From Paenibacillus sp. FSL M7-0420 (GTDB lineage Bacteria; Bacillota; Bacilli; Paenibacillales; Paenibacillaceae), in the NCBI RefSeq assembly GCF_038002345.1, contig NZ_JBBOCJ010000001.1, forward strand, positions 5,704,001-5,768,000: 64,000 bases of DNA, given 5' to 3'. The translations under genes and the position numbers were made by a program. Under the pieces are notes generated by a model. It made no database searches and was not told the DNA's origin. It saw nothing but the letters and a program-made list of their open reading frames with translations. Positions 1 through 64,000 of this stretch are shown here, piece after piece (position 1 is the first letter of the stretch; every line of letters starts with the position of its first letter).

Positions 1-61
1 CTGGTTTGTTTGTCGCATTGTGGAGACGGAGCCTTAAGGTTACCACCAGTTTCCCAAAATC

Positions 62-105
62 GCCTTATCTGCGGAACCAACGCTTGATCCGCTCCAGTGA
101 ACCCA
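62..105 (-). pseudogene. Scar of ydcF 3' end (copy 1)
   Basis: About 40 bases on the minus strand match the last codons of the intact ydcF at 7349-7999 (the part coding for A-L-E-Q-I-K-R-W-F-R) and the second scar near 1699-1783. The match extends a few bases past the ydcF stop only to the second scar (shared GATAAGGC), so the two scars are closer to each other than to the intact gene. It begins just a few bases after the stop codon of the regulator at 111-1469, so it marks a recombination junction. No coding function is expected. Confidence 0.6.
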
Positions 106-110
106 TTGAT

Positions 111-1469
111 TTAAAGGTATGCTCCAATTTGAACTTTATATTGTTCGTTCTCTTCTTCATTTGCTTGATTCCGATGCTGCCCAAACAGATCGACACATTT
201 GATTACATTGCTCTCGTTATTGATTCTAGCGGAGGTTTCCAAACTTTGCAGGATAAATCCAATTCCTTCTTTGCGCTTGTTATTTAAATAATAGGCTGCT
301 AATTCAGCGAGGAATTGGGTGTATTGGTTGGTTATGATTTGTTTGTTATGAAGAACCCCATATTCTGCAAGATCTGTCCGGTAAGGAATATAGGAAGCAA
401 AACGCTCCAGAATAGAATCAACCTTCCAATCGTAGCGGTTAGCCGACAAGACAATACTGTATAACGCTGTAAATATCTCATCTGGTCGGTGGGAGATATG
501 TTCAACATATTCAGAGAGAGCCTCATATTGTCCTGCCATCACCCGATAGAGCAGTCTGTTCGCGGTACCCCACTCCTGGAACTGAGCCACAGTCCGCTTC
601 ACTTCTTCATCGTCTTCCTGTATCCAGGTTCCATCCATATAGAGTGACACCCAATCTAATGCCGATGGGTAGTCTCCCATTTGCTCACATACATTTGAAC
701 GGATAAGCTGTGCGTACAGGATGTAGAAGTACAGGGGTTTCTCGGTTTTTTTCTCGTTACTCTCTCTACGATCCGAATGGCGCTGGAGATTATAACGAAT
801 AGTTGCTAATTGCAGCATCTTTTTCGCCAGCTCATCCACCTTATGCCACTTATGCAATGAAAAATATACATGAGCGAGATGCTTCAATCCCTCCAATTGA
901 TCCGCTTCATCCAGCCGGTCCAGGTAACCTTCGAAGATATGCGCCGCCTGCAAATTCCGCGTCTGGTCATCACCAATGGCGATTCGGAATAGACGGTATT
1001 GGCATACCGCAAGTCTCTCGGAATTCTGGTACTTCTCGCTGGCACTCACATTCTTATACAGCAATTCGGCAGCTTGCCACAGCCCCTCTTGAAACAGTCC
1101 TTCAGCCACTTCGAACAGCATGGGGGCATAGACCAGATTCTCCAGCAGATTCTGGACCACCTGTTCAACGCAATCCAGACGGCCCAGCTCAGCGGAGCGC
1201 ACAAGAAAAGGCCGCAGACGCCGCCAGGTGGGTGACGAGAAATAGAAACATTCATCCACATATAAACTGTAGAAATGATCCTCCGGCAGATCCATCGCCC
1301 GGGTGATTCGCTCCAGATGATTCATAGCAATGGGCTGGTGACCACTAAGTATCCGGCTAAGCGTTCCTGAATTAATTCCGGATTGTCCCGAGAATTGATT
1401 AATAGGCATTCCCTTCTGCGACAAATGCAACGCTAATAGATCGCGAATCATAGTTCTAGTAGGGACCAC
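111..1469 (-). CDS. XRE/TPR peptide-responsive regulator, AloR-like, orphan copy
   Basis: A cytoplasmic regulator of 452 residues: an XRE-type helix-turn-helix over about residues 6-60 (I-N-S-G-T-L-S-R-I-L-S-G-H is the recognition part), then a long all-helical region resembling TPR repeats. This is the architecture of RRNPP quorum-sensing receptors. It is closely similar along most of its length to the gene at 1915-3315. The start is a GTG at 1469: both paralogs keep an AGGTGG ribosome site 7 bases before this GTG, whereas an upstream ATG at 1529 lacks one. The last ~14 residues differ from the paralog; after E-Q-Y-K the frame runs into a different short tail and stops, and a ydcF scar follows. 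The pro-peptide gene that overlaps the 3' end of the paralog is therefore missing here. It may still bind DNA and sense a foreign or sister peptide, or be decaying. Family assignment is by architecture and peptide context, not by a search. Confidence 0.85.
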   Translation of the reverse strand: MVPTRTMIRDLLALHLSQKGMPINQFSGQSGINSGTLSRILSGHQPIAMNHLERITRAMDLPEDHFYSLYVDECFYFSSPTWRRLRPFLVRSAELGRLDCVEQVVQNLLENLVYAPMLFEVAEGLFQEGLWQAAELLYKNVSASEKYQNSERLAVCQYRLFRIAIGDDQTRNLQAAHIFEGYLDRLDEADQLEGLKHLAHVYFSLHKWHKVDELAKKMLQLATIRYNLQRHSDRRESNEKKTEKPLYFYILYAQLIRSNVCEQMGDYPSALDWVSLYMDGTWIQEDDEEVKRTVAQFQEWGTANRLLYRVMAGQYEALSEYVEHISHRPDEIFTALYSIVLSANRYDWKVDSILERFASYIPYRTDLAEYGVLHNKQIITNQYTQFLAELAAYYLNNKRKEGIGFILQSLETSARINNESNVIKCVDLFGQHRNQANEEENEQYKVQIGAYL

Positions 1470-1529
1470 GCAAACACCACCTAACTGGAATCCAATATAA
1501 TTTCTTTTATAGTTGCAATAATATGTCAC

Positions 1530-1538
1530 AATATTCCA
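1530..1538 (-). promoter_or_regulatory. Degenerate -10 region of the orphan regulator
   Basis: Aligned with the upstream region of the paralog, the place of the extended -10 box (TGG then TATAAT) reads TGG then AATATT on the minus strand. The flanking bases (GTGACATATTAT) are conserved. Expression of the orphan copy may therefore be weaker or differently controlled. Confidence 0.4.
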
Positions 1539-1610
1539 ATCGTCAATAATTTAGAATACTACAGATTAGTATAATCCGTGAACTACGGGCAAGCGGTTTG
1601 CAATGATGGC

Positions 1611-1647
1611 AAAAAAAAAGAGACCCTAGTAGTCTCATAAGGTCTCT
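1611..1647 (-). terminator. Rho-independent terminator after regulator/peptide unit
   Basis: On the minus strand a 7-bp stem AGAGACC/GGTCTCT is followed by nine or more T. It lies behind the peptide gene (1809-1952) and the ydcF scar and would end their transcript. A related hairpin at 3464-3489 occupies the same place in the upstream unit, showing that the duplication includes the terminator. Confidence 0.75.
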
Positions 1648-1698
1648 GTCGTCCCGGTAGAACCTGCTCTGTCATCGCAAAGGTGTCGTGCCTTATCA

Positions 1699-1783
1699 GC
1701 GGAACCAACCGCTTAATCTGTTCCAGCGAACCCTTCGCTTCCGGGCCATTGTAGCCGAAGGCATTGCCAATCATCTTAATATT
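1699..1783 (-). pseudogene. Scar of ydcF 3' end (copy 2)
   Basis: Read on the minus strand this stretch encodes I-K-M-I-G-N-A-F-G-Y-N-G-P-E-A-K-G and on through L-E-Q-I-K-R, matching the last ~25 residues of the YdcF protein at 7349-7999. The match stops abruptly on the 5' side and the reading frame continues past the ydcF stop position, so it is a fragment. It sits between the peptide gene and the terminator. The other scar is at 62-105. Confidence 0.8.
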
Positions 1784-1808
1784 TAATGTATTTGCTGCCC
1801 GGTAAGCA

Positions 1809-1952
1809 TCAACCGCCACCTACACCGTGATTCATAATTTGAATAAGACTTTGAGTACTGGTGTTTGCTACGGGGTCAGTTGTACCAAAAGGTATAATAA
1901 TTGCAATAGCCAGACTACAGGAAGCTAGAAGAATGATAAATTTTCTTTTCAT
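1809..1952 (-). CDS. Secreted quorum-sensing pro-peptide, AloP-like (47 aa)
   Basis: A small gene I read directly. It encodes 47 residues: a basic start (M-K-R-K), a hydrophobic stretch at about 5-22 that fits a Sec signal peptide, a polar linker, and the tail N-H-G-V-G-G-G at the C terminus. Its ATG lies inside the 3' end of the regulator gene 1915-3315 in another frame, overlapping it by 38 bases. A good ribosome site, GAGAGGTG, sits about 10 bases upstream. Overlap of an RRNPP receptor with a short exported pro-peptide whose last 5-7 residues become the signal is the standard layout of Rap-Phr, NprR-NprX and Paenibacillus AloR-AloP pairs. By inference the peptide is exported, trimmed, re-imported by an oligopeptide permease and bound by the TPR region of the neighbouring receptor. 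The mature sequence is a guess, probably around N-H-G-V-G-G. Confidence 0.8.
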   Translation of the reverse strand: MKRKFIILLASCSLAIAIIIPFGTTDPVANTSTQSLIQIMNHGVGGG

Positions 1953-3315
1953 GGGAGTCCTGCACCTCTCTAATTAGAAGTTTGTATTGCTCTTTCTCTT
2001 CTTCATCTGCCAGATACCGATGCTGCTCGAACAGATCAACACATTTGATGATATTGCTCTCATTATTAATTCTAGCAGACGATTCCAAACTTTGCAGGAT
2101 GAATCCAATACCTTCTTTACGCTTATTATGTAAATAATAGGTGGCCATTTCAGCAAGGAATTGAGTGTGTTGGTCCAACATAACCTGCCGGTTATAATCG
2201 CCAAATTCTGTAGAATACGTCCGGTAAGGAATATAGGCAGCAAATCGCTCCAGAATAGAATCAACATTCCAGTCATAACGGTTAGCCGACAAGATAATAT
2301 TGTATATCCCTATGAATATCTCATCTGGTCGGTGAGAAATATATTCGACATATGCTGAGAGTACTTCGGACTGTCCTCCCAGCACCTGATAGAGCAGTCT
2401 GTTTGCGGTACCCCACTCCTGGAACTGAGCCATAGTCCGCTTCACCTCTTCATTGTCCTCCTGTATCCAGCTCCCATCCATATAGAGGGACACCCAATCT
2501 AATGCCGAATTGAAATCTCCCAATTCCTTACACACAGCTGAACGGATAAGCTGCGCGTACAGGATATAGAAGTACAGAGGTTTCTCGGTTTTTTTCTCGT
2601 TACTCTCTCTGCGGTTCGGCTGCCTCTGAAGATTATAACGAAGAGTCGCTAATTGCTGCATTTGCTGCATCAATTCATCCACCTTATGCCACTTATGCAG
2701 CGAAACATATACATGAGCGAGATGCTTCAATCCATCCAATTGATCCGCCTCATCCAGCCGGTCCAGGTAACATTCGAAGAGGTGCGCAGCCTGTAAATTC
2801 CGCGTCTGGTCATCACCAATGGCGATACGGAACAGACGGTATTGGCATATCGCCAGTCTCTCGGAATTCTGATACTTCTCACTGACACTCACATTCTTAT
2901 ACAGTAACTCGGCAGCTTGCCACAGCCCCTCTTGAAACAGTCCTTCAGCCACTTCGAACAGCATGGGGGCATAGACCAGATTCTCCAGCAGATTCTGAAC
3001 CACCTGTTCAACGCAATCCAGACGGCCCAGTTCAGCCGATCGCACAAGAAAAGGCCGCAGACGCCGCCAGGTGGGTGACGAGAAATAGAAACATTCATCC
3101 ACGTATAAGCTATAGAAATGATCCTCCGGCAGATCCATTGCCTTGGTAATTCGCTCCAGATGGTTCATCGCAATGGGCTGGTGACCACTAAGTATCCGGC
3201 TGAGCGTTCCTGAATTAATTCCGGATTGTATGGAGAATTGATGAATAGACATTCCCTTCTGCGACAAATACAACGCTAATAGATCGCGAATCATCGTTCT
3301 AGTAGTAGAGACCAC
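1915..3315 (-). CDS. XRE/TPR quorum-sensing receptor, AloR-like, with cognate peptide
   Basis: A cytoplasmic regulator of 466 residues: helix-turn-helix at about residues 8-66, then helical TPR-like repeats to the end. Start GTG at 3315 with AGGTGG 7 bases upstream; the TGG-TATAAT extended -10 at 3381-3389 lies about 65 bases upstream. The 3' end overlaps the pro-peptide gene 1809-1952, which identifies the likely ligand. By analogy with RRNPP receptors (PlcR, NprR, AimR, AloR), peptide binding in the TPR groove would change DNA binding and switch target genes, often including the local operon. The paralog at 111-1469 is close in sequence but lacks the peptide gene and the last ~14 residues. 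Direct targets cannot be seen from the sequence. Confidence 0.88.
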   Translation of the reverse strand: MVSTTRTMIRDLLALYLSQKGMSIHQFSIQSGINSGTLSRILSGHQPIAMNHLERITKAMDLPEDHFYSLYVDECFYFSSPTWRRLRPFLVRSAELGRLDCVEQVVQNLLENLVYAPMLFEVAEGLFQEGLWQAAELLYKNVSVSEKYQNSERLAICQYRLFRIAIGDDQTRNLQAAHLFECYLDRLDEADQLDGLKHLAHVYVSLHKWHKVDELMQQMQQLATLRYNLQRQPNRRESNEKKTEKPLYFYILYAQLIRSAVCKELGDFNSALDWVSLYMDGSWIQEDNEEVKRTMAQFQEWGTANRLLYQVLGGQSEVLSAYVEYISHRPDEIFIGIYNIILSANRYDWNVDSILERFAAYIPYRTYSTEFGDYNRQVMLDQHTQFLAEMATYYLHNKRKEGIGFILQSLESSARINNESNIIKCVDLFEQHRYLADEEEKEQYKLLIREVQDSHEKKIYHSSSFL

Positions 3316-3380
3316 GCAAACACCACCTAACTGGAATCCAAAAATTATTTGTTTATTGTATAGATGTAATAATATGTCAC

Positions 3381-3389
3381 ATTATACCA
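3381..3389 (-). promoter_or_regulatory. Extended -10 promoter of the receptor/peptide unit
   Basis: Minus strand TGG followed by a consensus TATAAT, a classic extended -10 (TGnTATAAT). No good -35 hexamer is seen 16-18 bases upstream, which is usual for extended -10 promoters. The transcript would have a leader of roughly 55-60 bases before the GTG. Confidence 0.5.
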
Positions 3390-3463
3390 ATGGTCAATAA
3401 CATAGAGTACTACAGATTAGTCTAATCCGTGAACTACAGGCAACCCGTTTGCCATATGAGGGC

Positions 3464-3489
3464 AAAAAAATAGAGACTCTAGTAGTCTC
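3464..3489 (-). terminator. Terminator of the WYL regulator gene
   Basis: Minus strand GAGACT/AGTCTC hairpin with a 5-base loop followed by T-A-T7. It overlaps the stop codon of the gene at 3488-4414. Related in sequence to the hairpin at 1611-1647. Confidence 0.6.
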
Positions 3490-4414
3490 ATAAGGCAGGG
3501 CCACCCTTTCGATTCAAATTTCCCATCATCACCTCTATCTTGCTCATAACAGCATCCCGTAGACTTTGAGGCTCCATCGCTTCAATAATCGGGCCATAAG
3601 AGAGAAAATAATTTGAAAGCCAATCTCCTTCGGGCATGGATGCGATAACAGTAAAAGATCCATCTTCATGTTTTGTTATTTCTTTTTCGCTAAAGTCATC
3701 GTATATTCTATACGCTCCCGCCGGAGAGATTTTTAACCGAATATCAATAAATTTCTGTAAATGATTATCTGTCGTTTCAGCCGCAGATTCCACTGATGTC
3801 TCTTGCTCAAAAACCTCTTCAGTGATTTCAATATTAGCCATACGGGATATTTTGAATGTTCTGTATGTCCTTTTATCATAGCAATACGCTTTCAAATACC
3901 ATGCCTTATCCTTGAAAATCAACTTATGCGGCTCAACCCTGCGCAAGCTTTTCACACCTGAGTTATTGAAATAGTCGAATATAATAATATGTTTGCTTAT
4001 AATTGCCACTTTTATTGCATTGAAATTTTCTTTGTTTCGTTCATTACTTCCCCAGGGTGAGAAGTCCAATTCAATCCAATTCACATCACTCTTTTTGAAA
4101 AGGCTGCTTAATCGTGAAAGAATAGTATTAATTTCCGGATATCGCGCTGCTGATAGATTCTGTAAGGCGAGCAGTATTTCATCCTGTTCTTTTTCAGAAA
4201 GTAACGACTTATTTAGAATAAAATTGTCGAGAATGACGATTCCGCCGCCTCTGCCTTGATTCGTATAGACTGGTATGCCAGCGCTGCTTAATGTCTCAAT
4301 ATCGCGATATATGGTTCTAACCGATACTTCAAAACGGTCGGCAAGTTCTTTCCCTGTAGTTTCTTTTTTCTCAAGTAAGTAATAAACAATGTCGAAAAGT
4401 CTGCTGATCTGCAT
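3488..4414 (-). CDS. YafY-type HTH/WYL transcriptional regulator
   Basis: 308 residues. A DeoR-like winged helix lies at about 1-60 (V-S-V-R-T-I-Y-R-D-I-E is the recognition helix) and a WYL domain at about 138-220, with the literal Trp-Tyr-Leu at 172-174. A WYL C-terminal extension follows. WYL domains are thought to bind a small ligand or nucleic acid and to control the attached helix-turn-helix. The gene is divergent from the twin-SnoaL gene at 4589, with about 170 bases between them, so it probably regulates that neighbour and itself. The base composition is more AT-rich than the core genome. Confidence 0.85.
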   Translation of the reverse strand: MQISRLFDIVYYLLEKKETTGKELADRFEVSVRTIYRDIETLSSAGIPVYTNQGRGGGIVILDNFILNKSLLSEKEQDEILLALQNLSAARYPEINTILSRLSSLFKKSDVNWIELDFSPWGSNERNKENFNAIKVAIISKHIIIFDYFNNSGVKSLRRVEPHKLIFKDKAWYLKAYCYDKRTYRTFKISRMANIEITEEVFEQETSVESAAETTDNHLQKFIDIRLKISPAGAYRIYDDFSEKEITKHEDGSFTVIASMPEGDWLSNYFLSYGPIIEAMEPQSLRDAVMSKIEVMMGNLNRKGGPAL

Positions 4415-4517
4415 TCAATCACCTCAATTCAAGTACAGTATATCGTTCTAAACACGACAGCATTGTGTCATATTGACATATTTTTTAACACAAAACCAGA
4501 CGGACTGTTGTCAGGTT

Positions 4518-4545
4518 TTGTCCTTTATATTAAGAAGTGTACAAT
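4518..4545 (+). promoter_or_regulatory. Candidate sigma-A promoter of the SnoaL gene
   Basis: TTGTCC and TACAAT separated by 16 bases, about 45 bases before the start of the SnoaL gene. The intergenic region would also carry the operator of the divergent WYL regulator, but no clean palindrome stands out. Confidence 0.35.
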
Positions 4546-4588
4546 CGACTGCGGCGTTGTCTGCACACTATAAAGGAGAATGATGATT

Positions 4589-5284
4589 ATGATAAACAAA
4601 ATTCAATTACCCCAACCGGTTGAGGAACATTTTCATGCGACCAATACAGATGATCCCGCGGCCTTCCTTTCGATCTTTGCCGAGGATGCCGTTGTTTTTG
4701 ACGCCGGCAAAGAATATCACGGGAAAACCGCTATCAAAGAGTGGAGCGACCACGACTATTTCGGAGTAGGCTTAAGACTGGAAATCAAAAATGTTGTTGA
4801 GCATGCCAAGGAAATCGTTGTTACCGCAAAATCAGACGGAAATTACGACAAAACCGGACTACCGGACCCCCTTTATTTTGATTTTCATTTTACTGTGGAT
4901 GGAGATAAAATTACACGCCTGCACAATGTTCTTTCCTCTAACAGTAGAGCAATTCCTTTGCCGCAGCCTATTGCAGCCTATTATCATGCCTCAGATATCT
5001 TTGACGGTGACCTTCTCGCAAACTGCTTTGCAGAGGATGCCATATTAGTTGACAATGGAGAAGAATTTCATGGTCCTGAAGTTATCAGCAAGTTTATTGT
5101 GAAGGCTAACAGGGACGCTGCGGGTAGGACTGAAATCACCAATTGTGCGGAGAAAAATGACGAAACGGTGGTCACCGCCACCATTTCAGGTAATTTCAAA
5201 GGCAGTCCAATTCCACTGGATTTCCGCTTCAAGCTTAATAACGGGAAAATCAAAGCCTTGAATATCGTAGTGTCAGGTGTATAA
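4589..5284 (+). CDS. Twin SnoaL/NTF2-like domain protein
   Basis: 231 residues made of two tandem SnoaL-like (NTF2-fold) halves, about 4-115 and 120-231. Each half starts with a near-repeat (L-P-Q-P-V-E-E-H-F-H-A then L-P-Q-P-I-A-A-Y-Y-H-A), has an F-A-E-D-A block and ends in a short V-D-G/L-N-N-G-K-I strand. SnoaL-like folds form a hydrophobic cone and act as isomerases, hydrolases or ligand binders; no catalytic assignment can be made here. Three in-frame ATG codons lie behind AAAGGAG (4580, 4583, 4589). The last has the best spacing (10 bases) and was chosen. Divergent from, and probably regulated by, the WYL protein. The internal duplication in one chain means the protein can form its usual dimer within one polypeptide. 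Confidence 0.75.
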   Translation: MINKIQLPQPVEEHFHATNTDDPAAFLSIFAEDAVVFDAGKEYHGKTAIKEWSDHDYFGVGLRLEIKNVVEHAKEIVVTAKSDGNYDKTGLPDPLYFDFHFTVDGDKITRLHNVLSSNSRAIPLPQPIAAYYHASDIFDGDLLANCFAEDAILVDNGEEFHGPEVISKFIVKANRDAAGRTEITNCAEKNDETVVTATISGNFKGSPIPLDFRFKLNNGKIKALNIVVSGV

Positions 5285-5351
5285 AGATGCTGGTGGAGAA
5301 TTTAATTAAGGTACTAGAGTAAAGGGCTGGTATGACCCAGCCCCTCCTCAT

Positions 5352-5385
5352 CAAACCGTACGTGAGGTTTTCCCTCATACGGCTT
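5352..5385 (-). ncRNA. Group II intron domain V (catalytic hairpin)
   Basis: Minus strand hairpin beginning A-G-C-C-G-T-A and closing T-A-C-G-G-T-T, with GAGG/CCTC in the upper stem and a GAAA-type tetraloop region. This is the 34-nt domain V with the AGC catalytic triad that binds the two catalytic metal ions. Confidence 0.75.
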
Positions 5386-5415
5386 TCCGATGTTTGTCAT
5401 TCATGGGCATGCAGA

Positions 5416-6708
5416 TTACAATAGCGTTTTTAGTCCATATTGGATGGCCAAATATCGAACTTCTGACCGGGAACTCATCCATCTTCCTCGTTTTCTCTTC
5501 TTTGCATACCACCGGGTAAATCGCTGCTGAATATACCAATCCAGCTTTGCTAACCTCTTTTGACTATACTTCGTGTAATAATAATTTCTCCATCCCTGTA
5601 TCTTGGGATTGAGCCATTCCACATGTTCCTCAAACGATTTCCAGCGCATGCCAGGCGGTGCTAATCGGTCTTTGACCACGCCCCGGATACGTTCCTCTGC
5701 CTTCTTCGTTAGCCACTGCTGTGTGGTATAGTACACCTTCCCTTGAGAGGTTTCTGCTTTCGTTTTTCGGTGGTGCATTCCTAAGAAGTCGAAGCCTTCG
5801 TCTCCTGTCCACAGACCTACAATGCGAGTTTTGGTCGGATGTAGCGTGAGTTCCAGACGTTCCATAATGTTGCGGATGAGTTCATACGCATGTTCCGCAT
5901 CCTTTTTGGTTTTACAGACCACAACGAAGTCGTCTGCATACCTCGTCAGTTCTCCCAGCCCACTTCCGTGTTTCTCCCATAACCAATCAAAGTAGTTCAA
6001 ATAGATATTCGCCAGCAGTGGCGAAATCACGCCACCTTGGGGTGTCCCTAAATCGGAGCGCCGTACGTTTCCTTCTTCCATCACTCCCGCATGAAGCCAC
6101 TTCCGGATGAGCTTCAGAATCCGTCTGTCATTGATACGCATCTGTACCAGTTTCATAAGCTTCTCTTGATTGATATTGTCGAAGTAACCTTGGATATCGA
6201 CATCGACTACCCAATTTCCTTTGCGGTTGCAGGCCTTCCGGATTCGCTCCAGCGCTCCTTTCGCGCTTCGTTTCGGACGAAATCCGAAGGAGACTTCTTT
6301 AAAATCCGCTTCAAAGATGGGTTCAATTACCAGTTTCGTTGCCATCTGTAGGACTCGGTCCCGTACCGTAGGGATGCCTAGCGGTCTTGGCTTCCCGTCT
6401 TTCTTTGGGATATAGTGCCGACGTACGGGCTGCGGATGGTAGCTGCCTTCTTTCAGTTCTCGCTCGCATTCCTTGAGGAATCTTGTTTCTCCTTGTTCTT
6501 CAATATCTGCGAGCGTCACGGCATCCACTCCCGCAGCTCCCTTATTCGCTTTCACCCGTTTCCAGGCTTCGCCTAGCACATCCCACCGGTAGACTTTGTC
6601 ATACAAGGCGTGGAATTTACGCTTGTTGTTCTCCTTGGCCGCATGACCTAGCTTTTCTTGGAGTTCTTGAACTTTTTCCTTGGGTGTCGTTAGCCGCTTG
6701 GCATTCAC
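5416..6708 (-). CDS. ltrA: Group II intron reverse transcriptase/maturase
   Basis: 430 residues, ordered as RT0/RT1-7 (about 35-300), then the maturase X/thumb domain (GIIM) to the end. The catalytic Y-A-D-D is at 257-260 and G-T-P-Q-G-G at 221-226. There is no C-terminal HNH endonuclease, which fits class C introns that retrohome into single-stranded sites beside terminators. Start is a GTG at 6708, 9 bases behind AGGAGG. The protein would bind its own intron RNA, help it splice, and copy it into DNA by target-primed reverse transcription. The reading frame and motifs are intact, so it may be active. Confidence 0.95.
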
Positions 6709-7254
6709 TCACTCGTACCTCCTCCAAAAGCGTAAACAAAGCAGGGCTCCTTCCCTCCCTAAGGTTATGTTGTCCTTAGGTTCTTCGGTACTATGAGCCC
6801 CTCGGACTCCCTTCCCACAGACGGTTCACTTCGTCTTCTGGACTTATAGAGCGTCTCTTTACGGGTTCCTTAAAAAAAAATTTTTTTCTTTTTTTCTCCC
6901 GTGTGGGGGAGGGTCTCCCCAGTTCACTGCATTATCTTTCAATCCATGCCGTTCCCTATACGCCGGAGGATTCTTCACTGCTGTTCCAAGTTCTGTACAG
7001 TTTCCTTGGCCTTCGTCTATTGATTCGAGACTCGGCATCCTCTCATCCCCTTCGCAGGGCCTTTTTGACGACGCGGCAAGATTCACTTCATGTTGCGGCC
7101 TGGATTGTTGCTCGCCCAGTCTCTGACCGGTACTTTTGTCGATGCGCTTTTACGCACAGATTTCGCCATGCGCAAGCATCCTAGCTACAAAGGTGGCTTG
7201 GTCCCTCCTTTGGTTGGACTTTCACCAACTAGATAATGCGTGCCTCTGGGCACG

Positions 7255-7295
7255 CAATCAAGATAAAGAGCAGGTTATCGAAAAGATAACCTGCT
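7255..7295 (-). terminator. Terminator of ydcF and target of the group II intron
   Basis: A perfect 11-bp stem (7269-7279 with 7285-7295) with a 5-base loop, followed on the minus strand by CTTTATCTTGATTG and immediately by the intron. The T-tract is imperfect, as is common at class C intron sites where it doubles as the intron-binding sequence. It ends the rfb-ydcF transcript. Confidence 0.75.
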
Positions 7296-7348
7296 GCATA
7301 TGAACGTCGTCTATGTCTTCTTTGTTAGAATCCTGTTATTATATCCGT

Positions 7349-7999
7349 TCACCCACTGCGAAACCAGCGCTTGATCTGCTCCAGCGCCCCCTTCGCTTCC
7401 GGGCCATTATAGCCGAAGGCATTGCCAATCATCTTAATATATTCGTTAAAAGTCGTCTCCCGGCTATACCGGTCACTCCACCACGCCTTCGCGTTATAGC
7501 CCGAATCCGCCCCGATATAAGTCAGCGCAATCCCCGACTTCCTATACACATGATCGAAGATAAACTTCACCCGCCGCATATGAAAATCCGACGACACCAC
7601 AATCGCCGACTTGAATCCCTCCTGCTGCATGATCGGAAGCGTGAGCTGCGCGTTTTGGTAGGTGCTCTCGGCAGCGTCCTCCGTCAGAATAGCGGATTCC
7701 GGGATGCCCAAGGAGAGGGCGGTTTCGCGCATGTCGCCGGCGGGGCCGGTGATCTCTTTAGCGTTAGACAGCAGGATCTGCGGCGCGTTGCCTTCTTGAA
7801 ACAGCTGAACCCCTTGCTCCACCCGCCCTCCCCCGCCGCTGAGGATGATGATAACGTCTGCTTGCTTGGGAGCCTCAGTTACGGGAAGGAAGCGCCCGGC
7901 GCACAGGAACAGCAAGACGATTAACAGAAGGGGCAAGTACAGAAAAAGGATTCTTTTTCTGCGCTTGCCCATCTTGGTCCTAGTTAGGTTACGGCTCAT
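7349..7999 (-). CDS. ydcF: YdcF-family (DUF218) membrane-anchored protein
   Basis: 216 residues: one transmembrane helix at about 16-35, then a DUF218 Rossmann-like domain outside the membrane with the V-I-I-I-L-S-G-G-G motif near 50 and S-S-D-F-H-M-R-R near 140. The family includes SanA/YdcF proteins linked to envelope integrity; the biochemical role is unsettled. It begins 3 bases after the stop of rfbB, so it is the last gene of the rfb operon. Fragments of its 3' end occur at 62-105 and 1699-1783, so this 3' end has been a repeated recombination point. Confidence 0.85.
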   Translation of the reverse strand: MSRNLTRTKMGKRRKRILFLYLPLLLIVLLFLCAGRFLPVTEAPKQADVIIILSGGGGRVEQGVQLFQEGNAPQILLSNAKEITGPAGDMRETALSLGIPESAILTEDAAESTYQNAQLTLPIMQQEGFKSAIVVSSDFHMRRVKFIFDHVYRKSGIALTYIGADSGYNAKAWWSDRYSRETTFNEYIKMIGNAFGYNGPEAKGALEQIKRWFRSG

Positions 8000-8002
8000 A
8001 AG

Positions 8003-8998
8003 CTACTTCCGGTACTCGCCGCTAAGAATCTGTTCCCACCACTGTACATTCTCCGTATACCACTGGATGGTCTGGGCGATCCCGGTCTCGAACGTGTACG
8101 TAGGCTTCCAGCCCAACCGCTCCAGCTTAGCCGGATCAATCGCATAACGTTTATCATGACCCAGCCGGTCGGTAACGAATTCAATCAAATCCTCAGATTT
8201 CCCCAAAGTATGAATAATCGTCATCACAACCTCAAGATTGGTGCGTTCATTATGCCCGCCTACGTTGTACACCTCACCGCTTACGCCCTCATGCAGCACC
8301 AGGTCAATCGCAGCACAATGATCCCACACATGCAGCCAATCCCGGATATTCGCGCCATCTCCATAGACAGGAACCTTCTGTTCATTCAGAACCTTAGAGA
8401 TTGTAAGCGGAATGAGCTTCTCCGGGAAGTGGTAGGGGCCATAATTATTAGAGCAACGGGTAATGTTCATCGGCAAGCCGAAGGTCTCGTGATACGCACG
8501 GACTAACAGATCGGACGAAGCTTTGCTTGCACTATAAGGACTGTTAGGCTGGAGAGGGGTCTCCTCCGTGAAGAATACAGCAGGGTCCCAGTCCAGTTCA
8601 CCATACACCTCATCCGTAGACACATGAACGAACTTGGTCACTCCAATCGCACGGGAAGCATCCAGCAGCACCTGGGTTCCCATCACATTCGTACGGACGA
8701 ATACCGCCGGATCTGTAATAGAGCGGTCCACATGACTCTCGGCTGCGAAATGAACCACATAATCAAATCGCTCCTCTGCAAAAAGAGACTGAATAGCCTC
8801 ACGGTCCGCAATATCCGCCTGAACGAAGTGGTAGTTATCCCGATCCTCAATCTCTTTGTGCTTGGAGAGGTCACCTGCATAGGTCAACAGATCCAAGTTA
8901 TAGACATCGTAATCGGAGTACTTATCGATCATGTACTGCACGAAGTTCCCGCCAATGAAACCGGCACCTCCGGTAACCAGCAATTTCTTTCTATTCAT
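8003..8998 (-). CDS. rfbB: dTDP-glucose 4,6-dehydratase
   Basis: 331 residues, an extended short-chain dehydrogenase. The NAD-binding G-G-A-G-F-I-G is at about 10-16, S-T-D-E-V-Y-G near 130 supplies the Asp-Glu pair, and Y-S-A-S-K is the catalytic Tyr-Lys. It converts dTDP-glucose to dTDP-4-keto-6-deoxyglucose, step 2 of dTDP-rhamnose synthesis. ATG at 8998 lies 6 bases behind GAGGTG; a TTG one codon earlier was rejected. Follows rfbC in the same direction with a 41-base gap. Confidence 0.95.
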   Translation of the reverse strand: MNRKKLLVTGGAGFIGGNFVQYMIDKYSDYDVYNLDLLTYAGDLSKHKEIEDRDNYHFVQADIADREAIQSLFAEERFDYVVHFAAESHVDRSITDPAVFVRTNVMGTQVLLDASRAIGVTKFVHVSTDEVYGELDWDPAVFFTEETPLQPNSPYSASKASSDLLVRAYHETFGLPMNITRCSNNYGPYHFPEKLIPLTISKVLNEQKVPVYGDGANIRDWLHVWDHCAAIDLVLHEGVSGEVYNVGGHNERTNLEVVMTIIHTLGKSEDLIEFVTDRLGHDKRYAIDPAKLERLGWKPTYTFETGIAQTIQWYTENVQWWEQILSGEYRK

Positions 8999-9039
8999 CA
9001 ATTACACCTCAGAATCATTCAATTGGATTTCGGCCTGCT

Positions 9040-9600
9040 TCAGGGAGTATAGGTAAAATTCAGAACAGCGTCTTGCAGCAACGGAGCCTTTTCATCTTTG
9101 CCGGAAAGAACAGGTGTAACATGTAATGGCCACTCAATCCCGATAGCCGGATCATTCCAGAGAATGCCGCCATCACAGTCTGGAGCGTACAGCTCATCAC
9201 ACTTATACTGAACTTCAACATCCTCGGTCAGCGTCATGAACCCGTGGGCGAACCCCTTGGGAATCAGCAGCTGCTTCTTATTCTCTGCGCTTAGTTCAAC
9301 ACCGAACCACTTGCCGTAAGCGGGACTGCCTGCTCTGACATCCACAGCCACATCGAATATGGCCCCACGGGTACAACGCACCAGCTTGGTCTGAGCCTTG
9401 GGATTGAGCTGATAATGCAGACCGCGCAAAGTGCCCTGAACCGCAGAATAGGACTGATTATCCTGTACAAAAGCAATATCGATACCCTGCTCTCTGAACT
9501 TCGCATCACTGAACGTCTCCATGAACCATCCCCGGTGATCCCCGAATACCGTAGGTTCAACTATATACACGCCTGGAAGCGCCGTTTCTGTAAACTTCAT
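9040..9600 (-). CDS. rfbC: dTDP-4-dehydrorhamnose 3,5-epimerase
   Basis: 186 residues, a cupin-fold RmlC. G-L-H-Y-Q holds the catalytic His (about residue 62), followed by K-L-V-R. The start is the ATG at 9600 behind AAAGGTG; an open frame runs further upstream into rfbA but has no ribosome site and no family similarity. It inverts C3 and C5 of dTDP-4-keto-6-deoxyglucose to give dTDP-4-keto-L-rhamnose. It lies 20 bases behind rfbA. Confidence 0.95.
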   Translation of the reverse strand: MKFTETALPGVYIVEPTVFGDHRGWFMETFSDAKFREQGIDIAFVQDNQSYSAVQGTLRGLHYQLNPKAQTKLVRCTRGAIFDVAVDVRAGSPAYGKWFGVELSAENKKQLLIPKGFAHGFMTLTEDVEVQYKCDELYAPDCDGGILWNDPAIGIEWPLHVTPVLSGKDEKAPLLQDAVLNFTYTP

Positions 9601-9620
9601 ATCCGACACACCTTTACTGC

Positions 9621-10499
9621 TTAATATTGAATTTTTCCGGTAGCCACCTTGATCAGATACTGGCCATAGCCCGTCTTGCTTAGCTTCTGCCCGCAACTGA
9701 GCAGGTGCTCCTTCGTAATCCATCCGTTAATATATGCAATCTCTTCGAGTGCGGCAATCTTAATCCCCTGATGATCTTCGATCGTCCGGACAAAATTGGT
9801 GGCATCCACCAGACTCTGATGAGTCCCCGTATCCAACCAAGTGAAGCCACGGCCCAGGAGTTCCACATCCAGCTCTCCCATTCTAAGATATGCTTCATTA
9901 ATGGAAGTAATCTCAAGTTCCCCCCGGGAAGAAGGCTGTACCTTCTTGGCAATCTCCACCACACGGTTATCATAGAAATAGAGACCCGTAATCGCATAAT
10001 TAGACTTAGGCTGTACCGGCTTCTCTTCCACACTCAGTACCTTGCCTTCATCATTGAACTCCACCACACCAAACCGTTCTGGATCATGGACATGATACCC
10101 GAACACCGTCGCCCCCTGCGCCTTCCCGGAAGCACGCTGAAGCATCTTACGGATGCCATTCCCATAATAAATATTATCGCCAAGAATCATAGCCACAGAG
10201 TCATTCCCAATGAACGATGCGCCCAAAATAAAAGCCTGAGCTAAACCGTCAGGACTGGGTTGTACTATGTATTGTAGAGAGATCCCGAACTGAGAACCGT
10301 CGCCGAAAAGACTCTCAAATCTCGGTGTATCCTCAGGTGTGGAGATGATAAGGATGTCTTTAATCCCGGCCAGCATTAAAGTGGATAAGGGATAATAGAT
10401 CATTGGTTTGTCGTAAACAGGCAATAGCTGCTTACTGGTGACCATGGTTAACGGATAGAGACGGGTGCCGGAGCCTCCGGCTAGGATTATGCCTTTCAT
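9621..10499 (-). CDS. rfbA: Glucose-1-phosphate thymidylyltransferase
   Basis: 292 residues. The N-terminal signature [11 protein letters not shown] and the [12 protein letters not shown] block are those of RmlA, which joins glucose 1-phosphate and dTTP to make dTDP-glucose. First gene of the rfbA-rfbC-rfbB-ydcF run. The usual fourth enzyme, RfbD (4-keto reductase), is not in the cluster. A 1.1-kb gene-free stretch separates it from the sugar genes upstream, so it probably has its own promoter. Confidence 0.95.
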
Positions 10500-11628
10500 A
10501 TATGCCTCCTATATTTCTATGACAAGCAAATTCACAATAATAAAAAATAAACTTGATAATTAATTGCATCATCTAAATAAAATATTTCTATGGGCATGCC
10601 TGAAAACTAATATCAATGCGGAGAATAACACGACGTACCAATTAAACGAAGTAAAACAACACTGATCTGGCAGCACTGAAAAACTTTTAACTATTAGAAA
10701 AGTTGTAATTTTGCATTCGAAAATATTAATGATTAAACCTTCTTCCAATAAACTGCAAAATAAAAATAAAGACAAAGTATTTTCCTTATGTTAGAAATTA
10801 GTTACCTTAATCCACTTTTTAACGAGGAAAAAACACAATGTCTCATATAACGATAGCGTACCAGAACAGTTACAACTATTTATTTCAGCATCACTTATCC
10901 CTATATTCTCCAAACCTATTCTGACTCAGATGAGCGTATGTAGTCGTTGCAACAGCAAAAAGATTCCGAATAAAAGTCGTTGGCCTGAGTAATGTCAATT
11001 CCATCCCACATCGCATAGTCATTTTCTAACCGAAGACAAGTGGGATTAGAGTCCTCTTAAACAATTGGTTACTGCTGATACTTTAGCTCAGGTCAAGCAA
11101 TTACCCCGAAAGTAAAACGTTCGTCTCCTTCCTTACCTTGAAAAGTTATCGTAATGGATATATATAATGAAGAAGCGCTGAATGGAATACCGAACTTTCT
11201 GACCTAACTTTGTTAGCAAAAACAGACTTTTAGTGGACCGAAAGCTCTGTACACCTTTTGTTGAGGGAGCTAACTGGAAATCTAAAACATCGCCAAGTAC
11301 TAAAACGAACGCACGCTCACCCAAGTCTTCTTTTCACAGTTCAAAATCACCTTGTATTTGAAAACCTATCAAGTTCATTCCGCGAAAACGTTTATCCACT
11401 TTTTAGCACATTAACCTAAACACATTTGTATTTCAAGGACGATTTGGTACAACTCAATTAGTAAAAGACTGCACTGGATAATAAAAACAGGCACAGAAAG
11501 AGCGACTTTGATATGTTTACGACCAAGCACATAACGATTCAATTTTACTTAATTATCATTAAATTCCTTGTAAATTTCTCGCTAAATTATAAGTTGAAAA
11601 GTTATTCACACATTTTTTTATAGTACGG
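10500..11628. other. Gene-free AT-rich stretch
   Basis: About 1.1 kb with no open frame over 70 codons that has a ribosome site or a recognisable motif on either strand. It is AT-rich like the polysaccharide genes to its right, and has many stops in all frames. It may be a decayed gene or insertion sequence; I could not identify a parent. No inverted-repeat ends are evident. The rfbA promoter should lie at its left end. Confidence 0.5.
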
Positions 11629-12723
11629 TTAAACTTCTAAAATAATATCACAAACTCTATCAACTTCTTCTAAACTTAGATCCGCATAAAGCGGTAATGT
11701 AAGTACATTATTTGCAATATAATTAGCAACTGGAGTATCCTCGGTTTTAAATCTTCCTTTATAGCAATCATAACTATTTGTAAGTGGATAGAAATATTTG
11801 CGCGCAATAATATTTTCGTTTTTTAAATATTCAAATACGTCATCACGACTTTTTTTGAAACCTTCAAACACGACAGGAAAATAAGCATAATTCCTTTTTA
11901 CACCTAATTGACTACGACATAATTTAATCCCATTAATATTAGTTAATCTCTTCTCATATTTTTCGAAAACAATTCTTCTTTTGTCCAGTTCTCTTTCGAT
12001 GTGCCGAAGATTACATATTCCCATTGCAGCTTGAAATTCATTCATTTTAGCATTCCCACCTATGTACTCTACAGATTCTTGGCCGGTAATACCAAAATTT
12101 TTTATATCATAAAGGATTTTTGATAACGACTGATCCTTATAAGTTACCGCGCCTCCTTCAATTGTATTAAATACCTTTGTCGCATGAAAACTAAACATAG
12201 ATGCATCGCCGAAGTTTGCTATATTCACATCATTAAATGATACTCCAAAAGCATGGGCAGCATCATAAATAACCTTTAATTTATACTTTTCAGCTAGATG
12301 ATTGATTTTTTCTACATTACATATATTACCATATACATGAACGGGTAATATAGCCGTAGTTTTTTCTGTTATTAAACTTTCTATTAAATCTACATCAATT
12401 GTATAATCAATAGGATTGATATCACAAAATACAGGGTTCAATCCATTTCTTACTATAGCATGTGTGGTAGATGCAAATGTAAATGGAGTTGTAATTACTT
12501 CTCCTTCAAGCTTTAAGCTAGCGATAATACACTCTAAAGCCAGATGTCCATTTGTAAACAGGGTAATGTTCGGAGTTTCAAAATATTTCAATAATAAACC
12601 TTCTAATTCTTTATGTTTCTTCCCCATATTTGTTAGCCAATGAGTTTCCCATAGTTCTTTAATTTCATCTATATACTCTTCTAAATCCGGCATAGACGAA
12701 CGAGTTACTTGTATTGGTTTCAT
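11629..12723 (-). CDS. DegT/DnrJ/EryC1-family sugar aminotransferase
   Basis: 364 residues, a PLP-dependent fold-type I enzyme. Y-D-A-A-H-A-F-G (Asp154 to bind the PLP ring nitrogen) and the Schiff-base Lys183 in H-A-T-K-V-F are present. Family members transfer an amino group from glutamate to a keto-sugar nucleotide (for example C4 of a dTDP- or UDP-4-keto-6-deoxyhexose). With rfbA/rfbB supplying dTDP-4-keto-6-deoxyglucose in the same locus, a dTDP-amino-sugar product is likely, but UDP-linked substrates made through the FlaA1-type dehydratase (26948-28780) are also possible. Clustered with an SDR and a WbqC-family gene. Confidence 0.88.
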   Translation of the reverse strand: MKPIQVTRSSMPDLEEYIDEIKELWETHWLTNMGKKHKELEGLLLKYFETPNITLFTNGHLALECIIASLKLEGEVITTPFTFASTTHAIVRNGLNPVFCDINPIDYTIDVDLIESLITEKTTAILPVHVYGNICNVEKINHLAEKYKLKVIYDAAHAFGVSFNDVNIANFGDASMFSFHATKVFNTIEGGAVTYKDQSLSKILYDIKNFGITGQESVEYIGGNAKMNEFQAAMGICNLRHIERELDKRRIVFEKYEKRLTNINGIKLCRSQLGVKRNYAYFPVVFEGFKKSRDDVFEYLKNENIIARKYFYPLTNSYDCYKGRFKTEDTPVANYIANNVLTLPLYADLSLEEVDRVCDIILEV

Positions 12724-12757
12724 TAATTACACCTCTAAACTTTTCATTGGAATTCGA

Positions 12758-13753
12758 CTAACTTCTAAGTTCCGAGAATCTATTTATTTCCATCTCTTTT
12801 TTAAAATCATTTAAATAATCTATATAAAAATATTCAGGTTTATATCCTAATTCTAATTCTGCATTTGAGATATCCATTATAAACTCTCTACTATTATTCT
12901 TTTCAGGCAACTCGATTATTTTCGACTTTTTATTAATTGGACAAAAAACATCTATTATTCCTTCAATTTGTTCTCTTAATGTTATAGCAGTACCTGTTCC
13001 TACATTATAAAATCCAGAATCTTTTGTTGCTATTAATGCTTTAAAAAGCATTTGGCAAAAATCGCGAATATATACTATATCTTTAGCTTTACTCGGGTCG
13101 CCCCACATTTCAATAGGTTCACCTAAAATAGCTTGATTCATTAAATGTCGATAAGCCAATACTCTCTTAATACCATTAACATAAAAATACTGGTTTGGAG
13201 TATACGCATATATAGTTGGACATCTAAAGATAAAATTCTTTATTCCATAAGTTTGATGATAATGTTCTATCAAATCAACAGCAGTATTTTTTGATATTAC
13301 GTAAATTGCATGATCTCCTTTAAAACTAAACTTTCTTGGAAAATCGGACTTAATTAATTTTTCCTTCCCCCAATATCCTGAAAGATCCCCTTCTGATTGA
13401 GGATATAAAATTCTATCTGCATTAGTTATCCTACAATACTCAAGAACATTAAAAGCGCCAATTATATTTGTATTTAAATATTGTTTAGGCTCATACCCTT
13501 CCATGTAAGCGGGAAGTACTGCCGAAAGATGAACTACTGCGTATACATTATCTTTTGGCAATTTAACAAATTGATCTTCATCGGTTATATCTACCTGATG
13601 ATATTCAATTCCATATCTAGAAAAAAAATCAGTTTTTTTACGTCCAACTGCAATAACCTCAAACTCGGTTGCGCTCAAATTATTAACACAATATTCAGTA
13701 AAATATGCACCTGTATTTCCTGTAGCCCCAAATATAACAATTTTCTTTCTCAT
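12758..13753 (-). CDS. NAD-dependent sugar epimerase/dehydratase
   Basis: 331 residues, extended SDR. G-A-T-G-N-T-G near the start binds the cofactor and Y-V-I-S-K provides Tyr-Lys. ATG at 13753 lies 9 bases behind GGAG. It acts on a nucleotide sugar of unknown identity: a C4 epimerase, reductase or dehydratase. It could take the place of the missing RfbD, but nothing in the sequence decides this. Lies 18 bases after the WbqC-like gene. Confidence 0.8.
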   Translation of the reverse strand: MRKKIVIFGATGNTGAYFTEYCVNNLSATEFEVIAVGRKKTDFFSRYGIEYHQVDITDEDQFVKLPKDNVYAVVHLSAVLPAYMEGYEPKQYLNTNIIGAFNVLEYCRITNADRILYPQSEGDLSGYWGKEKLIKSDFPRKFSFKGDHAIYVISKNTAVDLIEHYHQTYGIKNFIFRCPTIYAYTPNQYFYVNGIKRVLAYRHLMNQAILGEPIEMWGDPSKAKDIVYIRDFCQMLFKALIATKDSGFYNVGTGTAITLREQIEGIIDVFCPINKKSKIIELPEKNNSREFIMDISNAELELGYKPEYFYIDYLNDFKKEMEINRFSELRS

Positions 13754-13771
13754 TTTTTCACACTCCATTTA

Positions 13772-14470
13772 TCAAATTATTTCATACATATCTAGCTGCT
13801 CTTTAATATTATCTATTGAATTAAACATCATGACATCTATTATGGATAAATTTGGTACAAAATTATCTTTAAATTGTGGATATTGGATCTGCCTTGTTTT
13901 AAGAATTTTCAGATCAATATTACTCATTGAAAAAGTTTTGGCTGAATACAAATCTTGACCGCCTATAGCGTTATAATACTCATCAGCACCTAGTATTTTG
14001 CATATTTCAATAACTTTATCTTGTCCCCTTAAGTTATTATCTTTAGAAATATCTGAGGATCTTATTAAAATTGTATCAATTTTTAAATAAGAACAAATTT
14101 TTTCTATGGAATTTTCTATATACGCTGCTAAATTTATTTCTTTGTACTCTAAAATTTGCTCTAATATTGGCATAACATCCAAAAAGTAAGGAGCTTTGGA
14201 ATAAGACAGTTCGATTGTTTTCAATAGCTTCTTAATGTGAGACTTATCTTTAATTATTTCAACCTCATTAATTTGCTTATTCGAACTTACCCCACTTAAT
14301 TTTATATTTATCATTTGTGGTTCACCATTCAAAAGAATTCTATTTCGATTGATCCATCCACTTTTTATATAATTCACATCATCATATATTACATATTTAT
14401 CAACAGTATTTAACAACTGCCAGTATCCAATGTAAGCAAATAAATAAGGTTGCATTATACCTAACTTCAT
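13772..14470 (-). CDS. WbqC-family protein
   Basis: 232 residues starting M-K-L-G-I-M-Q-P-Y-L-F, the hallmark N terminus of the WbqC-like family, with W-I-N-R-N-R-I near 40-50. The ATG at 14470 is 8 bases behind AAAGGAG; a GTG one codon earlier was rejected. WbqC-like genes sit in O-antigen and antibiotic sugar clusters, commonly next to aminotransferases, as here. Their role may be amide or acyl transfer to an amino sugar, though this is not well proven. Confidence 0.85.
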   Translation of the reverse strand: MKLGIMQPYLFAYIGYWQLLNTVDKYVIYDDVNYIKSGWINRNRILLNGEPQMINIKLSGVSSNKQINEVEIIKDKSHIKKLLKTIELSYSKAPYFLDVMPILEQILEYKEINLAAYIENSIEKICSYLKIDTILIRSSDISKDNNLRGQDKVIEICKILGADEYYNAIGGQDLYSAKTFSMSNIDLKILKTRQIQYPQFKDNFVPNLSIIDVMMFNSIDNIKEQLDMYEII

Positions 14471-14493
14471 CACAATAACTCCTTTCGTTTAGC

Positions 14494-15957
14494 TTATTTT
14501 TTTTTCCTATTTCTATATAAAACTAATGTTTCGTAAATAATATCCAGTTCTTTAATCTTAAATATCTTAGAAAATAATATATAAGATAAAAAGCCAATTA
14601 TAAATTGCACTATCAAATTTAAAATGTTGCTTAAAGGAAGAATTATTCCAAAAGCATATACTAATAAACCCATTAACAGTGCACAAATGAACATAGGGGT
14701 TATGTCTTTAAGTTGTTCTAATGTCGAATATGAAACTAGTTTAGCAGAATAATAAGAATTTATAACAAATGATAAATATGACACTATTACACTTGCAAAT
14801 AATAATCCAAAAATACCAAGTTGAAAAAACAAAACAATAATAATCGAACTAACACCAATAACTTTCTTTAAAATTTCTAAACCAAGATATAAATCCGATC
14901 TCCCTTTAACCTGGAGAATATTCAAATTAATTGCATGCAAAGGAAATAACATACCCGCAAAACATAAAATTTGAAAATAACTTATCGAATTAATCCATTT
15001 TTGTCCAAACATTAATTCAATAAGAGGAGGAGCTACAGCAGCTAAACCCAATAATAAAGGAAAAGTAATGAAAACAGAAAATTTTATAAGCTTTTTATAT
15101 ACCAAACTTAATTGCTTATCATCCTCTTTAATACTACTAAGAACAGGATAACTTACCTTTTGTAAAGCATTTGTAATTGATTGTGATGTTGTATCTCGTA
15201 GTCTTTGAGCATTTGAATAGTAGCCCAGTTCACTCGCAGAATATAATTTACCTATAATTAAATAATATAAGTTATTATACAAAGTATTAATTAGACCAGA
15301 GACCAATAGTTTCCATCCAAATCCGAATAATTTTCTAAAAGAATTTAAATTAAATACAAACGATGGTAGCCACCTATTTGTCAAGCATAGCATTAAGGTT
15401 TGTACCATTTGCATTATTAATGTTTTAATCACTAAGCTCCATATTCCAAACCCTTTATATGCGAGTATTATCGCTATAATACCAGACAAAATTGAGGAAA
15501 TTAAATTAATTTTAGTTTGAGCTCTAAAATTAATATTCTTAGTTAATATAGTTCTTTGAATTAAACCGAAAGAATCAATTAGGAGTACCATTGAGAGTAT
15601 TCTAATCAGTTGCAGCAATTGAGGCTCTTTAAAATAATTACTTATAGGTTCAGCACATAGAAATAATATAATATAGATTATAAAAGCCATAAGTAAATTA
15701 AAATAAAATACTGTTGAGTAATCATTTTGAGTAGGTTTTTTTTCACGGATTAAGGCATTGCTAAAACCACTATCTACGAAAGTTTGTGAAATAGCAATAA
15801 AAATCGTGATCATTCCAATAACCCCAAAATCTTTTGGAACAAGTAACCTCGCTAATACTATTTGTAAAATAAACTGTATCCCTTGGTTACCAATAGCGTC
15901 CGAAAAACTCCAAAATAAACCTGAGAGTGTCTTATTTTTCAAAGAATTATCGGACAT
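14494..15957 (-). CDS. Wzx-type polysaccharide flippase
   Basis: 487 residues with 12-14 hydrophobic segments spread along the chain, of the MOP/MATE-like polysaccharide transporter superfamily (WzxC/TuaB group). The N-terminal block G-L-F-W-S-F-S-D-A and the A-R-L-L-V-P-K-D-F-G-V-I-G motif are typical. It would flip the lipid-linked repeat unit across the membrane before polymerisation by the EpsG-like protein two genes upstream. AGGAGA ribosome site. Strongly AT-rich. Confidence 0.9.
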   Translation of the reverse strand: MSDNSLKNKTLSGLFWSFSDAIGNQGIQFILQIVLARLLVPKDFGVIGMITIFIAISQTFVDSGFSNALIREKKPTQNDYSTVFYFNLLMAFIIYIILFLCAEPISNYFKEPQLLQLIRILSMVLLIDSFGLIQRTILTKNINFRAQTKINLISSILSGIIAIILAYKGFGIWSLVIKTLIMQMVQTLMLCLTNRWLPSFVFNLNSFRKLFGFGWKLLVSGLINTLYNNLYYLIIGKLYSASELGYYSNAQRLRDTTSQSITNALQKVSYPVLSSIKEDDKQLSLVYKKLIKFSVFITFPLLLGLAAVAPPLIELMFGQKWINSISYFQILCFAGMLFPLHAINLNILQVKGRSDLYLGLEILKKVIGVSSIIIVLFFQLGIFGLLFASVIVSYLSFVINSYYSAKLVSYSTLEQLKDITPMFICALLMGLLVYAFGIILPLSNILNLIVQFIIGFLSYILFSKIFKIKELDIIYETLVLYRNRKKK

Positions 15958-15959
15958 AC

Positions 15960-17210
15960 TTATCTCCTAGTCTTCATTTTTCTTTTTTTAATGTTCATTT
16001 TTAATGAGTATGTTAGACCAATAAGTGTTATGAACCAACTTGGGATGACGCTTCTGTAATCAACATTTTTTAGCATAAGTAATCTTTCAGTTGATTTAGT
16101 AATACTTTCTGACGAAAATGTATTATATGTATCTTCACTTAATTTTAAATAGCTTTGCGTATCCATATTTATAGTTTCCTCAATAAACACCTCTATTGGG
16201 ATACCCGGTTCTGATGAAGTTAAATATTCTTTGCTTTCAGGTAAAAAACCGTAACCTTCACATATTTTGCAATAATGCCTTACTGGTATGGAAATCAGAC
16301 CATTAATTGCACTATCTACAATCGAACCTGCTACACCAATAAAAATATTAGCCTTTTCAAAATGCTTATTCAGATTTTCATATTCAACTTTTCCAATTAA
16401 CTCTATATCTTTTTGAGCATTACTTGATAGTAGTTTAATCTCTTGAATTACTTTCGCCTCGTCTTCACCATGACCTATGATTGTTAGTTTTAAATGACTA
16501 TACTTTTCTTTTAATTTTTCATATGAATGAAGCAAACCAATAATATACTCTTTATGAGGAAAAGAAAAACGACCTACAGTAATAATATTAAATACATCAC
16601 GTTCACTTCGCTTAAGTGCCAAGGAATTATCAAAAGGTAGAACCTCCCTAGAATACCCTACTAAAACTTTATCTTCTTTATTAGTAACTTTATATTTATA
16701 ATTTCTAGTCATAGCATTTAAATGTGATTTATTTACATAGAAAATATTATTATTCCTCTCCATTTTTCTAATAATTTTCCCAACCACTTTTTTTGCAACC
16801 CTTTGAGTTTTTGTATTTAGACTTTCCTCAATAAATACTCCCGGACCTTCAAAATGAGGCACCCAAAAAAAACTATTAATGGTTATTTTACTATATTTTC
16901 TTTTCATTAACTCAAGAAATGTAAAATTAATTAAATCGAATGCTAAAGCCACTACTTCTTCATCATCTTTAAAAATTAAATCAAATGAATTAATCCAATT
17001 TATCTTTTCAAAATCGACATTTACAATTTCTATTTCTCCATTTAGAAGTGATCCTTTAAAGGAATCATCAATATAACCGTCCACAGGAAATAACCAAATA
17101 ATTCTATTTCCATTTTTTTTTAATTGTTTAATAGTTCGTATTAAATATGTTTGAATACCACCAATTTCCATCCAACTTAAAGTAAACAAAAAAGTTTTAA
17201 CCTTCTCCAA
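15960..17210 (-). CDS. Glycosyltransferase, GT4-like
   Basis: 416 residues, GT-B fold. The N-terminal S-W-M-E-I-G-G-I-Q-T-Y-L matches the acceptor-domain loop of GT4 enzymes, and I-T-V-G-R-F-S-F-P-H-K-E-Y with a following K-L-T-I-I-G-H-G-E-D-E marks the sugar-nucleotide domain. The E-x7-E motif is not clean. Start is a TTG at 17210 behind GAGGAG. It ends 3 bases before the flippase gene. Sugar specificity unknown. Confidence 0.8.
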   Translation of the reverse strand: MEKVKTFLFTLSWMEIGGIQTYLIRTIKQLKKNGNRIIWLFPVDGYIDDSFKGSLLNGEIEIVNVDFEKINWINSFDLIFKDDEEVVALAFDLINFTFLELMKRKYSKITINSFFWVPHFEGPGVFIEESLNTKTQRVAKKVVGKIIRKMERNNNIFYVNKSHLNAMTRNYKYKVTNKEDKVLVGYSREVLPFDNSLALKRSERDVFNIITVGRFSFPHKEYIIGLLHSYEKLKEKYSHLKLTIIGHGEDEAKVIQEIKLLSSNAQKDIELIGKVEYENLNKHFEKANIFIGVAGSIVDSAINGLISIPVRHYCKICEGYGFLPESKEYLTSSEPGIPIEVFIEETINMDTQSYLKLSEDTYNTFSSESITKSTERLLMLKNVDYRSVIPSWFITLIGLTYSLKMNIKKRKMKTRR

Positions 17211-17222
17211 ATTAATTCTCCT

Positions 17223-18407
17223 CTAATCAAATAGACTATTAAATAAAATATTCTGATAAGGCATAATAGCATCGACATTCCAATATGCCTGTATATAGTA
17301 TATATATTTAACTAAAATGCAAAGATAAATTAAAAAATTAAAAATTTGAGTGTAATTCTTTTTCCTTGATATTTGTGCAAAACTAGGGATCAAAAATATT
17401 TCTATTATTGAAAAGTATGATGAAATTCTTCCAAAAATATTAAAACTATAACTAAGTGGAGTAAGTAGAAAATCAAAGATTAGTATATTTATATATAGAT
17501 CGTTTGCTTTGTCTACCTTTGCAAGAGGTTTTCTTAAAATAAAAGCAATTAAAAGAAGGGGCGATTTAATAAGGTATAAACCAATTCCGTGAGAATTTTC
17601 ATTTAAAGTGTTATCATAATAAGAGTATTTAGTGTTTGAAAAGTATATATTAAAAATATCATTAAATTTATAAATAAATACTGCAATAATCAAAAAATAA
17701 ATAATATTTTTAAACTTAAAATTATTCTTGTTCCAAAAAAAATAAACAGGCCATACTATTAATGCAGTAAAATGAAATGAAGCTGCTAGTAAAACTAATG
17801 TAGTATATTTGAATATTTTCCTTTTCTCAATGTATGAATATGCATATATTATTATAGACACTGCTAAATATAATCGAACTAAATTAAAAGATTGAATAAA
17901 AAAACTAGAGCAATAAATCATTAATATTTGAGGAATACTAATGTTATCCTTTTTTTGTAATGCAGCAATTAATATGAAAACTATCGTTATTGTAGAACAA
18001 GTCACAAAAAGAAATTGTGCATTATTTGTAAAAAAACCAATGATTTTATTAAGCAAAAGATAGCCCGGCTCAACTTGATTTAAGGTAATAATATTTTTTA
18101 ACGAAAAAACCTTTAATTCACCAGATTGTACTGATTTAAAAATCTCTTCATAATTTGCAGTATCAATTCCTACTTTACCATTTGTAACTCGAAAGCCTGA
18201 TATAAAAACCAAAAGAAAAGCAATGCCAATAAAAAAAACTTTATTTATATTGTTTCCCTCATGTTGTTGAACACTTCTATTTAATCCTATAAGTCTCCTT
18301 GAGTTTTGTCCAATAAAAGCTAAAACGCCAGTGAAAAACATTACAAAAATATAGAAAAAAAATGTATAATAATCCCAGTAGCTATAGTTATACCACAAAT
18401 TGCTCAT
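17223..18407 (-). CDS. EpsG-family polysaccharide polymerase (Wzy-like)
   Basis: 394 residues with about ten transmembrane segments. G-I-D-T-A-N-Y-E-E-I-F and E-P-G-Y-L-L-L-N-K-I-I-G-F-F are characteristic of the EpsG family in Bacillota exopolysaccharide loci. It probably joins repeat units on the outer face of the membrane. Very AT-rich. Confidence 0.85.
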   Translation of the reverse strand: MSNLWYNYSYWDYYTFFFYIFVMFFTGVLAFIGQNSRRLIGLNRSVQQHEGNNINKVFFIGIAFLLVFISGFRVTNGKVGIDTANYEEIFKSVQSGELKVFSLKNIITLNQVEPGYLLLNKIIGFFTNNAQFLFVTCSTITIVFILIAALQKKDNISIPQILMIYCSSFFIQSFNLVRLYLAVSIIIYAYSYIEKRKIFKYTTLVLLAASFHFTALIVWPVYFFWNKNNFKFKNIIYFLIIAVFIYKFNDIFNIYFSNTKYSYYDNTLNENSHGIGLYLIKSPLLLIAFILRKPLAKVDKANDLYINILIFDFLLTPLSYSFNIFGRISSYFSIIEIFLIPSFAQISRKKNYTQIFNFLIYLCILVKYIYYIQAYWNVDAIMPYQNILFNSLFD

Positions 18408-18474
18408 TATTCAGAACTCCATTTCTTAATTTCCAATAAAAATATGATTTAGCACAAAAAAGCACAAAGAAAAA

Positions 18475-19572
18475 TCAGATATCAATATAATATAATTCCA
18501 TTTTTCGCGCTTCCTGTTCAATATCATAACCCTCTTTTTTCAATTCCTCGTAAGTGCTCTCTCGACTATAACTTCTAGTTAACTCAAGGATTTTAAAAGC
18601 CCATTTTTCATAAGTCTCTTTCAGAGAAATATAATCAACTAAATCAGTAACTTTTACTTCCCTAGTAACTGTATCTGATACTACACACTTCAAACCGGCC
18701 GCCTGGGCTTCAACAATGACTACAGGTAGACCTTCATATATAGAGGGTAATAAAAAAACATCCATTGCTTGCAAGACATTATTAATATCATTACGAATTC
18801 CTAAAAACTTAACCGCTTCTGTTAATTGAAGTCTTTCAACTTGAAGCATTAATTCCTTTTCTAGATCTCCTCTTCCCACCAAAAGTAACACTGCATTTTT
18901 ATTTTTTTTATATATTTCATTGAAAACTTCTATCAAAAATTTATGATTTTTTTGGTGAGTTAATCTTCCTACAGTTCCTATCACAAATTTATCTTCAATG
19001 TTAAGTTCTCTTCTCAATTTATCTCTTGTCGCTCTATTAAAAATAAATTTTTTTAGATCTATTGAATTCTTCATTACAAATAGTTTATTATTTTCAACAA
19101 TCCGTTTTCCCCATAAGTAATTACCAGCATCAACTCCACATGCAAAAAAATCAGTTGTGTACCTTTTTAAAAAAGGAGAAAATAGTAAATTCATTATTTT
19201 TTGTAACTTGTTATTCTCCGCTGAAGTTGTATGACTATGAGTTATTCTTTTTTTCACATTGAATTTTTTAGCATAATACATAGGAAATACAGATACTATT
19301 CCCTGATGAGAGTGAACCACATCATAATTACCATTTGAGATAACCTTTTTCATCAAACTTAAATTTTTCTTCATATCCTGCCGTTTTGTTGGTATATGAT
19401 AAACTTTTGAATTCATTTGTTTAAAATCCAATTCCAAACTACCAATAAATTCACCATGAACAATAAAATCAAACCTAATTTCTTCTCTACTCATATTCTT
19501 ATAATAACTTAAAAGTAAATTTTCTATTCCACCTGAATCTAAAAAAGGAACGATATGTAGAACCTTTATCAT
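18475..19572 (-). CDS. Glycosyltransferase family 4 (EpsF-like)
   Basis: 365 residues, GT-B fold. The start H-I-V-P-F-L-D-S-G-G-I-E-N binds acceptor; I-G-T-V-G-R-L-T-H-Q-K-N-H opens the donor domain; P-S-I-Y-E-G-L-P-V-V-I-V-E-A-Q-A-A-G carries the E-x7-E catalytic pair. It adds a sugar with retention of configuration to the lipid-linked repeat unit at the inner membrane face. AGGAGA ribosome site; 66 bases before the polymerase gene. Confidence 0.9.
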   Translation of the reverse strand: MIKVLHIVPFLDSGGIENLLLSYYKNMSREEIRFDFIVHGEFIGSLELDFKQMNSKVYHIPTKRQDMKKNLSLMKKVISNGNYDVVHSHQGIVSVFPMYYAKKFNVKKRITHSHTTSAENNKLQKIMNLLFSPFLKRYTTDFFACGVDAGNYLWGKRIVENNKLFVMKNSIDLKKFIFNRATRDKLRRELNIEDKFVIGTVGRLTHQKNHKFLIEVFNEIYKKNKNAVLLLVGRGDLEKELMLQVERLQLTEAVKFLGIRNDINNVLQAMDVFLLPSIYEGLPVVIVEAQAAGLKCVVSDTVTREVKVTDLVDYISLKETYEKWAFKILELTRSYSRESTYEELKKEGYDIEQEARKMELYYIDI

Positions 19573-19645
19573 TTTATTCTCCTATCATGTAACATCTCTT
19601 TAATTTAACATGCTGTTTTCGAAATACATAATAACACTAAATTTA

Positions 19646-20443
19646 TTATATTTTTCTGATTTTTGTTAATAAAATCCTTCTGAAATATTTGCCCCAATAG
19701 AATAGTTTCAAAAACAAATAAAAATGCTTATTAATCAAAGAGTTTTCCATAAGTTCTCTAATATTTTTTAAATTCCCTAAATGCATCTCTCTTAAGTTTG
19801 CCGATAATCCACTAAAACCGAAGGCAGGCTTACCTCCTCCGTAAGAGAGCATTTGAATAGGGTAATGATAGTAATTATAAGCGGCACAAATTTTCAGAAA
19901 GTAATTTCCGTCCTCTGCATATTGTTGTTTTTCGTCATATCCTCCAATTTCCTCAAAAATAGACCTTTTAAAAATGGCAGCAGAAGTTTGTGGAAACATC
20001 TTTAAACAAATATCCTTGATACTAGCTTTATAAAGGCCTTTAACTCTTTTGAATAATATTTGCAATCCCCTATCATCAATATCACCACCTAGAAAATCTA
20101 TTTTTGGATTTAATTTTATAATATCAATTTGCATTTGAATTTTATTAGGCAACCAATCATCGTCTGAGTCTAATAAAGCTATCCAATGCCCTTTTGCCAG
20201 TTTCATACCGTTATTTCTTGCTACAGAAACTCCACTATTGGATTGATCAATTATTTTTATAGGCATAAAACTATTAGCTTCATAATATTTTTCTACAATG
20301 CTCAGTGAATTATCTAAGGAACCGTCATTAACAACTATTATTTCAAAAATTTCATTAAATGCTGTTTGATTTTTCACAGAATCTAAAGTGTTTATTATGG
20401 TTTTGCTACTATTATACATGGGTATTATTACTGATATATTCAT
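19646..20443 (-). CDS. Glycosyltransferase family 2
   Basis: 265 residues, GT-A fold. I-I-P-M-Y-N-S-S at the start, V-V-N-D-G-S near 37-42, and the D-S-D-D-D-W metal-binding motif at 92-97. An inverting enzyme that adds one sugar of the repeat unit. AAAGGTGG ribosome site. A 220-base gap with nothing recognisable separates it from the acetyltransferase upstream. Confidence 0.9.
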   Translation of the reverse strand: MNISVIIPMYNSSKTIINTLDSVKNQTAFNEIFEIIVVNDGSLDNSLSIVEKYYEANSFMPIKIIDQSNSGVSVARNNGMKLAKGHWIALLDSDDDWLPNKIQMQIDIIKLNPKIDFLGGDIDDRGLQILFKRVKGLYKASIKDICLKMFPQTSAAIFKRSIFEEIGGYDEKQQYAEDGNYFLKICAAYNYYHYPIQMLSYGGGKPAFGFSGLSANLREMHLGNLKNIRELMENSLINKHFYLFLKLFYWGKYFRRILLTKIRKI

Positions 20444-20666
20444 ACATCCACCTTTTATAAATTAAATTGTGAAAGCAATAAAAACCGGAATAAGCAATCC
20501 TTTAATTAAATTTCTTCTCAATTCCACTAAATTATTCAATAAACTTATTATTATTATTCATAAATTGATATAAATTTCACACTCCACATAAAATGTTTCA
20601 CTTTTCAATAAGTACTCATATGTTTTTTGAATTTGATAATTCTATTTGTGGTATTATATATGCATC

Positions 20667-21284
20667 TTAGTTTTCATTTATTACATTTTCAACTTTTCTC
20701 CATTCGCTAAATGAATCATCCCACATTTTAATAATTTTTGCTGGTGTACCAGCAACAATACAATTATTAGGTATATCTCTGTTAACCACAGAATTTGCTC
20801 CAATAATACAGCCGTCGCCAACACTTACTCCAAGAAGTATACAAACATTTTCACCAATCCAAACGTTATTCCCAATTTCAATTGGCTTTGTATACAACTG
20901 TCTGTGATCTGGTGGAATATGGGGTCCAGAATTCAAATCCCTAATAGAATAATTCCCATGATTCGTATCACTAATAAATACCTTTGAAGCTATTAAGCAG
21001 TTATTACCAATTACTACTTTTTCACTTGCAACTATATGAACATGATCACCAATTTTACAATTTTCCCCTATAATAAGTTTCTTCGATCTTTTATCATGTT
21101 CTTCACCTAACAAATCAAATCTGCACATATATCCTGTAGTAAGCCCCCGAGCAAATTGTAGTCTTGATTTACCCCGACAATAAAACGGTTGTCTAATCAA
21201 TCGAGCTCCATTATAAAATAATTTAGTACATATCAAAGCGAAGGCAGTTGACAAACTCTCAGATAATGAGTACATATTTTTCAT
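20667..21284 (-). CDS. Hexapeptide-repeat acyltransferase (WcaF/CatB-like)
   Basis: 205 residues with left-handed beta-helix repeats (I-G-E-N-C-K, I-G-D-H-V-H, I-G-N-N-C-L, I-G-N-N-V-W, I-G-E-N-V-C, I-G-A-N-S-V) at about 70-185, an active-site D-T-N-H-G near 108, and the C-terminal V-A-G-T-P-A-K motif. It probably O- or N-acetylates a sugar of the polysaccharide using acetyl-CoA. GGAGG ribosome site 6 bases before the ATG. Confidence 0.88.
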   Translation of the reverse strand: MKNMYSLSESLSTAFALICTKLFYNGARLIRQPFYCRGKSRLQFARGLTTGYMCRFDLLGEEHDKRSKKLIIGENCKIGDHVHIVASEKVVIGNNCLIASKVFISDTNHGNYSIRDLNSGPHIPPDHRQLYTKPIEIGNNVWIGENVCILLGVSVGDGCIIGANSVVNRDIPNNCIVAGTPAKIIKMWDDSFSEWRKVENVINEN

Positions 21285-21304
21285 AGACTACCTCCATCAG
21301 TCTT

Positions 21305-22330
21305 CTATAGCCCTACTATAAAATATCTTTTACTATTTTCATCCGAAATAATTGTTTCTAACCAACTATGTAGACTGTATTTTATATAGATCTGTTCATC
21401 AATTGGTTCATACTCCTGCTTCAAAAAATTTTCTATAGTGTTCAAATTATATTCTTCCAATACCAGAATGTTGTTTTCATTATAAAAGTCATACTTTTTA
21501 ACATTCGTATTTGTTGTAATCATTTTCCTTTTTGCACCAAGTGTTTCAATTGTTCTCATCGTTAAACCACTTTGTTGATTATGTTGGATATCAAATACTG
21601 TATTTGATTTCTTTAAAATTTCTAGATTCTCCTTTTCCGACAATGGTATGAACTTAAATTCAATACTTTTAGAACCTTTAAATGCAGATAAACAAGCTTT
21701 ATTATAAATATATTGAAATTTGTTCAAGAATAAATATGAGAAGATACGGACACCTTTAGACTCTAATCGCGGAAATAAATCCTTCAATATAACGTAACGA
21801 TTTGGGTGGGCAGTACATACACTCACGATATCGTATTGCCTTTCACTGACGACTTCCCTGCCTACATTCTCATATGTCTTACAGTAGAATAGTGGCAAGA
21901 AACTTAATCCTTTAAAATTGTCACAATCATCAGAGTCAAAAGAATACGCTCGATCAAAGAGAGGTATCAGATCTTTACTATTAGGATAGAGTGTTAATGA
22001 GTCCCACATATACAAAACAAATCTCGCATTTTTATGAATGTCTTTTAATTTTAGAATCATCATTGGTGTAAAGACCTTACAATTAACGATAAATACAATG
22101 TCGTAGCTTTTGTTTTGGGTCTCAGTCATGATTTTTTCAAAATATTTTTGAATGAAATAGTTCATCAAACTTCTTTTGATTTTAATTAACCCTTTCGTTA
22201 AAGCACCCTCACTGGGCCTGTCATTATAATAATCAACAGAGCATCCTTGTTCCTCGAACTCCGTTATAATTTGTTTGTAATATCCAAAAAATGGGGTTCC
22301 AATATATAGAACATTCTTATTATTTCTCAT
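21305..22330 (-). CDS. CgeB-like glycosyltransferase
   Basis: 341 residues. G-T-P-F-F-G-Y-Y-K-Q near the start and S-G-L-T-M-R-T-I-E-T-L-G-A-K-R-K-M-I-T-T-N in the C-terminal half resemble the CgeB/Glyco_trans_1_2 group, GT-B proteins with a weak E-x7-E motif. Such proteins occur in spore-coat and capsule loci. The sugar is unknown. It lies 6 bases behind the SDR gene upstream. Confidence 0.7.
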   Translation of the reverse strand: MRNNKNVLYIGTPFFGYYKQIITEFEEQGCSVDYYNDRPSEGALTKGLIKIKRSLMNYFIQKYFEKIMTETQNKSYDIVFIVNCKVFTPMMILKLKDIHKNARFVLYMWDSLTLYPNSKDLIPLFDRAYSFDSDDCDNFKGLSFLPLFYCKTYENVGREVVSERQYDIVSVCTAHPNRYVILKDLFPRLESKGVRIFSYLFLNKFQYIYNKACLSAFKGSKSIEFKFIPLSEKENLEILKKSNTVFDIQHNQQSGLTMRTIETLGAKRKMITTNTNVKKYDFYNENNILVLEEYNLNTIENFLKQEYEPIDEQIYIKYSLHSWLETIISDENSKRYFIVGL

Positions 22331-22336
22331 CTGAGT

Positions 22337-23497
22337 CTAAACCTCAACTTGAACCAACATTCCTGTTGACTTCATTTCCTCAATTGAAAATTCAAAAAGA
22401 TCATTAGATTTCTCAAGCTTATTATCTTTTTCTTGCCCTTTAACCCATGCAGTGAATTCTTTCATCCCCTCTTCAAATGTATATGAAGGTTTAAAACCAG
22501 TAAGTTGTTGTGCCCTGCTAATATCAGCAATATTATGTCTTATATCACCAATTCGGAAGTCACCTGAGATCTTTATCTCTGAATTAGACTCATATAAGTA
22601 CTTCAACGTTTCTGCAACTTGGATTACAGAAATATTCTCACCACTACCAACATTAATATATTGATTATTAGTTAACTCATTCTCAAGTGCATCACATGTA
22701 ATTGCAGCTACATCGCTAACGTGGATAAAATCTCTGCTTTCGTTACCATCCTCAAAGATATTAATCTTCTGATTCTGTAACAATAACTTTGAGAAGATTG
22801 AAAGGATACCTGTATAGGGGTTAGTAAGAGATTGTCCTGCTCCATAAACGTTTTGATATCTAAAGATTGTGAATGGAATATTCATTGTTGGACACATAAC
22901 TTCTAACATTTTTTCTTGCGCAAGTTTTGTATAAGCATAATAGGAAATTGGAGATAAAGAACAATCCTCAGATGTTTTGCTTAATTCAACTTCCCTTCCA
23001 CAAAGAGGACACTTCACTTCAAAGTCCAAACTCACCATATTATCAACATGTCTTGATTTTGGTACAACACTACCATGTTCTTTGCACTTGTACATACCTT
23101 CACCATATACGGAACGAGATGAAGATAGGATGATTTTCTTAATAGGTAACTTATTTTTCAAGATAGCTTCAAATAGATTGGACGTTCCCATGATATTGAC
23201 ATCGGTATATCTATTAATTTGATACATAGATTGCCCTGTACCTGTTTCCGCAGCAAGATGTATTATATAATCGACTTTTTCCAATGCTAACAATATATCT
23301 TCATAGTTACGCACATCGCCCTTAATCACCTTACATTTGCCTTTAATATTTTCATATAAAAACGATTCTTCGTAGTGTTCACCATGAATTTGTGGTGAAA
23401 AGTTATCCAGAACCACAATATCATACTCGCTATAAAGTCTGTCAATAATTCTACTTCCTATAAAACCTGCCCCACCTGTAATAAGTAACTTTTTCAT
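22337..23497 (-). CDS. SDR nucleotide-sugar epimerase with zinc-ribbon insert
   Basis: 386 residues, extended SDR. G-G-A-G-F-I-G at 8-14; catalytic Tyr187 and Lys191. Between strand 5 and the active-site helix is an insertion of about 45 residues with Cys138, His141, Cys163 and Cys166 spaced as a treble-clef or zinc-ribbon-like site. From memory, enzymes annotated as dTDP-L-rhamnose 4-epimerase carry a similar C-P-x-C-G insert, which would fit the rfb genes nearby and would give dTDP-6-deoxy-L-talose. This is an inference. GGGAG ribosome site. Confidence 0.8.
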   Translation of the reverse strand: MKKLLITGGAGFIGSRIIDRLYSEYDIVVLDNFSPQIHGEHYEESFLYENIKGKCKVIKGDVRNYEDILLALEKVDYIIHLAAETGTGQSMYQINRYTDVNIMGTSNLFEAILKNKLPIKKIILSSSRSVYGEGMYKCKEHGSVVPKSRHVDNMVSLDFEVKCPLCGREVELSKTSEDCSLSPISYYAYTKLAQEKMLEVMCPTMNIPFTIFRYQNVYGAGQSLTNPYTGILSIFSKLLLQNQKINIFEDGNESRDFIHVSDVAAITCDALENELTNNQYINVGSGENISVIQVAETLKYLYESNSEIKISGDFRIGDIRHNIADISRAQQLTGFKPSYTFEEGMKEFTAWVKGQEKDNKLEKSNDLFEFSIEEMKSTGMLVQVEV

Positions 23498-23518
23498 AAA
23501 TAATTACTCCCCTCAATA

Positions 23519-24406
23519 TTATCTACGTTTATATTGTTCTACCTCTATTTCAATCCCTTCACTAAAGGGCATTGGATTAAAGCCAAAATCTTTACTCGCA
23601 TCCTCGTGAGAATAGCTCCTATTCTCTCCCATTCTTTGGACTCTTTCTATATAATTAATTCTTCCTAAGCTAACAAATTTTAGAGCATTAGCTAAAAATA
23701 CACCAATTACAAGAGGGACACTAATAAATACTGTCTTTTTATTGATTTTTTTGCTAATAAGCTTCAACCCATCAACCAATTTGATTGGTTTTTCGCCTGA
23801 CAATATGTATTCTTTTTTCACAAGATCATTGGGTATACACAACACTTGGTAATATGCTTTACCAAGATCTCTTGCATTAACAGGTTGAATCAAGCTGTAC
23901 CCTTTATCAATTACCGGAAATACCCTCAATTTATCAACCATTTTTATAAACTTACTAATATTAAGATCACATATATCCCCATAAATCATAGTAGGTCTTA
24001 ATATAGTTATACTAATTTTTTTACTCCTATTTACAATATTTTCAATTTTAGCTTCAATATTTTTATATTCCTCTGAAGCCGATTTGAATTTCGAATAAAT
24101 TCCTGTTGTATGCACCAATATAGCTCGGTCTATACCATTGTTTGCTGCAACCTCCATAAGAGCTAGAGATTTTTGAATACCAGCAATATGCATTACTGTA
24201 TCTACATCTTTCATACAAGAATCTAGGAAATCTATATCTGTTATATCTCCTATAACTTTCTCTATCTTCAAACCGCTGGAATCTAGCAAACTTGTATCAG
24301 AGTTTTCACGAATAACACAACGGATGGTATCTTCATAATTATTATTAATCAATTCCTTTAGAAAAAATCCCCCTGTATGACCAGTAATTCCTGTAACTAA
24401 CAACAA
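23519..24406 (-). CDS. Atypical SDR epimerase/dehydratase-like protein
   Basis: About 295 residues, Rossmann fold with G-I-T-G-H-T-G-G and the late R-P-T-M-I-Y-G-D motif of extended SDRs. The Tyr of the active site is followed by Glu rather than Lys at +4 (Y-K-N-I-E), so the canonical Y-x3-K is not kept. It may be an atypical SDR with another chemistry. A TTG at 24406 (M-L-L-V-T-G) is 8 bases behind GAGAGGTG; an alternative GTG at 24424 has no properly spaced ribosome site. Confidence 0.75.
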   Translation of the reverse strand: MLLVTGITGHTGGFFLKELINNNYEDTIRCVIRENSDTSLLDSSGLKIEKVIGDITDIDFLDSCMKDVDTVMHIAGIQKSLALMEVAANNGIDRAILVHTTGIYSKFKSASEEYKNIEAKIENIVNRSKKISITILRPTMIYGDICDLNISKFIKMVDKLRVFPVIDKGYSLIQPVNARDLGKAYYQVLCIPNDLVKKEYILSGEKPIKLVDGLKLISKKINKKTVFISVPLVIGVFLANALKFVSLGRINYIERVQRMGENRSYSHEDASKDFGFNPMPFSEGIEIEVEQYKRR

Positions 24407-24468
24407 TGGACTAACACCTCTCACCCTTTATTATCTTCGAAGGAGGATATTATTCCTCAGGAACCTAG

Positions 24469-25083
24469 TCACATGTCTTTACTTTTTAAGGTTCCAGTTC
24501 CTCCCTCAATAACACCTTCACTCTTTAAAACAATTAAAACTGTTATAAAAAAACACTTCACATCAGTTAAGAGTCCTATTTTCTGAACATACTCTCCATC
24601 TAATTGAGCTTTATAAGTTACCTCTAACTCATCCCGCCCATTAACCTGTGCCCACCCAGTAAGCCCCGGCTTAATATCGTTTGCCCCATACTTATCTCGC
24701 TCCGCGATCAAATCATGCTGGTTCCACAACGCAGGGCGCGGACCTACTATGCTCATGTCACCCTTAAGAATATTAATAATCTGAGGAAGCTCATCAAGAC
24801 TTGTCTTCCTGAGGAATTTGCCTACTTTGGTAATGAAGAAGTCAGGATCTTGCAGCAGATGTGTAGGCATATCGCTTGGTGTATCTGTACGCATGGTCCT
24901 GAACTTGAGAATATAGAATTCTTTTTTATTCCTGGCTAACCGCTTTTGCCGAAATAGAACAGGACCTTTAGATGTAGACTTGATCACCACGGCGATAATC
25001 AAGAAAAGAGGCCATAACAGGAGCATTCCAATTAGAGCCAATATGAAATCTAAAGTTTGTTTGACGATAATATAAGGCTTCAT
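24469..25083 (-). CDS. Priming sugar-phosphate transferase (EpsL/WcaJ-type)
   Basis: 204 residues: one hydrophobic hairpin at about 10-35, then the polyprenyl-phosphate sugar-1-phosphate transferase domain, with F-R-Q-K-R, L-K-F-R-T-M, S-L-D-E-L-P-Q and G-P-R-P motifs. It starts each repeat unit by loading the first sugar phosphate onto undecaprenyl phosphate. This is the short monotopic form, lacking the WcaJ N-terminal membrane domain. AAGGTG ribosome site. It is the first gene of the AT-rich glycosyltransferase block. Confidence 0.93.
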   Translation of the reverse strand: MKPYIIVKQTLDFILALIGMLLLWPLFLIIAVVIKSTSKGPVLFRQKRLARNKKEFYILKFRTMRTDTPSDMPTHLLQDPDFFITKVGKFLRKTSLDELPQIINILKGDMSIVGPRPALWNQHDLIAERDKYGANDIKPGLTGWAQVNGRDELEVTYKAQLDGEYVQKIGLLTDVKCFFITVLIVLKSEGVIEGGTGTLKSKDM

Positions 25084-25108
25084 ACGCTCACCTTGTCCTT
25101 GGGATACT

Positions 25109-25158
25109 ATGGTTTACAGCTACGGTTAAATAGAATGCATCCTACAACTGTAAACCAT
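25109..25158 (-). promoter_or_regulatory. Perfect 11-bp inverted repeat before the priming transferase
   Basis: ATGGTTTACAG at 25109-25119 pairs with CTGTAAACCAT at 25148-25158 across a 28-base loop. No T-run follows in either direction, so it is not a normal terminator. It lies between the copper-amine-oxidase-like gene and the priming transferase (25 bases before its start) and could tune expression or protect the transcript. Confidence 0.45.
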
Positions 25159-25191
25159 GTTTGTTCTGATATTGATACTTTTTCAAACCTA

Positions 25192-26241
25192 TTATTTTCC
25201 CATACCCTCTGCTATAGCTCTTCCCTTATCCAGGTCAGCCTCAAAGGCCGCTCTATACTGAGCAATAATAGCCGTGCTATATCCATTAGTGTTTAGTTTT
25301 TGTTCAGCGTCAGCGATTATACTGTTAAATGAGGCTTTAAAAGAGGCTAGTTGCTCTAACCCTTTGGCCTTGATACTTTGCTTGGTTGCAGCATCTGTAG
25401 CACCCACATATTCAAAGGCTATTCCTAACAATGTAGATGTACTCTGCGACTGTAGCGCGCTCAGCTTCGCTTCGGTCTCACTGGTAATACTCTCGTAAGA
25501 AACCTTACCGGACCCTGTTCCTGCCGATCCTGAACCGCCGGCTGCTCCACCTGGTTCAACCGCAGGGGTTGCTACTGGTACGGGTGTCGGGCTTGCAGAT
25601 GGACTAATTCCCTTGTCGGTTGGTTTCGCCGAAGCCGTATTTTCGTAGTTCTTAGAATTTGCAGTAATGGTCTTTGTTTCTGGATTCCAGCTAATGGAAT
25701 TTCCTGCAGATTCCGATAAGAATCTTAGAGGGACATAGATCGAGCCGTTCAACAGATAACTGGACTGGCCTTGGGGCAACGCCTTGGTGCTCCCGCTAAA
25801 TACATAACTTGCATTAACGTTGTTCAGCGTAATACTCTTGGCTGCAAAAGAAGGACTGGAAGTCGCATTCATCAAGTACTCCTTAATGACTACCATCTCT
25901 GAACTGCTTGGCTCAGCTACGGTTACCTTCAGGTTCTTGGCATCCCAGCTTACGCTCTTCTGCAGGGCATACGACATGAAGCGTAAAGGGACATAGGTAG
26001 TGTTATTGTACATGAACACATGTTGTCCGGCTGGCGGCTGTAGTGCTACACCGTCGAATAGCATGGTCACATCCACATTCTGTACTTTAATGGAATTGGA
26101 TGCTTTGATTGGCGCTGCTGTTGCAGTTGCTACAGGGGTAGCTGCTGCTACGGTGGTAACCGGAGCCGATGCTGTCAGGGGCTCACAGCCCATTAAGGCT
26201 ACGCTCAGAAGTGCTGCTGCAGGAATCTTGATCTTGAACAT
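25192..26241 (-). CDS. Lipoprotein with two copper-amine-oxidase-N-like domains
   Basis: 349 residues. A lipoprotein signal (A-L-M-G-C, lipidated Cys19), two copper-amine-oxidase-N-like modules at about 50-110 and 130-195 (each ends Y-V-P-L-R-F-x-S-x-A-x-x-x-x-x-W), a Pro/Ser-rich linker and an alpha-helical C terminus. These modules are abundant in Paenibacillus surface proteins and are unrelated to oxidase catalysis; they probably bind the wall or glycan. In this locus it may help polymer export or attachment. It begins 2 bases after the preceding gene. Confidence 0.8.
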   Translation of the reverse strand: MFKIKIPAAALLSVALMGCEPLTASAPVTTVAAATPVATATAAPIKASNSIKVQNVDVTMLFDGVALQPPAGQHVFMYNNTTYVPLRFMSYALQKSVSWDAKNLKVTVAEPSSSEMVVIKEYLMNATSSPSFAAKSITLNNVNASYVFSGSTKALPQGQSSYLLNGSIYVPLRFLSESAGNSISWNPETKTITANSKNYENTASAKPTDKGISPSASPTPVPVATPAVEPGGAAGGSGSAGTGSGKVSYESITSETEAKLSALQSQSTSTLLGIAFEYVGATDAATKQSIKAKGLEQLASFKASFNSIIADAEQKLNTNGYSTAIIAQYRAAFEADLDKGRAIAEGMGK

Positions 26242-26243
26242 GC

Positions 26244-26924
26244 CTATTCACTTCCTTTTTCTTGGGCTTTGAGTTGTTCTTCTTCAGCTAAGATCTGATC
26301 CCGGGTCTTACCTTGGCTCACCCCGTACTTCTTGGCAATCTGAGCTAATTCGTTATATTGCTCCTCTGAGACCTTGCCGAGGATAATGCTGCGGGCTTCC
26401 CGCTTCTCTTCATTGGTAAGTCCGCCTTGGGCTAACTCTTGCAATCTCTTAATATCTGAGACACTGAGCTGCTTAGCTACGATCGCCGCCACATTCGCTT
26501 TATCTGTGATCGTTACGTTCTCTTGAACTTCCTTGGCCTTGTCCGTTGAGATATGGGCTAATCCATCCACACCCGCAGGTGTTGGAGCAGGAGTGCTTGC
26601 AGGCTTGTCAGTACTTACCGGCTTCTCCGTGCTGGCAGCTGCCGGATCAGCGGCATTACCGGATGCAGGTGTGCTAGCTGGTGCAGAGCTTGTTGCCGGA
26701 GCAACAGAAGCTGCTGGCTCCGCAGACGGATCGCTATCTGCTACCACAGGCTCAATCACTTGTCCTTGAGGGACACTGGGCGTATTACCAGCTTCCACAT
26801 CGAAGCCGCCCGACATTGAGTTCATCAGTTTATCGACAGCATAATTGGCCGCGAATAGTCCGCTGGCACCTAACACGACGATGACCGACAACGTCCAGAT
26901 CAATACTTTTTTCCACCTCTTCAC
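26244..26924 (-). CDS. Membrane-anchored hypothetical protein with Ala/Pro/Ser linker
   Basis: 226 residues: a transmembrane helix at about 7-27, a low-complexity outer linker rich in Ala, Pro, Ser and Thr to about residue 120, and a charged helical C-terminal domain of ~100 residues. No known family recognised. A GTG at 26924 has GGAGG 8 bases upstream; the GTG five codons earlier lacks such a site. Location between the dehydratase and the lipoprotein suggests a role at the membrane in polysaccharide assembly. Confidence 0.7.
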   Translation of the reverse strand: MKRWKKVLIWTLSVIVVLGASGLFAANYAVDKLMNSMSGGFDVEAGNTPSVPQGQVIEPVVADSDPSAEPAASVAPATSSAPASTPASGNAADPAAASTEKPVSTDKPASTPAPTPAGVDGLAHISTDKAKEVQENVTITDKANVAAIVAKQLSVSDIKRLQELAQGGLTNEEKREARSIILGKVSEEQYNELAQIAKKYGVSQGKTRDQILAEEEQLKAQEKGSE

Positions 26925-26947
26925 TTCAGGTACCTCCACATCTCTAA

Positions 26948-28780
26948 TTAGCTAATGGCTGCCTGGATGACTGGCTGCATCGGTACGATCTGGTTAATCA
27001 CTTCGCGGATGGCTTCTGCATCTTCGGTGACAACCCGTTCCAACCGTTTGAATTCTAGCTCCATCTGGCTCCGGGTGATGACGTTAGGTCTGCCGATGAA
27101 GATCCGGTCATGCTGAGTGGAACCCAGGTTCTCTTCATCTGTCAACAGTTCTTCATACAGCTTCTCGCCTTCACGGATGCCTGAGAAGGTGATGTCAATG
27201 TCCTTGTAAGGCTCGTAACCGGACAGTGTGATTAAGTCCTCGGCCAGAGTCAGAATCTTAACTGGTGCTCCCATATCCAGGACAAATACTTCTCCGCCAT
27301 TCGCGAAGGAACCGGATTGAATCACCAGTTGAACGGCCTCGGGAATAGTCATGAAGTAACGGACCATCTCGGGATGCGTTACGGTGACAGGCCCACCGGC
27401 TGCAATCTGCTGCTTGAAGGCGGGAATGACACTGCCCCGGCTGCCTAATACGTTACCGAAGCGTACCGCAGAGAACTTGGTTGGGCTTGCTACATTGAGA
27501 CTCTGCACATACATCTCGGCAATCCGTTTCGTGGCTCCCATGACGCTGGTCGGGTTCACGGCCTTGTCGGACGAGATCATCACGAAGCGCTCTGCACCAT
27601 ACATATCTGCACAGTCGGCAACATTGCGGGTCCCGAAGACATTATTCTTGATCGCTTCGGAAGGGTTGCGCTCCATCAGAGGAACGTGCTTATGTGCTGC
27701 CGCATGAAAGACCACCTGCGGCTTATAGCTCTGAAATACATCCATCAGCCTTGACCGGTCCTGAATATCAGCAATCACGGTCACGATCTCCAGGTAAGGG
27801 AAGCTCTTGCGCAGCTCCATCTCAATCGTATAGATACTGTTCTCGCCGTGTCCTAGAATCAGCAGCTTGTCCGGTGCAAAAGGAGAGATCTGGCGGCATA
27901 GCTCTGATCCGATCGAACCGCCTGCACCCGTAATCAGTACGGTCTTGTTATGAACATAGCCCAGTATACTGTTCATGTCTGCCACAATGGGCTCACGGCC
28001 CAGAAGGTCTTCTACACTGACATCGCGGAGCTTCTTGACAGAAATCTTACCTGCAATCAGATCATTCAATGCAGGTATAATCTTCAGCTTGGCTCCTGTT
28101 GTCTTGGCCAGGTTAATAATCTCGGATATTTCAGTTCTGGAAACTGAAGGCATGGCAATAATAACCTCATGAATATTCTTCTCCTTCACCAGACGCGGCA
28201 GATCGTATCTATTCCCCAAGACAGGCAGTCCCAAAATAGACATATGATATTTATTGGAGCTGTCGTCAATGAAGCCTACCAATTTCGTATCGGCAAACGA
28301 TGGACCCATCATTTCCTTAGCAATTAGCATTCCACAATCCCCGGCTCCGACGATTAAAGCATGGGTCTCTCTATTCTTGTCATTAATCCGTTCCTTCCGA
28401 AGGAATCTCCATAGGAAGCGGATGCCACCAACCAGAACTAGAGTGGTCTCCATAATCCGAACTTCTACTCCGAAGGGTACACGCACTGGTAGAATTAATA
28501 GAGATATACCATAAGCTATGATTGCCCCAGTCATTATAGCCTTAAGAATAGATACTATTTCACCGATACTAGCGTATTGCCACATCCGGCGATATAACCC
28601 GAAATAGACTAAGTTCCCACCAATCGCAACAGTAGAAATTATTCCAAACTGAATCATCTGTACAACATATTCGTGAGGAATGCCATCAAAGAAACGGAAC
28701 ATATACGAAGTGACTACACTAAACCATATGATCGCAATATCAATTAGAAACAACATAAACACTCTTGTTTTCGCTGTCAT
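26948..28780 (-). CDS. FlaA1/CapD-type nucleotide-sugar 4,6-dehydratase, membrane bound
   Basis: 610 residues: four transmembrane helices in the first ~125 residues, a CoA-binding-like Rossmann region (V-G-A-G-D-C-G) near 150, and a second Rossmann domain with G-A-G-G-S-I-G-S-E near 287. The active-site block S-S-D-K-A-V-N-P-T-S-V-M-G-A-T-K has Met in place of the usual SDR Tyr, as in WbpM/PglF-type UDP-GlcNAc 4,6-dehydratases. It makes UDP-4-keto-6-deoxy sugars for amino- or deoxy-sugar synthesis. ATG at 28780 is 8 bases behind GGAGG. Confidence 0.92.
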   Translation of the reverse strand: MTAKTRVFMLFLIDIAIIWFSVVTSYMFRFFDGIPHEYVVQMIQFGIISTVAIGGNLVYFGLYRRMWQYASIGEIVSILKAIMTGAIIAYGISLLILPVRVPFGVEVRIMETTLVLVGGIRFLWRFLRKERINDKNRETHALIVGAGDCGMLIAKEMMGPSFADTKLVGFIDDSSNKYHMSILGLPVLGNRYDLPRLVKEKNIHEVIIAMPSVSRTEISEIINLAKTTGAKLKIIPALNDLIAGKISVKKLRDVSVEDLLGREPIVADMNSILGYVHNKTVLITGAGGSIGSELCRQISPFAPDKLLILGHGENSIYTIEMELRKSFPYLEIVTVIADIQDRSRLMDVFQSYKPQVVFHAAAHKHVPLMERNPSEAIKNNVFGTRNVADCADMYGAERFVMISSDKAVNPTSVMGATKRIAEMYVQSLNVASPTKFSAVRFGNVLGSRGSVIPAFKQQIAAGGPVTVTHPEMVRYFMTIPEAVQLVIQSGSFANGGEVFVLDMGAPVKILTLAEDLITLSGYEPYKDIDITFSGIREGEKLYEELLTDEENLGSTQHDRIFIGRPNVITRSQMELEFKRLERVVTEDAEAIREVINQIVPMQPVIQAAIS

Positions 28781-28821
28781 TTTCAGTGCCTCCAAAAACA
28801 ACATTTTATCTATTAAACAAT

Positions 28822-29508
28822 TCAATTGCCATAGTAGTAATAGTAGTAGCCTTCACTGGCCTTGCGCTTCACGTTGTTAAGGACCACGCCCAGCATCTTG
28901 GCCCCTACCCGGTCCAAATTGTCCTTGGCCTTGGCAGCAATATCCCGCTTCACCTTACCGTAGCTGACCACCATGATTACGCCATCACTCTTGGAGGCAA
29001 CAATCTGTGCATCTGTAACGGCCAATAGCGGAGGTGTATCAATCAGAATGACATCATATAACTGGCGCAGCTCCTGCAGCACCGCACTCATCCGGTTGGA
29101 GGCCATCATCTCCGCAGGGTTCGGAGGAATCGGGCCGGATGTCATCAGATACAGGTTGTTCACACCCGATTCCTGAATCACATCAGACAGATTCGCCTGC
29201 TGCGAGAGCAAGGAGGACAACCCATACCGGTTACTCAGTGAGAAAGTCTTATGCGCTGTAGGCTTACGCAAGTCACCGTCGATCAGCAGCACCTTCTTAT
29301 CCGCTTGCGCGTACGCAGCGGCCAGGTTAGCGGTAACGGTTGACTTCCCTTCCTCCGGTCCGGAAGAAGTGACCATAATAATCTGGATCTGTTCATCTAC
29401 AGAGGAGAAATCAATGTTCGTGCGCAGTGCCCGAAAGGCTTCGGATACCGGCGAACGCGGGTTGGTCACGGTGATCAGATGGCGTTGTTTATTTGGCTGC
29501 TGTGACAT
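28822..29508 (-). CDS. BY-kinase (CpsD/EpsB-type tyrosine kinase)
   Basis: 228 residues. Walker A in G-P-E-E-G-K-S-T at 50-57, Walker A' in L-L-I-D-G-D-L-R-K-P near 74-83, Walker B I-L-I-D-T-P-P, and a C-terminal cluster of six tyrosines, the autophosphorylation sites. It works with the Wzz-like partner encoded just upstream, whose 3' end overlaps its start by 20 bases; cycles of phosphorylation and dephosphorylation (by the PHP phosphatase at 32480-33262) set polymer length and export. Confidence 0.95.
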   Translation of the reverse strand: MSQQPNKQRHLITVTNPRSPVSEAFRALRTNIDFSSVDEQIQIIMVTSSGPEEGKSTVTANLAAAYAQADKKVLLIDGDLRKPTAHKTFSLSNRYGLSSLLSQQANLSDVIQESGVNNLYLMTSGPIPPNPAEMMASNRMSAVLQELRQLYDVILIDTPPLLAVTDAQIVASKSDGVIMVVSYGKVKRDIAAKAKDNLDRVGAKMLGVVLNNVKRKASEGYYYYYYGN

Positions 29509-30265
29509 GCTCGAGTTCCCCCGCCTTTCTGCTCTGTGTCTGAGCCTGCTGCCCGGTGGTTTTGGTTTCTTCCTGGCCCAGCCGGGTAATCATAGCTATA
29601 GTTGGAAGTCCAAGGTATTTCTTAATGTCGTCTTCTGTCTTCAGCGTATCATCAAGATACTCCAGCAGGAAGGCAATCCCCAGACCAATCATCAGGGATA
29701 CGATAAAAGCAATGGCGAGGTTCATGACCACATTCGGCTCTACCGGTCCGGGTGCAACTGGCGGATTAAGCTTGGCTTCGTTGAGGATGGACACATTCTG
29801 TACGTTGAACAAGGACGGTATCTCCTGCTTAAATACAAGTGATATGGCATTCACGATCTCTGCGGCTCTCTGGTATGAATTATCTCGAACGACAAGTGTC
29901 ATCACCTGCGTATTATTTACAGAACTCACGTTAACCTTCTTCAGCATTTCCTCTGCCGTAATCCCGAACTGCGGGTAGTTCTTGGCCACAACATCGAGGA
30001 TCGCCGGGGTCTTGATAATTTCCTTGTACGTATTAATCAGCTGAATGTTGGTATTGATCTGATTCAGATCCAGCTGTGCTGCCGTAGCTTGGGTAGGCGT
30101 CTGATTAACAATGATCTTCGTTGAAGCTTCATAGACCGGATTCTTGATATATAAGCTGTAGATCCCGGCAAGAATACAAGCCACGATAACAATACTGATA
30201 ATCATCCACAGTCTCTTCCTGACAATCTGGAAATAATCGCGCAAATCCAATTCTTGTGCTGACAA
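29489..30265 (-). CDS. Wzz-like chain-length protein / BY-kinase activator
   Basis: About 258 residues with transmembrane helices near 18-42 and 175-200 flanking an outer domain, and the P-x2-P-x-P-x2-P-type proline motif (P-V-A-P-G-P-V-E-P) just before the second helix. This is the CapA/EpsA type that activates the separate kinase through its C-terminal tail. TTG at 30265 gives 8-base spacing from GGAGGG; the ATG two codons upstream at 30271 is only 2 bases from it. It heads the polysaccharide operon, right after the SLH-gene terminator. Confidence 0.9.
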   Translation of the reverse strand: MSAQELDLRDYFQIVRKRLWMIISIVIVACILAGIYSLYIKNPVYEASTKIIVNQTPTQATAAQLDLNQINTNIQLINTYKEIIKTPAILDVVAKNYPQFGITAEEMLKKVNVSSVNNTQVMTLVVRDNSYQRAAEIVNAISLVFKQEIPSLFNVQNVSILNEAKLNPPVAPGPVEPNVVMNLAIAFIVSLMIGLGIAFLLEYLDDTLKTEDDIKKYLGLPTIAMITRLGQEETKTTGQQAQTQSRKAGELEHVTAAK

Positions 30266-30308
30266 GTGCATTTCCCTCCAAGCTGTAAATTCTTATACCC
30301 TATATCCT

Positions 30309-30344
30309 AAAAAAGTGCCTCCTCTCTATACGACGAGAGGAGGC
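30309..30344 (-). terminator. Terminator after the SLH gene
   Basis: Perfect 10-bp stem GCCTCCTCTC/GAGAGGAGGC with an 8-base loop, then AC and six T on the minus strand. It separates the SLH gene from the Wzz-like gene, so the polysaccharide operon must have a promoter in the short gap or depend on read-through. Confidence 0.85.
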
Positions 30345-30363
30345 TCTCCACAATACTATTTAC

Positions 30364-32394
30364 TTACTTGAAGTTGATTGTACGGTAGATAATTACTGCA
30401 GCTTCAGCACGTGTAGCTGTGTTGTTAGGGTTAAACTTGCCGGCGTTGCCGATAACCAGGTTATTGCTGGCAGCGAAGGCTACTCCGTCTTTCAGGGAAG
30501 CAGCGATCTTGCCTGCATCGGAGAACTTGCTCAGGGAGCTGACACTAGTTGCAGCATCTGGCTTCTGCGACTTCACGGCACGGGCAATCATCGTTGCCAT
30601 TTCCGCACGGGTAATCGTTGCACTAGGATCGAACTGGGCTGCACTGCGTCCAGTAATGATGCCCTTCTCAGCAGCAACAGCTACATAAGGAGCATACCAG
30701 GCAGTGGAGCTTACATCACCGAAGCTCTGCTTCGCGGAGTTGTTCTCCAGGTTCAGTGCACGGATCAGCATCTTGGCGAATTCTGCACGAGTCACATTGT
30801 TCTTCGGAGCAAAGTTGCCGTTACCTACGCCTTCAATAGCGCCCTTGGCTGCTACGACTGAGATCTGTCTTCCAGCCCAAGCCTGAACACTTGCAACATC
30901 CTTGAAGCTGACTTTGTTCTCCAGTACAGCGTAGGAAGAGAAGCCGTCACGCGGTTCAGTGATGTGATCACCATCTACAACACCACCCTGGTATTGCAGT
31001 TCTTTGTAGACTACCTTCGCAACGGACAGCAGTTCACGGTCAAGGCCTTCTGTATTCTTAAGCGGCAGCTTGATGATGATTGGCTGCTTGAAGGTGGATG
31101 TAACCACACCGCCTACAGTCAGTTCGAAGTCATATACGCTGGATGCCAGCTTCATGCTGGACAGGGATGTTACGGTTGTATCTGCTACAGTGGAAGTAGT
31201 CAGTGTAATAGCTTCACTGAACTGTCCTACTGGAATCGTTACAGTCAAGCCGTTGAAAGTAATCGCAATGTTGGCAATGCCTTTCGCCTTGGCTGCTTCG
31301 ATGATTGCTTTGGACAATGGCACTTCTACTGTTGCCGCGTTCACTGTACCCAGGTTCAGGGTAAGCGTAAGACCTGTCTTACCGGCATTAGCTGCAACCA
31401 GTGCATCAAAGGCTTTCAGTACATCAGCATCTACGAGCTTCAGGGTTGCTTTGTTGCCTACAATCGTTACCAGCTTGGATACATCGTATACACCTGGTGT
31501 AGCTGTAGGGTTCGTAACTGGAGTTGTTACTACAGCGCCACCACCGCCACCGCCGCCAGTGTTGCCACCAGGGGTTCCAGGATCAGGTGTTACAGGCTCG
31601 TTAATGTAAGCTCTCACATAAGCTAAAGCAAGAGCCTTCACTGCTGGCGCGGCTGTTGGAATTGTATCCTTCAGGTTCTTGAGACTGAGCTGTATATCTC
31701 CTGGAGTAATGTTAAGGTTGTAGACTACCTGGCTTACAGTAAGACCACCCTCAACTGTGTTGTGATTCAGAACCTTGGTAATGGCTTCATTCAGCAATGT
31801 ATTCAGAGCATCATCAGTGCTAGAAGCATTAAGAATCAGGTTCATCAAGTCAGTTTTGGACTTATTGCTGATCATTGCACGAAGTTCAGCTTCAACGCCT
31901 TTGTCGCCGAACAGGAATTCATTGAAATCGTCAGCCGTAAGATTCTTTACGCCAGCCTTAACTGCAATTCTCTTCAGCAGGTCCACATTCTTCTCATCAT
32001 AGCGGATCACCTTAATTGCAGTGTAATCCTTGTCATATACATCGTAGACTACACTGGATACGCTCGCGAAAGCTTTATGAGCAGTTACAAGATCATCAGC
32101 TTCTAAGGCAAGCTTGGAAAGTACTGGTTGGAAAATCTGTTCGAAAATTTCAGCGCTGATATTGCCTGCTTCCTTCTCATAAGCAAGAAGATCTTGTCTC
32201 TCTTTTTCTGTAAGCTGAGCATAAATCTTCTCAACCTTCGCCTTCACACCTGCATTAGTTACTGCTGCTGCGGAAGCTGTACTCACTCCAAAATGTTCAG
32301 CCAACCCCTTGCTGCTGAACGGGAATCCGGCAACGGATGCCGCTGCCATGCTTACTGCTAGTGTAGATACTGCCAATTTTTTCTTCAAAGTCAC
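30364..32394 (-). CDS. Exported protein with three C-terminal SLH domains
   Basis: 676 residues. A signal peptide (about 1-43, ending A-S-A-A-A), a helical region, a Gly-rich hinge with eight consecutive Gly near 285, beta-rich domains, and three SLH domains over the last ~180 residues (each with the T-R-A-E motif). SLH domains bind pyruvylated secondary wall polymer. The protein is probably a surface protein tied to the polysaccharide layer. GTG start behind GAGGTGG. Monocistronic between its own terminator and the phosphatase gene. Confidence 0.92.
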   Translation of the reverse strand: MTLKKKLAVSTLAVSMAAASVAGFPFSSKGLAEHFGVSTASAAAVTNAGVKAKVEKIYAQLTEKERQDLLAYEKEAGNISAEIFEQIFQPVLSKLALEADDLVTAHKAFASVSSVVYDVYDKDYTAIKVIRYDEKNVDLLKRIAVKAGVKNLTADDFNEFLFGDKGVEAELRAMISNKSKTDLMNLILNASSTDDALNTLLNEAITKVLNHNTVEGGLTVSQVVYNLNITPGDIQLSLKNLKDTIPTAAPAVKALALAYVRAYINEPVTPDPGTPGGNTGGGGGGGAVVTTPVTNPTATPGVYDVSKLVTIVGNKATLKLVDADVLKAFDALVAANAGKTGLTLTLNLGTVNAATVEVPLSKAIIEAAKAKGIANIAITFNGLTVTIPVGQFSEAITLTTSTVADTTVTSLSSMKLASSVYDFELTVGGVVTSTFKQPIIIKLPLKNTEGLDRELLSVAKVVYKELQYQGGVVDGDHITEPRDGFSSYAVLENKVSFKDVASVQAWAGRQISVVAAKGAIEGVGNGNFAPKNNVTRAEFAKMLIRALNLENNSAKQSFGDVSSTAWYAPYVAVAAEKGIITGRSAAQFDPSATITRAEMATMIARAVKSQKPDAATSVSSLSKFSDAGKIAASLKDGVAFAASNNLVIGNAGKFNPNNTATRAEAAVIIYRTINFK

Positions 32395-32479
32395 TTGTCA
32401 TCCACCTCTGTGTATGTATTTTTATATAAATAGAACATAAATCCAGTAATACCCATTCTACCACCAAAAGTTCAGTAGG

Positions 32480-33262
32480 TCACCCCTTACGAGAGAAAAA
32501 TCCGAACAATCTATGACGTTTGCTGGTAGATTGAATAGGATTAACTCGAATAATCTCCTTATTTGCAAGGATATCGCGCGCATTATGTTGAAAAAAGTCG
32601 AATGATTCTTCTCCCAATTCCCGCCGCACCACCCCGTAAGCTTCGCTTAATCCAAAGGGACGATGCATAGAATCATGCGCATCCGATGCAATAATATGCA
32701 CGGCATGCTGCCGGCATAATTCGAGCGACAGCTTCTGCAGCTTACTCCCGAAGACGCCGGCTATACTCTGTGCGGTTACCTGTCCCAGGGCGCCAAGCTC
32801 TATTAACCGCAGCAGCTTGGACGGATCGGCAGCAACCTCCGCATTGCGCTCGGGGTGGGCGATAACCGGCACCATTCCCTGGATGACCAGCTCATGGCAG
32901 GTCTCTTCCATCGTGCGGGGCACCCGTGAAGAGGGCATCTCCAGCAGAATATACCGGGAACCGGCAAGCGTCAGCAGTTGTCCGCGCTCCAGATCATCGA
33001 GCAACTCTCCGTAGATCCGGATCTCCTGCCCCGGCAGCACGACCAGCGGATTGCCTGCCTCCTGCAGCTTCGCATTCAGCACCCGCACCGCCGCTTCAAT
33101 CTCCGGGGCCGGATTCATATAGACTCCGTTCGCATGGTGGGGGGTAGCCACTACAGTTGTAATACCATCGTTATGGGCGTCAAGCGCCATGGCGAGAGCG
33201 GCGTCGTAATCAGCGGCTCCGTCATCCATGAAGGGTAGAATGTGGCTATGGATATCTATCAT
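32480..33262 (-). CDS. PHP-type tyrosine-protein phosphatase (CpsB/YwqE family)
   Basis: 260 residues. Metal-binding motifs of the PHP fold: D-I-H-S-H at 3-7, T-P-H-H, H-P-E-R-N and S-D-A-H-D. It removes phosphate from the tyrosine cluster of the BY-kinase at 28822-29508. ATG at 33262; the open frame extends upstream without ribosome site or similarity. The spacing from AAAGGA is rather long (14 bases), so translation may be modest. It is split from the kinase pair by the SLH gene, where the usual order is contiguous. Confidence 0.93.
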   Translation of the reverse strand: MIDIHSHILPFMDDGAADYDAALAMALDAHNDGITTVVATPHHANGVYMNPAPEIEAAVRVLNAKLQEAGNPLVVLPGQEIRIYGELLDDLERGQLLTLAGSRYILLEMPSSRVPRTMEETCHELVIQGMVPVIAHPERNAEVAADPSKLLRLIELGALGQVTAQSIAGVFGSKLQKLSLELCRQHAVHIIASDAHDSMHRPFGLSEAYGVVRRELGEESFDFFQHNARDILANKEIIRVNPIQSTSKRHRLFGFFSRKG

Positions 33263-33363
33263 ATGTTGTTTATCGGTCCTTTCGTAGAGGATATGTATAG
33301 TTTTCGCAAAAAAATACAACCATTTCACTAGGAAATGATTGCCATATATCGAAACATTATCAC

Positions 33364-33951
33364 TTATGCTTCCAGTCGGAACAGCCGGCCGGCCGCCTCT
33401 GCAAGTCTCTCATCGACTTCCTTAATCACTGCCTCTTGCTGACTACGGTTGCGCAGATCGAGCAGTCTATCAGTCTCTTGCCGGAGCTGCTCAATCTCAC
33501 ATTCTACGCTCTGACGCTTGTAGACAGCCAGCATCTCTGCCACTGAATATTTATGCTGATAGATCAGCTTGGTGCCGCCCGGCCTTACTTCAGAGATCCG
33601 GCGCACCGAGCCGCCTTCATAGTAGTACATCATTGTAAGATCTTTATAAATCCGGTTTACGGTCCCCGTGCCCTTATACATGAAGAATAGTTTGCGCACT
33701 GCATTAATCAGATGAGGATTCACCACCCTGCAGGATAAGGAACCCATATAGATGCCGCCTTTGCGTTCAAAAGACAGATGGACCTCCTCACCTCCGGCCT
33801 CCTCCAGCACAATCTCCTGTTCACCCGCGCCTAGTACCTTTACACGGTGACTGATATAGCTGGTATCAGCGGTCAGCAGAAACTGGTTCAGCTGAAATTC
33901 AGTCATTTGCATCGTTGCATTCACATATTCCATCGCCAGACGCTGAGCCAT
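33364..33951 (-). CDS. Hypothetical protein, coiled-coil C terminus
   Basis: 195 residues, no signal peptide or membrane segment. The N-terminal two-thirds are mixed alpha/beta, the last ~55 residues are charged and likely coiled coil (Q-S-V-E-C-E-I-E-Q-L-R-Q-E-T-D). Not recognised. ATG at 33951 is 6 bases from GAGGG; the ATG two codons upstream abuts it. Downstream of ysxC in the same direction with a 30-base gap. Confidence 0.65.
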   Translation of the reverse strand: MAQRLAMEYVNATMQMTEFQLNQFLLTADTSYISHRVKVLGAGEQEIVLEEAGGEEVHLSFERKGGIYMGSLSCRVVNPHLINAVRKLFFMYKGTGTVNRIYKDLTMMYYYEGGSVRRISEVRPGGTKLIYQHKYSVAEMLAVYKRQSVECEIEQLRQETDRLLDLRNRSQQEAVIKEVDERLAEAAGRLFRLEA

Positions 33952-33981
33952 AAACATCCCTCAATTCTTAATGACAAACCC

Positions 33982-34647
33982 TTAAGTCTCGGAAGGCGCT
34001 TCGTGCTGCGGTTCATCCCCGGAATTCTGATCATCCGGATCTGCCGGAAGCTCTTCTTCGGTGGGTAGAGTATGTCTATCTATAAGTTCCCATAATTCGT
34101 CTTTACCAAGTCCAATCTCAGATGAATACGCAATGAAGCTGTCTCCCGGCAGCACACCGAGCTCCTGCTTCATTACCTTGATATGCTTCGGCCAGCGGGT
34201 CTTCGGGATTTTGTCCGCTTTGGTAGCCACTACGCAGAGCGGCAGATCGTAGTGCTTCAGCCAGTCAAACATCATCTTGTCATTGGCCGTCGGCGGGTGG
34301 CGCAGATCCACGACAAGCAGGACCATCTTCAGCGTCTCGCGTTCCGCCATGTACTTCTCGACCATTTTGCCCCAGGAGGCGCGCTGTGTCTTCGAGACCT
34401 TGGCATAGCCATAGCCCGGGAAGTCAACGAAATACATGCTCTCATTCACAAGATAATAGTTCATATGCTGCGTCTTGCCCGGCGTAGAACTGGTGCGGGC
34501 CAGATTCTTGCGGTTAATCATGCGGTTGATCAGAGAGGACTTCCCTACATTGGAGCGCCCTGCCAGAGCAATCTCCGGCAAGGCATCCACAGGGTATTGG
34601 TCAGGGCCTACGGCACTGATAATAAATTCGGCGTTGTTAACTTTCAT
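33982..34647 (-). CDS. ysxC: Ribosome-biogenesis GTPase YsxC/EngB
   Basis: 221 residues. G1 motif G-R-S-N-V-G-K-S-S at 30-38, G3 D-F-P-G-Y-G-Y, G4 T-K-A-D. An essential GTPase that helps assemble the large ribosomal subunit. The acidic C-terminal tail of ~25 residues is longer than usual. It follows lon with a 12-base gap, the arrangement seen in Bacillus (lonB-lonA-ysxC). Confidence 0.97.
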
Positions 34648-34659
34648 AAGACTTCCTTT

Positions 34660-37059
34660 CTAATGCACACTACTGGGCGCTTCAATGCTTATTTCTGTAT
34701 CTGTATCTGAGTCTGAGCCGGTGTTAACGTCTTCTGCATGGTCTACGAGCGCGTGCTTCAGCACCTGGTCCATATGAGAGACCGGCACGAACTCGACATC
34801 ATTACGGACACTCTCAGGAATATCCTTGAGGTCGCGTTCATTGTCCTTCGGCATAAGAATCTTCTTGTAGCCTGCACGGTGGGCGGCCAGGGACTTCTCC
34901 TTCAGTCCTCCGATCGGCAATACGCGTCCGCGCAGGGTGATCTCACCGGTCATGGCCACATGCTTCGAGACATAACGCTTGGTGAGTGCAGAGATCAGCG
35001 CCGTGGCGATGGTAATCCCTGCGGACGGGCCGTCCTTGGGAATCGCACCTTCGGGAATATGGATGTGAATATCGTTCTTCTCGTGAAAATCAGGGGCAAG
35101 CCCCAGCTCCTCCGCCTTCGAGCGGGTATAGCTGAAGGCGGCCTGCGCCGACTCCTTCATTACATCGCCGAGCTGTCCGGTCAGCGTCAGCTTCCCGGTG
35201 CCCTGAACCACCGTGACTTCAATCAGCAGCGTATCGCCGCCAACCTCTGTCCAGGCCAACCCGGTAACGGTACCGATCTGATCCTCCAGCTCTGCCATTC
35301 CATAACGGAACTTGGAGGCTCCCAAGTAATCCTTGATCTCCTCTGGAAGAATGCTGACGCGCTCCTTCTCTTCTGAGACAATCTGCTTCGCCGCCTTGCG
35401 GCAGAGGGCAGCAATCTGCTGCTCCAGATTCCGCACCCCGGATTCGCGGGTGTACTCGCGGACAATCTTCAGCAGCGTATCGTCTCCGATGGACAGCTGC
35501 TCTTCCGCAAGGCCATGGCTCTTGCGCTGCTTCGGCAGCAGATAACGGCTGGCAATCTGCAGCTTCTCCAGCTCCGTATAGCCGGGAATGAACAGCATCT
35601 CCATCCGGTCCAGCAGCGGACGCGGAATGTTGTGCACGGCATTCGCCGTAGTGACGAACATGACGTTCGACAGGTCGAACGGCAGCTCTACGAAGTGATC
35701 GCTGAACGTATTGTTCTGTTCCGGGTCCAGCACCTCCAGCAGGGCCGCCGACGGATCGCCGCGGAAGTCCGCTGCCATCTTGTCGATCTCATCCAGCAGG
35801 AAGACCGGGTTGATGCTGCCTGCCGTCTTCATCCCCTGGATGATCCGGCCCGGCATTGCGCCGACATACGTACGGCGGTGACCCCGGATCTCGGCTTCAT
35901 CCCGCACGCCGCCCAGCGAGATGCGGACGAACTTGCGGTTCAGGGAGCGGGCGATGGAGCGGGCGAGCGAGGTTTTGCCGACGCCCGGAGGACCTACCAG
36001 ACATAGAATCGGCCCCTTCAGACCCTTGACCAGCTTCTGCACGGCCAGGTATTCCAGTACCCGCTCCTTCGGCTTCTCCAGACCATAGTGGTCTGCGTCC
36101 AGCACCTCTTCCGCCTTGCGGATATCCAGATCATCTTCCGTGGCTTCACTCCATGGCAGACCAAGCAGCCAATCCACGTAGTTGCGGATGACGCTGCCTT
36201 CGGCCGAGCTTGCCGGCATTTTCTCCAGACGGTCGATCTCCTTCAGTATCTTCTCCTGCACCCGCTCCGGCAGATTCTTCTCTTCCATCTGGGTGCGCAG
36301 CTCATCGGCTTCACCAGCCCGGCCTTCCTTCTCGCCAAGCTCCTTCTGGATCGCTTTCATCTGCTCGCGCAGGTAATATTCCTTCTGGGTCTTCTCCATC
36401 TGCTTCTTCACGCGCTGGCTGATCTTGCGTTCGAGCTCCAGCACTTCGCGCTCATTATTGAGAATATCGAGCAGCTTCTCCAGACGCTTGCTGACGTCAA
36501 TGGTCTCCAGGATCTCCTGTTTGTCCTTGATCTTCAGCGCCAGATGACTGGTGATGACATCCGCCAGCCGCCCGGGCTCCTCGATATCGGAGACCGCAGC
36601 AAGTGTCTCCGGCGTTACTTTTTTGGACAAAGTGATGTAGTGTTCGAACTGGCTCAGCACGCTGCGCATCAGGGCATCGCTCTCCTGGTCCACATCCTCC
36701 TGCTCCGGCAGCTCACGCGCCATCACCTCATAGTACTCCTCGTTGTCCGTATAATGAATGATCTCAGCCCGCTCTACGCCTTCCACCAGCACACGGATCG
36801 TACCATTGGGAAGCTTCAGCATCTGCCGCACATTCGCCACCGTACCCACGCGGAATATATCCTCTTGCCCCGGCTCCTCAATATTGACTTCAGACTGGGA
36901 GCAGAGCAGAATCAAATTATCTTCAACCATAGCTTTCTCTAATGCCCGGACGGACTTCTCACGGCCTACATCCAGATGCAGAACCATACTGGGATAGACA
37001 AGAAGACCTCTAAGCGGTAATAAAGGAAAACGACGACCTTTGGATTTATTTTGTATCAT
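34660..37059 (-). CDS. lon: ATP-dependent protease Lon
   Basis: 799 residues: N-terminal LON substrate domain (about 10-205), AAA+ module with G-P-P-G-V-G-K-T, and a C-terminal serine-lysine protease domain (catalytic Ser in K-D-G-P-S-A-G). It degrades misfolded and regulatory proteins in the cytoplasm. ATG at 37059 is 8 bases behind GGGAGGTG; an upstream ATG at 37077 overlaps that site and was rejected. The acidic C-terminal tail (D-S-D-T-D-T-E) is a small oddity. Confidence 0.97.
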
Positions 37060-37236
37060 CGCTTTCGCACCTCCCATGGTTCATAAGTTGTGTCATATGC
37101 ATTCATTCTAACAAAAGCCGCATGAAAACACCAACAACCCGTGTCCGCAATTGGCGTTATTGGCACGCTTACCCATCGGTATGTAGTATTCGCTGAACAT
37201 TCGTGTCCTATGCCGCCGCTCTCCCCTACTCAGCCA

Positions 37237-37272
37237 TAAAAAATCCCCCGGCAGCTGCCCGCCAGGGGATTC
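37237..37272 (-). terminator. Terminator of lonB
   Basis: Stem AATCCCC/GGGGATT with an inner GGC/GCC hairpin, followed by TTTTT on the minus strand. It separates lonB from lon, so lon has its own promoter. Confidence 0.75.
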
Positions 37273-37290
37273 CTTCACACTATGCCTGTC

Positions 37291-39000
37291 TTACCCGGGC
37301 ATACTCTCGCCCGAAGCGTCCGCCTTCAGCAGTGAAGGCGCCGAAGAGAAGGTCTCGCCGGATACGGCGGGCATCCGGATATCCGCCGTGTCGGTGCCGA
37401 ACAGGTGGCGGAAGACTTCCTCCACCGTGTCCACGGGGATCACCCGCAACGCGCCGAGATCGGCGAACAGCGACTGCCAGTTCTCCTTCGGAATCAGCAC
37501 AGTCGTTGCTCCAGCCTGGAAGGCAGCCTCCACCTTGGCGACCACGCCGCCGACCGGCTTCACCCGGCCATGGATGCCGACCTCCCCGGTGATCGCCACC
37601 GTGTTGTCCACCGGCAGCTGCCGGATGGCAGAGACGATGGCCACCGCCATGGCCACCCCGGCGGACGGGCCGTCAATCGGCGTCCCGCCGGGGAAGTTAA
37701 TGTGCAGGTCATACTTGTCCGGCTCCAGCTTCATGGAGCGCAGGACGGTCAGCACATTCTCAATCGAGCCCCGGGCCATGCTCTTGCGCCGCACAGTCCG
37801 CGAGCCTCCGCGTGTCTCCTCTTCATCGACTACCCCGGTGATATTCAGCCTGCCCGGCCCGTTAAGGGCTGGCGCGGCTGAGACCTCAATCTCCAGCAGT
37901 GTGCCCATGCCGGGCCCGTAGACGGCAAGGCCGTTGACCAGTCCTACCTGCGGGGCGGATGGTATCTTACGCTCCGTCCGCAACGGCAGCTGGCTGCTGC
38001 TGGCGACCCATTCCACTTCCGCTGCGCTCAGCGTATCCCGGCCTTCGGTCAACGCAAGGCCCGCAGCCAGCTGAATCATATTCACCGCCTCGCGGCCGTT
38101 CGTAGCGTACTGCTGCACAACTTCGACCGCTTCGGGGCTTGGCTTCAGCCCAATCTTCTGGACGGCATCCCGTCCGATCACGGCAATCTCCTCCGGCAGC
38201 AGCGGACGGAAATAAATCTCCATGCAGCGCGAACGCAGCGCCGGCGAGATCTCGTCCGGCGACCGTGTCGTGGCACCGACCAGCCGGAAATCGGCAGGCA
38301 GGCCATTCTGGAAAATATCATGGATATACGCTGGTGTATTGCTGTCCTCCGAGTTGTAATAGGCGCTCTCCAGCAGTACCTTGCGGTCCTCCAGTACCTT
38401 CAGCAGCTTATTCATCTGAATCGGATGCAGCTCGCCAATCTCATCAAGGAACAGAATTCCGCCATGCGCCTTGGTCACCGCTCCGGGCTTCGGCTGCGGA
38501 ACTCCGGCCACACCCATGGCTCCTGCTCCCTGATAGATCGGATCATGCACGGAGCCGATCAGCGGATCGGCAATTCCGCGCTCGTCGAAGCGCGCCGTAG
38601 TGGCGTCGATCTCGGTGAATTTGGCATCGCGTTTGAATGGCGATAACGCGTTCTTCTTCGCTTCTTCCATAACTACCCGCGCCGCTGCCGTCTTGCCCAC
38701 ACCCGGCGGCCCGTAGATAATGACATGCTGTGGATTGGCACTGCATAACGCGGCCTTCAAGGCGCGCAGCCCGTCCTTCTGTCCGACGATATCGTCGATG
38801 GAGGCGGGGCGTGTCTTTTCCGAGAGCGGCTTGGTCAGTGAGATCATCCGCATCTTCCGCAGCTTATCCAGCTCCTTGCGCGATTCCCGGTCCACCGCCG
38901 TCTTGTTCGTCTTCTGTCCCCGCAGCAGATTCCAAAAATAAACGCCGATGACCAGCGCGAAAAAGAGCTGCACGACCATCAGCAATATACTTAGTTCCAT
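37291..39000 (-). CDS. lonB: Sporulation-type ATP-dependent protease LonB
   Basis: 569 residues: an N-terminal transmembrane helix (about 5-25), AAA+ module with G-P-P-G-V-G-K-T at 97-104, and a Lon protease domain with the catalytic Ser in D-G-P-S-A-G near 440. It lacks the LON substrate domain. In Bacillus lonB is expressed in the forespore. Divergent from the ger operon. Confidence 0.95.
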   Translation of the reverse strand: MELSILLMVVQLFFALVIGVYFWNLLRGQKTNKTAVDRESRKELDKLRKMRMISLTKPLSEKTRPASIDDIVGQKDGLRALKAALCSANPQHVIIYGPPGVGKTAAARVVMEEAKKNALSPFKRDAKFTEIDATTARFDERGIADPLIGSVHDPIYQGAGAMGVAGVPQPKPGAVTKAHGGILFLDEIGELHPIQMNKLLKVLEDRKVLLESAYYNSEDSNTPAYIHDIFQNGLPADFRLVGATTRSPDEISPALRSRCMEIYFRPLLPEEIAVIGRDAVQKIGLKPSPEAVEVVQQYATNGREAVNMIQLAAGLALTEGRDTLSAAEVEWVASSSQLPLRTERKIPSAPQVGLVNGLAVYGPGMGTLLEIEVSAAPALNGPGRLNITGVVDEEETRGGSRTVRRKSMARGSIENVLTVLRSMKLEPDKYDLHINFPGGTPIDGPSAGVAMAVAIVSAIRQLPVDNTVAITGEVGIHGRVKPVGGVVAKVEAAFQAGATTVLIPKENWQSLFADLGALRVIPVDTVEEVFRHLFGTDTADIRMPAVSGETFSSAPSLLKADASGESMPG

Positions 39001-39188
39001 AGGTCACCCTCCTGTATCCTTCCGTCTGCATGTTCTGTATTCAGCTTCTACTAGGTAGTATAGCCGTTTCAAACATTCGTAAACTCCGGCGGCAAAAAAA
39101 CAGGAACCGCACCGCCCTGCCGGGCAGTCTATTGCATACGATTTCCACAATCGGAAAGACTATACGGGATGATAGGAGGCGAATGAAC

Positions 39189-40652
39189 ATGACACAGCTG
39201 GAGAACGCAGGCTCGCCGCAGGAGAAGCTGCCGGATTCTATGTCCGCTTTTGTAGAGGGGACACAGGCCCGTCTGGGTACAAGTACAGATATCATCTACA
39301 GATTCATTACACTCGGACCCTCGTCCGTGGTGGTTGTATATATTGAAGGAATGGCTGATCCGCAAGCTCTGATGGAGGCCATTCAAGAAGACGAAGGCCG
39401 GTTCAATGCGTTCAGTGAACCGCAGCCGGAGCGCTGCCTGGAGCTGCTGCAGGAAAGAACAATCTCCCTCGGCAAAGTTGGAGGGATTACTAATTATACA
39501 GAGGTAGAGACGGAGCTGCTGGCCGGCAACTCGGTCATCTATATCGATGGAAGCACGAAGGCGTTGTCTGCCGGTACAGAAGCGCTGAAGCAGCGTTCAG
39601 TGGAAGACGCGGTATCCCAATCCGTAGTAAGAGGGCCGCGTGAAGGCTTCACCGAATCCCTGCGGGAGAACACGGCTCTGATCCGCCGGCGTATCCAGAA
39701 CCCCAAGCTGCGTATTGAACAGCGGAAGCTTGGAGAGCAGACCCAGACCAATGTCGCGGTGATGTATATTGAAGGCAATGCCGATCCCGAAGTGCTGCAG
39801 GAGCTGCGCAGGCGGCTGGATGCCGCTAAGCTCGACAGTGTGCTGGAGAGTAACTATGTTGAAGAGATGATTCAGGACCAGCGCTACAGCCCCTTTCCGA
39901 CGGTGTATAATACAGAACGCCCGGATACTACAGCCTCTGCACTGCTGGAAGGCCGGATCGCCATTCTGGTCGAGGGTACCCCGTTTGTCCTGGTGGTTCC
40001 GGCGCTATTGGTGCAGTTCTTCCAGTCCAGTGAGGATTATTACCAGCGGAGTGATTTTGCCAGTCTGGTCCGGATGCTCCGGTTCTTCTGCTTTGCCATC
40101 GCCCTGCTGACTCCCTCCTTCTATATAGCGATTACTACCTTCCACCAGGAGATGATTCCTACCACTCTGCTGATCAGTCTGATCGGACAGCGCGAGGGGA
40201 TTCCTTTTCCGGCCTTCCTGGAAGCCTTCATCATGGAGATTACCTTCGAGATTCTGCGTGAGGCCGGCATCCGTCTGCCCAAATCGATCGGCCAGTCCGT
40301 GTCCATCGTCGGAACGCTGGTGATCGGCCAAGCGGCGGTCGATGCAGGACTCGTCTCGGCGGCTATGGTTATCGTCGTATCCATTACAGCCATTGCCAAT
40401 TTCGCCTTGCCTGCCTTCAATGTGGGAATTTCCGTGCGGATGCTGCGGTTTGTCCTGATGGTCATTGCCGCCTCCTTCGGTTTATTCGGAATCATTATTG
40501 CCTTGATTATTCTGGGATTGCATCTGTGCAGCCTTGAATCTATGGGCATTCCTTACATGACCTCGTTTGCCCCCATCCGCTGGCAGAGCCAGAAGGATAC
40601 GTTCATCCGCTTATCCCGGCGCACCATGAAGAAGTATTTTGGGCAGAATTAG
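39189..40652 (+). CDS. Spore germination protein GerAA-type subunit
   Basis: 487 residues: a soluble N-terminal part of ~240 residues, then five or so transmembrane helices and a short C-terminal tail, as in GerAA/GerBA/GerKA. Germinant receptors sit in the inner spore membrane and open ion channels on nutrient binding. The ATG at 39189 is 9 bases from AGGAGG; the ATG at 39183 is too close. First gene of a ger operon ordered A, C, small, B. Confidence 0.95.
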   Translation: MTQLENAGSPQEKLPDSMSAFVEGTQARLGTSTDIIYRFITLGPSSVVVVYIEGMADPQALMEAIQEDEGRFNAFSEPQPERCLELLQERTISLGKVGGITNYTEVETELLAGNSVIYIDGSTKALSAGTEALKQRSVEDAVSQSVVRGPREGFTESLRENTALIRRRIQNPKLRIEQRKLGEQTQTNVAVMYIEGNADPEVLQELRRRLDAAKLDSVLESNYVEEMIQDQRYSPFPTVYNTERPDTTASALLEGRIAILVEGTPFVLVVPALLVQFFQSSEDYYQRSDFASLVRMLRFFCFAIALLTPSFYIAITTFHQEMIPTTLLISLIGQREGIPFPAFLEAFIMEITFEILREAGIRLPKSIGQSVSIVGTLVIGQAAVDAGLVSAAMVIVVSITAIANFALPAFNVGISVRMLRFVLMVIAASFGLFGIIIALIILGLHLCSLESMGIPYMTSFAPIRWQSQKDTFIRLSRRTMKKYFGQN

Positions 40653-40693
40653 CAGGTTGACATGAACTCTCTTCAACGAAAGGACTGCTGGAC

Positions 40694-41899
40694 ATGTGGA
40701 GAAAATTCCTGAGTATCCTTCTAATCATCAGCCTTACCTTGCTCACCGGATGCTGGAGCCGCAAAGAGCTGAATGATCTGGCTCTCGTCATGGCGCTCGG
40801 CATTGATCTCGATCCGGGCGGCTATGCCGTCACCGTTCAGGTGATGAATCCCGGGGAGGCGGGCAACCAGAAGGGCGGCAGATCCGGGGGGATGCCTGTG
40901 GTTACCTATCAGACCATTGGCAGAACTGTTCCCGATGCGTTGCAGCGCATGCTGAGCATGACTCCGCGTATGCTGTATCTGGCCCATATCCGCGTGTTAG
41001 TCATCGGAGAGGCCTTGGCACGCAGAGGAGTCAGCGATGTGCTGGACTTCATCTCACGCAACCATGAGCTGCGTACCGATTTCTTCCTGATGGTAGCGAA
41101 GGAATCCAAGGCTTCCAAGATACTGGAAATCATCACTCCATTCGAGCATATTCCGGCGAACTCCCTGTATTCTTCTATTCTGGTCTCGCATAAAAAATGG
41201 GCAGCTACCGGGAAAGTGACCCTCCAGCAGTTCATTACCGAGCTTGAGCGCGGCGGCTCCAATCCGGTGATGTCCGGTGTGCAACTGAATGGGGGCGGGC
41301 AGAATGGAGGGTCCGTGAACAATGTGGATACGATCCGCCCGAAGACCATGATCGAGCATGCGGGAATCGCAGTGTTCAAAAAAGACAGGCTGGTCGGCTG
41401 GCTGGACGAGCCTGGCAGCAAAACGGTCAACTATGTCCTGGATGAGGTAGACTCCACAGTTAGCAATGTATCCATTCCCGGAGGCGGGCTTGCAGGCTTC
41501 ATAATAACCCGTTCAGACAGCAAGCTGGACGTCCGGCTAGATACACAGGGCAAGCCTGAATTTACGGTAAAGCTAAATATAGAAGCCAATCTTACCACGA
41601 TTCAAGGCAAGCTTAATCTGAATAATCCGGCCAGCATCGAAGATATTCAGAGGAATCTGGAGCAGAATTATGACCTCAGCCTCACGCAAAATATACGGAA
41701 GGTCCAGCAGAAATACGGCGCTGACATCTTCGGCTTCGGCGAAGCCCTGCACCGGAAGTATCCCCGTCTGTGGCGAACATACCGCGAGCATTGGGAGGGC
41801 AGCTTCAGAACCGTCAAGGTTAATGTACGTTCCAAGATAGTCATTCAGCGCATCGGTTCGGTCATCCAACCCTTGAACCAGGAGATGGAGGAAAAATGA
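40694..41899 (+). CDS. Spore germination lipoprotein GerAC-type subunit
   Basis: 401 residues. Lipobox L-L-T-G-C (Cys20) and the W-S-R-K-E-L-N-D-L motif just after, both typical of Ger(x)C. It is the lipid-anchored subunit of the germinant receptor. A Gly-rich loop (G-G-G-Q-N-G-G) near 195 is an insertion. It overlaps the next small gene by 4 bases. Confidence 0.95.
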   Translation: MWRKFLSILLIISLTLLTGCWSRKELNDLALVMALGIDLDPGGYAVTVQVMNPGEAGNQKGGRSGGMPVVTYQTIGRTVPDALQRMLSMTPRMLYLAHIRVLVIGEALARRGVSDVLDFISRNHELRTDFFLMVAKESKASKILEIITPFEHIPANSLYSSILVSHKKWAATGKVTLQQFITELERGGSNPVMSGVQLNGGGQNGGSVNNVDTIRPKTMIEHAGIAVFKKDRLVGWLDEPGSKTVNYVLDEVDSTVSNVSIPGGGLAGFIITRSDSKLDVRLDTQGKPEFTVKLNIEANLTTIQGKLNLNNPASIEDIQRNLEQNYDLSLTQNIRKVQQKYGADIFGFGEALHRKYPRLWRTYREHWEGSFRTVKVNVRSKIVIQRIGSVIQPLNQEMEEK

Positions 41900-42105
41900 A
41901 TTGGAATCTGATTCTGCTGTTCTTTCTGTTACTGGTGTTGATCCTGAAGACACCTGCCGTAATCAGGCTACGGTCACTGCGGGATGCGGCCGCCTTCTAT
42001 AGTCTCTGGAGTCTTACTGTTGCGGCAACCGTACTGGACATGGCAGACCTGCCTCAGTTCAGGCCGCTCGACTGGGTACGCAGTCTCATGCAGCTTCTGT
42101 CCTGA
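41896..42105 (+). CDS. Small membrane protein in the ger operon
   Basis: 69 residues with hydrophobic segments at about 4-18 and 33-50. It starts with the ATGA overlap of the GerAC-type gene and so is translationally coupled. No family recognised. Small membrane subunits (GerD/GerX-like) are known in some ger operons, so it may be an accessory receptor subunit. Confidence 0.7.
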   Translation: MNWNLILLFFLLLVLILKTPAVIRLRSLRDAAAFYSLWSLTVAATVLDMADLPQFRPLDWVRSLMQLLS

Positions 42106-42139
42106 AATAACTTTCAAGCGAGAGGGAGTGAACCACCCT

Positions 42140-43240
42140 GTGAAGAATCGTTCGGGTATTTCCTTACGGCAGTTCTATATCATGACATTCGGACTCACCA
42201 TCGGAACCTCCATTCTGATCATCCCAAGCGGACTGGCGCATACCGCAAGAGAAGATGCCTGGATCGCTGCACTTTGCAGCCTCCTGATGAATCTGGTTAT
42301 GGTCATCCTATATCTCGCGGTTGCCCGCTTGTATCCCGGCAAAGATCTCTACGAAATACTCGAAGCGGGGTTCGGCAAATGGGTTGGCAAAATCATCTCG
42401 TTACTGTATCTGTTCTATTTCATGATTCTCACCGGCACGCTGCTGGGCGACCTGGGCTTCTTCATCACCAGTGAGATTCTGCCCGAAACACCGATAGAAG
42501 CGGTCCAGATTATCTTCCTGACCGCTGCCATAGTAAGTGTCAGTTCAGGGATTGTCGTATTTGCCAGAGTATGCGAATTATTATTCCCCTGGGTGCTGTT
42601 CCTGTTCCTGATTCTGGTGCTGGCCCTGATTCCCAAAATCGAATGGAATCATATCAAGCCGGTCCTGGAAGGGGGCTTACCTCCTGTCCTCCTCGGCGGC
42701 TATCAATCTGCTGTGTTTCAGGAGCTCATCGTGCTGATGACCTTCCTGCCACTCGTCAGGAAGCCAAAAAGCGGGGAGCGGGCCTTTCTGCTGGGCACGT
42801 TCACAGGCGGCATGGTCCTTAGCCTCATTGTGCTGCTCAGCTTGCTCATTCTTGGGATTGAACAGACGGAGAACAGCACCTTCCCCGCCTATACTCTCGC
42901 CAAGACGATTAATATCGGAAATATTCTACAGCGGGTCGAAGGCATTCTGATCACCATTTGGGTACTGACCTTTTTCATCAAAATCTCGTTGCTCTACTTC
43001 TCCATTCTGAAGGGGCTGCAATCCGTCTTCCATCTGCTGAAGCAGGACTATCTCATCTATCCCTTGGCTGTATTGTTCATCATCATCGCTTGGAATACCT
43101 ATATCAACACCGTTTATATCAATGAAATCATTGCAAAGGTATGGGGGAATTTCGCGTTTATCTTCTTGGTACTTCTTCCGCTGCTGCTCTATGGGCTAAC
43201 TTTGCTGAAGAAAACTATTCATCGGCTCCGCACAAAATAA
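42140..43240 (+). CDS. Spore germination permease-like GerAB-type subunit
   Basis: 366 residues with ten transmembrane helices, APC-type permease fold. I-S-L-R-Q-F-Y-I-M-T-F-G and I-G-T-S-I-L-I-I-P are typical. It is the germinant-binding subunit. Start taken as the GTG at 42140, about 11 bases behind AGGGAG; another GTG at 42128 directly abuts the site. The length matches the family. Confidence 0.92.
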   Translation: MKNRSGISLRQFYIMTFGLTIGTSILIIPSGLAHTAREDAWIAALCSLLMNLVMVILYLAVARLYPGKDLYEILEAGFGKWVGKIISLLYLFYFMILTGTLLGDLGFFITSEILPETPIEAVQIIFLTAAIVSVSSGIVVFARVCELLFPWVLFLFLILVLALIPKIEWNHIKPVLEGGLPPVLLGGYQSAVFQELIVLMTFLPLVRKPKSGERAFLLGTFTGGMVLSLIVLLSLLILGIEQTENSTFPAYTLAKTINIGNILQRVEGILITIWVLTFFIKISLLYFSILKGLQSVFHLLKQDYLIYPLAVLFIIIAWNTYINTVYINEIIAKVWGNFAFIFLVLLPLLLYGLTLLKKTIHRLRTK

Positions 43241-43290
43241 GCGCCCCGCCACAAACGTCTGATCAAACAGACTTCTGCAGCAGGGCGCTT
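43238..43290. terminator. Hairpin between convergent ger operon and ispG
   Basis: Seven-base outer stem AGCGCCC/GGGCGCT enclosing a second hairpin (GTCTG/CAGAC). On the minus strand TTATTTTG follows; on the plus strand only TT. It may terminate both converging transcripts, better for ispG. Confidence 0.55.
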
Positions 43291-43347
43291 CAAGTACATG
43301 GACATAATTATAATTAGGACAGGGTTCGTGACGAACGGGGCGTTCTG

Positions 43348-44493
43348 TTAATTCCCGTTCTCCGAATTGCTGAGCGCAGCGGCCGGAGCCAGTCCGGCAT
43401 GACTGCGGCCGGGAATCTCGCCGGTCGCCTCAAAATGCTCCACAATAATGTCAATCTCCTTCTTCAGCTCGGAGACCAGCTCCGCCTCAGGCACCTTGCG
43501 GATCATCTTGCCGTAACGGAACAACAGCCCTTCTCCGCGCGCACCGGCGATGCCGATGTCCGCTTCTCTGGCTTCCCCCGGACCATTCACCGCACAGCCG
43601 AGGACGGATACCTTAATCGGCACCTTCAGCTTGGAGATGTACTCCTCCACTTCGTTCGCAATCGAGAAGAGGTCAATATCCAGGCGTCCGCAGGTCGGGC
43701 AGGAGATCAGTGTTGCCGCATTCGAGATCAGACCGAAGGTCTTCAGCAGTTCACGCGCTACCTTCACTTCCTCCACCGGATCAGCACTCAGGGAGATCCG
43801 CACTGTACTGCCGATGCCCATGGAGAGCAGCGCGCCGATCCCGGCGGAGCTCTTCACTGTTCCGGCGAACAGAGTACCGGACTCGGTAATCCCCAGATGC
43901 AGCGGATAAGGAATGACCTCCGCTGCCTTGCGGTAGGCTTCGATGGCCATTGGCACATCGGACGCCTTCAGCGATACGATAATATCGTGGAAGTCCAGCT
44001 CCTCCAGAATGCCGATATGGTACAAGGCACTCTCAACCATCGCCTCCGGAGTAGGATAACCGTATTTCTCCAGCAGGTGATTCTCCAGTGAACCGGCGTT
44101 AACCCCGATACGGATCGGTATCCCCTTCTCCTTACAGGCCTTAACGACAGCTTCCACCTTATCACGGCGTCCGATATTGCCGGGATTGATCCGCACCTTG
44201 TCGATGCCGTTCTCAATCGCCAGCAGGGCCAGCTTGTAATTGAAATGAATATCCGCTACGAGCGGGATATGAATCCGCGCCTTGATCTCCTTAATTGCTG
44301 CTGCCGCTTCTTCATTGTTGACCGTCACCCGCACGAGCTGACAGCCGGCTTCCTCCAGCCGCAGAATCTCGGCCACGGTTGCCTCCACATCAGCGGTCTT
44401 GGTCGTACACATGCTTTGGATGGCAACCTCGTTGTTACCCCCGATAATCACTCCGCCAACATTGACGGGACGGGTCTGGTGTCTCAGGAACAT
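43348..44493 (-). CDS. ispG: 4-hydroxy-3-methylbut-2-enyl diphosphate synthase
   Basis: 381 residues: TIM-barrel N-terminal domain and a [4Fe-4S] domain with I-S-C-P-T-C-G and G-C-A-V-N-G-P-G-E, the cysteines and Glu that hold the cluster. It reduces the cyclic diphosphate MEcPP to HMBPP in the non-mevalonate isoprenoid pathway. ATG at 44493 has GGGGGAG 6 bases upstream; earlier in-frame starts run through a large hairpin and lack a better site. Confidence 0.95.
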
Positions 44494-44517
44494 GGTTTTC
44501 TCCCCCATAACGATCAA

Positions 44518-44581
44518 AGCTCCACCCTCTCCGCCCCCGCAGGTCATGCGGGGTGTGCGGGAGAAAGTGGAGACCTGAGCT
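44518..44581 (-). promoter_or_regulatory. Long stem-loop in the clpX-ispG gap (ispG leader)
   Basis: A 64-base imperfect hairpin: outer AGCT/AGCT ends, GCTCCAC/GTGGAG, CTCTCCGC/GCGGGAGA and a perfect CCCCGC/GCGGGG top with a 7-base loop. Its foot is about 24 bases before the ispG start. There is no strong T-run behind it, so it could be a weak clpX terminator or a leader structure controlling ispG. Confidence 0.5.
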
Positions 44582-44622
44582 GTATTGTTAAGCCGCATCA
44601 GGCCCGGTTATTTAAGCCTGGC

Positions 44623-45879
44623 TTACGCGCTTTCTTCTTTTTTCTTATCCTTCTTGAGACTAAGCTCCGGCAGGGACTTCTCCTTAACAACCTGCTCGGT
44701 AATGACACAATCCTTAATGTCATCCCGTGAAGGCACCTCGTACATCACGTCAAGCATAATGCTCTCGATGATGGCACGCAGTCCACGGGCACCGGTGTTG
44801 CGCTTGATCGCTTCCTTGGCAATTGCTTCAAGGGCAAGCGGCTCGAACTTCAGTGCTACATTATCCATCTCCAGCAGCTTCACATACTGCTTCACGAGCG
44901 CATTCTTAGGCTCGGAGAGAATACGCACCAGGGTGCTCTCATCAAGCGGCTCCAAGGTCGAGATTACCGGCAGACGGCCGACGAACTCTGGGATAAGACC
45001 GAACTTCAGCAGATCCTCAGGCAATACCATGGACAGGTATTCACCGGCCTTGAGGTCCTTCTGTCCTTCAACCGCTGCGTTGAAGCCGATGACTTTTTTG
45101 CCGATACGGCGCTTGATCATCTGCTCCAGGCCGTCGAAGGCACCGCCCACGATGAACAGAATGTTCGTCGTATCGATCTGGATGAATTCCTGATGCGGGT
45201 GCTTGCGTCCCCCTTGCGGCGGAACCGAAGCAACCGTACCTTCCAGAATCTTCAGCAGCGCCTGCTGAACGCCTTCACCGGATACGTCACGGGTAATGGA
45301 CGGGTTCTCGGATTTACGCGCTACCTTGTCAATTTCGTCTATATAGATAATGCCGCGTTCGGCTTTCTCCACATCATAATCAGCCGCTTGAATCAGCTTC
45401 AGGAGAATATTCTCAACGTCTTCACCGACATAACCGGCTTCCGTCAGGGAAGTGGCATCTGCAATGGCAAAAGGCACGTTGATGATCTTCGCCATCGTCT
45501 GCGCCAGCAGGGTCTTACCGGAGCCTGTAGGTCCGAGCAGCAGAATGTTGCTCTTCGTCAGCTCCACATCTTCAATCTTGCTCTGGCTGTTGACACGCTT
45601 GTAGTGATTGTATACAGCGACGGAGAGCGATTTCTTCGCTTGCTCCTGGCCGATCACGTATTGATCCAGAATATCACGGATTTCCTTCGGCTTCGGAATA
45701 TCCTTCATATCCAGCTCTTCCTCGTGGCCAAGCTCCTCTTCCACAATCTCTGTGCACAGCTCGATGCATTCGTCACATATATAAACACCAGGTCCCGCTA
45801 CGAGCTTACGAACCTGCTCTTGTGATTTGCCGCAAAAGGAACATTTCAATTGTCCTTTTTCATCATTAAATTTAAACAT
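44623..45879 (-). CDS. clpX: ClpX, unfoldase subunit of ClpXP
   Basis: 418 residues: zinc-binding domain with Cys13, Cys16, Cys35, Cys38; AAA+ with G-P-T-G-S-G-K-T at 116-123; the IGF-type loop is expected within the C-terminal half. It unfolds substrates into ClpP. 12 bases behind clpP, in one operon with it. Confidence 0.98.
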
Positions 45880-45891
45880 CTTACCACCCCT

Positions 45892-46482
45892 TTAAGATAT
45901 GATCGGTGAAGAGAGTACCTGGTCAATGAGCCCGTATTCCTTCGCTTCTTCCGCGCTCATGAAGTTATCGCGGTCTGTATCCCGTTCGATTTTGTCAAGG
46001 GGCTGACCTGTGCGCTCTACATAAATCTGATTCAGCTTCTGTCTCGTCTTGAGAATCCAGTCGGTATGAATCCAGATGTCGGACGCCTGCCCCTGAACGC
46101 CGCCGAGCGGCTGATGAATCATAACCTCGCTGTTGGTCAGCGCATATCGCTTGCCGGGCGCTCCGGCTGTCAGGAGCAATGATCCCATACTGGCGGCCAT
46201 CCCTACGCAAATCGTTGAAACATCCGGTTTGATATATTGCATCGTATCATATATACCCATGCCGGCTGTCACAGAACCACCGGGCGAGTTGAGGTACAAG
46301 TGAATGTCTTTTTCGGGGTCATCTGCTGCCAGGAACAGCAACTGCGCAATAACCAGATTGGCGACATCATCGTCAATCGCACTGCTCAGGAAGATGATGC
46401 GATCCTTGAGCAATCTGGAATAGATATCGTATGAGCGTTCTCCCCGGCTTGTCGTTTCCACAACCATTGGTACCAGACTCAT
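45892..46482 (-). CDS. clpP: ClpP, proteolytic subunit
   Basis: 196 residues. Catalytic triad Ser98 (G-M-A-A-S-M-G), His123 (M-I-H-Q-P) and Asp172. A tetradecameric serine protease fed by ClpX. It sits between tig and clpX, unlike B. subtilis where clpP is elsewhere. Confidence 0.98.
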
Positions 46483-46673
46483 GCCACCAACCTCTTTTCT
46501 CTATACAGATTAGTCTTTCCGTTTCAGAAATATTTTAACACGTTCAAAGCGGGATGTCATTTATTCACTGGCTCCCTAAACCGCATTGTTCATGTGCATG
46601 CCATTATAACGCAATTCCACGGACAATGCCAATTGAAGGGTCATGATATGTACTACTAAACGCCCGGCCCCCG

Positions 46674-46712
46674 ATAAAAATAAGGCACGTAACAAAAACT
46701 TACGTGCCTTAT
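46674..46712 (-). terminator. Terminator of tig
   Basis: Perfect 13-bp stem ATAAGGCACGTAA/TTACGTGCCTTAT with a 7-base loop and TTTTTA behind it on the minus strand. It separates tig from clpP-clpX. Nothing else is seen between 46483 and 46763. Confidence 0.88.
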
Positions 46713-46763
46713 CAAATCTCTATGGAGGCTAATGGATAGCCGTTCTAGGTAAAGGATTGAAGC

Positions 46764-48107
46764 TTACTCAGCCTTTGCTTCTTCTGCTGCCGCTTCTTCT
46801 GCAGGTGCTGCCGGAGCTTCAACTTCCACGCTGTTGCTAACGAGGAATTCGATGGTCTTGCGCAGGGAGATCTCATCGTTCAGGCTGCTCAGGGAACCGT
46901 TGGCTGCCAGAATGCTGCGGATTTCTTCAGGAGTACGCTTGTAAGCTTCAGCCATAGTAGCCAGCTCTTGCGTAACTTCTTCTTCCGATACTTCGATCTT
47001 CTCTTCCTTAGCAATAACTTCCAGAACAAGGTTGTTGCGAACGCGCTTCTCAGCATCGCCCTTCATTTGTTCCTGCAGGTCTTCACGAGTCTGGCCCGAG
47101 AAGCTGAGGAACATATCCATGTTCATGCCCTGCTGGCGGAGACGGGTATCGAAGTCACGAACCATGTTCTCTACTTCGCTGGCGATCATGGCCTCAGGAA
47201 TTTCCACTTCAGCATTTGCTGCTGCTGCGTCAACTACTGCGGATTCACGAACGCTCTTCAGCTCTTCCTGCTTGCGGGATTCGAGCTGTGCCTTCAGGTC
47301 TGCCTTGTATTCTTCGAGTGTGTCGAATTCACTAACATCCTTGGCGAATTCATCATCCAGCTCAGGAAGCTGTTTGCGCTTGATTTCGTGCAGCTTCACT
47401 TTGAATACAGCAGCTTTGCCTGCCAGTTCAGCAGCGTGGTACGTCTCAGGGAAGGTTACTTCAACATCCTTGAAGTCTCCAGTGGACATGCCCACTACCT
47501 GCTCTTCGAATCCTGGAATGAAGGAATTGCTGCCCAGCTCCAGGGAATGACGCTCAGCCTGTCCGCCTTCGAATGGAACGCCGTCAACTGAACCGTCAAA
47601 ATCAATTACTGTGATATCGCCGTTCGCTGCTGCTCCTTCTTCAATTACAACAAGCTCAGCGTGACGCTCTTGCAGACGCTTCAGTTCAGCATTCAGCTCT
47701 TCGTCAGTGACTTCTGCCTTCTGTACTGGAACTTCCAGACCTTTGTACTCGCCCAGCTTCACTTCCGGCTTAACTGTGATCTTCGCTTTGAAGATGAACG
47801 GCTGGCCCTTGGCGAATTGCTCGATGTCCACTTCAGGACGGTCTACAGGGAAGATGTCAGTCTGTTCAACGGCTTCGCCGTAAGCTTCAGGAAGAAGAAT
47901 GTCGATAGCATCCTGATACAGGCTTTCAACACCGAAACGGGATTCAAAAATCGGCCGCGGTACTTTACCTTTACGGAATCCAGGTACGTTTGCTTTCTTT
48001 ACCACTTTATTAAAGGCTTTGTCGAGTGCTGCAGCTACGCGATCTGCTTCTACTTCGACTTCAAGAACTCCGAGGTTCTTCTCTATCTTTTCCCAAGTTG
48101 CTTTCAT
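46764..48107 (-). CDS. tig: Trigger factor, ribosome-bound chaperone/PPIase
   Basis: 447 residues: N-terminal ribosome-binding domain with the signature G-F-R-K-G-K-V-P-R near 43-51, FKBP-like PPIase domain at about 150-245 and a helical chaperone C terminus ending in an Ala/Glu-rich tail. ATG at 48107 behind GGAGGG; the upstream in-frame ATG at 48170 has no ribosome site. Confidence 0.96.
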   Translation of the reverse strand: MKATWEKIEKNLGVLEVEVEADRVAAALDKAFNKVVKKANVPGFRKGKVPRPIFESRFGVESLYQDAIDILLPEAYGEAVEQTDIFPVDRPEVDIEQFAKGQPFIFKAKITVKPEVKLGEYKGLEVPVQKAEVTDEELNAELKRLQERHAELVVIEEGAAANGDITVIDFDGSVDGVPFEGGQAERHSLELGSNSFIPGFEEQVVGMSTGDFKDVEVTFPETYHAAELAGKAAVFKVKLHEIKRKQLPELDDEFAKDVSEFDTLEEYKADLKAQLESRKQEELKSVRESAVVDAAAANAEVEIPEAMIASEVENMVRDFDTRLRQQGMNMDMFLSFSGQTREDLQEQMKGDAEKRVRNNLVLEVIAKEEKIEVSEEEVTQELATMAEAYKRTPEEIRSILAANGSLSSLNDEISLRKTIEFLVSNSVEVEAPAAPAEEAAAEEAKAE

Positions 48108-48202
48108 AATATACTTTTCCCTCCAAAAATAGGTTGCATGTTTACTTAAATAGTCCAACATTTCACGCACAGAATAACCACTATATTATATACAACATTA
48201 CT

Positions 48203-49132
48203 TTATTTATCAAGTAGAGAACTCTTCACGAATCCCCTGAGCGAACGGTAGGCCCCCTCAAATTGGAAGCGCATGCTATCGGTGATGCCGTACATCCCCC
48301 GTGTTTCCTCTTCTTTGCGGTTCCCGTTCAGGCTCTCCGACACCATCTGGTGCAGGGCCCCCGCCCAAATATCCAGCTGCGAATACTCCCCGTCCAACAG
48401 CTTGCGGTAATCCCCCGTCCCGTAGATGGACATGACGAACTGCCCCCACAGCTCCTGGGCAAAATAATACAGCGTCGGCTCATGCACCTCCGCCTGCTCC
48501 GCCACCCGTTCCAGCACCTGGCTGATCTGCGGCGGGAACTCGTCGCTGTGCAGCGGCACGGTCTCGATCTCCACCTCAGCGGCCTCATGGCCCCGGCTCA
48601 GCCTGATTGCCCCCTGAGCCCCTCTGCGCCGCAGCGTCTGCAGCGTGCGGAACTGCAGCAGCGGATGCACTTCGGCCTGCTGCAGCCAGCCGGTCAGCGC
48701 TTCATCCACCCCGCTCCCTTCCAGGTAGGAGAGCTGCTCCAGCGCCAGCACTGTCGCTTCAGACAGCGGTTCGTTCATCACCCGCTTCAGCAGCTTATCC
48801 GGGTACTCCGCGTCCTCCTCCAGCTTCGATCTGGCCAGAATCCGGGCCATGTCCTCTTCCCCCAGATCCATCTCCTCCGCATCCGTGGCACCGTCCCCGT
48901 CACCGCCCTGCGCCGCGTGGGGGAAGGCTGCCGCCAGCCAATCCAGCAGCGACCGCCATTCCTCGTAGTGCCGCTCTTCCTGTCCCTGGCACTGCAGCAA
49001 AAAACGCAGCAGCTCCATCGCTTCCCCGTAACGTTCATTCTCCAGCATAACTGTGAGCTGAATCTGGTAGTAATCCAGGGTCTTGGGAAACAGCACGATG
49101 TTCTCTTTGGCGGGGGAATTGAATTGATTCAT
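48203..49132 (-). CDS. Hypothetical protein, helical repeat-like
   Basis: 309 residues, cytoplasmic, mostly alpha-helical with an acidic stretch near 75-100 (D-G-D-G-A-T-D-A-E-E-M-D). Not recognised; the helix pattern in both halves could be TPR-like. AAGGAGGTG ribosome site before the ATG. It precedes tig in the same direction with a 95-base gap. Confidence 0.7.
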   Translation of the reverse strand: MNQFNSPAKENIVLFPKTLDYYQIQLTVMLENERYGEAMELLRFLLQCQGQEERHYEEWRSLLDWLAAAFPHAAQGGDGDGATDAEEMDLGEEDMARILARSKLEEDAEYPDKLLKRVMNEPLSEATVLALEQLSYLEGSGVDEALTGWLQQAEVHPLLQFRTLQTLRRRGAQGAIRLSRGHEAAEVEIETVPLHSDEFPPQISQVLERVAEQAEVHEPTLYYFAQELWGQFVMSIYGTGDYRKLLDGEYSQLDIWAGALHQMVSESLNGNRKEEETRGMYGITDSMRFQFEGAYRSLRGFVKSSLLDK

Positions 49133-49285
49133 GAGGGCACCTCCTTTTCTCCGAACTGTAATCGCTTCTGAACCTTAATCAATTGTAGATTATAACATAT
49201 CCCTGCACGGTTTCAAAAAAACAAGTTGAAAAAGTTAACTATGTATGATAACATAATTTTTGCTTGCTTTTCAGTCAGTGTTCAT

Positions 49286-49359
49286 GTCCCGGTAGCTCAG
49301 TTGGATAGAGCATGCGCCTTCTAAGCGCACGGTCGGGGGTTCGAATCCCTTCCGGGACG
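49286..49359 (+). tRNA. tRNA-Arg (TCT)
   Basis: Complete cloverleaf of 74 nt without encoded CCA: acceptor GTCCCGG/CCGGGAC, D-stem GCTC/GAGC, anticodon stem TGCGC/GCGCA with anticodon TCT (reads AGA), T-stem GGGGG/CCCTT region with TTCGAAT loop. A terminator hairpin follows at once. Confidence 0.97.
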
Positions 49360-49408
49360 TCAAAACAACAGCCTTCCTTCGGGGAGGGCTGTTTTGTCGT
49401 CCGGGGGG
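49345..49408 (+). repeat. Direct repeat A: tRNA-Arg 3' end plus terminator
   Basis: 64 bases covering the last 15 nt of the tRNA, its terminator (stem ACAGCCTTCC/GGAGGGCTGT then TTTG) and a G-rich tail. Repeated almost exactly at 49491-49553, differing by one G in the hairpin loop side. Confidence 0.9.
49364..49396 (+). terminator. Terminator of tRNA-Arg
   Basis: Ten-base stem (one GU pair) ACAGCCTTCC/GGAGGGCTGT with a short loop followed by TTTGTCG. A duplicate hairpin is at about 49510-49543. Confidence 0.75.
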
Positions 49409-49490
49409 GATGAGAATCCTAGGCGCCAGCCGGGGACGTTGGAGCATCAGCTTCGATAGCACCACTTCGCAATCAGCCCGAATGGGCTGT

Positions 49491-49553
49491 ATCCCTTCCG
49501 GGACGTCAAAACAACAGCCTTCCTTCGGGAGGGCTGTTTTGTCGTCCGGGGGG
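49491..49553 (+). repeat. Direct repeat B: copied tRNA-Arg 3' end plus terminator
   Basis: 63-base near-identical copy of 49345-49408, 146 bases downstream. It begins inside the T-arm region, so no second tRNA exists. A small hairpin CAGCCC/GGGCTG lies directly before it. Such a copy is what remains when an element integrates at a tRNA 3' end and most of it is later lost, or when local slippage duplicates the segment. Confidence 0.85.
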
Positions 49554-49795
49554 AGTCTTAGTTTTGAGCGGGATGTACTTTGGCGCTTGGGTGGACGCTG
49601 CGCGAACGGACCGTTGTTACAATCGCTGTTGTCTCCAGATTTTATTTATTTCCCTAATCGGTAAAAATCCGGAGACAAAGGCGACCGCTATCGCTTTTCC
49701 ACAATCGTTCCGTCCTCTCCGCTGTTTGAGCGGGAAATGACCTTCACAGACCCTCCCTCACTCTTTAGTAGTGGAGGAAGGGAATCCTGCACGTA
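49554..49795. other. Non-coding stretch before the repeat array
   Basis: About 240 bases with no open frame supported by a ribosome site. A TCTCCAGATTTT/AAAATCCGGAGA-like inverted repeat lies near 49630-49677. Nothing else recognised. Confidence 0.4.
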
Positions 49796-50423
49796 CTATG
49801 CGGACTGGAGATCCCTTATTCCGGCGGATCACGCCTGTCCGCAGGGTCATGCGGACTCAGAGGCCGTTAAGTAACCTGTTTCTCCGCACTTCCTGCTCGA
49901 ATGCACAGTTTAACGTCCTCTGAGTCCGTTTAAGAACAAAAAGTTGGTTTTTTCGGCGAATAGCGTACCCTCAGTCCGGATGACTCAGCTGCTGGCTACA
50001 TTCTATTGGTTCACTTTGTTGTCCACGTTGAACCGGCTACCTGGGGAGGATGCCGGAGTAACAGCGAACCGTGCACGTACCGTGCATGTACTATGCGGAC
50101 TGGAGATCCCTTATTCCGGCGGATCATGCCTGTCCGCAGGGTCATGCGGACTCAGAGGCCGTTAAGTAACCTGTTTCTCCGCATTTCCTGCTCGAATGCA
50201 CAGTTTAACGTCCTCTGAGTCCGTTTAAGAACAAAAAGTTGGTTTTTTCGACGAATAGCGTACCCTCAGTCCGCATAGCTCAGCTGGTGGCTACATTCTA
50301 TTCGTTCACTTTGTCGTGCACGTTGAACCGGCTACCTGGTGAGGATGCCGGAGTAACAGCGAACCGTGCACGTACTATGCGGACTGGAGATCCCTTATTC
50401 CGACGGATCACGCCTATCCGCAG
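49796..50423. repeat. Structured tandem repeat, about 2.2 units of ~290 bp
   Basis: Unit 1 at 49796-50090 (295 bp), unit 2 at 50091-50374 (284 bp), and a partial third unit at 50375-50423. Units 1 and 2 are nearly identical apart from a ~10-base difference near their ends. Each full unit has a long inverted repeat (49852-49870 with 49910-49928; 50147-50165 with 50205-50223; 19 bp with one mismatch, ~39-base loop) and a second hairpin GCGGA/TCCGC before it. The motif CGGACT/AGTCCG recurs. No protein-coding sense is visible. The partial unit overlaps the 3' end of the gene at 50395-50781 and supplies its stop codon. Confidence 0.85.
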
Positions 50424-50781
50424 AGCTTGTTATTACATAATGTGTAGAATAACGCTGTTCCATCGTTGGATCTCCGGTCTTCGAGAAGCGAAGCGGACGC
50501 TTGGGGCCCTTGCCCCTTTTGACATAAGCGGTATGGGAGGGCTTCAGTTCATGCTCCCTTGCCTTCTGACGGATCAGTGACAGAATGAAGTTGATCTGCG
50601 ACAGATTGCCGCGAAGGACCCGTTCCAGATAAGGAACTTTGCCCAGACGCCACTCTTCTACCTGTTCAGGACTGACTGCTCCAAGTCTGAGGAAGACTTC
50701 CAACGGAGCGACAACGCCCTTTCCTGCAATGAGCTCCTTAACAATTTCGCCCACTTTCTTGTTCAATTCCTGCCTATTCAT
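50395..50781 (-). CDS. Small hypothetical partner of the RQC-minor-like gene
   Basis: 128 residues, basic, no membrane segment: M-N-R-Q-E-L-N-K-K at the start, helical, then R-G-K-G-P-K-R-P-L-R-F-S-K near 100. Not recognised. ATG at 50781 lies 9 bases behind GGAGG and overlaps the 3' end of the upstream gene by 8 bases, so the two are coupled. The last ~10 residues (S-S-A-D-R-R-D-P-S-E) are read from the neighbouring repeat, so the original C terminus may have been replaced. Confidence 0.7.
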   Translation of the reverse strand: MNRQELNKKVGEIVKELIAGKGVVAPLEVFLRLGAVSPEQVEEWRLGKVPYLERVLRGNLSQINFILSLIRQKAREHELKPSHTAYVKRGKGPKRPLRFSKTGDPTMEQRYSTHYVITSSADRRDPSE

Positions 50782-51580
50782 GCATGCCGTCCTCCGTATT
50801 CCTGCAACGCCCGCACTTCTCCGGGAAGTAAATGCCATCTGCCCGGTAGTAGCTAAAATCAAGGTGATCGAACACAAACGGCTCCCCGCATTCCTGACAT
50901 GCCAGCAAAACATGATCACGCGGGCGTATAATAAGCAATTGCGCTCTTTCCTCCAGCAGTTGCTGCCACGCTGTTTCATCCATCTTGTAGCGCATTCTAA
51001 GGTCTGCAATTAGCTGGCGGATTTGAGTCTGTACCTTCTGAAACTCTATCGTTTGCCACTGCTCCAGGAAAGGGATGTATTTCTGGTCACCGGCACACAG
51101 GATTTTGAACAGAAACAACAGAATCATGCCACGGTTCCGTTCCTTCAGATACTCCATACTGACCGGCGTGATCCCTTGGTCCAGCCAGTTCTCCCACTCC
51201 CGCAGCAGCTCCTCCGCCGCCCGTTCCCGCCGGACGGTCCAGCCGTAGACGGTGAACTCGATCATGGGAAGCTTCCCGGACAGCTCGGTCTTCAGGTACC
51301 CGGCCTCTATAAGGACGTCTACCTTCTCCATGATCTGCTCCATCGTCAGTTCGCGGTAGAAGCCATAGGCGGGTGTGTCATCCAAGTCGAGCTCGAGCAG
51401 CTTCTTCTCCTTCGAGCCCTTCAGGATCTTGGCCAGAAGCGTACGTCCTCCGGCGGCGATAATCTCATCGGCGGCCTGCAAAATGGCAAGCAGCTCCGGT
51501 CTTGGCAGCGGTGTATTCAAGGGATACACGGGCGCCTGCTTCCGGCCCGGCTTACGGCGGCTCTTCTTCTGCGTACTCAC
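50774..51580 (-). CDS. RQC-minor-like DNA-binding protein with zinc ribbon
   Basis: 268 residues. A basic N terminus (K-K-S-R-R-K-P-G-R-K), a winged-helix region at about 30-110 resembling the RQC domain (L-L-A-K-I-L-K-G-S near 48, then E-L-T-M-E-Q-I-M and a G-Y-L turn), and a C-terminal zinc ribbon C-Q-E-C/C-G-R-C. RQC-minor proteins are stand-alone versions of the RecQ C-terminal DNA-binding domain; their role is unknown. GTG at 51580 is 9 bases behind AAGGAGG; an ATG further upstream overlaps that site. Family call from memory. Confidence 0.65.
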   Translation of the reverse strand: MSTQKKSRRKPGRKQAPVYPLNTPLPRPELLAILQAADEIIAAGGRTLLAKILKGSKEKKLLELDLDDTPAYGFYRELTMEQIMEKVDVLIEAGYLKTELSGKLPMIEFTVYGWTVRRERAAEELLREWENWLDQGITPVSMEYLKERNRGMILLFLFKILCAGDQKYIPFLEQWQTIEFQKVQTQIRQLIADLRMRYKMDETAWQQLLEERAQLLIIRPRDHVLLACQECGEPFVFDHLDFSYYRADGIYFPEKCGRCRNTEDGMHE

Positions 51581-51737
51581 AGCGTTCTGCCTCCTTGTCC
51601 TTATCATGGGCACAGGCTAGTCCAGCCTGCACTTATTTTATAGCCGAATTATAACATATCCAGACCCGGAAACAGGAAATTCAGGGTGAATTACAGCCCT
51701 TCCCTGAGCACTCCTAAGCTCCCTCCATTACACAGCA

Positions 51738-51781
51738 AACAGGCTGCCCGCCATGGATTGTCCATAGCAGAGCAGCCTGTT
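51738..51781 (-). terminator. Hairpin after pstA
   Basis: Perfect 10-bp arms AACAGGCTGC/GCAGCCTGTT with a smaller ATGGA/TCCAT hairpin inside. The T-run behind it is weak. It closes the pstSCA run before the RQC-minor pair. Confidence 0.5.
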
Positions 51782-51828
51782 CTTACAGGGTTATAGCGAT
51801 AGCGTGAATCCGCGCATCCGTATCCCTC

Positions 51829-52710
51829 TCAGCGTCCCCGGCGGCGGTTGCCCAGCCACAGCGGGAAGCGGAACATGAAGTTGATCAGCAGCACGACAAA
51901 GACCAGCACGGCGGCAGACTTATCCGCGATTTGCCGCGCATCCTCGACAATGGCCTCAGATTGCACGTACCACAGATGTACAGCCAGGGTCTCGCCCGGC
52001 GAGAACAGGTTGAAATCCCACATCTCGCCGGAGGTGCTGAGCCCGGCGGTCAGGATAATGACCGCCGATTCCCCGAAGGCGCGGCCGGCCACCAGGCAGA
52101 CGCCGGTGACGATGGCCGGAAGGGCTACCGGCACGACGACCTTGCGGATAACATGGAACTTGGTCATGCCGAGGGCATAGCCGGCTTCACGGATCTCGCC
52201 GGGGACCGCGCGCACCGCTTCCTCCGTGACGCGGGCCAGCATCGGCAGATTCAGCAGCGCCAGGCTGACTCCCCCGCCGAGGATCGTTAAGCCAACACCG
52301 AAGTACTCGGCGAAGATCGCCAGGCCCAGGAGGCCGAACACGATGGACGGCACCGAGGACAGGGATTCCACGCAGATGCGCAGCGCACCCGTGAAGGCAT
52401 TATCCGGCGCGTACTCCGCCATATAGATCCCTGCCCCGATCCCGATCGGAACGGAGATCAGGAGGGAGATGAACAGGATATAGAAGGAGTTGAACAGCAC
52501 GGGACCAATCCCGCCGCCGGGATCGATCTCCTCCGGCTGCTTGATCAGGAAGTCCGGTCTGAGTGAAGGCAGGCCTTTGCTCAGAATGGTGAACATCAGC
52601 CAGAAGATCAGCAGCATGACCAGAACGCCCAGCGTATAGAAGCCGATGGTCGCCAGTTTATTACGCCGCTGGGCTCTGGCCGTATGGCGTGTGCGCGTGA
52701 ATCCGTTCAT
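51829..52710 (-). CDS. pstA: Phosphate ABC transporter permease PstA
   Basis: 293 residues, six transmembrane helices, BPD permease domain with the EAA-type loop (A-L-G-M-T-K-F-H-V). It forms the membrane channel with PstC. Its ATG overlaps the stop of pstC. No pstB (ATPase) or phoU follows; a hairpin ends the run. Confidence 0.95.
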   Translation of the reverse strand: MNGFTRTRHTARAQRRNKLATIGFYTLGVLVMLLIFWLMFTILSKGLPSLRPDFLIKQPEEIDPGGGIGPVLFNSFYILFISLLISVPIGIGAGIYMAEYAPDNAFTGALRICVESLSSVPSIVFGLLGLAIFAEYFGVGLTILGGGVSLALLNLPMLARVTEEAVRAVPGEIREAGYALGMTKFHVIRKVVVPVALPAIVTGVCLVAGRAFGESAVIILTAGLSTSGEMWDFNLFSPGETLAVHLWYVQSEAIVEDARQIADKSAAVLVFVVLLINFMFRFPLWLGNRRRGR

Positions 52711-53654
52711 CAGGCATCCCTCCGTTTGCGGCCCAGGAGCCGGATAATCAGAATCAGTACAAACGAGATCAGCAGCAGCAGGAAGGCCATCATATGCAAG
52801 GAATAGTTCCAGGTGGAGTCGAACTCCACGTTGGAGATCTGCATCACGATATTACTGGTCAGCACCGAGGTGGGTGCGAACAGGCTCTTCGCCAGCTGCG
52901 GCGTATTGCCGATGACCATCACCACCGCCATAGTCTCCCCGACTGCGCGGGTCATGCCAAGAATGACCGCCGAGATAATGCCCCGGCTGGCAGCGGGCAG
53001 AACGACGCGCATAATGACCTGCAGGCGGGTCGAGCCGAGCGCATAGGCAGCGTCACGGTATTTGCGCGGAACAGCCACAATCGCATCATCGCTGATCCGG
53101 CAGATGGTCGGCAGCACCATCAATGCCAGCACGAGTGCGGCGGCAAGCAGCCCGTCCCCGAGACCTTCTCCGCTGACTCTGCGCAGGAAGGGCAGCAGCA
53201 CGGTCAAGCCCAGATAGCCGTATACAATAGAAGGAATGCCGACCAGCAGATCAAGCACCGGACGGATGAAGCTCTTCAGCCAATTCGGGGCAATCTCTGC
53301 ACAGAGCACAGCCATCCCGACCGAGATGGGCACGGCGATGACCAGGGTCAGCGCGGTAAGCGACAATGTATTTACGATGAAGGCGGCGGCGCCGAAGGCA
53401 TCCTCTTCCGGCGTCCAGTTGAACGAGAAGAAGAAGTCCTGCGGGGAGATGCGGGTGAAGAGCAGCAGCGCCGTTTTGCCAATGAATACAATAACTAGTC
53501 CCAGCACAAGACAGAGCGCAAGGATGCTGAATAAGAAATAATAACGGGAGATGCTGTTGCCCAGCAGATGTCTGCGGTGCCGCTTGGTGTTACGTTTAAC
53601 TTCCTCTAGGCTTGTCTGTGTCTTTGCTGTCAGGCCATGAACCGGTGCCCCCAT
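52710..53654 (-). CDS. pstC: Phosphate ABC transporter permease PstC
   Basis: 314 residues, six transmembrane helices, EAA loop A-L-G-S-T-R-L-Q-V-I. ATG at 53654 is 5 bases behind AGGAGGG; an earlier ATG lacks a site. It pairs with PstA for high-affinity phosphate import. Confidence 0.95.
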   Translation of the reverse strand: MGAPVHGLTAKTQTSLEEVKRNTKRHRRHLLGNSISRYYFLFSILALCLVLGLVIVFIGKTALLLFTRISPQDFFFSFNWTPEEDAFGAAAFIVNTLSLTALTLVIAVPISVGMAVLCAEIAPNWLKSFIRPVLDLLVGIPSIVYGYLGLTVLLPFLRRVSGEGLGDGLLAAALVLALMVLPTICRISDDAIVAVPRKYRDAAYALGSTRLQVIMRVVLPAASRGIISAVILGMTRAVGETMAVVMVIGNTPQLAKSLFAPTSVLTSNIVMQISNVEFDSTWNYSLHMMAFLLLLISFVLILIIRLLGRKRRDA

Positions 53655-53744
53655 ACTTTCCCTCCTGTAAGAGGCCAACCCCGTAGTTCCCGGAGCTGGC
53701 CGCTGTTACCTATCAATCTATTGTGCTTGCTTGATTCAAGGATC

Positions 53745-54608
53745 TTAGGATTGCATCGCAGAGATTGGAATGAACTTAAGCTTCTTAAGCGAGCCCTGCT
53801 GGAACTTCTTGCTCTGTACATATTCGATGAATTCTTTGGTCGCGCCGGTAGGCTGGCCCTTCGTCATGTAGTAGCCGTAGGCCCAGATCTTGTACGAGCC
53901 GTTGATCACGTTATCCGTAGTAGCTTCCACACCATTGAACTTTACAGCCTTGATATCATTGCCGGTTACATATACAAGGTCGATGTAGCCGATAGCGTTA
54001 GGCGTTGTACCTATAGCTGTTTTCATGTCGCCGCTGGAGCCGGTTTCCTTGTAGTTCTTCTCTTTCTTCACGATATCTCCGCCGCCCAGCGCCTTGGCCT
54101 GATAGTTAACGCGCGTACCGGAGCCGAAGGCACGGGTGATCACTACGATATTCGCGTCCGATCCGCCGACCTCTTTCCAGTTCGTGATTTTACCGGCGTA
54201 GATGCCTTTAAGCTGCTCTGTAGTCAGGTTGTCGACTCCGACATTCTTATTAACGATGGTTGCAAAAGGAATCACCGCGACCTTGTTCGCCACCTGTCCG
54301 TCAAAGGCCTTGAAGCCCGGAACATCAATGCTGGCATCCCAGTCGCAGGCTCCGATATCGGCAATCCCCTTCTTCACGGCCTGCGGTCCGGTCACGGAGC
54401 CTTTGCCGGAAGCGGCGATCTTCACTTTAGGGTGCAGCTTCTGGAATTCCTTAGCGGCCTGCAGCGTCAGCGGAAGCAGGGCCGTAGAACCGTTAACGGT
54501 GATTTTACCTTTGAGGCTGTCCGCTGCTGCGGCTACCCCTGCAAAGGATGCGGTAACCGCGATCACCGCGGTAAGTGCTGTAACTGTGAATTTTTTGAAC
54601 ATCTTCAT
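53745..54608 (-). CDS. pstS: Phosphate-binding protein PstS
   Basis: 287 residues, periplasmic-binding-protein type 2 fold. G-S-T-A-L near 40, S-G-K-G-S-V-T-G near 66 and R-A-F-G-S-G-T-R near 156 are the phosphate-binding loops. The signal sequence ends A-A-A-A-D with no lipobox Cys, unusual for Gram-positive PstS, which is normally a lipoprotein. 90 bases before pstC, same direction. Confidence 0.93.
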   Translation of the reverse strand: MKMFKKFTVTALTAVIAVTASFAGVAAAADSLKGKITVNGSTALLPLTLQAAKEFQKLHPKVKIAASGKGSVTGPQAVKKGIADIGACDWDASIDVPGFKAFDGQVANKVAVIPFATIVNKNVGVDNLTTEQLKGIYAGKITNWKEVGGSDANIVVITRAFGSGTRVNYQAKALGGGDIVKKEKNYKETGSSGDMKTAIGTTPNAIGYIDLVYVTGNDIKAVKFNGVEATTDNVINGSYKIWAYGYYMTKGQPTGATKEFIEYVQSKKFQQGSLKKLKFIPISAMQS

Positions 54609-54652
54609 GTCTGAATTCTCCTCCCGGCGGTGTGCGCCGATAAATGTTTTAA

Positions 54653-56086
54653 TTAATTAGCAGCTTCCGGTGAGACTGACAATTGCAGCGCTTTGCCGTT
54701 CTGAATGACCAGTACCTTGCCGTCGCTGATAATAGCCAGCTTGCTGCCGTCTGCCGATACCGCCACTTCCGATACATCTTCAGCTGTCCGGTACAGTTCA
54801 ACCGGAGCTGCACTGCCTGCAATAGAGTAGATTACCGTGCTGCCGTCCGCTGTAGCCCCGGAGACCACAAGGCCCGTGCTAATCCCTGTGGACCAGTTCA
54901 CCTCTGCACCGAGGGCAACATCTGTGCTTTTACCGTCTGCTGCAATCAGCTTCAGTGTGTTAGCGGCATTGCCGTCTGCATCTGCACTCAGGTAGGTCAC
55001 GCTGCCGTCTGCCAGAATCTCAGGATACAGCTTGTTGTCAGGCGTAGTAGTCAAGGCTGCCGGCTTAGCACCTTTGGTCGTAAGATCCAGCTTATAGAGC
55101 TGTTCTCCGGCCTTGCTGAAGTCTACGGTAAGTGAATCTTCTGTGCTGTCGGCATCATTCTTCGCGGTACCGGTGATGTTGACGATGTACACTGCACTTT
55201 TGCCGTCTGCCGATATGCGAAGCTCCGATTTGTTCTCCACTTTATCCTCAAGCAGAGCCTTGATCTCTCCGGTCTCTACTGAAATCTGTGCCAGCTTCTC
55301 CTGCTTGTCGCCCTGGACGAAATAGAGCGTCTTGCCGTCACTGGACCACACGATATCTGTCTTCACGCTGGTGTCCTTGCCGAGCGGACTGATTAAGCCG
55401 GTGGACAGGTTGATCAGCTTCAGCTGGCCGGTCTCATCGCTGAACGCGCCCCACTGCTGGTCGGCGGAGACTGCGAAATCCACCGCGCCTTGGCTAGAAG
55501 AGAACAGATCATAGTTGCCTGGAGTCTGGGTGAATTTATAGAGCAGGGTGGATTCAGCGTCGCTTCTGTTCGCAATCAGGCCGCCGTCAGCGCTCCAGTG
55601 AAGAGTATCGAATGAACCGGCGGGCCGGGCAAAGCTCAGAATCGTATGGGCATCGGCCACAAGCTCACCGCCAAGCGCCGTAACCAGCTTCGTCAGCTCC
55701 ACATACGTTTTGCTGTTACGTACAACCGGGGCCACTGTGAATTCCAGGGTTTCGCCATCCACCTGATAGCTTTTCACGCCAGGCTGGAGCTGTACACTAT
55801 GTAGACCTTTGCTGTCATTCAGCTGGATTCCGCTGCTGCCGTGCACAAATCCTGCTCCCAGCTCTGCGGCTACCTGGCTCAATGAATAGAGCTTGTATCC
55901 GCCGCTGTTAATGGTGCTGAGTGTAACCGGCGTACCGTTGATGCTCCAGGACATGCTGCCCTCTACGGCTGCTGTTTTCACAGCTGCGGCACTTACTTGG
56001 CTGCTTGTGGCCAGAACACTAACAGCTCCCCCTGTTACGAGAAGTGCAGAAGCCAGAGCCGCGCCGATCCATTTACTATTCTTCAA
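54653..56086 (-). CDS. Exported copper-amine-oxidase-N-like / beta-propeller protein
   Basis: 477 residues. Signal peptide to about 34, one copper-amine-oxidase-N-like module at about 40-150 (Y-V-E-L-T-K-L-V-T-A-L-G at its end), then a TolB/WD40-like propeller with repeated blades (S-A-D-G, S-S-D-G-K-T-L-Y-F-V). A TTG start lies 9 bases behind AAAAGGG. It ends 45 bases before pstS and may be cotranscribed, which hints at a wall or phosphate-linked role. Function unknown. Confidence 0.75.
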   Translation of the reverse strand: MKNSKWIGAALASALLVTGGAVSVLATSSQVSAAAVKTAAVEGSMSWSINGTPVTLSTINSGGYKLYSLSQVAAELGAGFVHGSSGIQLNDSKGLHSVQLQPGVKSYQVDGETLEFTVAPVVRNSKTYVELTKLVTALGGELVADAHTILSFARPAGSFDTLHWSADGGLIANRSDAESTLLYKFTQTPGNYDLFSSSQGAVDFAVSADQQWGAFSDETGQLKLINLSTGLISPLGKDTSVKTDIVWSSDGKTLYFVQGDKQEKLAQISVETGEIKALLEDKVENKSELRISADGKSAVYIVNITGTAKNDADSTEDSLTVDFSKAGEQLYKLDLTTKGAKPAALTTTPDNKLYPEILADGSVTYLSADADGNAANTLKLIAADGKSTDVALGAEVNWSTGISTGLVVSGATADGSTVIYSIAGSAAPVELYRTAEDVSEVAVSADGSKLAIISDGKVLVIQNGKALQLSVSPEAAN

Positions 56087-56257
56087 TTAGATTCACCCTT
56101 TTCCTATAGGTAACTGCTAATGTTATTTTCGTCTACGAGTGTCAATTCTGTTGCGCAGGAATGTTATGGAAATATTAACTGTAAAAATAATTACAAGCCC
56201 AAACCAAAGAAGACCCGCCCGGGAACCCTCCCGGACCGGCCTATTGTAAATCCTGTG

Positions 56258-56701
56258 TTAATTCACAATCCACGTCACGATAATCTCGTTCCCGCCGCGC
56301 TCTGATTCCGAGGGACTGCCAATAATAGAATACGAATAAGAGCCGTTCACTTTGCCGTTAATCAGCAGGTTATGGCTGTCGACAAGCTCTGTACCGAGTT
56401 CCAGCTCCTTCTCTCTTACATACTTCTGATATGTAGTTCCAAGAGCGGCCATGCTCTCCTTCGTCTGATAGATCAGCATGGAGGATTTCTTCCCCTCTGA
56501 CTGTTCACCTTGGGTAAAAGTAATACCTGCCCCTTCGGGAATCGGCAGATCCTCCGGCAAATATTGCCTTGCCTCCGTCTTCTCGTCTGCCAAGGTATGA
56601 AACCGTCCGCCACTGCCAGACTTGTCCGCACCGCCGCAGCCGCTAAGTCCAGCCGCAGCCAGCAGAGCTGCCAGAGGAAGGAGCAGCTTATGTCCTGCCA
56701 T
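56258..56701 (-). CDS. Small lipoprotein, unknown function
   Basis: 147 residues. Lipobox L-S-G-C (Cys22) followed by a Gly/Ser linker; a mixed alpha/beta domain with no recognised family. GGTGGAATT ribosome site. A GC-rich hairpin (CCGGGA/TCCCGG at about 56218-56234) follows on the minus strand and may terminate it. Confidence 0.75.
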   Translation of the reverse strand: MAGHKLLLPLAALLAAAGLSGCGGADKSGSGGRFHTLADEKTEARQYLPEDLPIPEGAGITFTQGEQSEGKKSSMLIYQTKESMAALGTTYQKYVREKELELGTELVDSHNLLINGKVNGSYSYSIIGSPSESERGGNEIIVTWIVN

Positions 56702-56836
56702 AATTCCACCGCCTTTAGTGAATTGGGTTTCAGGATGCCGGTAACCATAGGATGTCCCTTTTATTACCCGGATGAGGGGTGGGAGTAACGGATAATCCTT
56801 ACAATTTTATTTACTTTTGAGCAGGGAATCAGTAGT

Positions 56837-56862
56837 ATAATGAGTGAGCGCTCACTCATTAT
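56837..56862. promoter_or_regulatory. Perfect 26-bp palindrome, TetR operator over the -10 box
   Basis: The palindrome ATAATGAGTGAGC/GCTCACTCATTAT is uninterrupted and centred at 56849/56850. A TATAAT at 56836-56841 overlaps its left edge, so a bound repressor would block transcription of the exporter operon that starts at 56886. The TGAGTGAGCGCTCACTCA core is of TetR-operator type; the TetR gene is the third gene of this operon. Confidence 0.8.
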
Positions 56863-56885
56863 TATGGCGGATGGAGGAGATTGGT

Positions 56886-57617
56886 ATGGATGAGGGGAAG
56901 CCTGTCATTGCGGTTACTCATGTGAACCGGGCTTTTGGTAATAAAACGGTGTTGAAGGATATTACGCTTCAGGTGAATCAGGCAGAGACCTTCGGGATTC
57001 TGGGGCCATCCGGCTCCGGCAAAACCACGCTGGTCAAGCTGCTTACAGGTATAGACGAGGTAACCTCCGGTGAGGTCACCGTGCTGGGGGTGCGGATGCC
57101 GAAGCTTGCCATGCTCCAGCAAATCGGATATATGGCCCAGTCGGATGCCTTGTATAACGAGCTTAGCGCCAAGGAGAATCTGGAGTTCTTCGCCGCGCTC
57201 TATGGACTGAAGGGAGGCGACCGCACGCGGCGGATCGGGGATGTGATGGAACTGGTGAACCTGCAGGAGCATCTGCGGAGGCGGGTGGACCAATATTCCG
57301 GCGGCATGAAGCGCCGGCTGTCCCTGGCGATTGCCCTGCTGCACGAGCCGCCGCTGCTGCTGCTGGATGAACCGACCGTCGGCATCGATCCGGTGCTGCG
57401 CCAGTCCATCTGGAAGGAGCTGAAGGCGCTGAACCGCAAGGGAACAACGATTGTGCTGACTACGCATGTGATGGATGAGGCGGAGAAATGTGACCGGCTG
57501 GCGATGATCCGGGACGGCGTGCTGCTGGCGGCTGATACTCCGGCCGGACTGCTTGAGGCTACCGGCACCGCCAGCATTGAAGAAGCCTTCCTCTGCTATG
57601 GAGGTGTACGCCGATGA
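56886..57617 (+). CDS. ABC transporter ATP-binding protein, drug-export type
   Basis: 243 residues. Walker A G-P-S-G-S-G-K-T-T, signature Y-S-G-G-M-K-R-R, Walker B L-L-L-L-D-E-P. Closest in type to ABC-2 exporters (YhaQ/DrrA-like). ATG at 56886 lies behind GGAGGAG. Overlaps the permease gene by 4 bases. Confidence 0.93.
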   Translation: MDEGKPVIAVTHVNRAFGNKTVLKDITLQVNQAETFGILGPSGSGKTTLVKLLTGIDEVTSGEVTVLGVRMPKLAMLQQIGYMAQSDALYNELSAKENLEFFAALYGLKGGDRTRRIGDVMELVNLQEHLRRRVDQYSGGMKRRLSLAIALLHEPPLLLLDEPTVGIDPVLRQSIWKELKALNRKGTTIVLTTHVMDEAEKCDRLAMIRDGVLLAADTPAGLLEATGTASIEEAFLCYGGVRR

Positions 57618-58651
57618 GAATCCGGGCCATTACACTGAGAATTCTGCAGCAGTTCATTCATGACCGGAGAACCATGGCGCTCATGTTCATCGCTCCCCTG
57701 CTGGTGCTTAGCCTGATGAGCCTGGTATTCGGCAGCGATGCCTATGAGCCTAGGATCGGCGTCTCGGGAGGTGCAGCAGGGTTCAGTTCAGCGCTGGAAG
57801 CCCAGCAGGCTGAGGTTACTAGCTATACGGATGAAGTATCCGGGCATGCCGCCCTGAAAGCGGGAGACATCGATGCTCTCCTTACAATGAAGGGAGACGC
57901 TCCTGCTGTTGTCCTTGAAGGCAGCAATCCGGCGGCTAACCGTGCTGTGATCATGGCGCTCCAGGAAGCTGCCCAGAGCCTCCGGCCGCCAGCTCCGGGC
58001 GGCGGACAGCTCCAGCCGCAGATCAGCTACCTCTACGGCGCGGAGGATATGAAGACGATCGACCGCTTCGGCCCGATTATGATCGGAGTGTTCGTCTTCT
58101 TTTTTGTCTTCCTGATTGCCGGTGTCTCCTTCCTGCGGGAACGGACCACGGGCACGCTGGAACGTCTGCTCTCCACCCCGCTTAAGCGATGGGAGATCGT
58201 GACCGGGTATGTCTGCGGCTTCGGCATCTTCACCGTCTTCCAGGCTCTGCTGATCTCCTGGTTCTCGATCCAGGTGCTGGGAATTATGATGACAGGCAGC
58301 TTCGGCTACGTGCTGCTGATGACGCTGCTGCTGTCGATGTCGGCGCTGACGCTCGGCACCTTGCTCTCGGCGTTCGCCGCCAATGAGCTGCAGATGATCC
58401 AGTTCATCCCCCTGGTCATTGTGCCGCAGATCTTCCTCAGCGGATTATTTCCGCTGGATACCCTGCCGCTCTGGCTCCAGCGCATTGGACTCGCCACCCC
58501 CATCTATTACGGCGCTCAGGCGCTGATGGACATAATGGTACGCGGCAGAGGCTGGAGTAATATCGCAGGGGATGTGTTCATGCTGATCGGCTTCTCCCTG
58601 CTGTTCATGCTGCTGAATGTACTGGCTCTGCGCAAGCACCGCAGAATGTAA
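57614..58651 (+). CDS. ABC-2 type transporter permease
   Basis: 345 residues: one N-terminal helix, a large outer loop, and five helices in the C-terminal half, including L-R-E-R-T-T-G-T-L-E-R-L-L typical of ABC-2 permeases. With the ATPase it would export a drug, lipid or peptide. Confidence 0.92.
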   Translation: MRIRAITLRILQQFIHDRRTMALMFIAPLLVLSLMSLVFGSDAYEPRIGVSGGAAGFSSALEAQQAEVTSYTDEVSGHAALKAGDIDALLTMKGDAPAVVLEGSNPAANRAVIMALQEAAQSLRPPAPGGGQLQPQISYLYGAEDMKTIDRFGPIMIGVFVFFFVFLIAGVSFLRERTTGTLERLLSTPLKRWEIVTGYVCGFGIFTVFQALLISWFSIQVLGIMMTGSFGYVLLMTLLLSMSALTLGTLLSAFAANELQMIQFIPLVIVPQIFLSGLFPLDTLPLWLQRIGLATPIYYGAQALMDIMVRGRGWSNIAGDVFMLIGFSLLFMLLNVLALRKHRRM

Positions 58652-58708
58652 AGGGTGAACAGGCTATGGTACACTAGGAGGAACTGCAAGAGTCTGGAGG
58701 TTCTATTG

Positions 58709-59395
58709 ATGGAGAAAAACCCTGCTGCCGATCAGGGGCAGCTGGAGCAAGACCAGTGGATTCAGGAGCTGCTGGACCTCAGCGAGAAGGAGCAGGTCAC
58801 GCCCAAGCAGCTGTCGATTCTGCGGGCGGCGATTGATGTTTTTGCAGAGAAGGGATTCTCGGCGGCCGCCACCAGTGAGATTGCCCAGAAGGCCGGCGTG
58901 GCCGAAGGCACGATCTTCCGTTATTACCGGACCAAAAAAGATCTGCTGCTCGCCATCGTTGTGCCCACTATGAGCCGGATGATCGCCCCGTTCGTGCTGC
59001 GCAACTTCAGCGGTGTGCTGGATGTGCCGTTCGAGAGCTACGAAGCCTTCCTTAAGGCCTTCATGGTGAACCGGCTGGAGTTCGTCCGCAGGAATCTGAA
59101 AATCGTCAAAATTCTCATTCAGGAGATCCCCTTCCAGCCTGCGCTGAAGGAGCAGCTGACCGAGAATATCTTCGAGCAGGTTCTGGCGCGTGTCACTGCA
59201 ATTACCGAGCATTTCAAGGCGCAAGGTGAAGTGATTGATGCGCCCACTCCTGCGATTATCCGCTTCACGATCTCCGCAATTGCCGGCTACCTGCTGACCC
59301 GGCTGCTGCTGATGCCGGAGCAGGACTGGGACGATGAGGCAGAGATTGAACAGACCGTAAGCTTCATTCTGCACGGGATCGGCGGGAATGGATAA
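58709..59395 (+). CDS. TetR-family repressor of the exporter operon
   Basis: 228 residues. A ~35-residue acidic lead, then the TetR helix-turn-helix (T-S-E-I-A-Q-K-A-G-V-A-E-G-T-I-F-R-Y-Y) near 60-80 and a helical ligand domain. ATG at 58709 is 8 bases behind GGAGG. Third gene of the operon, so it probably represses its own transcription at the 26-bp palindrome and lets go when the exported compound binds. Confidence 0.92.
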   Translation: MEKNPAADQGQLEQDQWIQELLDLSEKEQVTPKQLSILRAAIDVFAEKGFSAAATSEIAQKAGVAEGTIFRYYRTKKDLLLAIVVPTMSRMIAPFVLRNFSGVLDVPFESYEAFLKAFMVNRLEFVRRNLKIVKILIQEIPFQPALKEQLTENIFEQVLARVTAITEHFKAQGEVIDAPTPAIIRFTISAIAGYLLTRLLLMPEQDWDDEAEIEQTVSFILHGIGGNG

Positions 59396-59461
59396 TCTTT
59401 AAGTACGATATCCCCCGTGGGGGTGGCTTAGATAGAAGCAATAAAAGGAAGTGAGTATACG

Positions 59462-62400
59462 GTGGGTTATCAGGTGCCGGAACGGGTAATCAAGCTGCTG
59501 TGCGGCAATGCCGCTTTTGACCAGGGAGCGGCTTATTATCATGCCCATAAGGTGGATCTTGTCTATACGGAGCATAACGAGGAAGACGAATATTCCAAAT
59601 ACCGCGCTGAGGTTCATGGCTTGGAGAGCTATGAGATAGCGCTAATTATCGACAGCGACGGGGATGTGCAGGGGGAATGCACCTGCCCTGCTTATGTTCA
59701 CGGCGGCCCCTTCTGCAAGCATATTGCAGCGGCGCTGGTGGCGGTCCTCTACCGCAGCCGGGCGGCCGGAGCTGAACAGGCTGAGGATATGCAGGCAGAT
59801 GCGGGGGAGGCTTATCCCGCAAAGGCTGGCAGTCCGCCGCTGGCGCAAGGCCGCTCCGGCCCCTCGGGGGCAGAGCACAGGGAGCGCAGCGGAGACCGGC
59901 AGCTGGTGAGCAGCATGCTCGGAATATTCACCGGCGGGCGGCAGCTGCCAAGCGGTGCAGGCACGTATATCGACCTGCGGACACCGCTCCAGGTCGAGTT
60001 CATCTGCCGGCCCTTCAACATTGGCTACAGCAGCACGATGCTTGGAATCGAAGTGAAGCTGGGTCCTAAGCGCCTCTATATCGCGCAGAAGATCAGACCT
60101 TTTCTGGAGCAGGTTCACCGGGGTGAGCCTTTTCAATTCACAGCGCACTTCAGCTATGATCCCGCCCTGCACAGCTTCTCCAAGGAAGATAATGAGGTCC
60201 TGCTGAAGCTGATTGAGATCATGCAGAATGAGAAGGTCTACAACAGACTCAACGATCCGTATGCCACCCGCTCCAACACTCTGGGGAATGACCGGCTGCT
60301 GCCGGTGGCCCCTTTTTTCTGGGAGAGTCTGTACCCCCTGCTAGAAGCAGCACCTGCCGTACGCCTTCAGCATGGACAGCTTCTGCTGGACCGCTTGTCC
60401 CTCTCGGAGGAGCCGCTGCCGCTCAGCTTCCAATTCGATCAAGCACAGGAGGAAGGCTACCGGCTGGACGTCCGGGGGCTTGAGCAGCTTACGATTCTGG
60501 AGAGCTACGGGCTGGTCTTGACCGAAGGCAGGCTGCTGAAGCTCCCGGCACAGGAATGCGGGCGTCTCTCCGAGCTGAAGCGGATGCTCAGCGGCAGCCG
60601 GCGGGATAGCCTGGCGATTGCACCTGAGCAGATGGAGCCCTTCATGGAGACGGTCATTCCCGGACTGAAGAAGCTTGGCCGGGTAAGCATTGCCGACGCC
60701 ATCGCGGACCGGATCGTCCAGACCCGGCTACACGCCAGACTCTACCTGGACCGGGTGCGGGACCGGCTGCTGGCCGGGCTGGAATTTCAGTACGGCGGGA
60801 TCGTCATCAACCCGCTGGAGGAGAAGGCGCATGAGCGGAGCAGCGAGGTCATACTGATGCGGGACGGGGAAGCGGAACGGCGGATTCTGGACCTGATGGC
60901 GCATGAGTCCTTCTCTCGGACCGAGAGCGGATATATCATGCGTGACGAGGACGGGGAATTCGACTTCCTGCACCATACCATCCCGCTCTTGGAACCGCTG
61001 CTTCAGGTCTATGCGACGACTGCGGTCAAGGAGCGGGTGCTTACGGAGCATGCAGCGCCCAAGGTCAGCCTGAGCTGGAACGAGAAGACCGACTGGCTGG
61101 ACTTCAAGTTCGCCATGGAGGGCATCACGGAGAAGGACATTACCGAGGTCCTGAAATCTCTCCAGGAAAAGCGTAAATATCACCGGCTCAAGGACGGAGC
61201 CCTGCTCCCGCTGGATACCGCAGAGTTCCAGGAGATTATCGCGCTGATGAACGAGCTGGGCGTCCGCAGCGTGGATATCCGAAGTACCGAGTTCTCCCTG
61301 CCGCTGGTCCGCGCCCTCCATCTCCATGGGGGCACCGTTCAGGGGCAGACCATCCAGACCGGACGCTCCTTCCGGCGGCTGCTGGCCAACATGGCGAGTC
61401 CCGAGAATCTGGACTTCCCGGTGCCGGAGAGTCTGGCTCCCGTGCTGCGGGATTATCAGCAATACGGCTTCCAGTGGATGAGGACGCTGGCCCATTACCG
61501 CTTCGGCGGGATTCTGGCGGACGATATGGGCCTTGGCAAAACACTGCAGAGCATTGCCTTCCTGCTCTCGATGCGGGAAGACATCCGGCAGAGCGGCGTG
61601 CCTGCGCTTATTGTGGCGCCGGCCTCCCTGCTCTATAACTGGCTTAACGAGCTGAAGCGCTTTGCCCCGGAGCTTCAGGCGGTCATTGCCGACGGCACCG
61701 CCGGTGAACGCAGCCGGGCCCTGCGGAACACGGCCGGTCATGATGTCATCATCACCTCGTACCCGCTGCTGCGCAGAGATGTGGATGAGTATGCCAAGCG
61801 GTCGTTCCATACGCTCATTCTGGATGAAGCGCAGATGATTAAGAATCATGAGACTATGGCTTCGCAGGCGGTCAGATTGCTCCAGGCCCGCTACCGGTTT
61901 GCGCTGACCGGAACACCGGTGGAGAATGCGCTTGAGGATCTGTGGTCGATCTTCAGCGTCGTTTTCCCCGGCCTGTTCCCCGGGAAGAAGGCCTTCCATG
62001 ACCTTCCCCGGGAGACGGTCGCCAGGCGCGCCCGCCCCTTCCTGCTGCGCCGCCTGAAGAGCGATGTGCTGAAGGAGCTGCCGGACAAAATCGAGTCCCT
62101 CCAGGCCTCCGAGCTGCTGCCGGAGCAGAAAAGGCTCTATGTCGCCTACCTGGCCAGATTGCGCAAAGAAGCGCTTAAGCATCTGGACAGCGACAGCTTC
62201 GGGAACGGCCGACTCAAGGTGCTGGCCGGACTGACCCGGCTGCGCCAGCTGTGCTGTCATCCCGCCCTGTTCGTGGACGGGTACACAGGCGGCTCCGGCA
62301 AATTCGAGCAGCTCCTCGAGATTATCGACGAATGCCGCAGCTCCGGCAAGCGGATGCTGATCTTCTCGCAGTTCACGCAAATGCTAGGCATGATCAGTCG

Positions 62401-62806
62401 TGAACTGGCTCTGCTCGGGATTCCGCATTTTTATCTCGACGGACAGACCCCGGCCTCCCAGCGGGTTGAGCTGTGCAGCCGCTTCAATGAAGGCGAGCGC
62501 GACCTGTTCCTGATCTCGCTGAAGGCGGGCGGCACCGGCCTCAACCTGACCGGGGCCGATACGGTCATTCTCTATGACCTGTGGTGGAACCCTGCTGTCG
62601 AACAGCAGGCCGCCGACCGTGCCCACCGGATCGGGCAGAAAAAGATCGTCCAGGTCATCCGCCTGGTAGCCCAGGGTACGGTGGAGGATAAAATGTACGA
62701 GCTGCAGCAAAAAAAGAAAAACCTGATTGACGAGGTGATCCAGCCGGGGCAGGAGGCGTTGTCGAGCCTCAGCGAGCAGGATATACGTGAAATCCTCTCG
62801 ATCTGA
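59462..62806 (+). CDS. SWIM/SNF2-family ATPase (Rad54/HepA-like)
   Basis: 1114 residues. A SWIM zinc finger with Cys73, Cys75, Cys85, His87; a middle SNF2-associated region; and the two RecA-like lobes, with D-D-M-G-L-G-K-T near 687-694, D-E-A-Q near 786 and the C-terminal motif V with G-G-T-G-L-N-L-T. Bacterial SNF2 proteins move along double-stranded DNA or strip proteins from it; the specific role is unknown. GTG start behind AAGGAAGTGA. Confidence 0.92.
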   Translation: MGYQVPERVIKLLCGNAAFDQGAAYYHAHKVDLVYTEHNEEDEYSKYRAEVHGLESYEIALIIDSDGDVQGECTCPAYVHGGPFCKHIAAALVAVLYRSRAAGAEQAEDMQADAGEAYPAKAGSPPLAQGRSGPSGAEHRERSGDRQLVSSMLGIFTGGRQLPSGAGTYIDLRTPLQVEFICRPFNIGYSSTMLGIEVKLGPKRLYIAQKIRPFLEQVHRGEPFQFTAHFSYDPALHSFSKEDNEVLLKLIEIMQNEKVYNRLNDPYATRSNTLGNDRLLPVAPFFWESLYPLLEAAPAVRLQHGQLLLDRLSLSEEPLPLSFQFDQAQEEGYRLDVRGLEQLTILESYGLVLTEGRLLKLPAQECGRLSELKRMLSGSRRDSLAIAPEQMEPFMETVIPGLKKLGRVSIADAIADRIVQTRLHARLYLDRVRDRLLAGLEFQYGGIVINPLEEKAHERSSEVILMRDGEAERRILDLMAHESFSRTESGYIMRDEDGEFDFLHHTIPLLEPLLQVYATTAVKERVLTEHAAPKVSLSWNEKTDWLDFKFAMEGITEKDITEVLKSLQEKRKYHRLKDGALLPLDTAEFQEIIALMNELGVRSVDIRSTEFSLPLVRALHLHGGTVQGQTIQTGRSFRRLLANMASPENLDFPVPESLAPVLRDYQQYGFQWMRTLAHYRFGGILADDMGLGKTLQSIAFLLSMREDIRQSGVPALIVAPASLLYNWLNELKRFAPELQAVIADGTAGERSRALRNTAGHDVIITSYPLLRRDVDEYAKRSFHTLILDEAQMIKNHETMASQAVRLLQARYRFALTGTPVENALEDLWSIFSVVFPGLFPGKKAFHDLPRETVARRARPFLLRRLKSDVLKELPDKIESLQASELLPEQKRLYVAYLARLRKEALKHLDSDSFGNGRLKVLAGLTRLRQLCCHPALFVDGYTGGSGKFEQLLEIIDECRSSGKRMLIFSQFTQMLGMISRELALLGIPHFYLDGQTPASQRVELCSRFNEGERDLFLISLKAGGTGLNLTGADTVILYDLWWNPAVEQQAADRAHRIGQKKIVQVIRLVAQGTVEDKMYELQQKKKNLIDEVIQPGQEALSSLSEQDIREILSI

Positions 62807-63276
62807 GGCATCTGCGAGTTGTTACCAGACCCGGCCTGGGAGATTTTCTGCTGTTCTGCTGCATTTTGTACACTAGAATAAGGCCATATCGGCTGAGAAA
62901 TCCGATCTGTTGCACTTTGTACACTAGATTTTTACGTATCTGCTGTTTCCGAGCAGAAATTCAAAAATCAAATGTATGAAATGCAGTAGAATGGTTTTTT
63001 GCGTCCAAAAGTACAGTTTCTATTGCACAGAATACAATTACCAGCAAAATGCGTGCTTTGAAGACGGGACAAGAACCTGAAGCGAAACCCGGTTTGGATG
63101 CATCCGGCAAGTCCGGTATACAGTAGGGAAGGCATTGGATGCCTGCCGAGGCTTGCGATCTGGTATAGTCCGCTCTGCTCTATTCACAATATAAACAGGG
63201 ACCTTCTGAGCGAGCAGCTCTGCAAGGTCCCTGTTTCATTTTACAACCGGGAAGTCCGGATCATTACCCTACCACT
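62807..63276. other. Gene-free gap with short dispersed repeats and hairpins
   Basis: No gene seen. A ~20-base motif (TGCAYTTTGTACACTAGA) occurs twice, at about 62860 and 62910, each flanked by small hairpins (ATCGG/CCGAT; TCTGCT/AGCAGA). It looks like a non-coding interspersed repeat. Confidence 0.5.
63193..63236. terminator. Bidirectional terminator hairpin
   Basis: Perfect 13-bp stem AAACAGGGACCTT/AAGGTCCCTGTTT with a small GAGC/CTC loop hairpin. It sits between the convergent SNF2 gene and the gene at 63277-63654. Confidence 0.7.
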
Positions 63277-63654
63277 CTATAAGTCTGAGCTTAATACCTC
63301 TGAGCTTAATTTCTCATGCGTCACCACACGGTGTGCATTCACCAGCTGGCCGGTTGATGTCTTGCCCCACACGGATATTCCGATCTCATCCACGTCGTCT
63401 GGTTCATCGGTTAAGAACACAAATTCATAGGCATTCAGATCGGCAAAATAATCCCGAGTTACCACTTGATTCGGAGCAAGCGCAATCACCTCACTGACAT
63501 ACAGCGTTCTTGTGTTGCTCAGCACATACCCCTGAATACTGACGGTTGAGCTGCCTGAGGCACTGTTCTTGACAATTCTTACCGTCACCGTCTGCGTAGG
63601 TCTGACTCCCGAAACGGCATTGTTCTCTATCGGTCCTGTTGACAAAATCGCCAT
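63277..63654 (-). CDS. Small conserved-looking hypothetical protein
   Basis: 125 residues, soluble, beta-rich: S-G-V-R-P-T-Q-T-V-T-V-R-I near the start, then Y-V-S-E-V-I-A-L-A-P-N-Q-V and F-V-F-L-T-D-E-P-D-D-V. Small proteins of this kind occur in Bacillus and Paenibacillus, possibly spore-surface related, but I cannot name the family. GGGAGG ribosome site. Own terminator at 63193-63236. Confidence 0.7.
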   Translation of the reverse strand: MAILSTGPIENNAVSGVRPTQTVTVRIVKNSASGSSTVSIQGYVLSNTRTLYVSEVIALAPNQVVTRDYFADLNAYEFVFLTDEPDDVDEIGISVWGKTSTGQLVNAHRVVTHEKLSSEVLSSDL

Positions 63655-63846
63655 CCTGTCTCGTCCTCCCTTGAAGTTCTAGTGTCAAAGTACGATATAT
63701 TCATATTCGGACTTTTCTATAACGGTGTGGACACAGGCCTGAGCCTATTCACCAATGACCGCAGGCACGCATATCCTTGAATAAGGAAAGACCGCCCATG
63801 GGCTGCGCTTTCTTCATACGAACGCCGAACGGAAGAAGGGAGTCCC

Positions 63847-64000
63847 ATGCCCCCTCCTGGAAAAGGGAAGAAGCCCGCCGCCAAAAAAACACCGTCCAGC
63901 TCCAAAACCCAGACACCTAAGGGGCTTGAATTTGCCGTAGCTGCCCTTCTGTTGACCGGCAAGCTGAAAGTAGACTCTATCCAGATGTACACGGACGCGT
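63847..64000 (+). CDS. Partial small protein, runs off the window
   Basis: The first 51 codons only: a basic, Pro/Lys-rich start (M-P-P-P-G-K-G-K-K-P) followed by a helical stretch (L-E-F-A-V-A-A-L-L-L-T-G). ATG preceded by AAGAAGGGAG. Divergent from the gene at 63277. No stop within the window. Confidence 0.6.
   Translation, partial: MPPPGKGKKPAAKKTPSSSKTQTPKGLEFAVAALLLTGKLKVDSIQMYTDA

Follow-up and report, generated by a model that had tools for sequence, protein, structure and literature searches.

A Paenibacillus AloR-AloP locus in which a variable residue of the predicted signal covaries with receptor residue 204

The overlapping gene pair near the start of the 64,000-nucleotide stretch of Paenibacillus sp. 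FSL M7-0420 analyzed here (the window) is, by sequence comparison, an AloR-AloP module of a kind already known from Paenibacillus; its new part is a covariation between the variable letter of the predicted signal (X in an HGXG core, V in the window) and residue 204 of the receptor. Taken as a whole, the locus is probably an AloR-AloP quorum-sensing module in which this covariation can be read as a steric fit and a second, orphan receptor may be tuned to another channel. As in the rest of the family, AloP would leave the cell by way of its N-terminal hydrophobic signal and be processed extracellularly to something close to NHGVGG; this peptide would return into the cell and bind in the concave TPR groove of AloR, which would then change its activity as a transcription regulator. 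The window pair may constitute, as the initial annotation put it, a complete module, and the locus, on thinner evidence, may combine one private receptor with one listening to another channel. The many AloR systems of Paenibacillus species include several that lack a peptide gene, and the signal is known for few of these systems. Were the variable letters predictable from one or two receptor residues, sequence could be used to match orphan receptors to candidate peptides, and a few synthetic hexapeptides would probe the whole network, eavesdropping between species included. No receptor-peptide code for AloR was found in the parts of the literature covered by the search.

The 466-residue regulator and the 38-nt overlap between the 3' end of its gene and a 47-residue gene, both described in the initial annotation, were confirmed from ORF coordinates (Table 1). 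Significant Pfam, PHROGs, and NCBIfam matches of the receptor were confined to its HTH part (PF13443, 22.3 bits against a cut-off of 22), and Pfam returned no TPR domain in the protein itself; TPR_2 was matched in six of 21 aligned AloRs, at E-values up to 0.1, the window receptor not being among them. The predicted structure is all-helical, with an HTH and helix pairs (pLDDT 89.1), the TPR register is best at residues 116 and 193, and fold comparison of the model placed NprR, Rap, AimR, and PlcR among the listed matches, all below LGN. A sequence search of the PDB for RRNPP relatives returned only HTH proteins at E-values up to 0.001. The earlier description of an HTH regulator with a TPR-like part agrees with the PF13443 match, the all-helical model, and the TPR_2 matches in related AloRs.

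The 47-residue AloP (MKRKFIILLASCSLAIAIIIPFGTTDPVANTSTQSLIQIMNHGVGGG) has an N-terminal hydrophobic helix by hydropathy and a length that falls within the 30-50 aa expected of such pro-peptides, and a AGAGAGGTG stretch lies upstream of its ATG; ORF, upstream stretch, and hydropathy thus bear out the gene with a ribosome site, a signal-like N terminus, and a glycine-rich tail that had been proposed. The small gene is also conserved in relatives: 14 of the 23 receptors at least 80% identical to that of the window are accompanied by a pro-peptide in the identical overlap, all at an offset of -37 and with an HGXG core, and the other nine are without one. Judged from these 14 pro-peptides at a single offset, the overlapping arrangement of aloR and aloP is more than chance. 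Of 106 distinct pro-peptides, 51, the window AloP included, have a lipobox-like motif (LASC) within their first 30 residues, which could mean processing by signal peptidase II.

Table 1. Positions of the features discussed, numbered from the first letter of the window.
Feature	Position	Strand	Basis or remark
Second aloR, 452 aa, 85% identical, without aloP	111..1469	minus	Ends before the place of the partner's aloP start; A200 F204 E263
Promoter-element copy before the orphan aloR	1514..1548	minus	Genome scan
Terminator-like hairpin and T run, 3' of aloP	1620..1636	minus	Scan: 3 such sites in 1-3600, 2.3 expected by chance
Remnant of DUF218 gene 3' end, directly after aloP	1709..1810	minus	75% identity to residues 176-211 of the DUF218 protein at 7349-7999
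aloP, 47-aa pro-peptide	1809..1952	minus	ATG start; basic N terminus, hydrophobic stretch, tail MNHGVGGG
Codons of N-H-G-V-G-G-G	1812..1832	minus	aloP sequence
Codon of variable residue X (V44)	1821-1823	minus	aloP sequence
aloR, HTH and TPR-type receptor	1915..3315	minus	ORF, GTG start, 466 aa
K263 codon of aloR, less strongly covarying with the residue preceding HG	2527..2529	minus	N here, G in most close relatives
V204 codon of aloR (TPR position 12), covarying with X	2704..2706	minus	Covariation and TPR register
A200 codon of aloR (TPR position 8), less strongly covarying with X	2716..2718	minus	G200 in 6/6 X=Y pairs
Conserved aloR promoter element, TTGACC-17-TATTAT with conserved spacer	3365..3399	minus	Genome scan and conservation
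Group II intron	5313-7231	minus (RT ORF 5416-6708)	Rfam RF02003, RF00029; RVT_1, GIIM
tRNA gene	49286-49359	plus	Rfam RF00005

The assignment of the pair to the AloR-AloP family, made initially from its layout and an H-G-x-G-G core, proved right. In P. polymyxa, the mature AloP13 peptide is described as SHGRGG, and AloR13 as the driver of a spo0E-like gene, which the peptide switches off (PMC7425212). A locus recognized in P. brasilensis and in Paenibacillus sp. BJ-4, with a receptor, an SHGRGG tail, and a SpoOE-like protein directly downstream (Pfam, E 7e-13 and 8e-14), was taken for the orthologue of AloR13 because of this tail and this downstream gene. Aligned over 457 positions with the P. 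brasilensis orthologue, which stood in for AloR13 of ATCC 842 itself in the comparison, the window receptor shows 38% identity and lies above the homology threshold given in the RRNPP_detector paper (30% identity or more over at least 80%), so that the proposed similarity to the AloR family holds. A plasmid AloR of P. polymyxa ATCC 842 matches the window receptor at 40% over 97%.

The AloR13-AloP13 system and the window pair share an HTH and TPR receptor, a downstream pro-peptide, and an xHGXGG tail, but X is R and residue 204 is S in the former, against V and V in the window, and a Spo0E-like gene follows there, whereas an orphan aloR follows here. No Spo0E-like gene was seen downstream of the window aloP, where a DUF218 remnant, the orphan aloR, and an M24 peptidase gene were recognized; absence by the Spo0E motif scan (SQ[EDK]LD and close variants) means little, because the scan misses the Spo0E-like gene of the AloR13 locus, which reads SMELD. 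At three AloR-AloP loci with the tail GHGWGN (L118, L125, L129), an SQ[EDK]LD Spo0E-type motif lies approximately 430 nt downstream. Rap-Phr, NprR-NprX, and PlcR-PapR likewise combine a TPR receptor with a short secreted peptide, but their solved structures have no significant sequence match to the window receptor. For Rap-Phr, peptide duplication with divergence and orphan receptors have been described (PMC5199041), whereas in the window it is the receptor gene that is duplicated, without a peptide.

The genome itself contains 13 matches (11 full-length AloRs and two half-length relatives), and, half-length relatives counted, at least one match was found in 96 of 100 genomes searched in the genus and in all 75 searched in the genus of P. 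brasilensis. Across the family, an HGXG tail accompanies 174 of 259 distinct receptors, a set obtained from 334 hits by removing 69 duplicates, five sequences with in-frame stops, and one with too little downstream sequence. A DNA pattern for HGRGG plus stop fell near aloR at none of the 20 same-genus places examined, among the matches listed, and at none of the other-genus loci.

The register of the mature signal can be approached through the variety of pro-peptide tails. In the first set, which comprises 106 distinct HGXG pro-peptides, 54 have two residues following the core; the shortest tail form is the six-residue xHGXGx, and the window has NHGVGG plus one G. The register NHGVGG is favored for the mature signal, because 40 of the 106 have a single residue after the core, as SHGRGG does, and because the pro-peptides of two distant HTH-less relatives (L435 and L436) repeat a six-residue NHGANY in three tandem copies; that of another HTH-less relative (L240) contains NHGANS and NHGANY. 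Both the 106 pro-peptides and the 112-pair set used below come from a caller, or forerunners of it, that takes the earliest start and prefers an HGXG tail where present, and which misses nested peptides such as GHGWGT beside L008 and NHGEG beside L010; a later caller, used for the pooled and 30-pair hold-out sets below, recovers them. The trait simulations, the column-difference ratio, the volume correlation, and the peptides listed below for the window's own genome likewise come from the earlier calling.

Within this register, variation concentrates on X. Across 15 distinct aloP genes from the clade of the window, X (V, Y, F, I, or L) is always preceded by the codons CAC GGT, and in 14 pro-peptides of 47 residues X takes five residues and the flanking H and G one each, one further position, in the linker, taking five residues too. 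In other clades X is fixed (e.g., HGTG[DN]G). On the tree of 156 pairs, X changes at least 59 times.

Every receptor column was scanned against aromatic X using phylogenetically independent pairs, on a tree built without residues 190-215. In the first set (112 pairs, 1,528 tests), G204 was favored by 8.5 of 10 independent pairs with none against, the next best being V204 with 4.7, and 24 traits simulated on the tree of this set reached maxima of 3.1-4.9 over the same tests. In the pooled 156 pairs (1,916 tests), the count for G204 rose to 9.7 of 11, again with none against (sign test, median p 0.002, uncorrected), and the next best reached 3.7; some of the 39 hold-out rows kept in this pooled analysis duplicated training loci, the 30-pair hold-out below being the clean version. 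All 30 pooled receptors with G204 are paired with an aromatic X, and the 37 aromatic-X pairs have G (30), A (6), or R (1) at residue 204. Pairs with an aliphatic X count against G204 (6 of 13) and in favor of A204 or V204 (about 4 each).

The rule linking X and residue 204 was written down before further pairs from another genus were examined. From 66 distinct receptors, 38 were left after the 95% filters, and 30 of these, each less than 95% identical to the training receptors, had an HGXG peptide; 55 duplicates, seven open ends, and five in-frame stops were dropped from the training and hold-out rows. In these 30 pairs X was aromatic in 9/9 with G204, and G204 was absent from 21/21 with a non-aromatic X (7/7 and 21/21 in 28 pairs with the earlier peptide caller). 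The hold-out is only partly independent, because its G204 receptors include clades already in training: five are of the F type, 79-91% identical to training receptors, and four of the W type, at 57-79%. A further 14 receptors with G204 occur among the 85 receptors without an HGXG peptide, which are uninformative for the rule.

Within the TPR at 193-226, residue 204 occupies position 12, and the predicted model has it on helix 189-205. In TPRs, positions 2, 5, 9, 12, 13, 33, and 34 are described as variable positions of the concave face, position 12 contacting the ligand in two crystal structures (PMC1261162). Together with the covariation, this placement suggests that residue 204 reads X, and the pairing of aromatic X with Gly204 is read here as a steric fit that would keep each receptor on its own signal. 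The other half of a size rule, in which a small X would go with a large residue 204, failed on independent pairs. In a column-difference ratio between X-discordant and X-concordant pairs, residue 204 was absent from the top 30; in a volume correlation over 46 X-discordant pairs its p was the lowest among 307 columns (0 of 20,000 sign flips), with a family-wise value by maximum correlation of 0.39, which is not significant.

The main alternative accepts the AloR-AloP pair and attributes the link between X and residue 204 to shared descent or to module shuffling in place of physical contact. Related receptors do have both states in common, duplication at the locus has been repeated, orphans are mixed with peptide-bearing receptors in the tree, and kinship was handled by independent pairs and simulation only, on a quick tree. 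Descent would nevertheless have to produce agreement in 9.7 of 11 independent pairs with no disagreement, far above any other column and on a tree from which residues 190-215 had been left out, as well as a first-set G204 signal above all 24 simulated traits, at a ligand-contact TPR position and under a rule that held on further sequences. This explanation is hence regarded as unlikely, and a steric fit at residue 204 as the preferred reading of the covariation.

The second receptor of the window and the DUF218 remnants are absent from the initial annotation. At eight tandem loci of the window's type with both members seen, the orphan and its peptide-bearing partner differ at residues 200/204 in seven cases: A/V in the partner against A/F in the orphan of the window and, elsewhere, G/G against A/V, A/V against G/A, A/V against G/G (three times), and I/Y against G/G. 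The eighth has G/G in both. Among the seven, the orphan of one (L249) keeps a broken-looking aloP and the partner in one (L251) is only 73% identical to the window receptor; the tandem type L006/L007 stands outside this count. Only two pairs have F204, with X = T and S, and none of the 38 Y204 pairs has an aromatic X, so the ligand of the window orphan (F204, E263) may, on thin evidence, be a GHG-small-G peptide of a paralogue; GHGTGGG, GHGTGDG, and GHGPGGG are present in the same genome beside L003, L005, and L006. For Rap and AimR, it has been suggested that receptors lacking a peptide may eavesdrop (PMC9765709).

These observations can be extended into a fuller code, in which residue 204, together with 200, would read X, residue 263 would read the letter before HG, and the ligands of orphans would be assignable. 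E263 goes with G before HG in 58 of 69 cases, and the window and two relatives combine K263 with N; the weaker association of residue 263 with this letter (6.2 of 11 independent pairs, none against) was the best of four further traits scanned, was scored in the same pairs in which it was picked, and has its K/N form as a single event on the tree. Under this code, the difference between orphan and partner at 200/204 in seven of eight tandems would mean that the duplicate is kept for a different dialect, namely a paralogue's GHGTG-type peptide in the window and the Y-type peptide of a sister species at other loci. The code as a whole is tentative, its chances being put at slightly under even.

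A putative promoter offers a view of regulation at these loci. A sigma70-like TTGACC-17-TATTAT (3397-3369) precedes aloR, and the element TATTGACCATTGGNATANTNTNACATATTATTACA, or its 25-nt core, occurs within three mismatches at five places in 7.67 Mb, each just upstream of an aloR; five of the 11 full-length aloRs are thus preceded by it, the other six lack it within three mismatches, and a reversed-pattern control gave 0. The TATTGACC part is more widespread, with TTGAC at the expected distance in 42 of 72 upstream regions of the 44-60% class. Because shuffled sequence yields promoter and hairpin sites at about the same frequency, both calls rest on position and conservation. The shared putative element suggests that AloRs regulate aloR genes, by self- and cross-regulation; its genome scan found no target genes beyond these.

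A markedly less probable explanation takes the small gene for a membrane peptide or leader without a signal, and the receptor for an ordinary XRE regulator. The lipobox-like motif of 51 of the 106 pro-peptides could indeed mean a lipid-anchored product, but the tail has a near-invariant HG-G core that covaries with the receptor, similar cores occur in tandem copies in distant relatives, and AloP relatives are reported to be secreted, one of them being active in P. polymyxa (PMC7425212). This reading is accordingly given very little weight beside that of a secreted signal.

The surroundings of the pair are chromosomal in character. The neighbors recognized in the window, in a list restricted to recognized genes, are an epimerase-family gene, DUF218, SnoaL-like, and WYL-regulator genes, a group II intron, and an M24 peptidase gene. 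The simplest arrangement (L093/L334) reads epimerase - DUF218 - aloR - aloP - M24 peptidase, the epimerase gene (Pfam Epimerase) being presumably rmlB; in other relatives SnoaL-like and WYL-regulator genes, remnants, or an orphan aloR on one side or the other are also present, and two (L097 and L331) have none of these neighbors in the stretch examined. The group II intron sits between the DUF218 and SnoaL-like genes of the window, and no RT match was found in L094, L096, or L333, which have the DUF218-SnoaL-WYL-aloR order in common with it. A shorter DUF218 remnant, read by eye, follows the second receptor at about 65-110. Fragments of a third aloR lie between DUF218 and the pair at L329 (1810-2302); among other signs, they point to repeated duplication and loss at the aloR locus. 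A phage-type arbitrium system (AimR-AimP) is scarcely credible for this locus: it would share an HTH and TPR receptor with a downstream peptide gene, and relatives do occur at 19 IMG/VR loci, with one Brevibacillus phage relative at 29% identity, but the window locus is chromosomal and lies among the neighbors listed above, the DUF218-aloR-M24 synteny kept on the chromosomes of several relatives departs from a phage-borne lysis-lysogeny switch, the peptides are different, and 13 of the 19 IMG/VR loci belong to an R204 class whose tails differ.

This separate AloR class comprises L174-L188 (IMG/VR contigs) and L221-L234 (P. brasilensis); every member listed has R204, and DQHGGA, DQVGGA, and VTIGGA are examples of the tails found in place of HGXG; L171-L173 stand outside it, though they come from the same scan. 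Half-length AloR relatives form another group (L013, at G000:C1:655125-655964, L240, L242, L243, and L414-L443), mostly of 280-310 aa. They share with the window pair the TPR part of AloR and an HG-core pro-peptide that mostly overlaps the receptor gene, but differ from it in having no HTH by Pfam (none in the five checked) and, in some cases, multi-copy signals. These HTH-less relatives may or may not be 'cluster 8' of Paenibacillaceae, as that cluster is presented in the RRNPP_detector paper, and they look like a Rap-type counterpart of AloR; their pro-peptides end in NHGxGH, NHGVDY, or NHGANY, with an HG tail in 23 of 31 hits.
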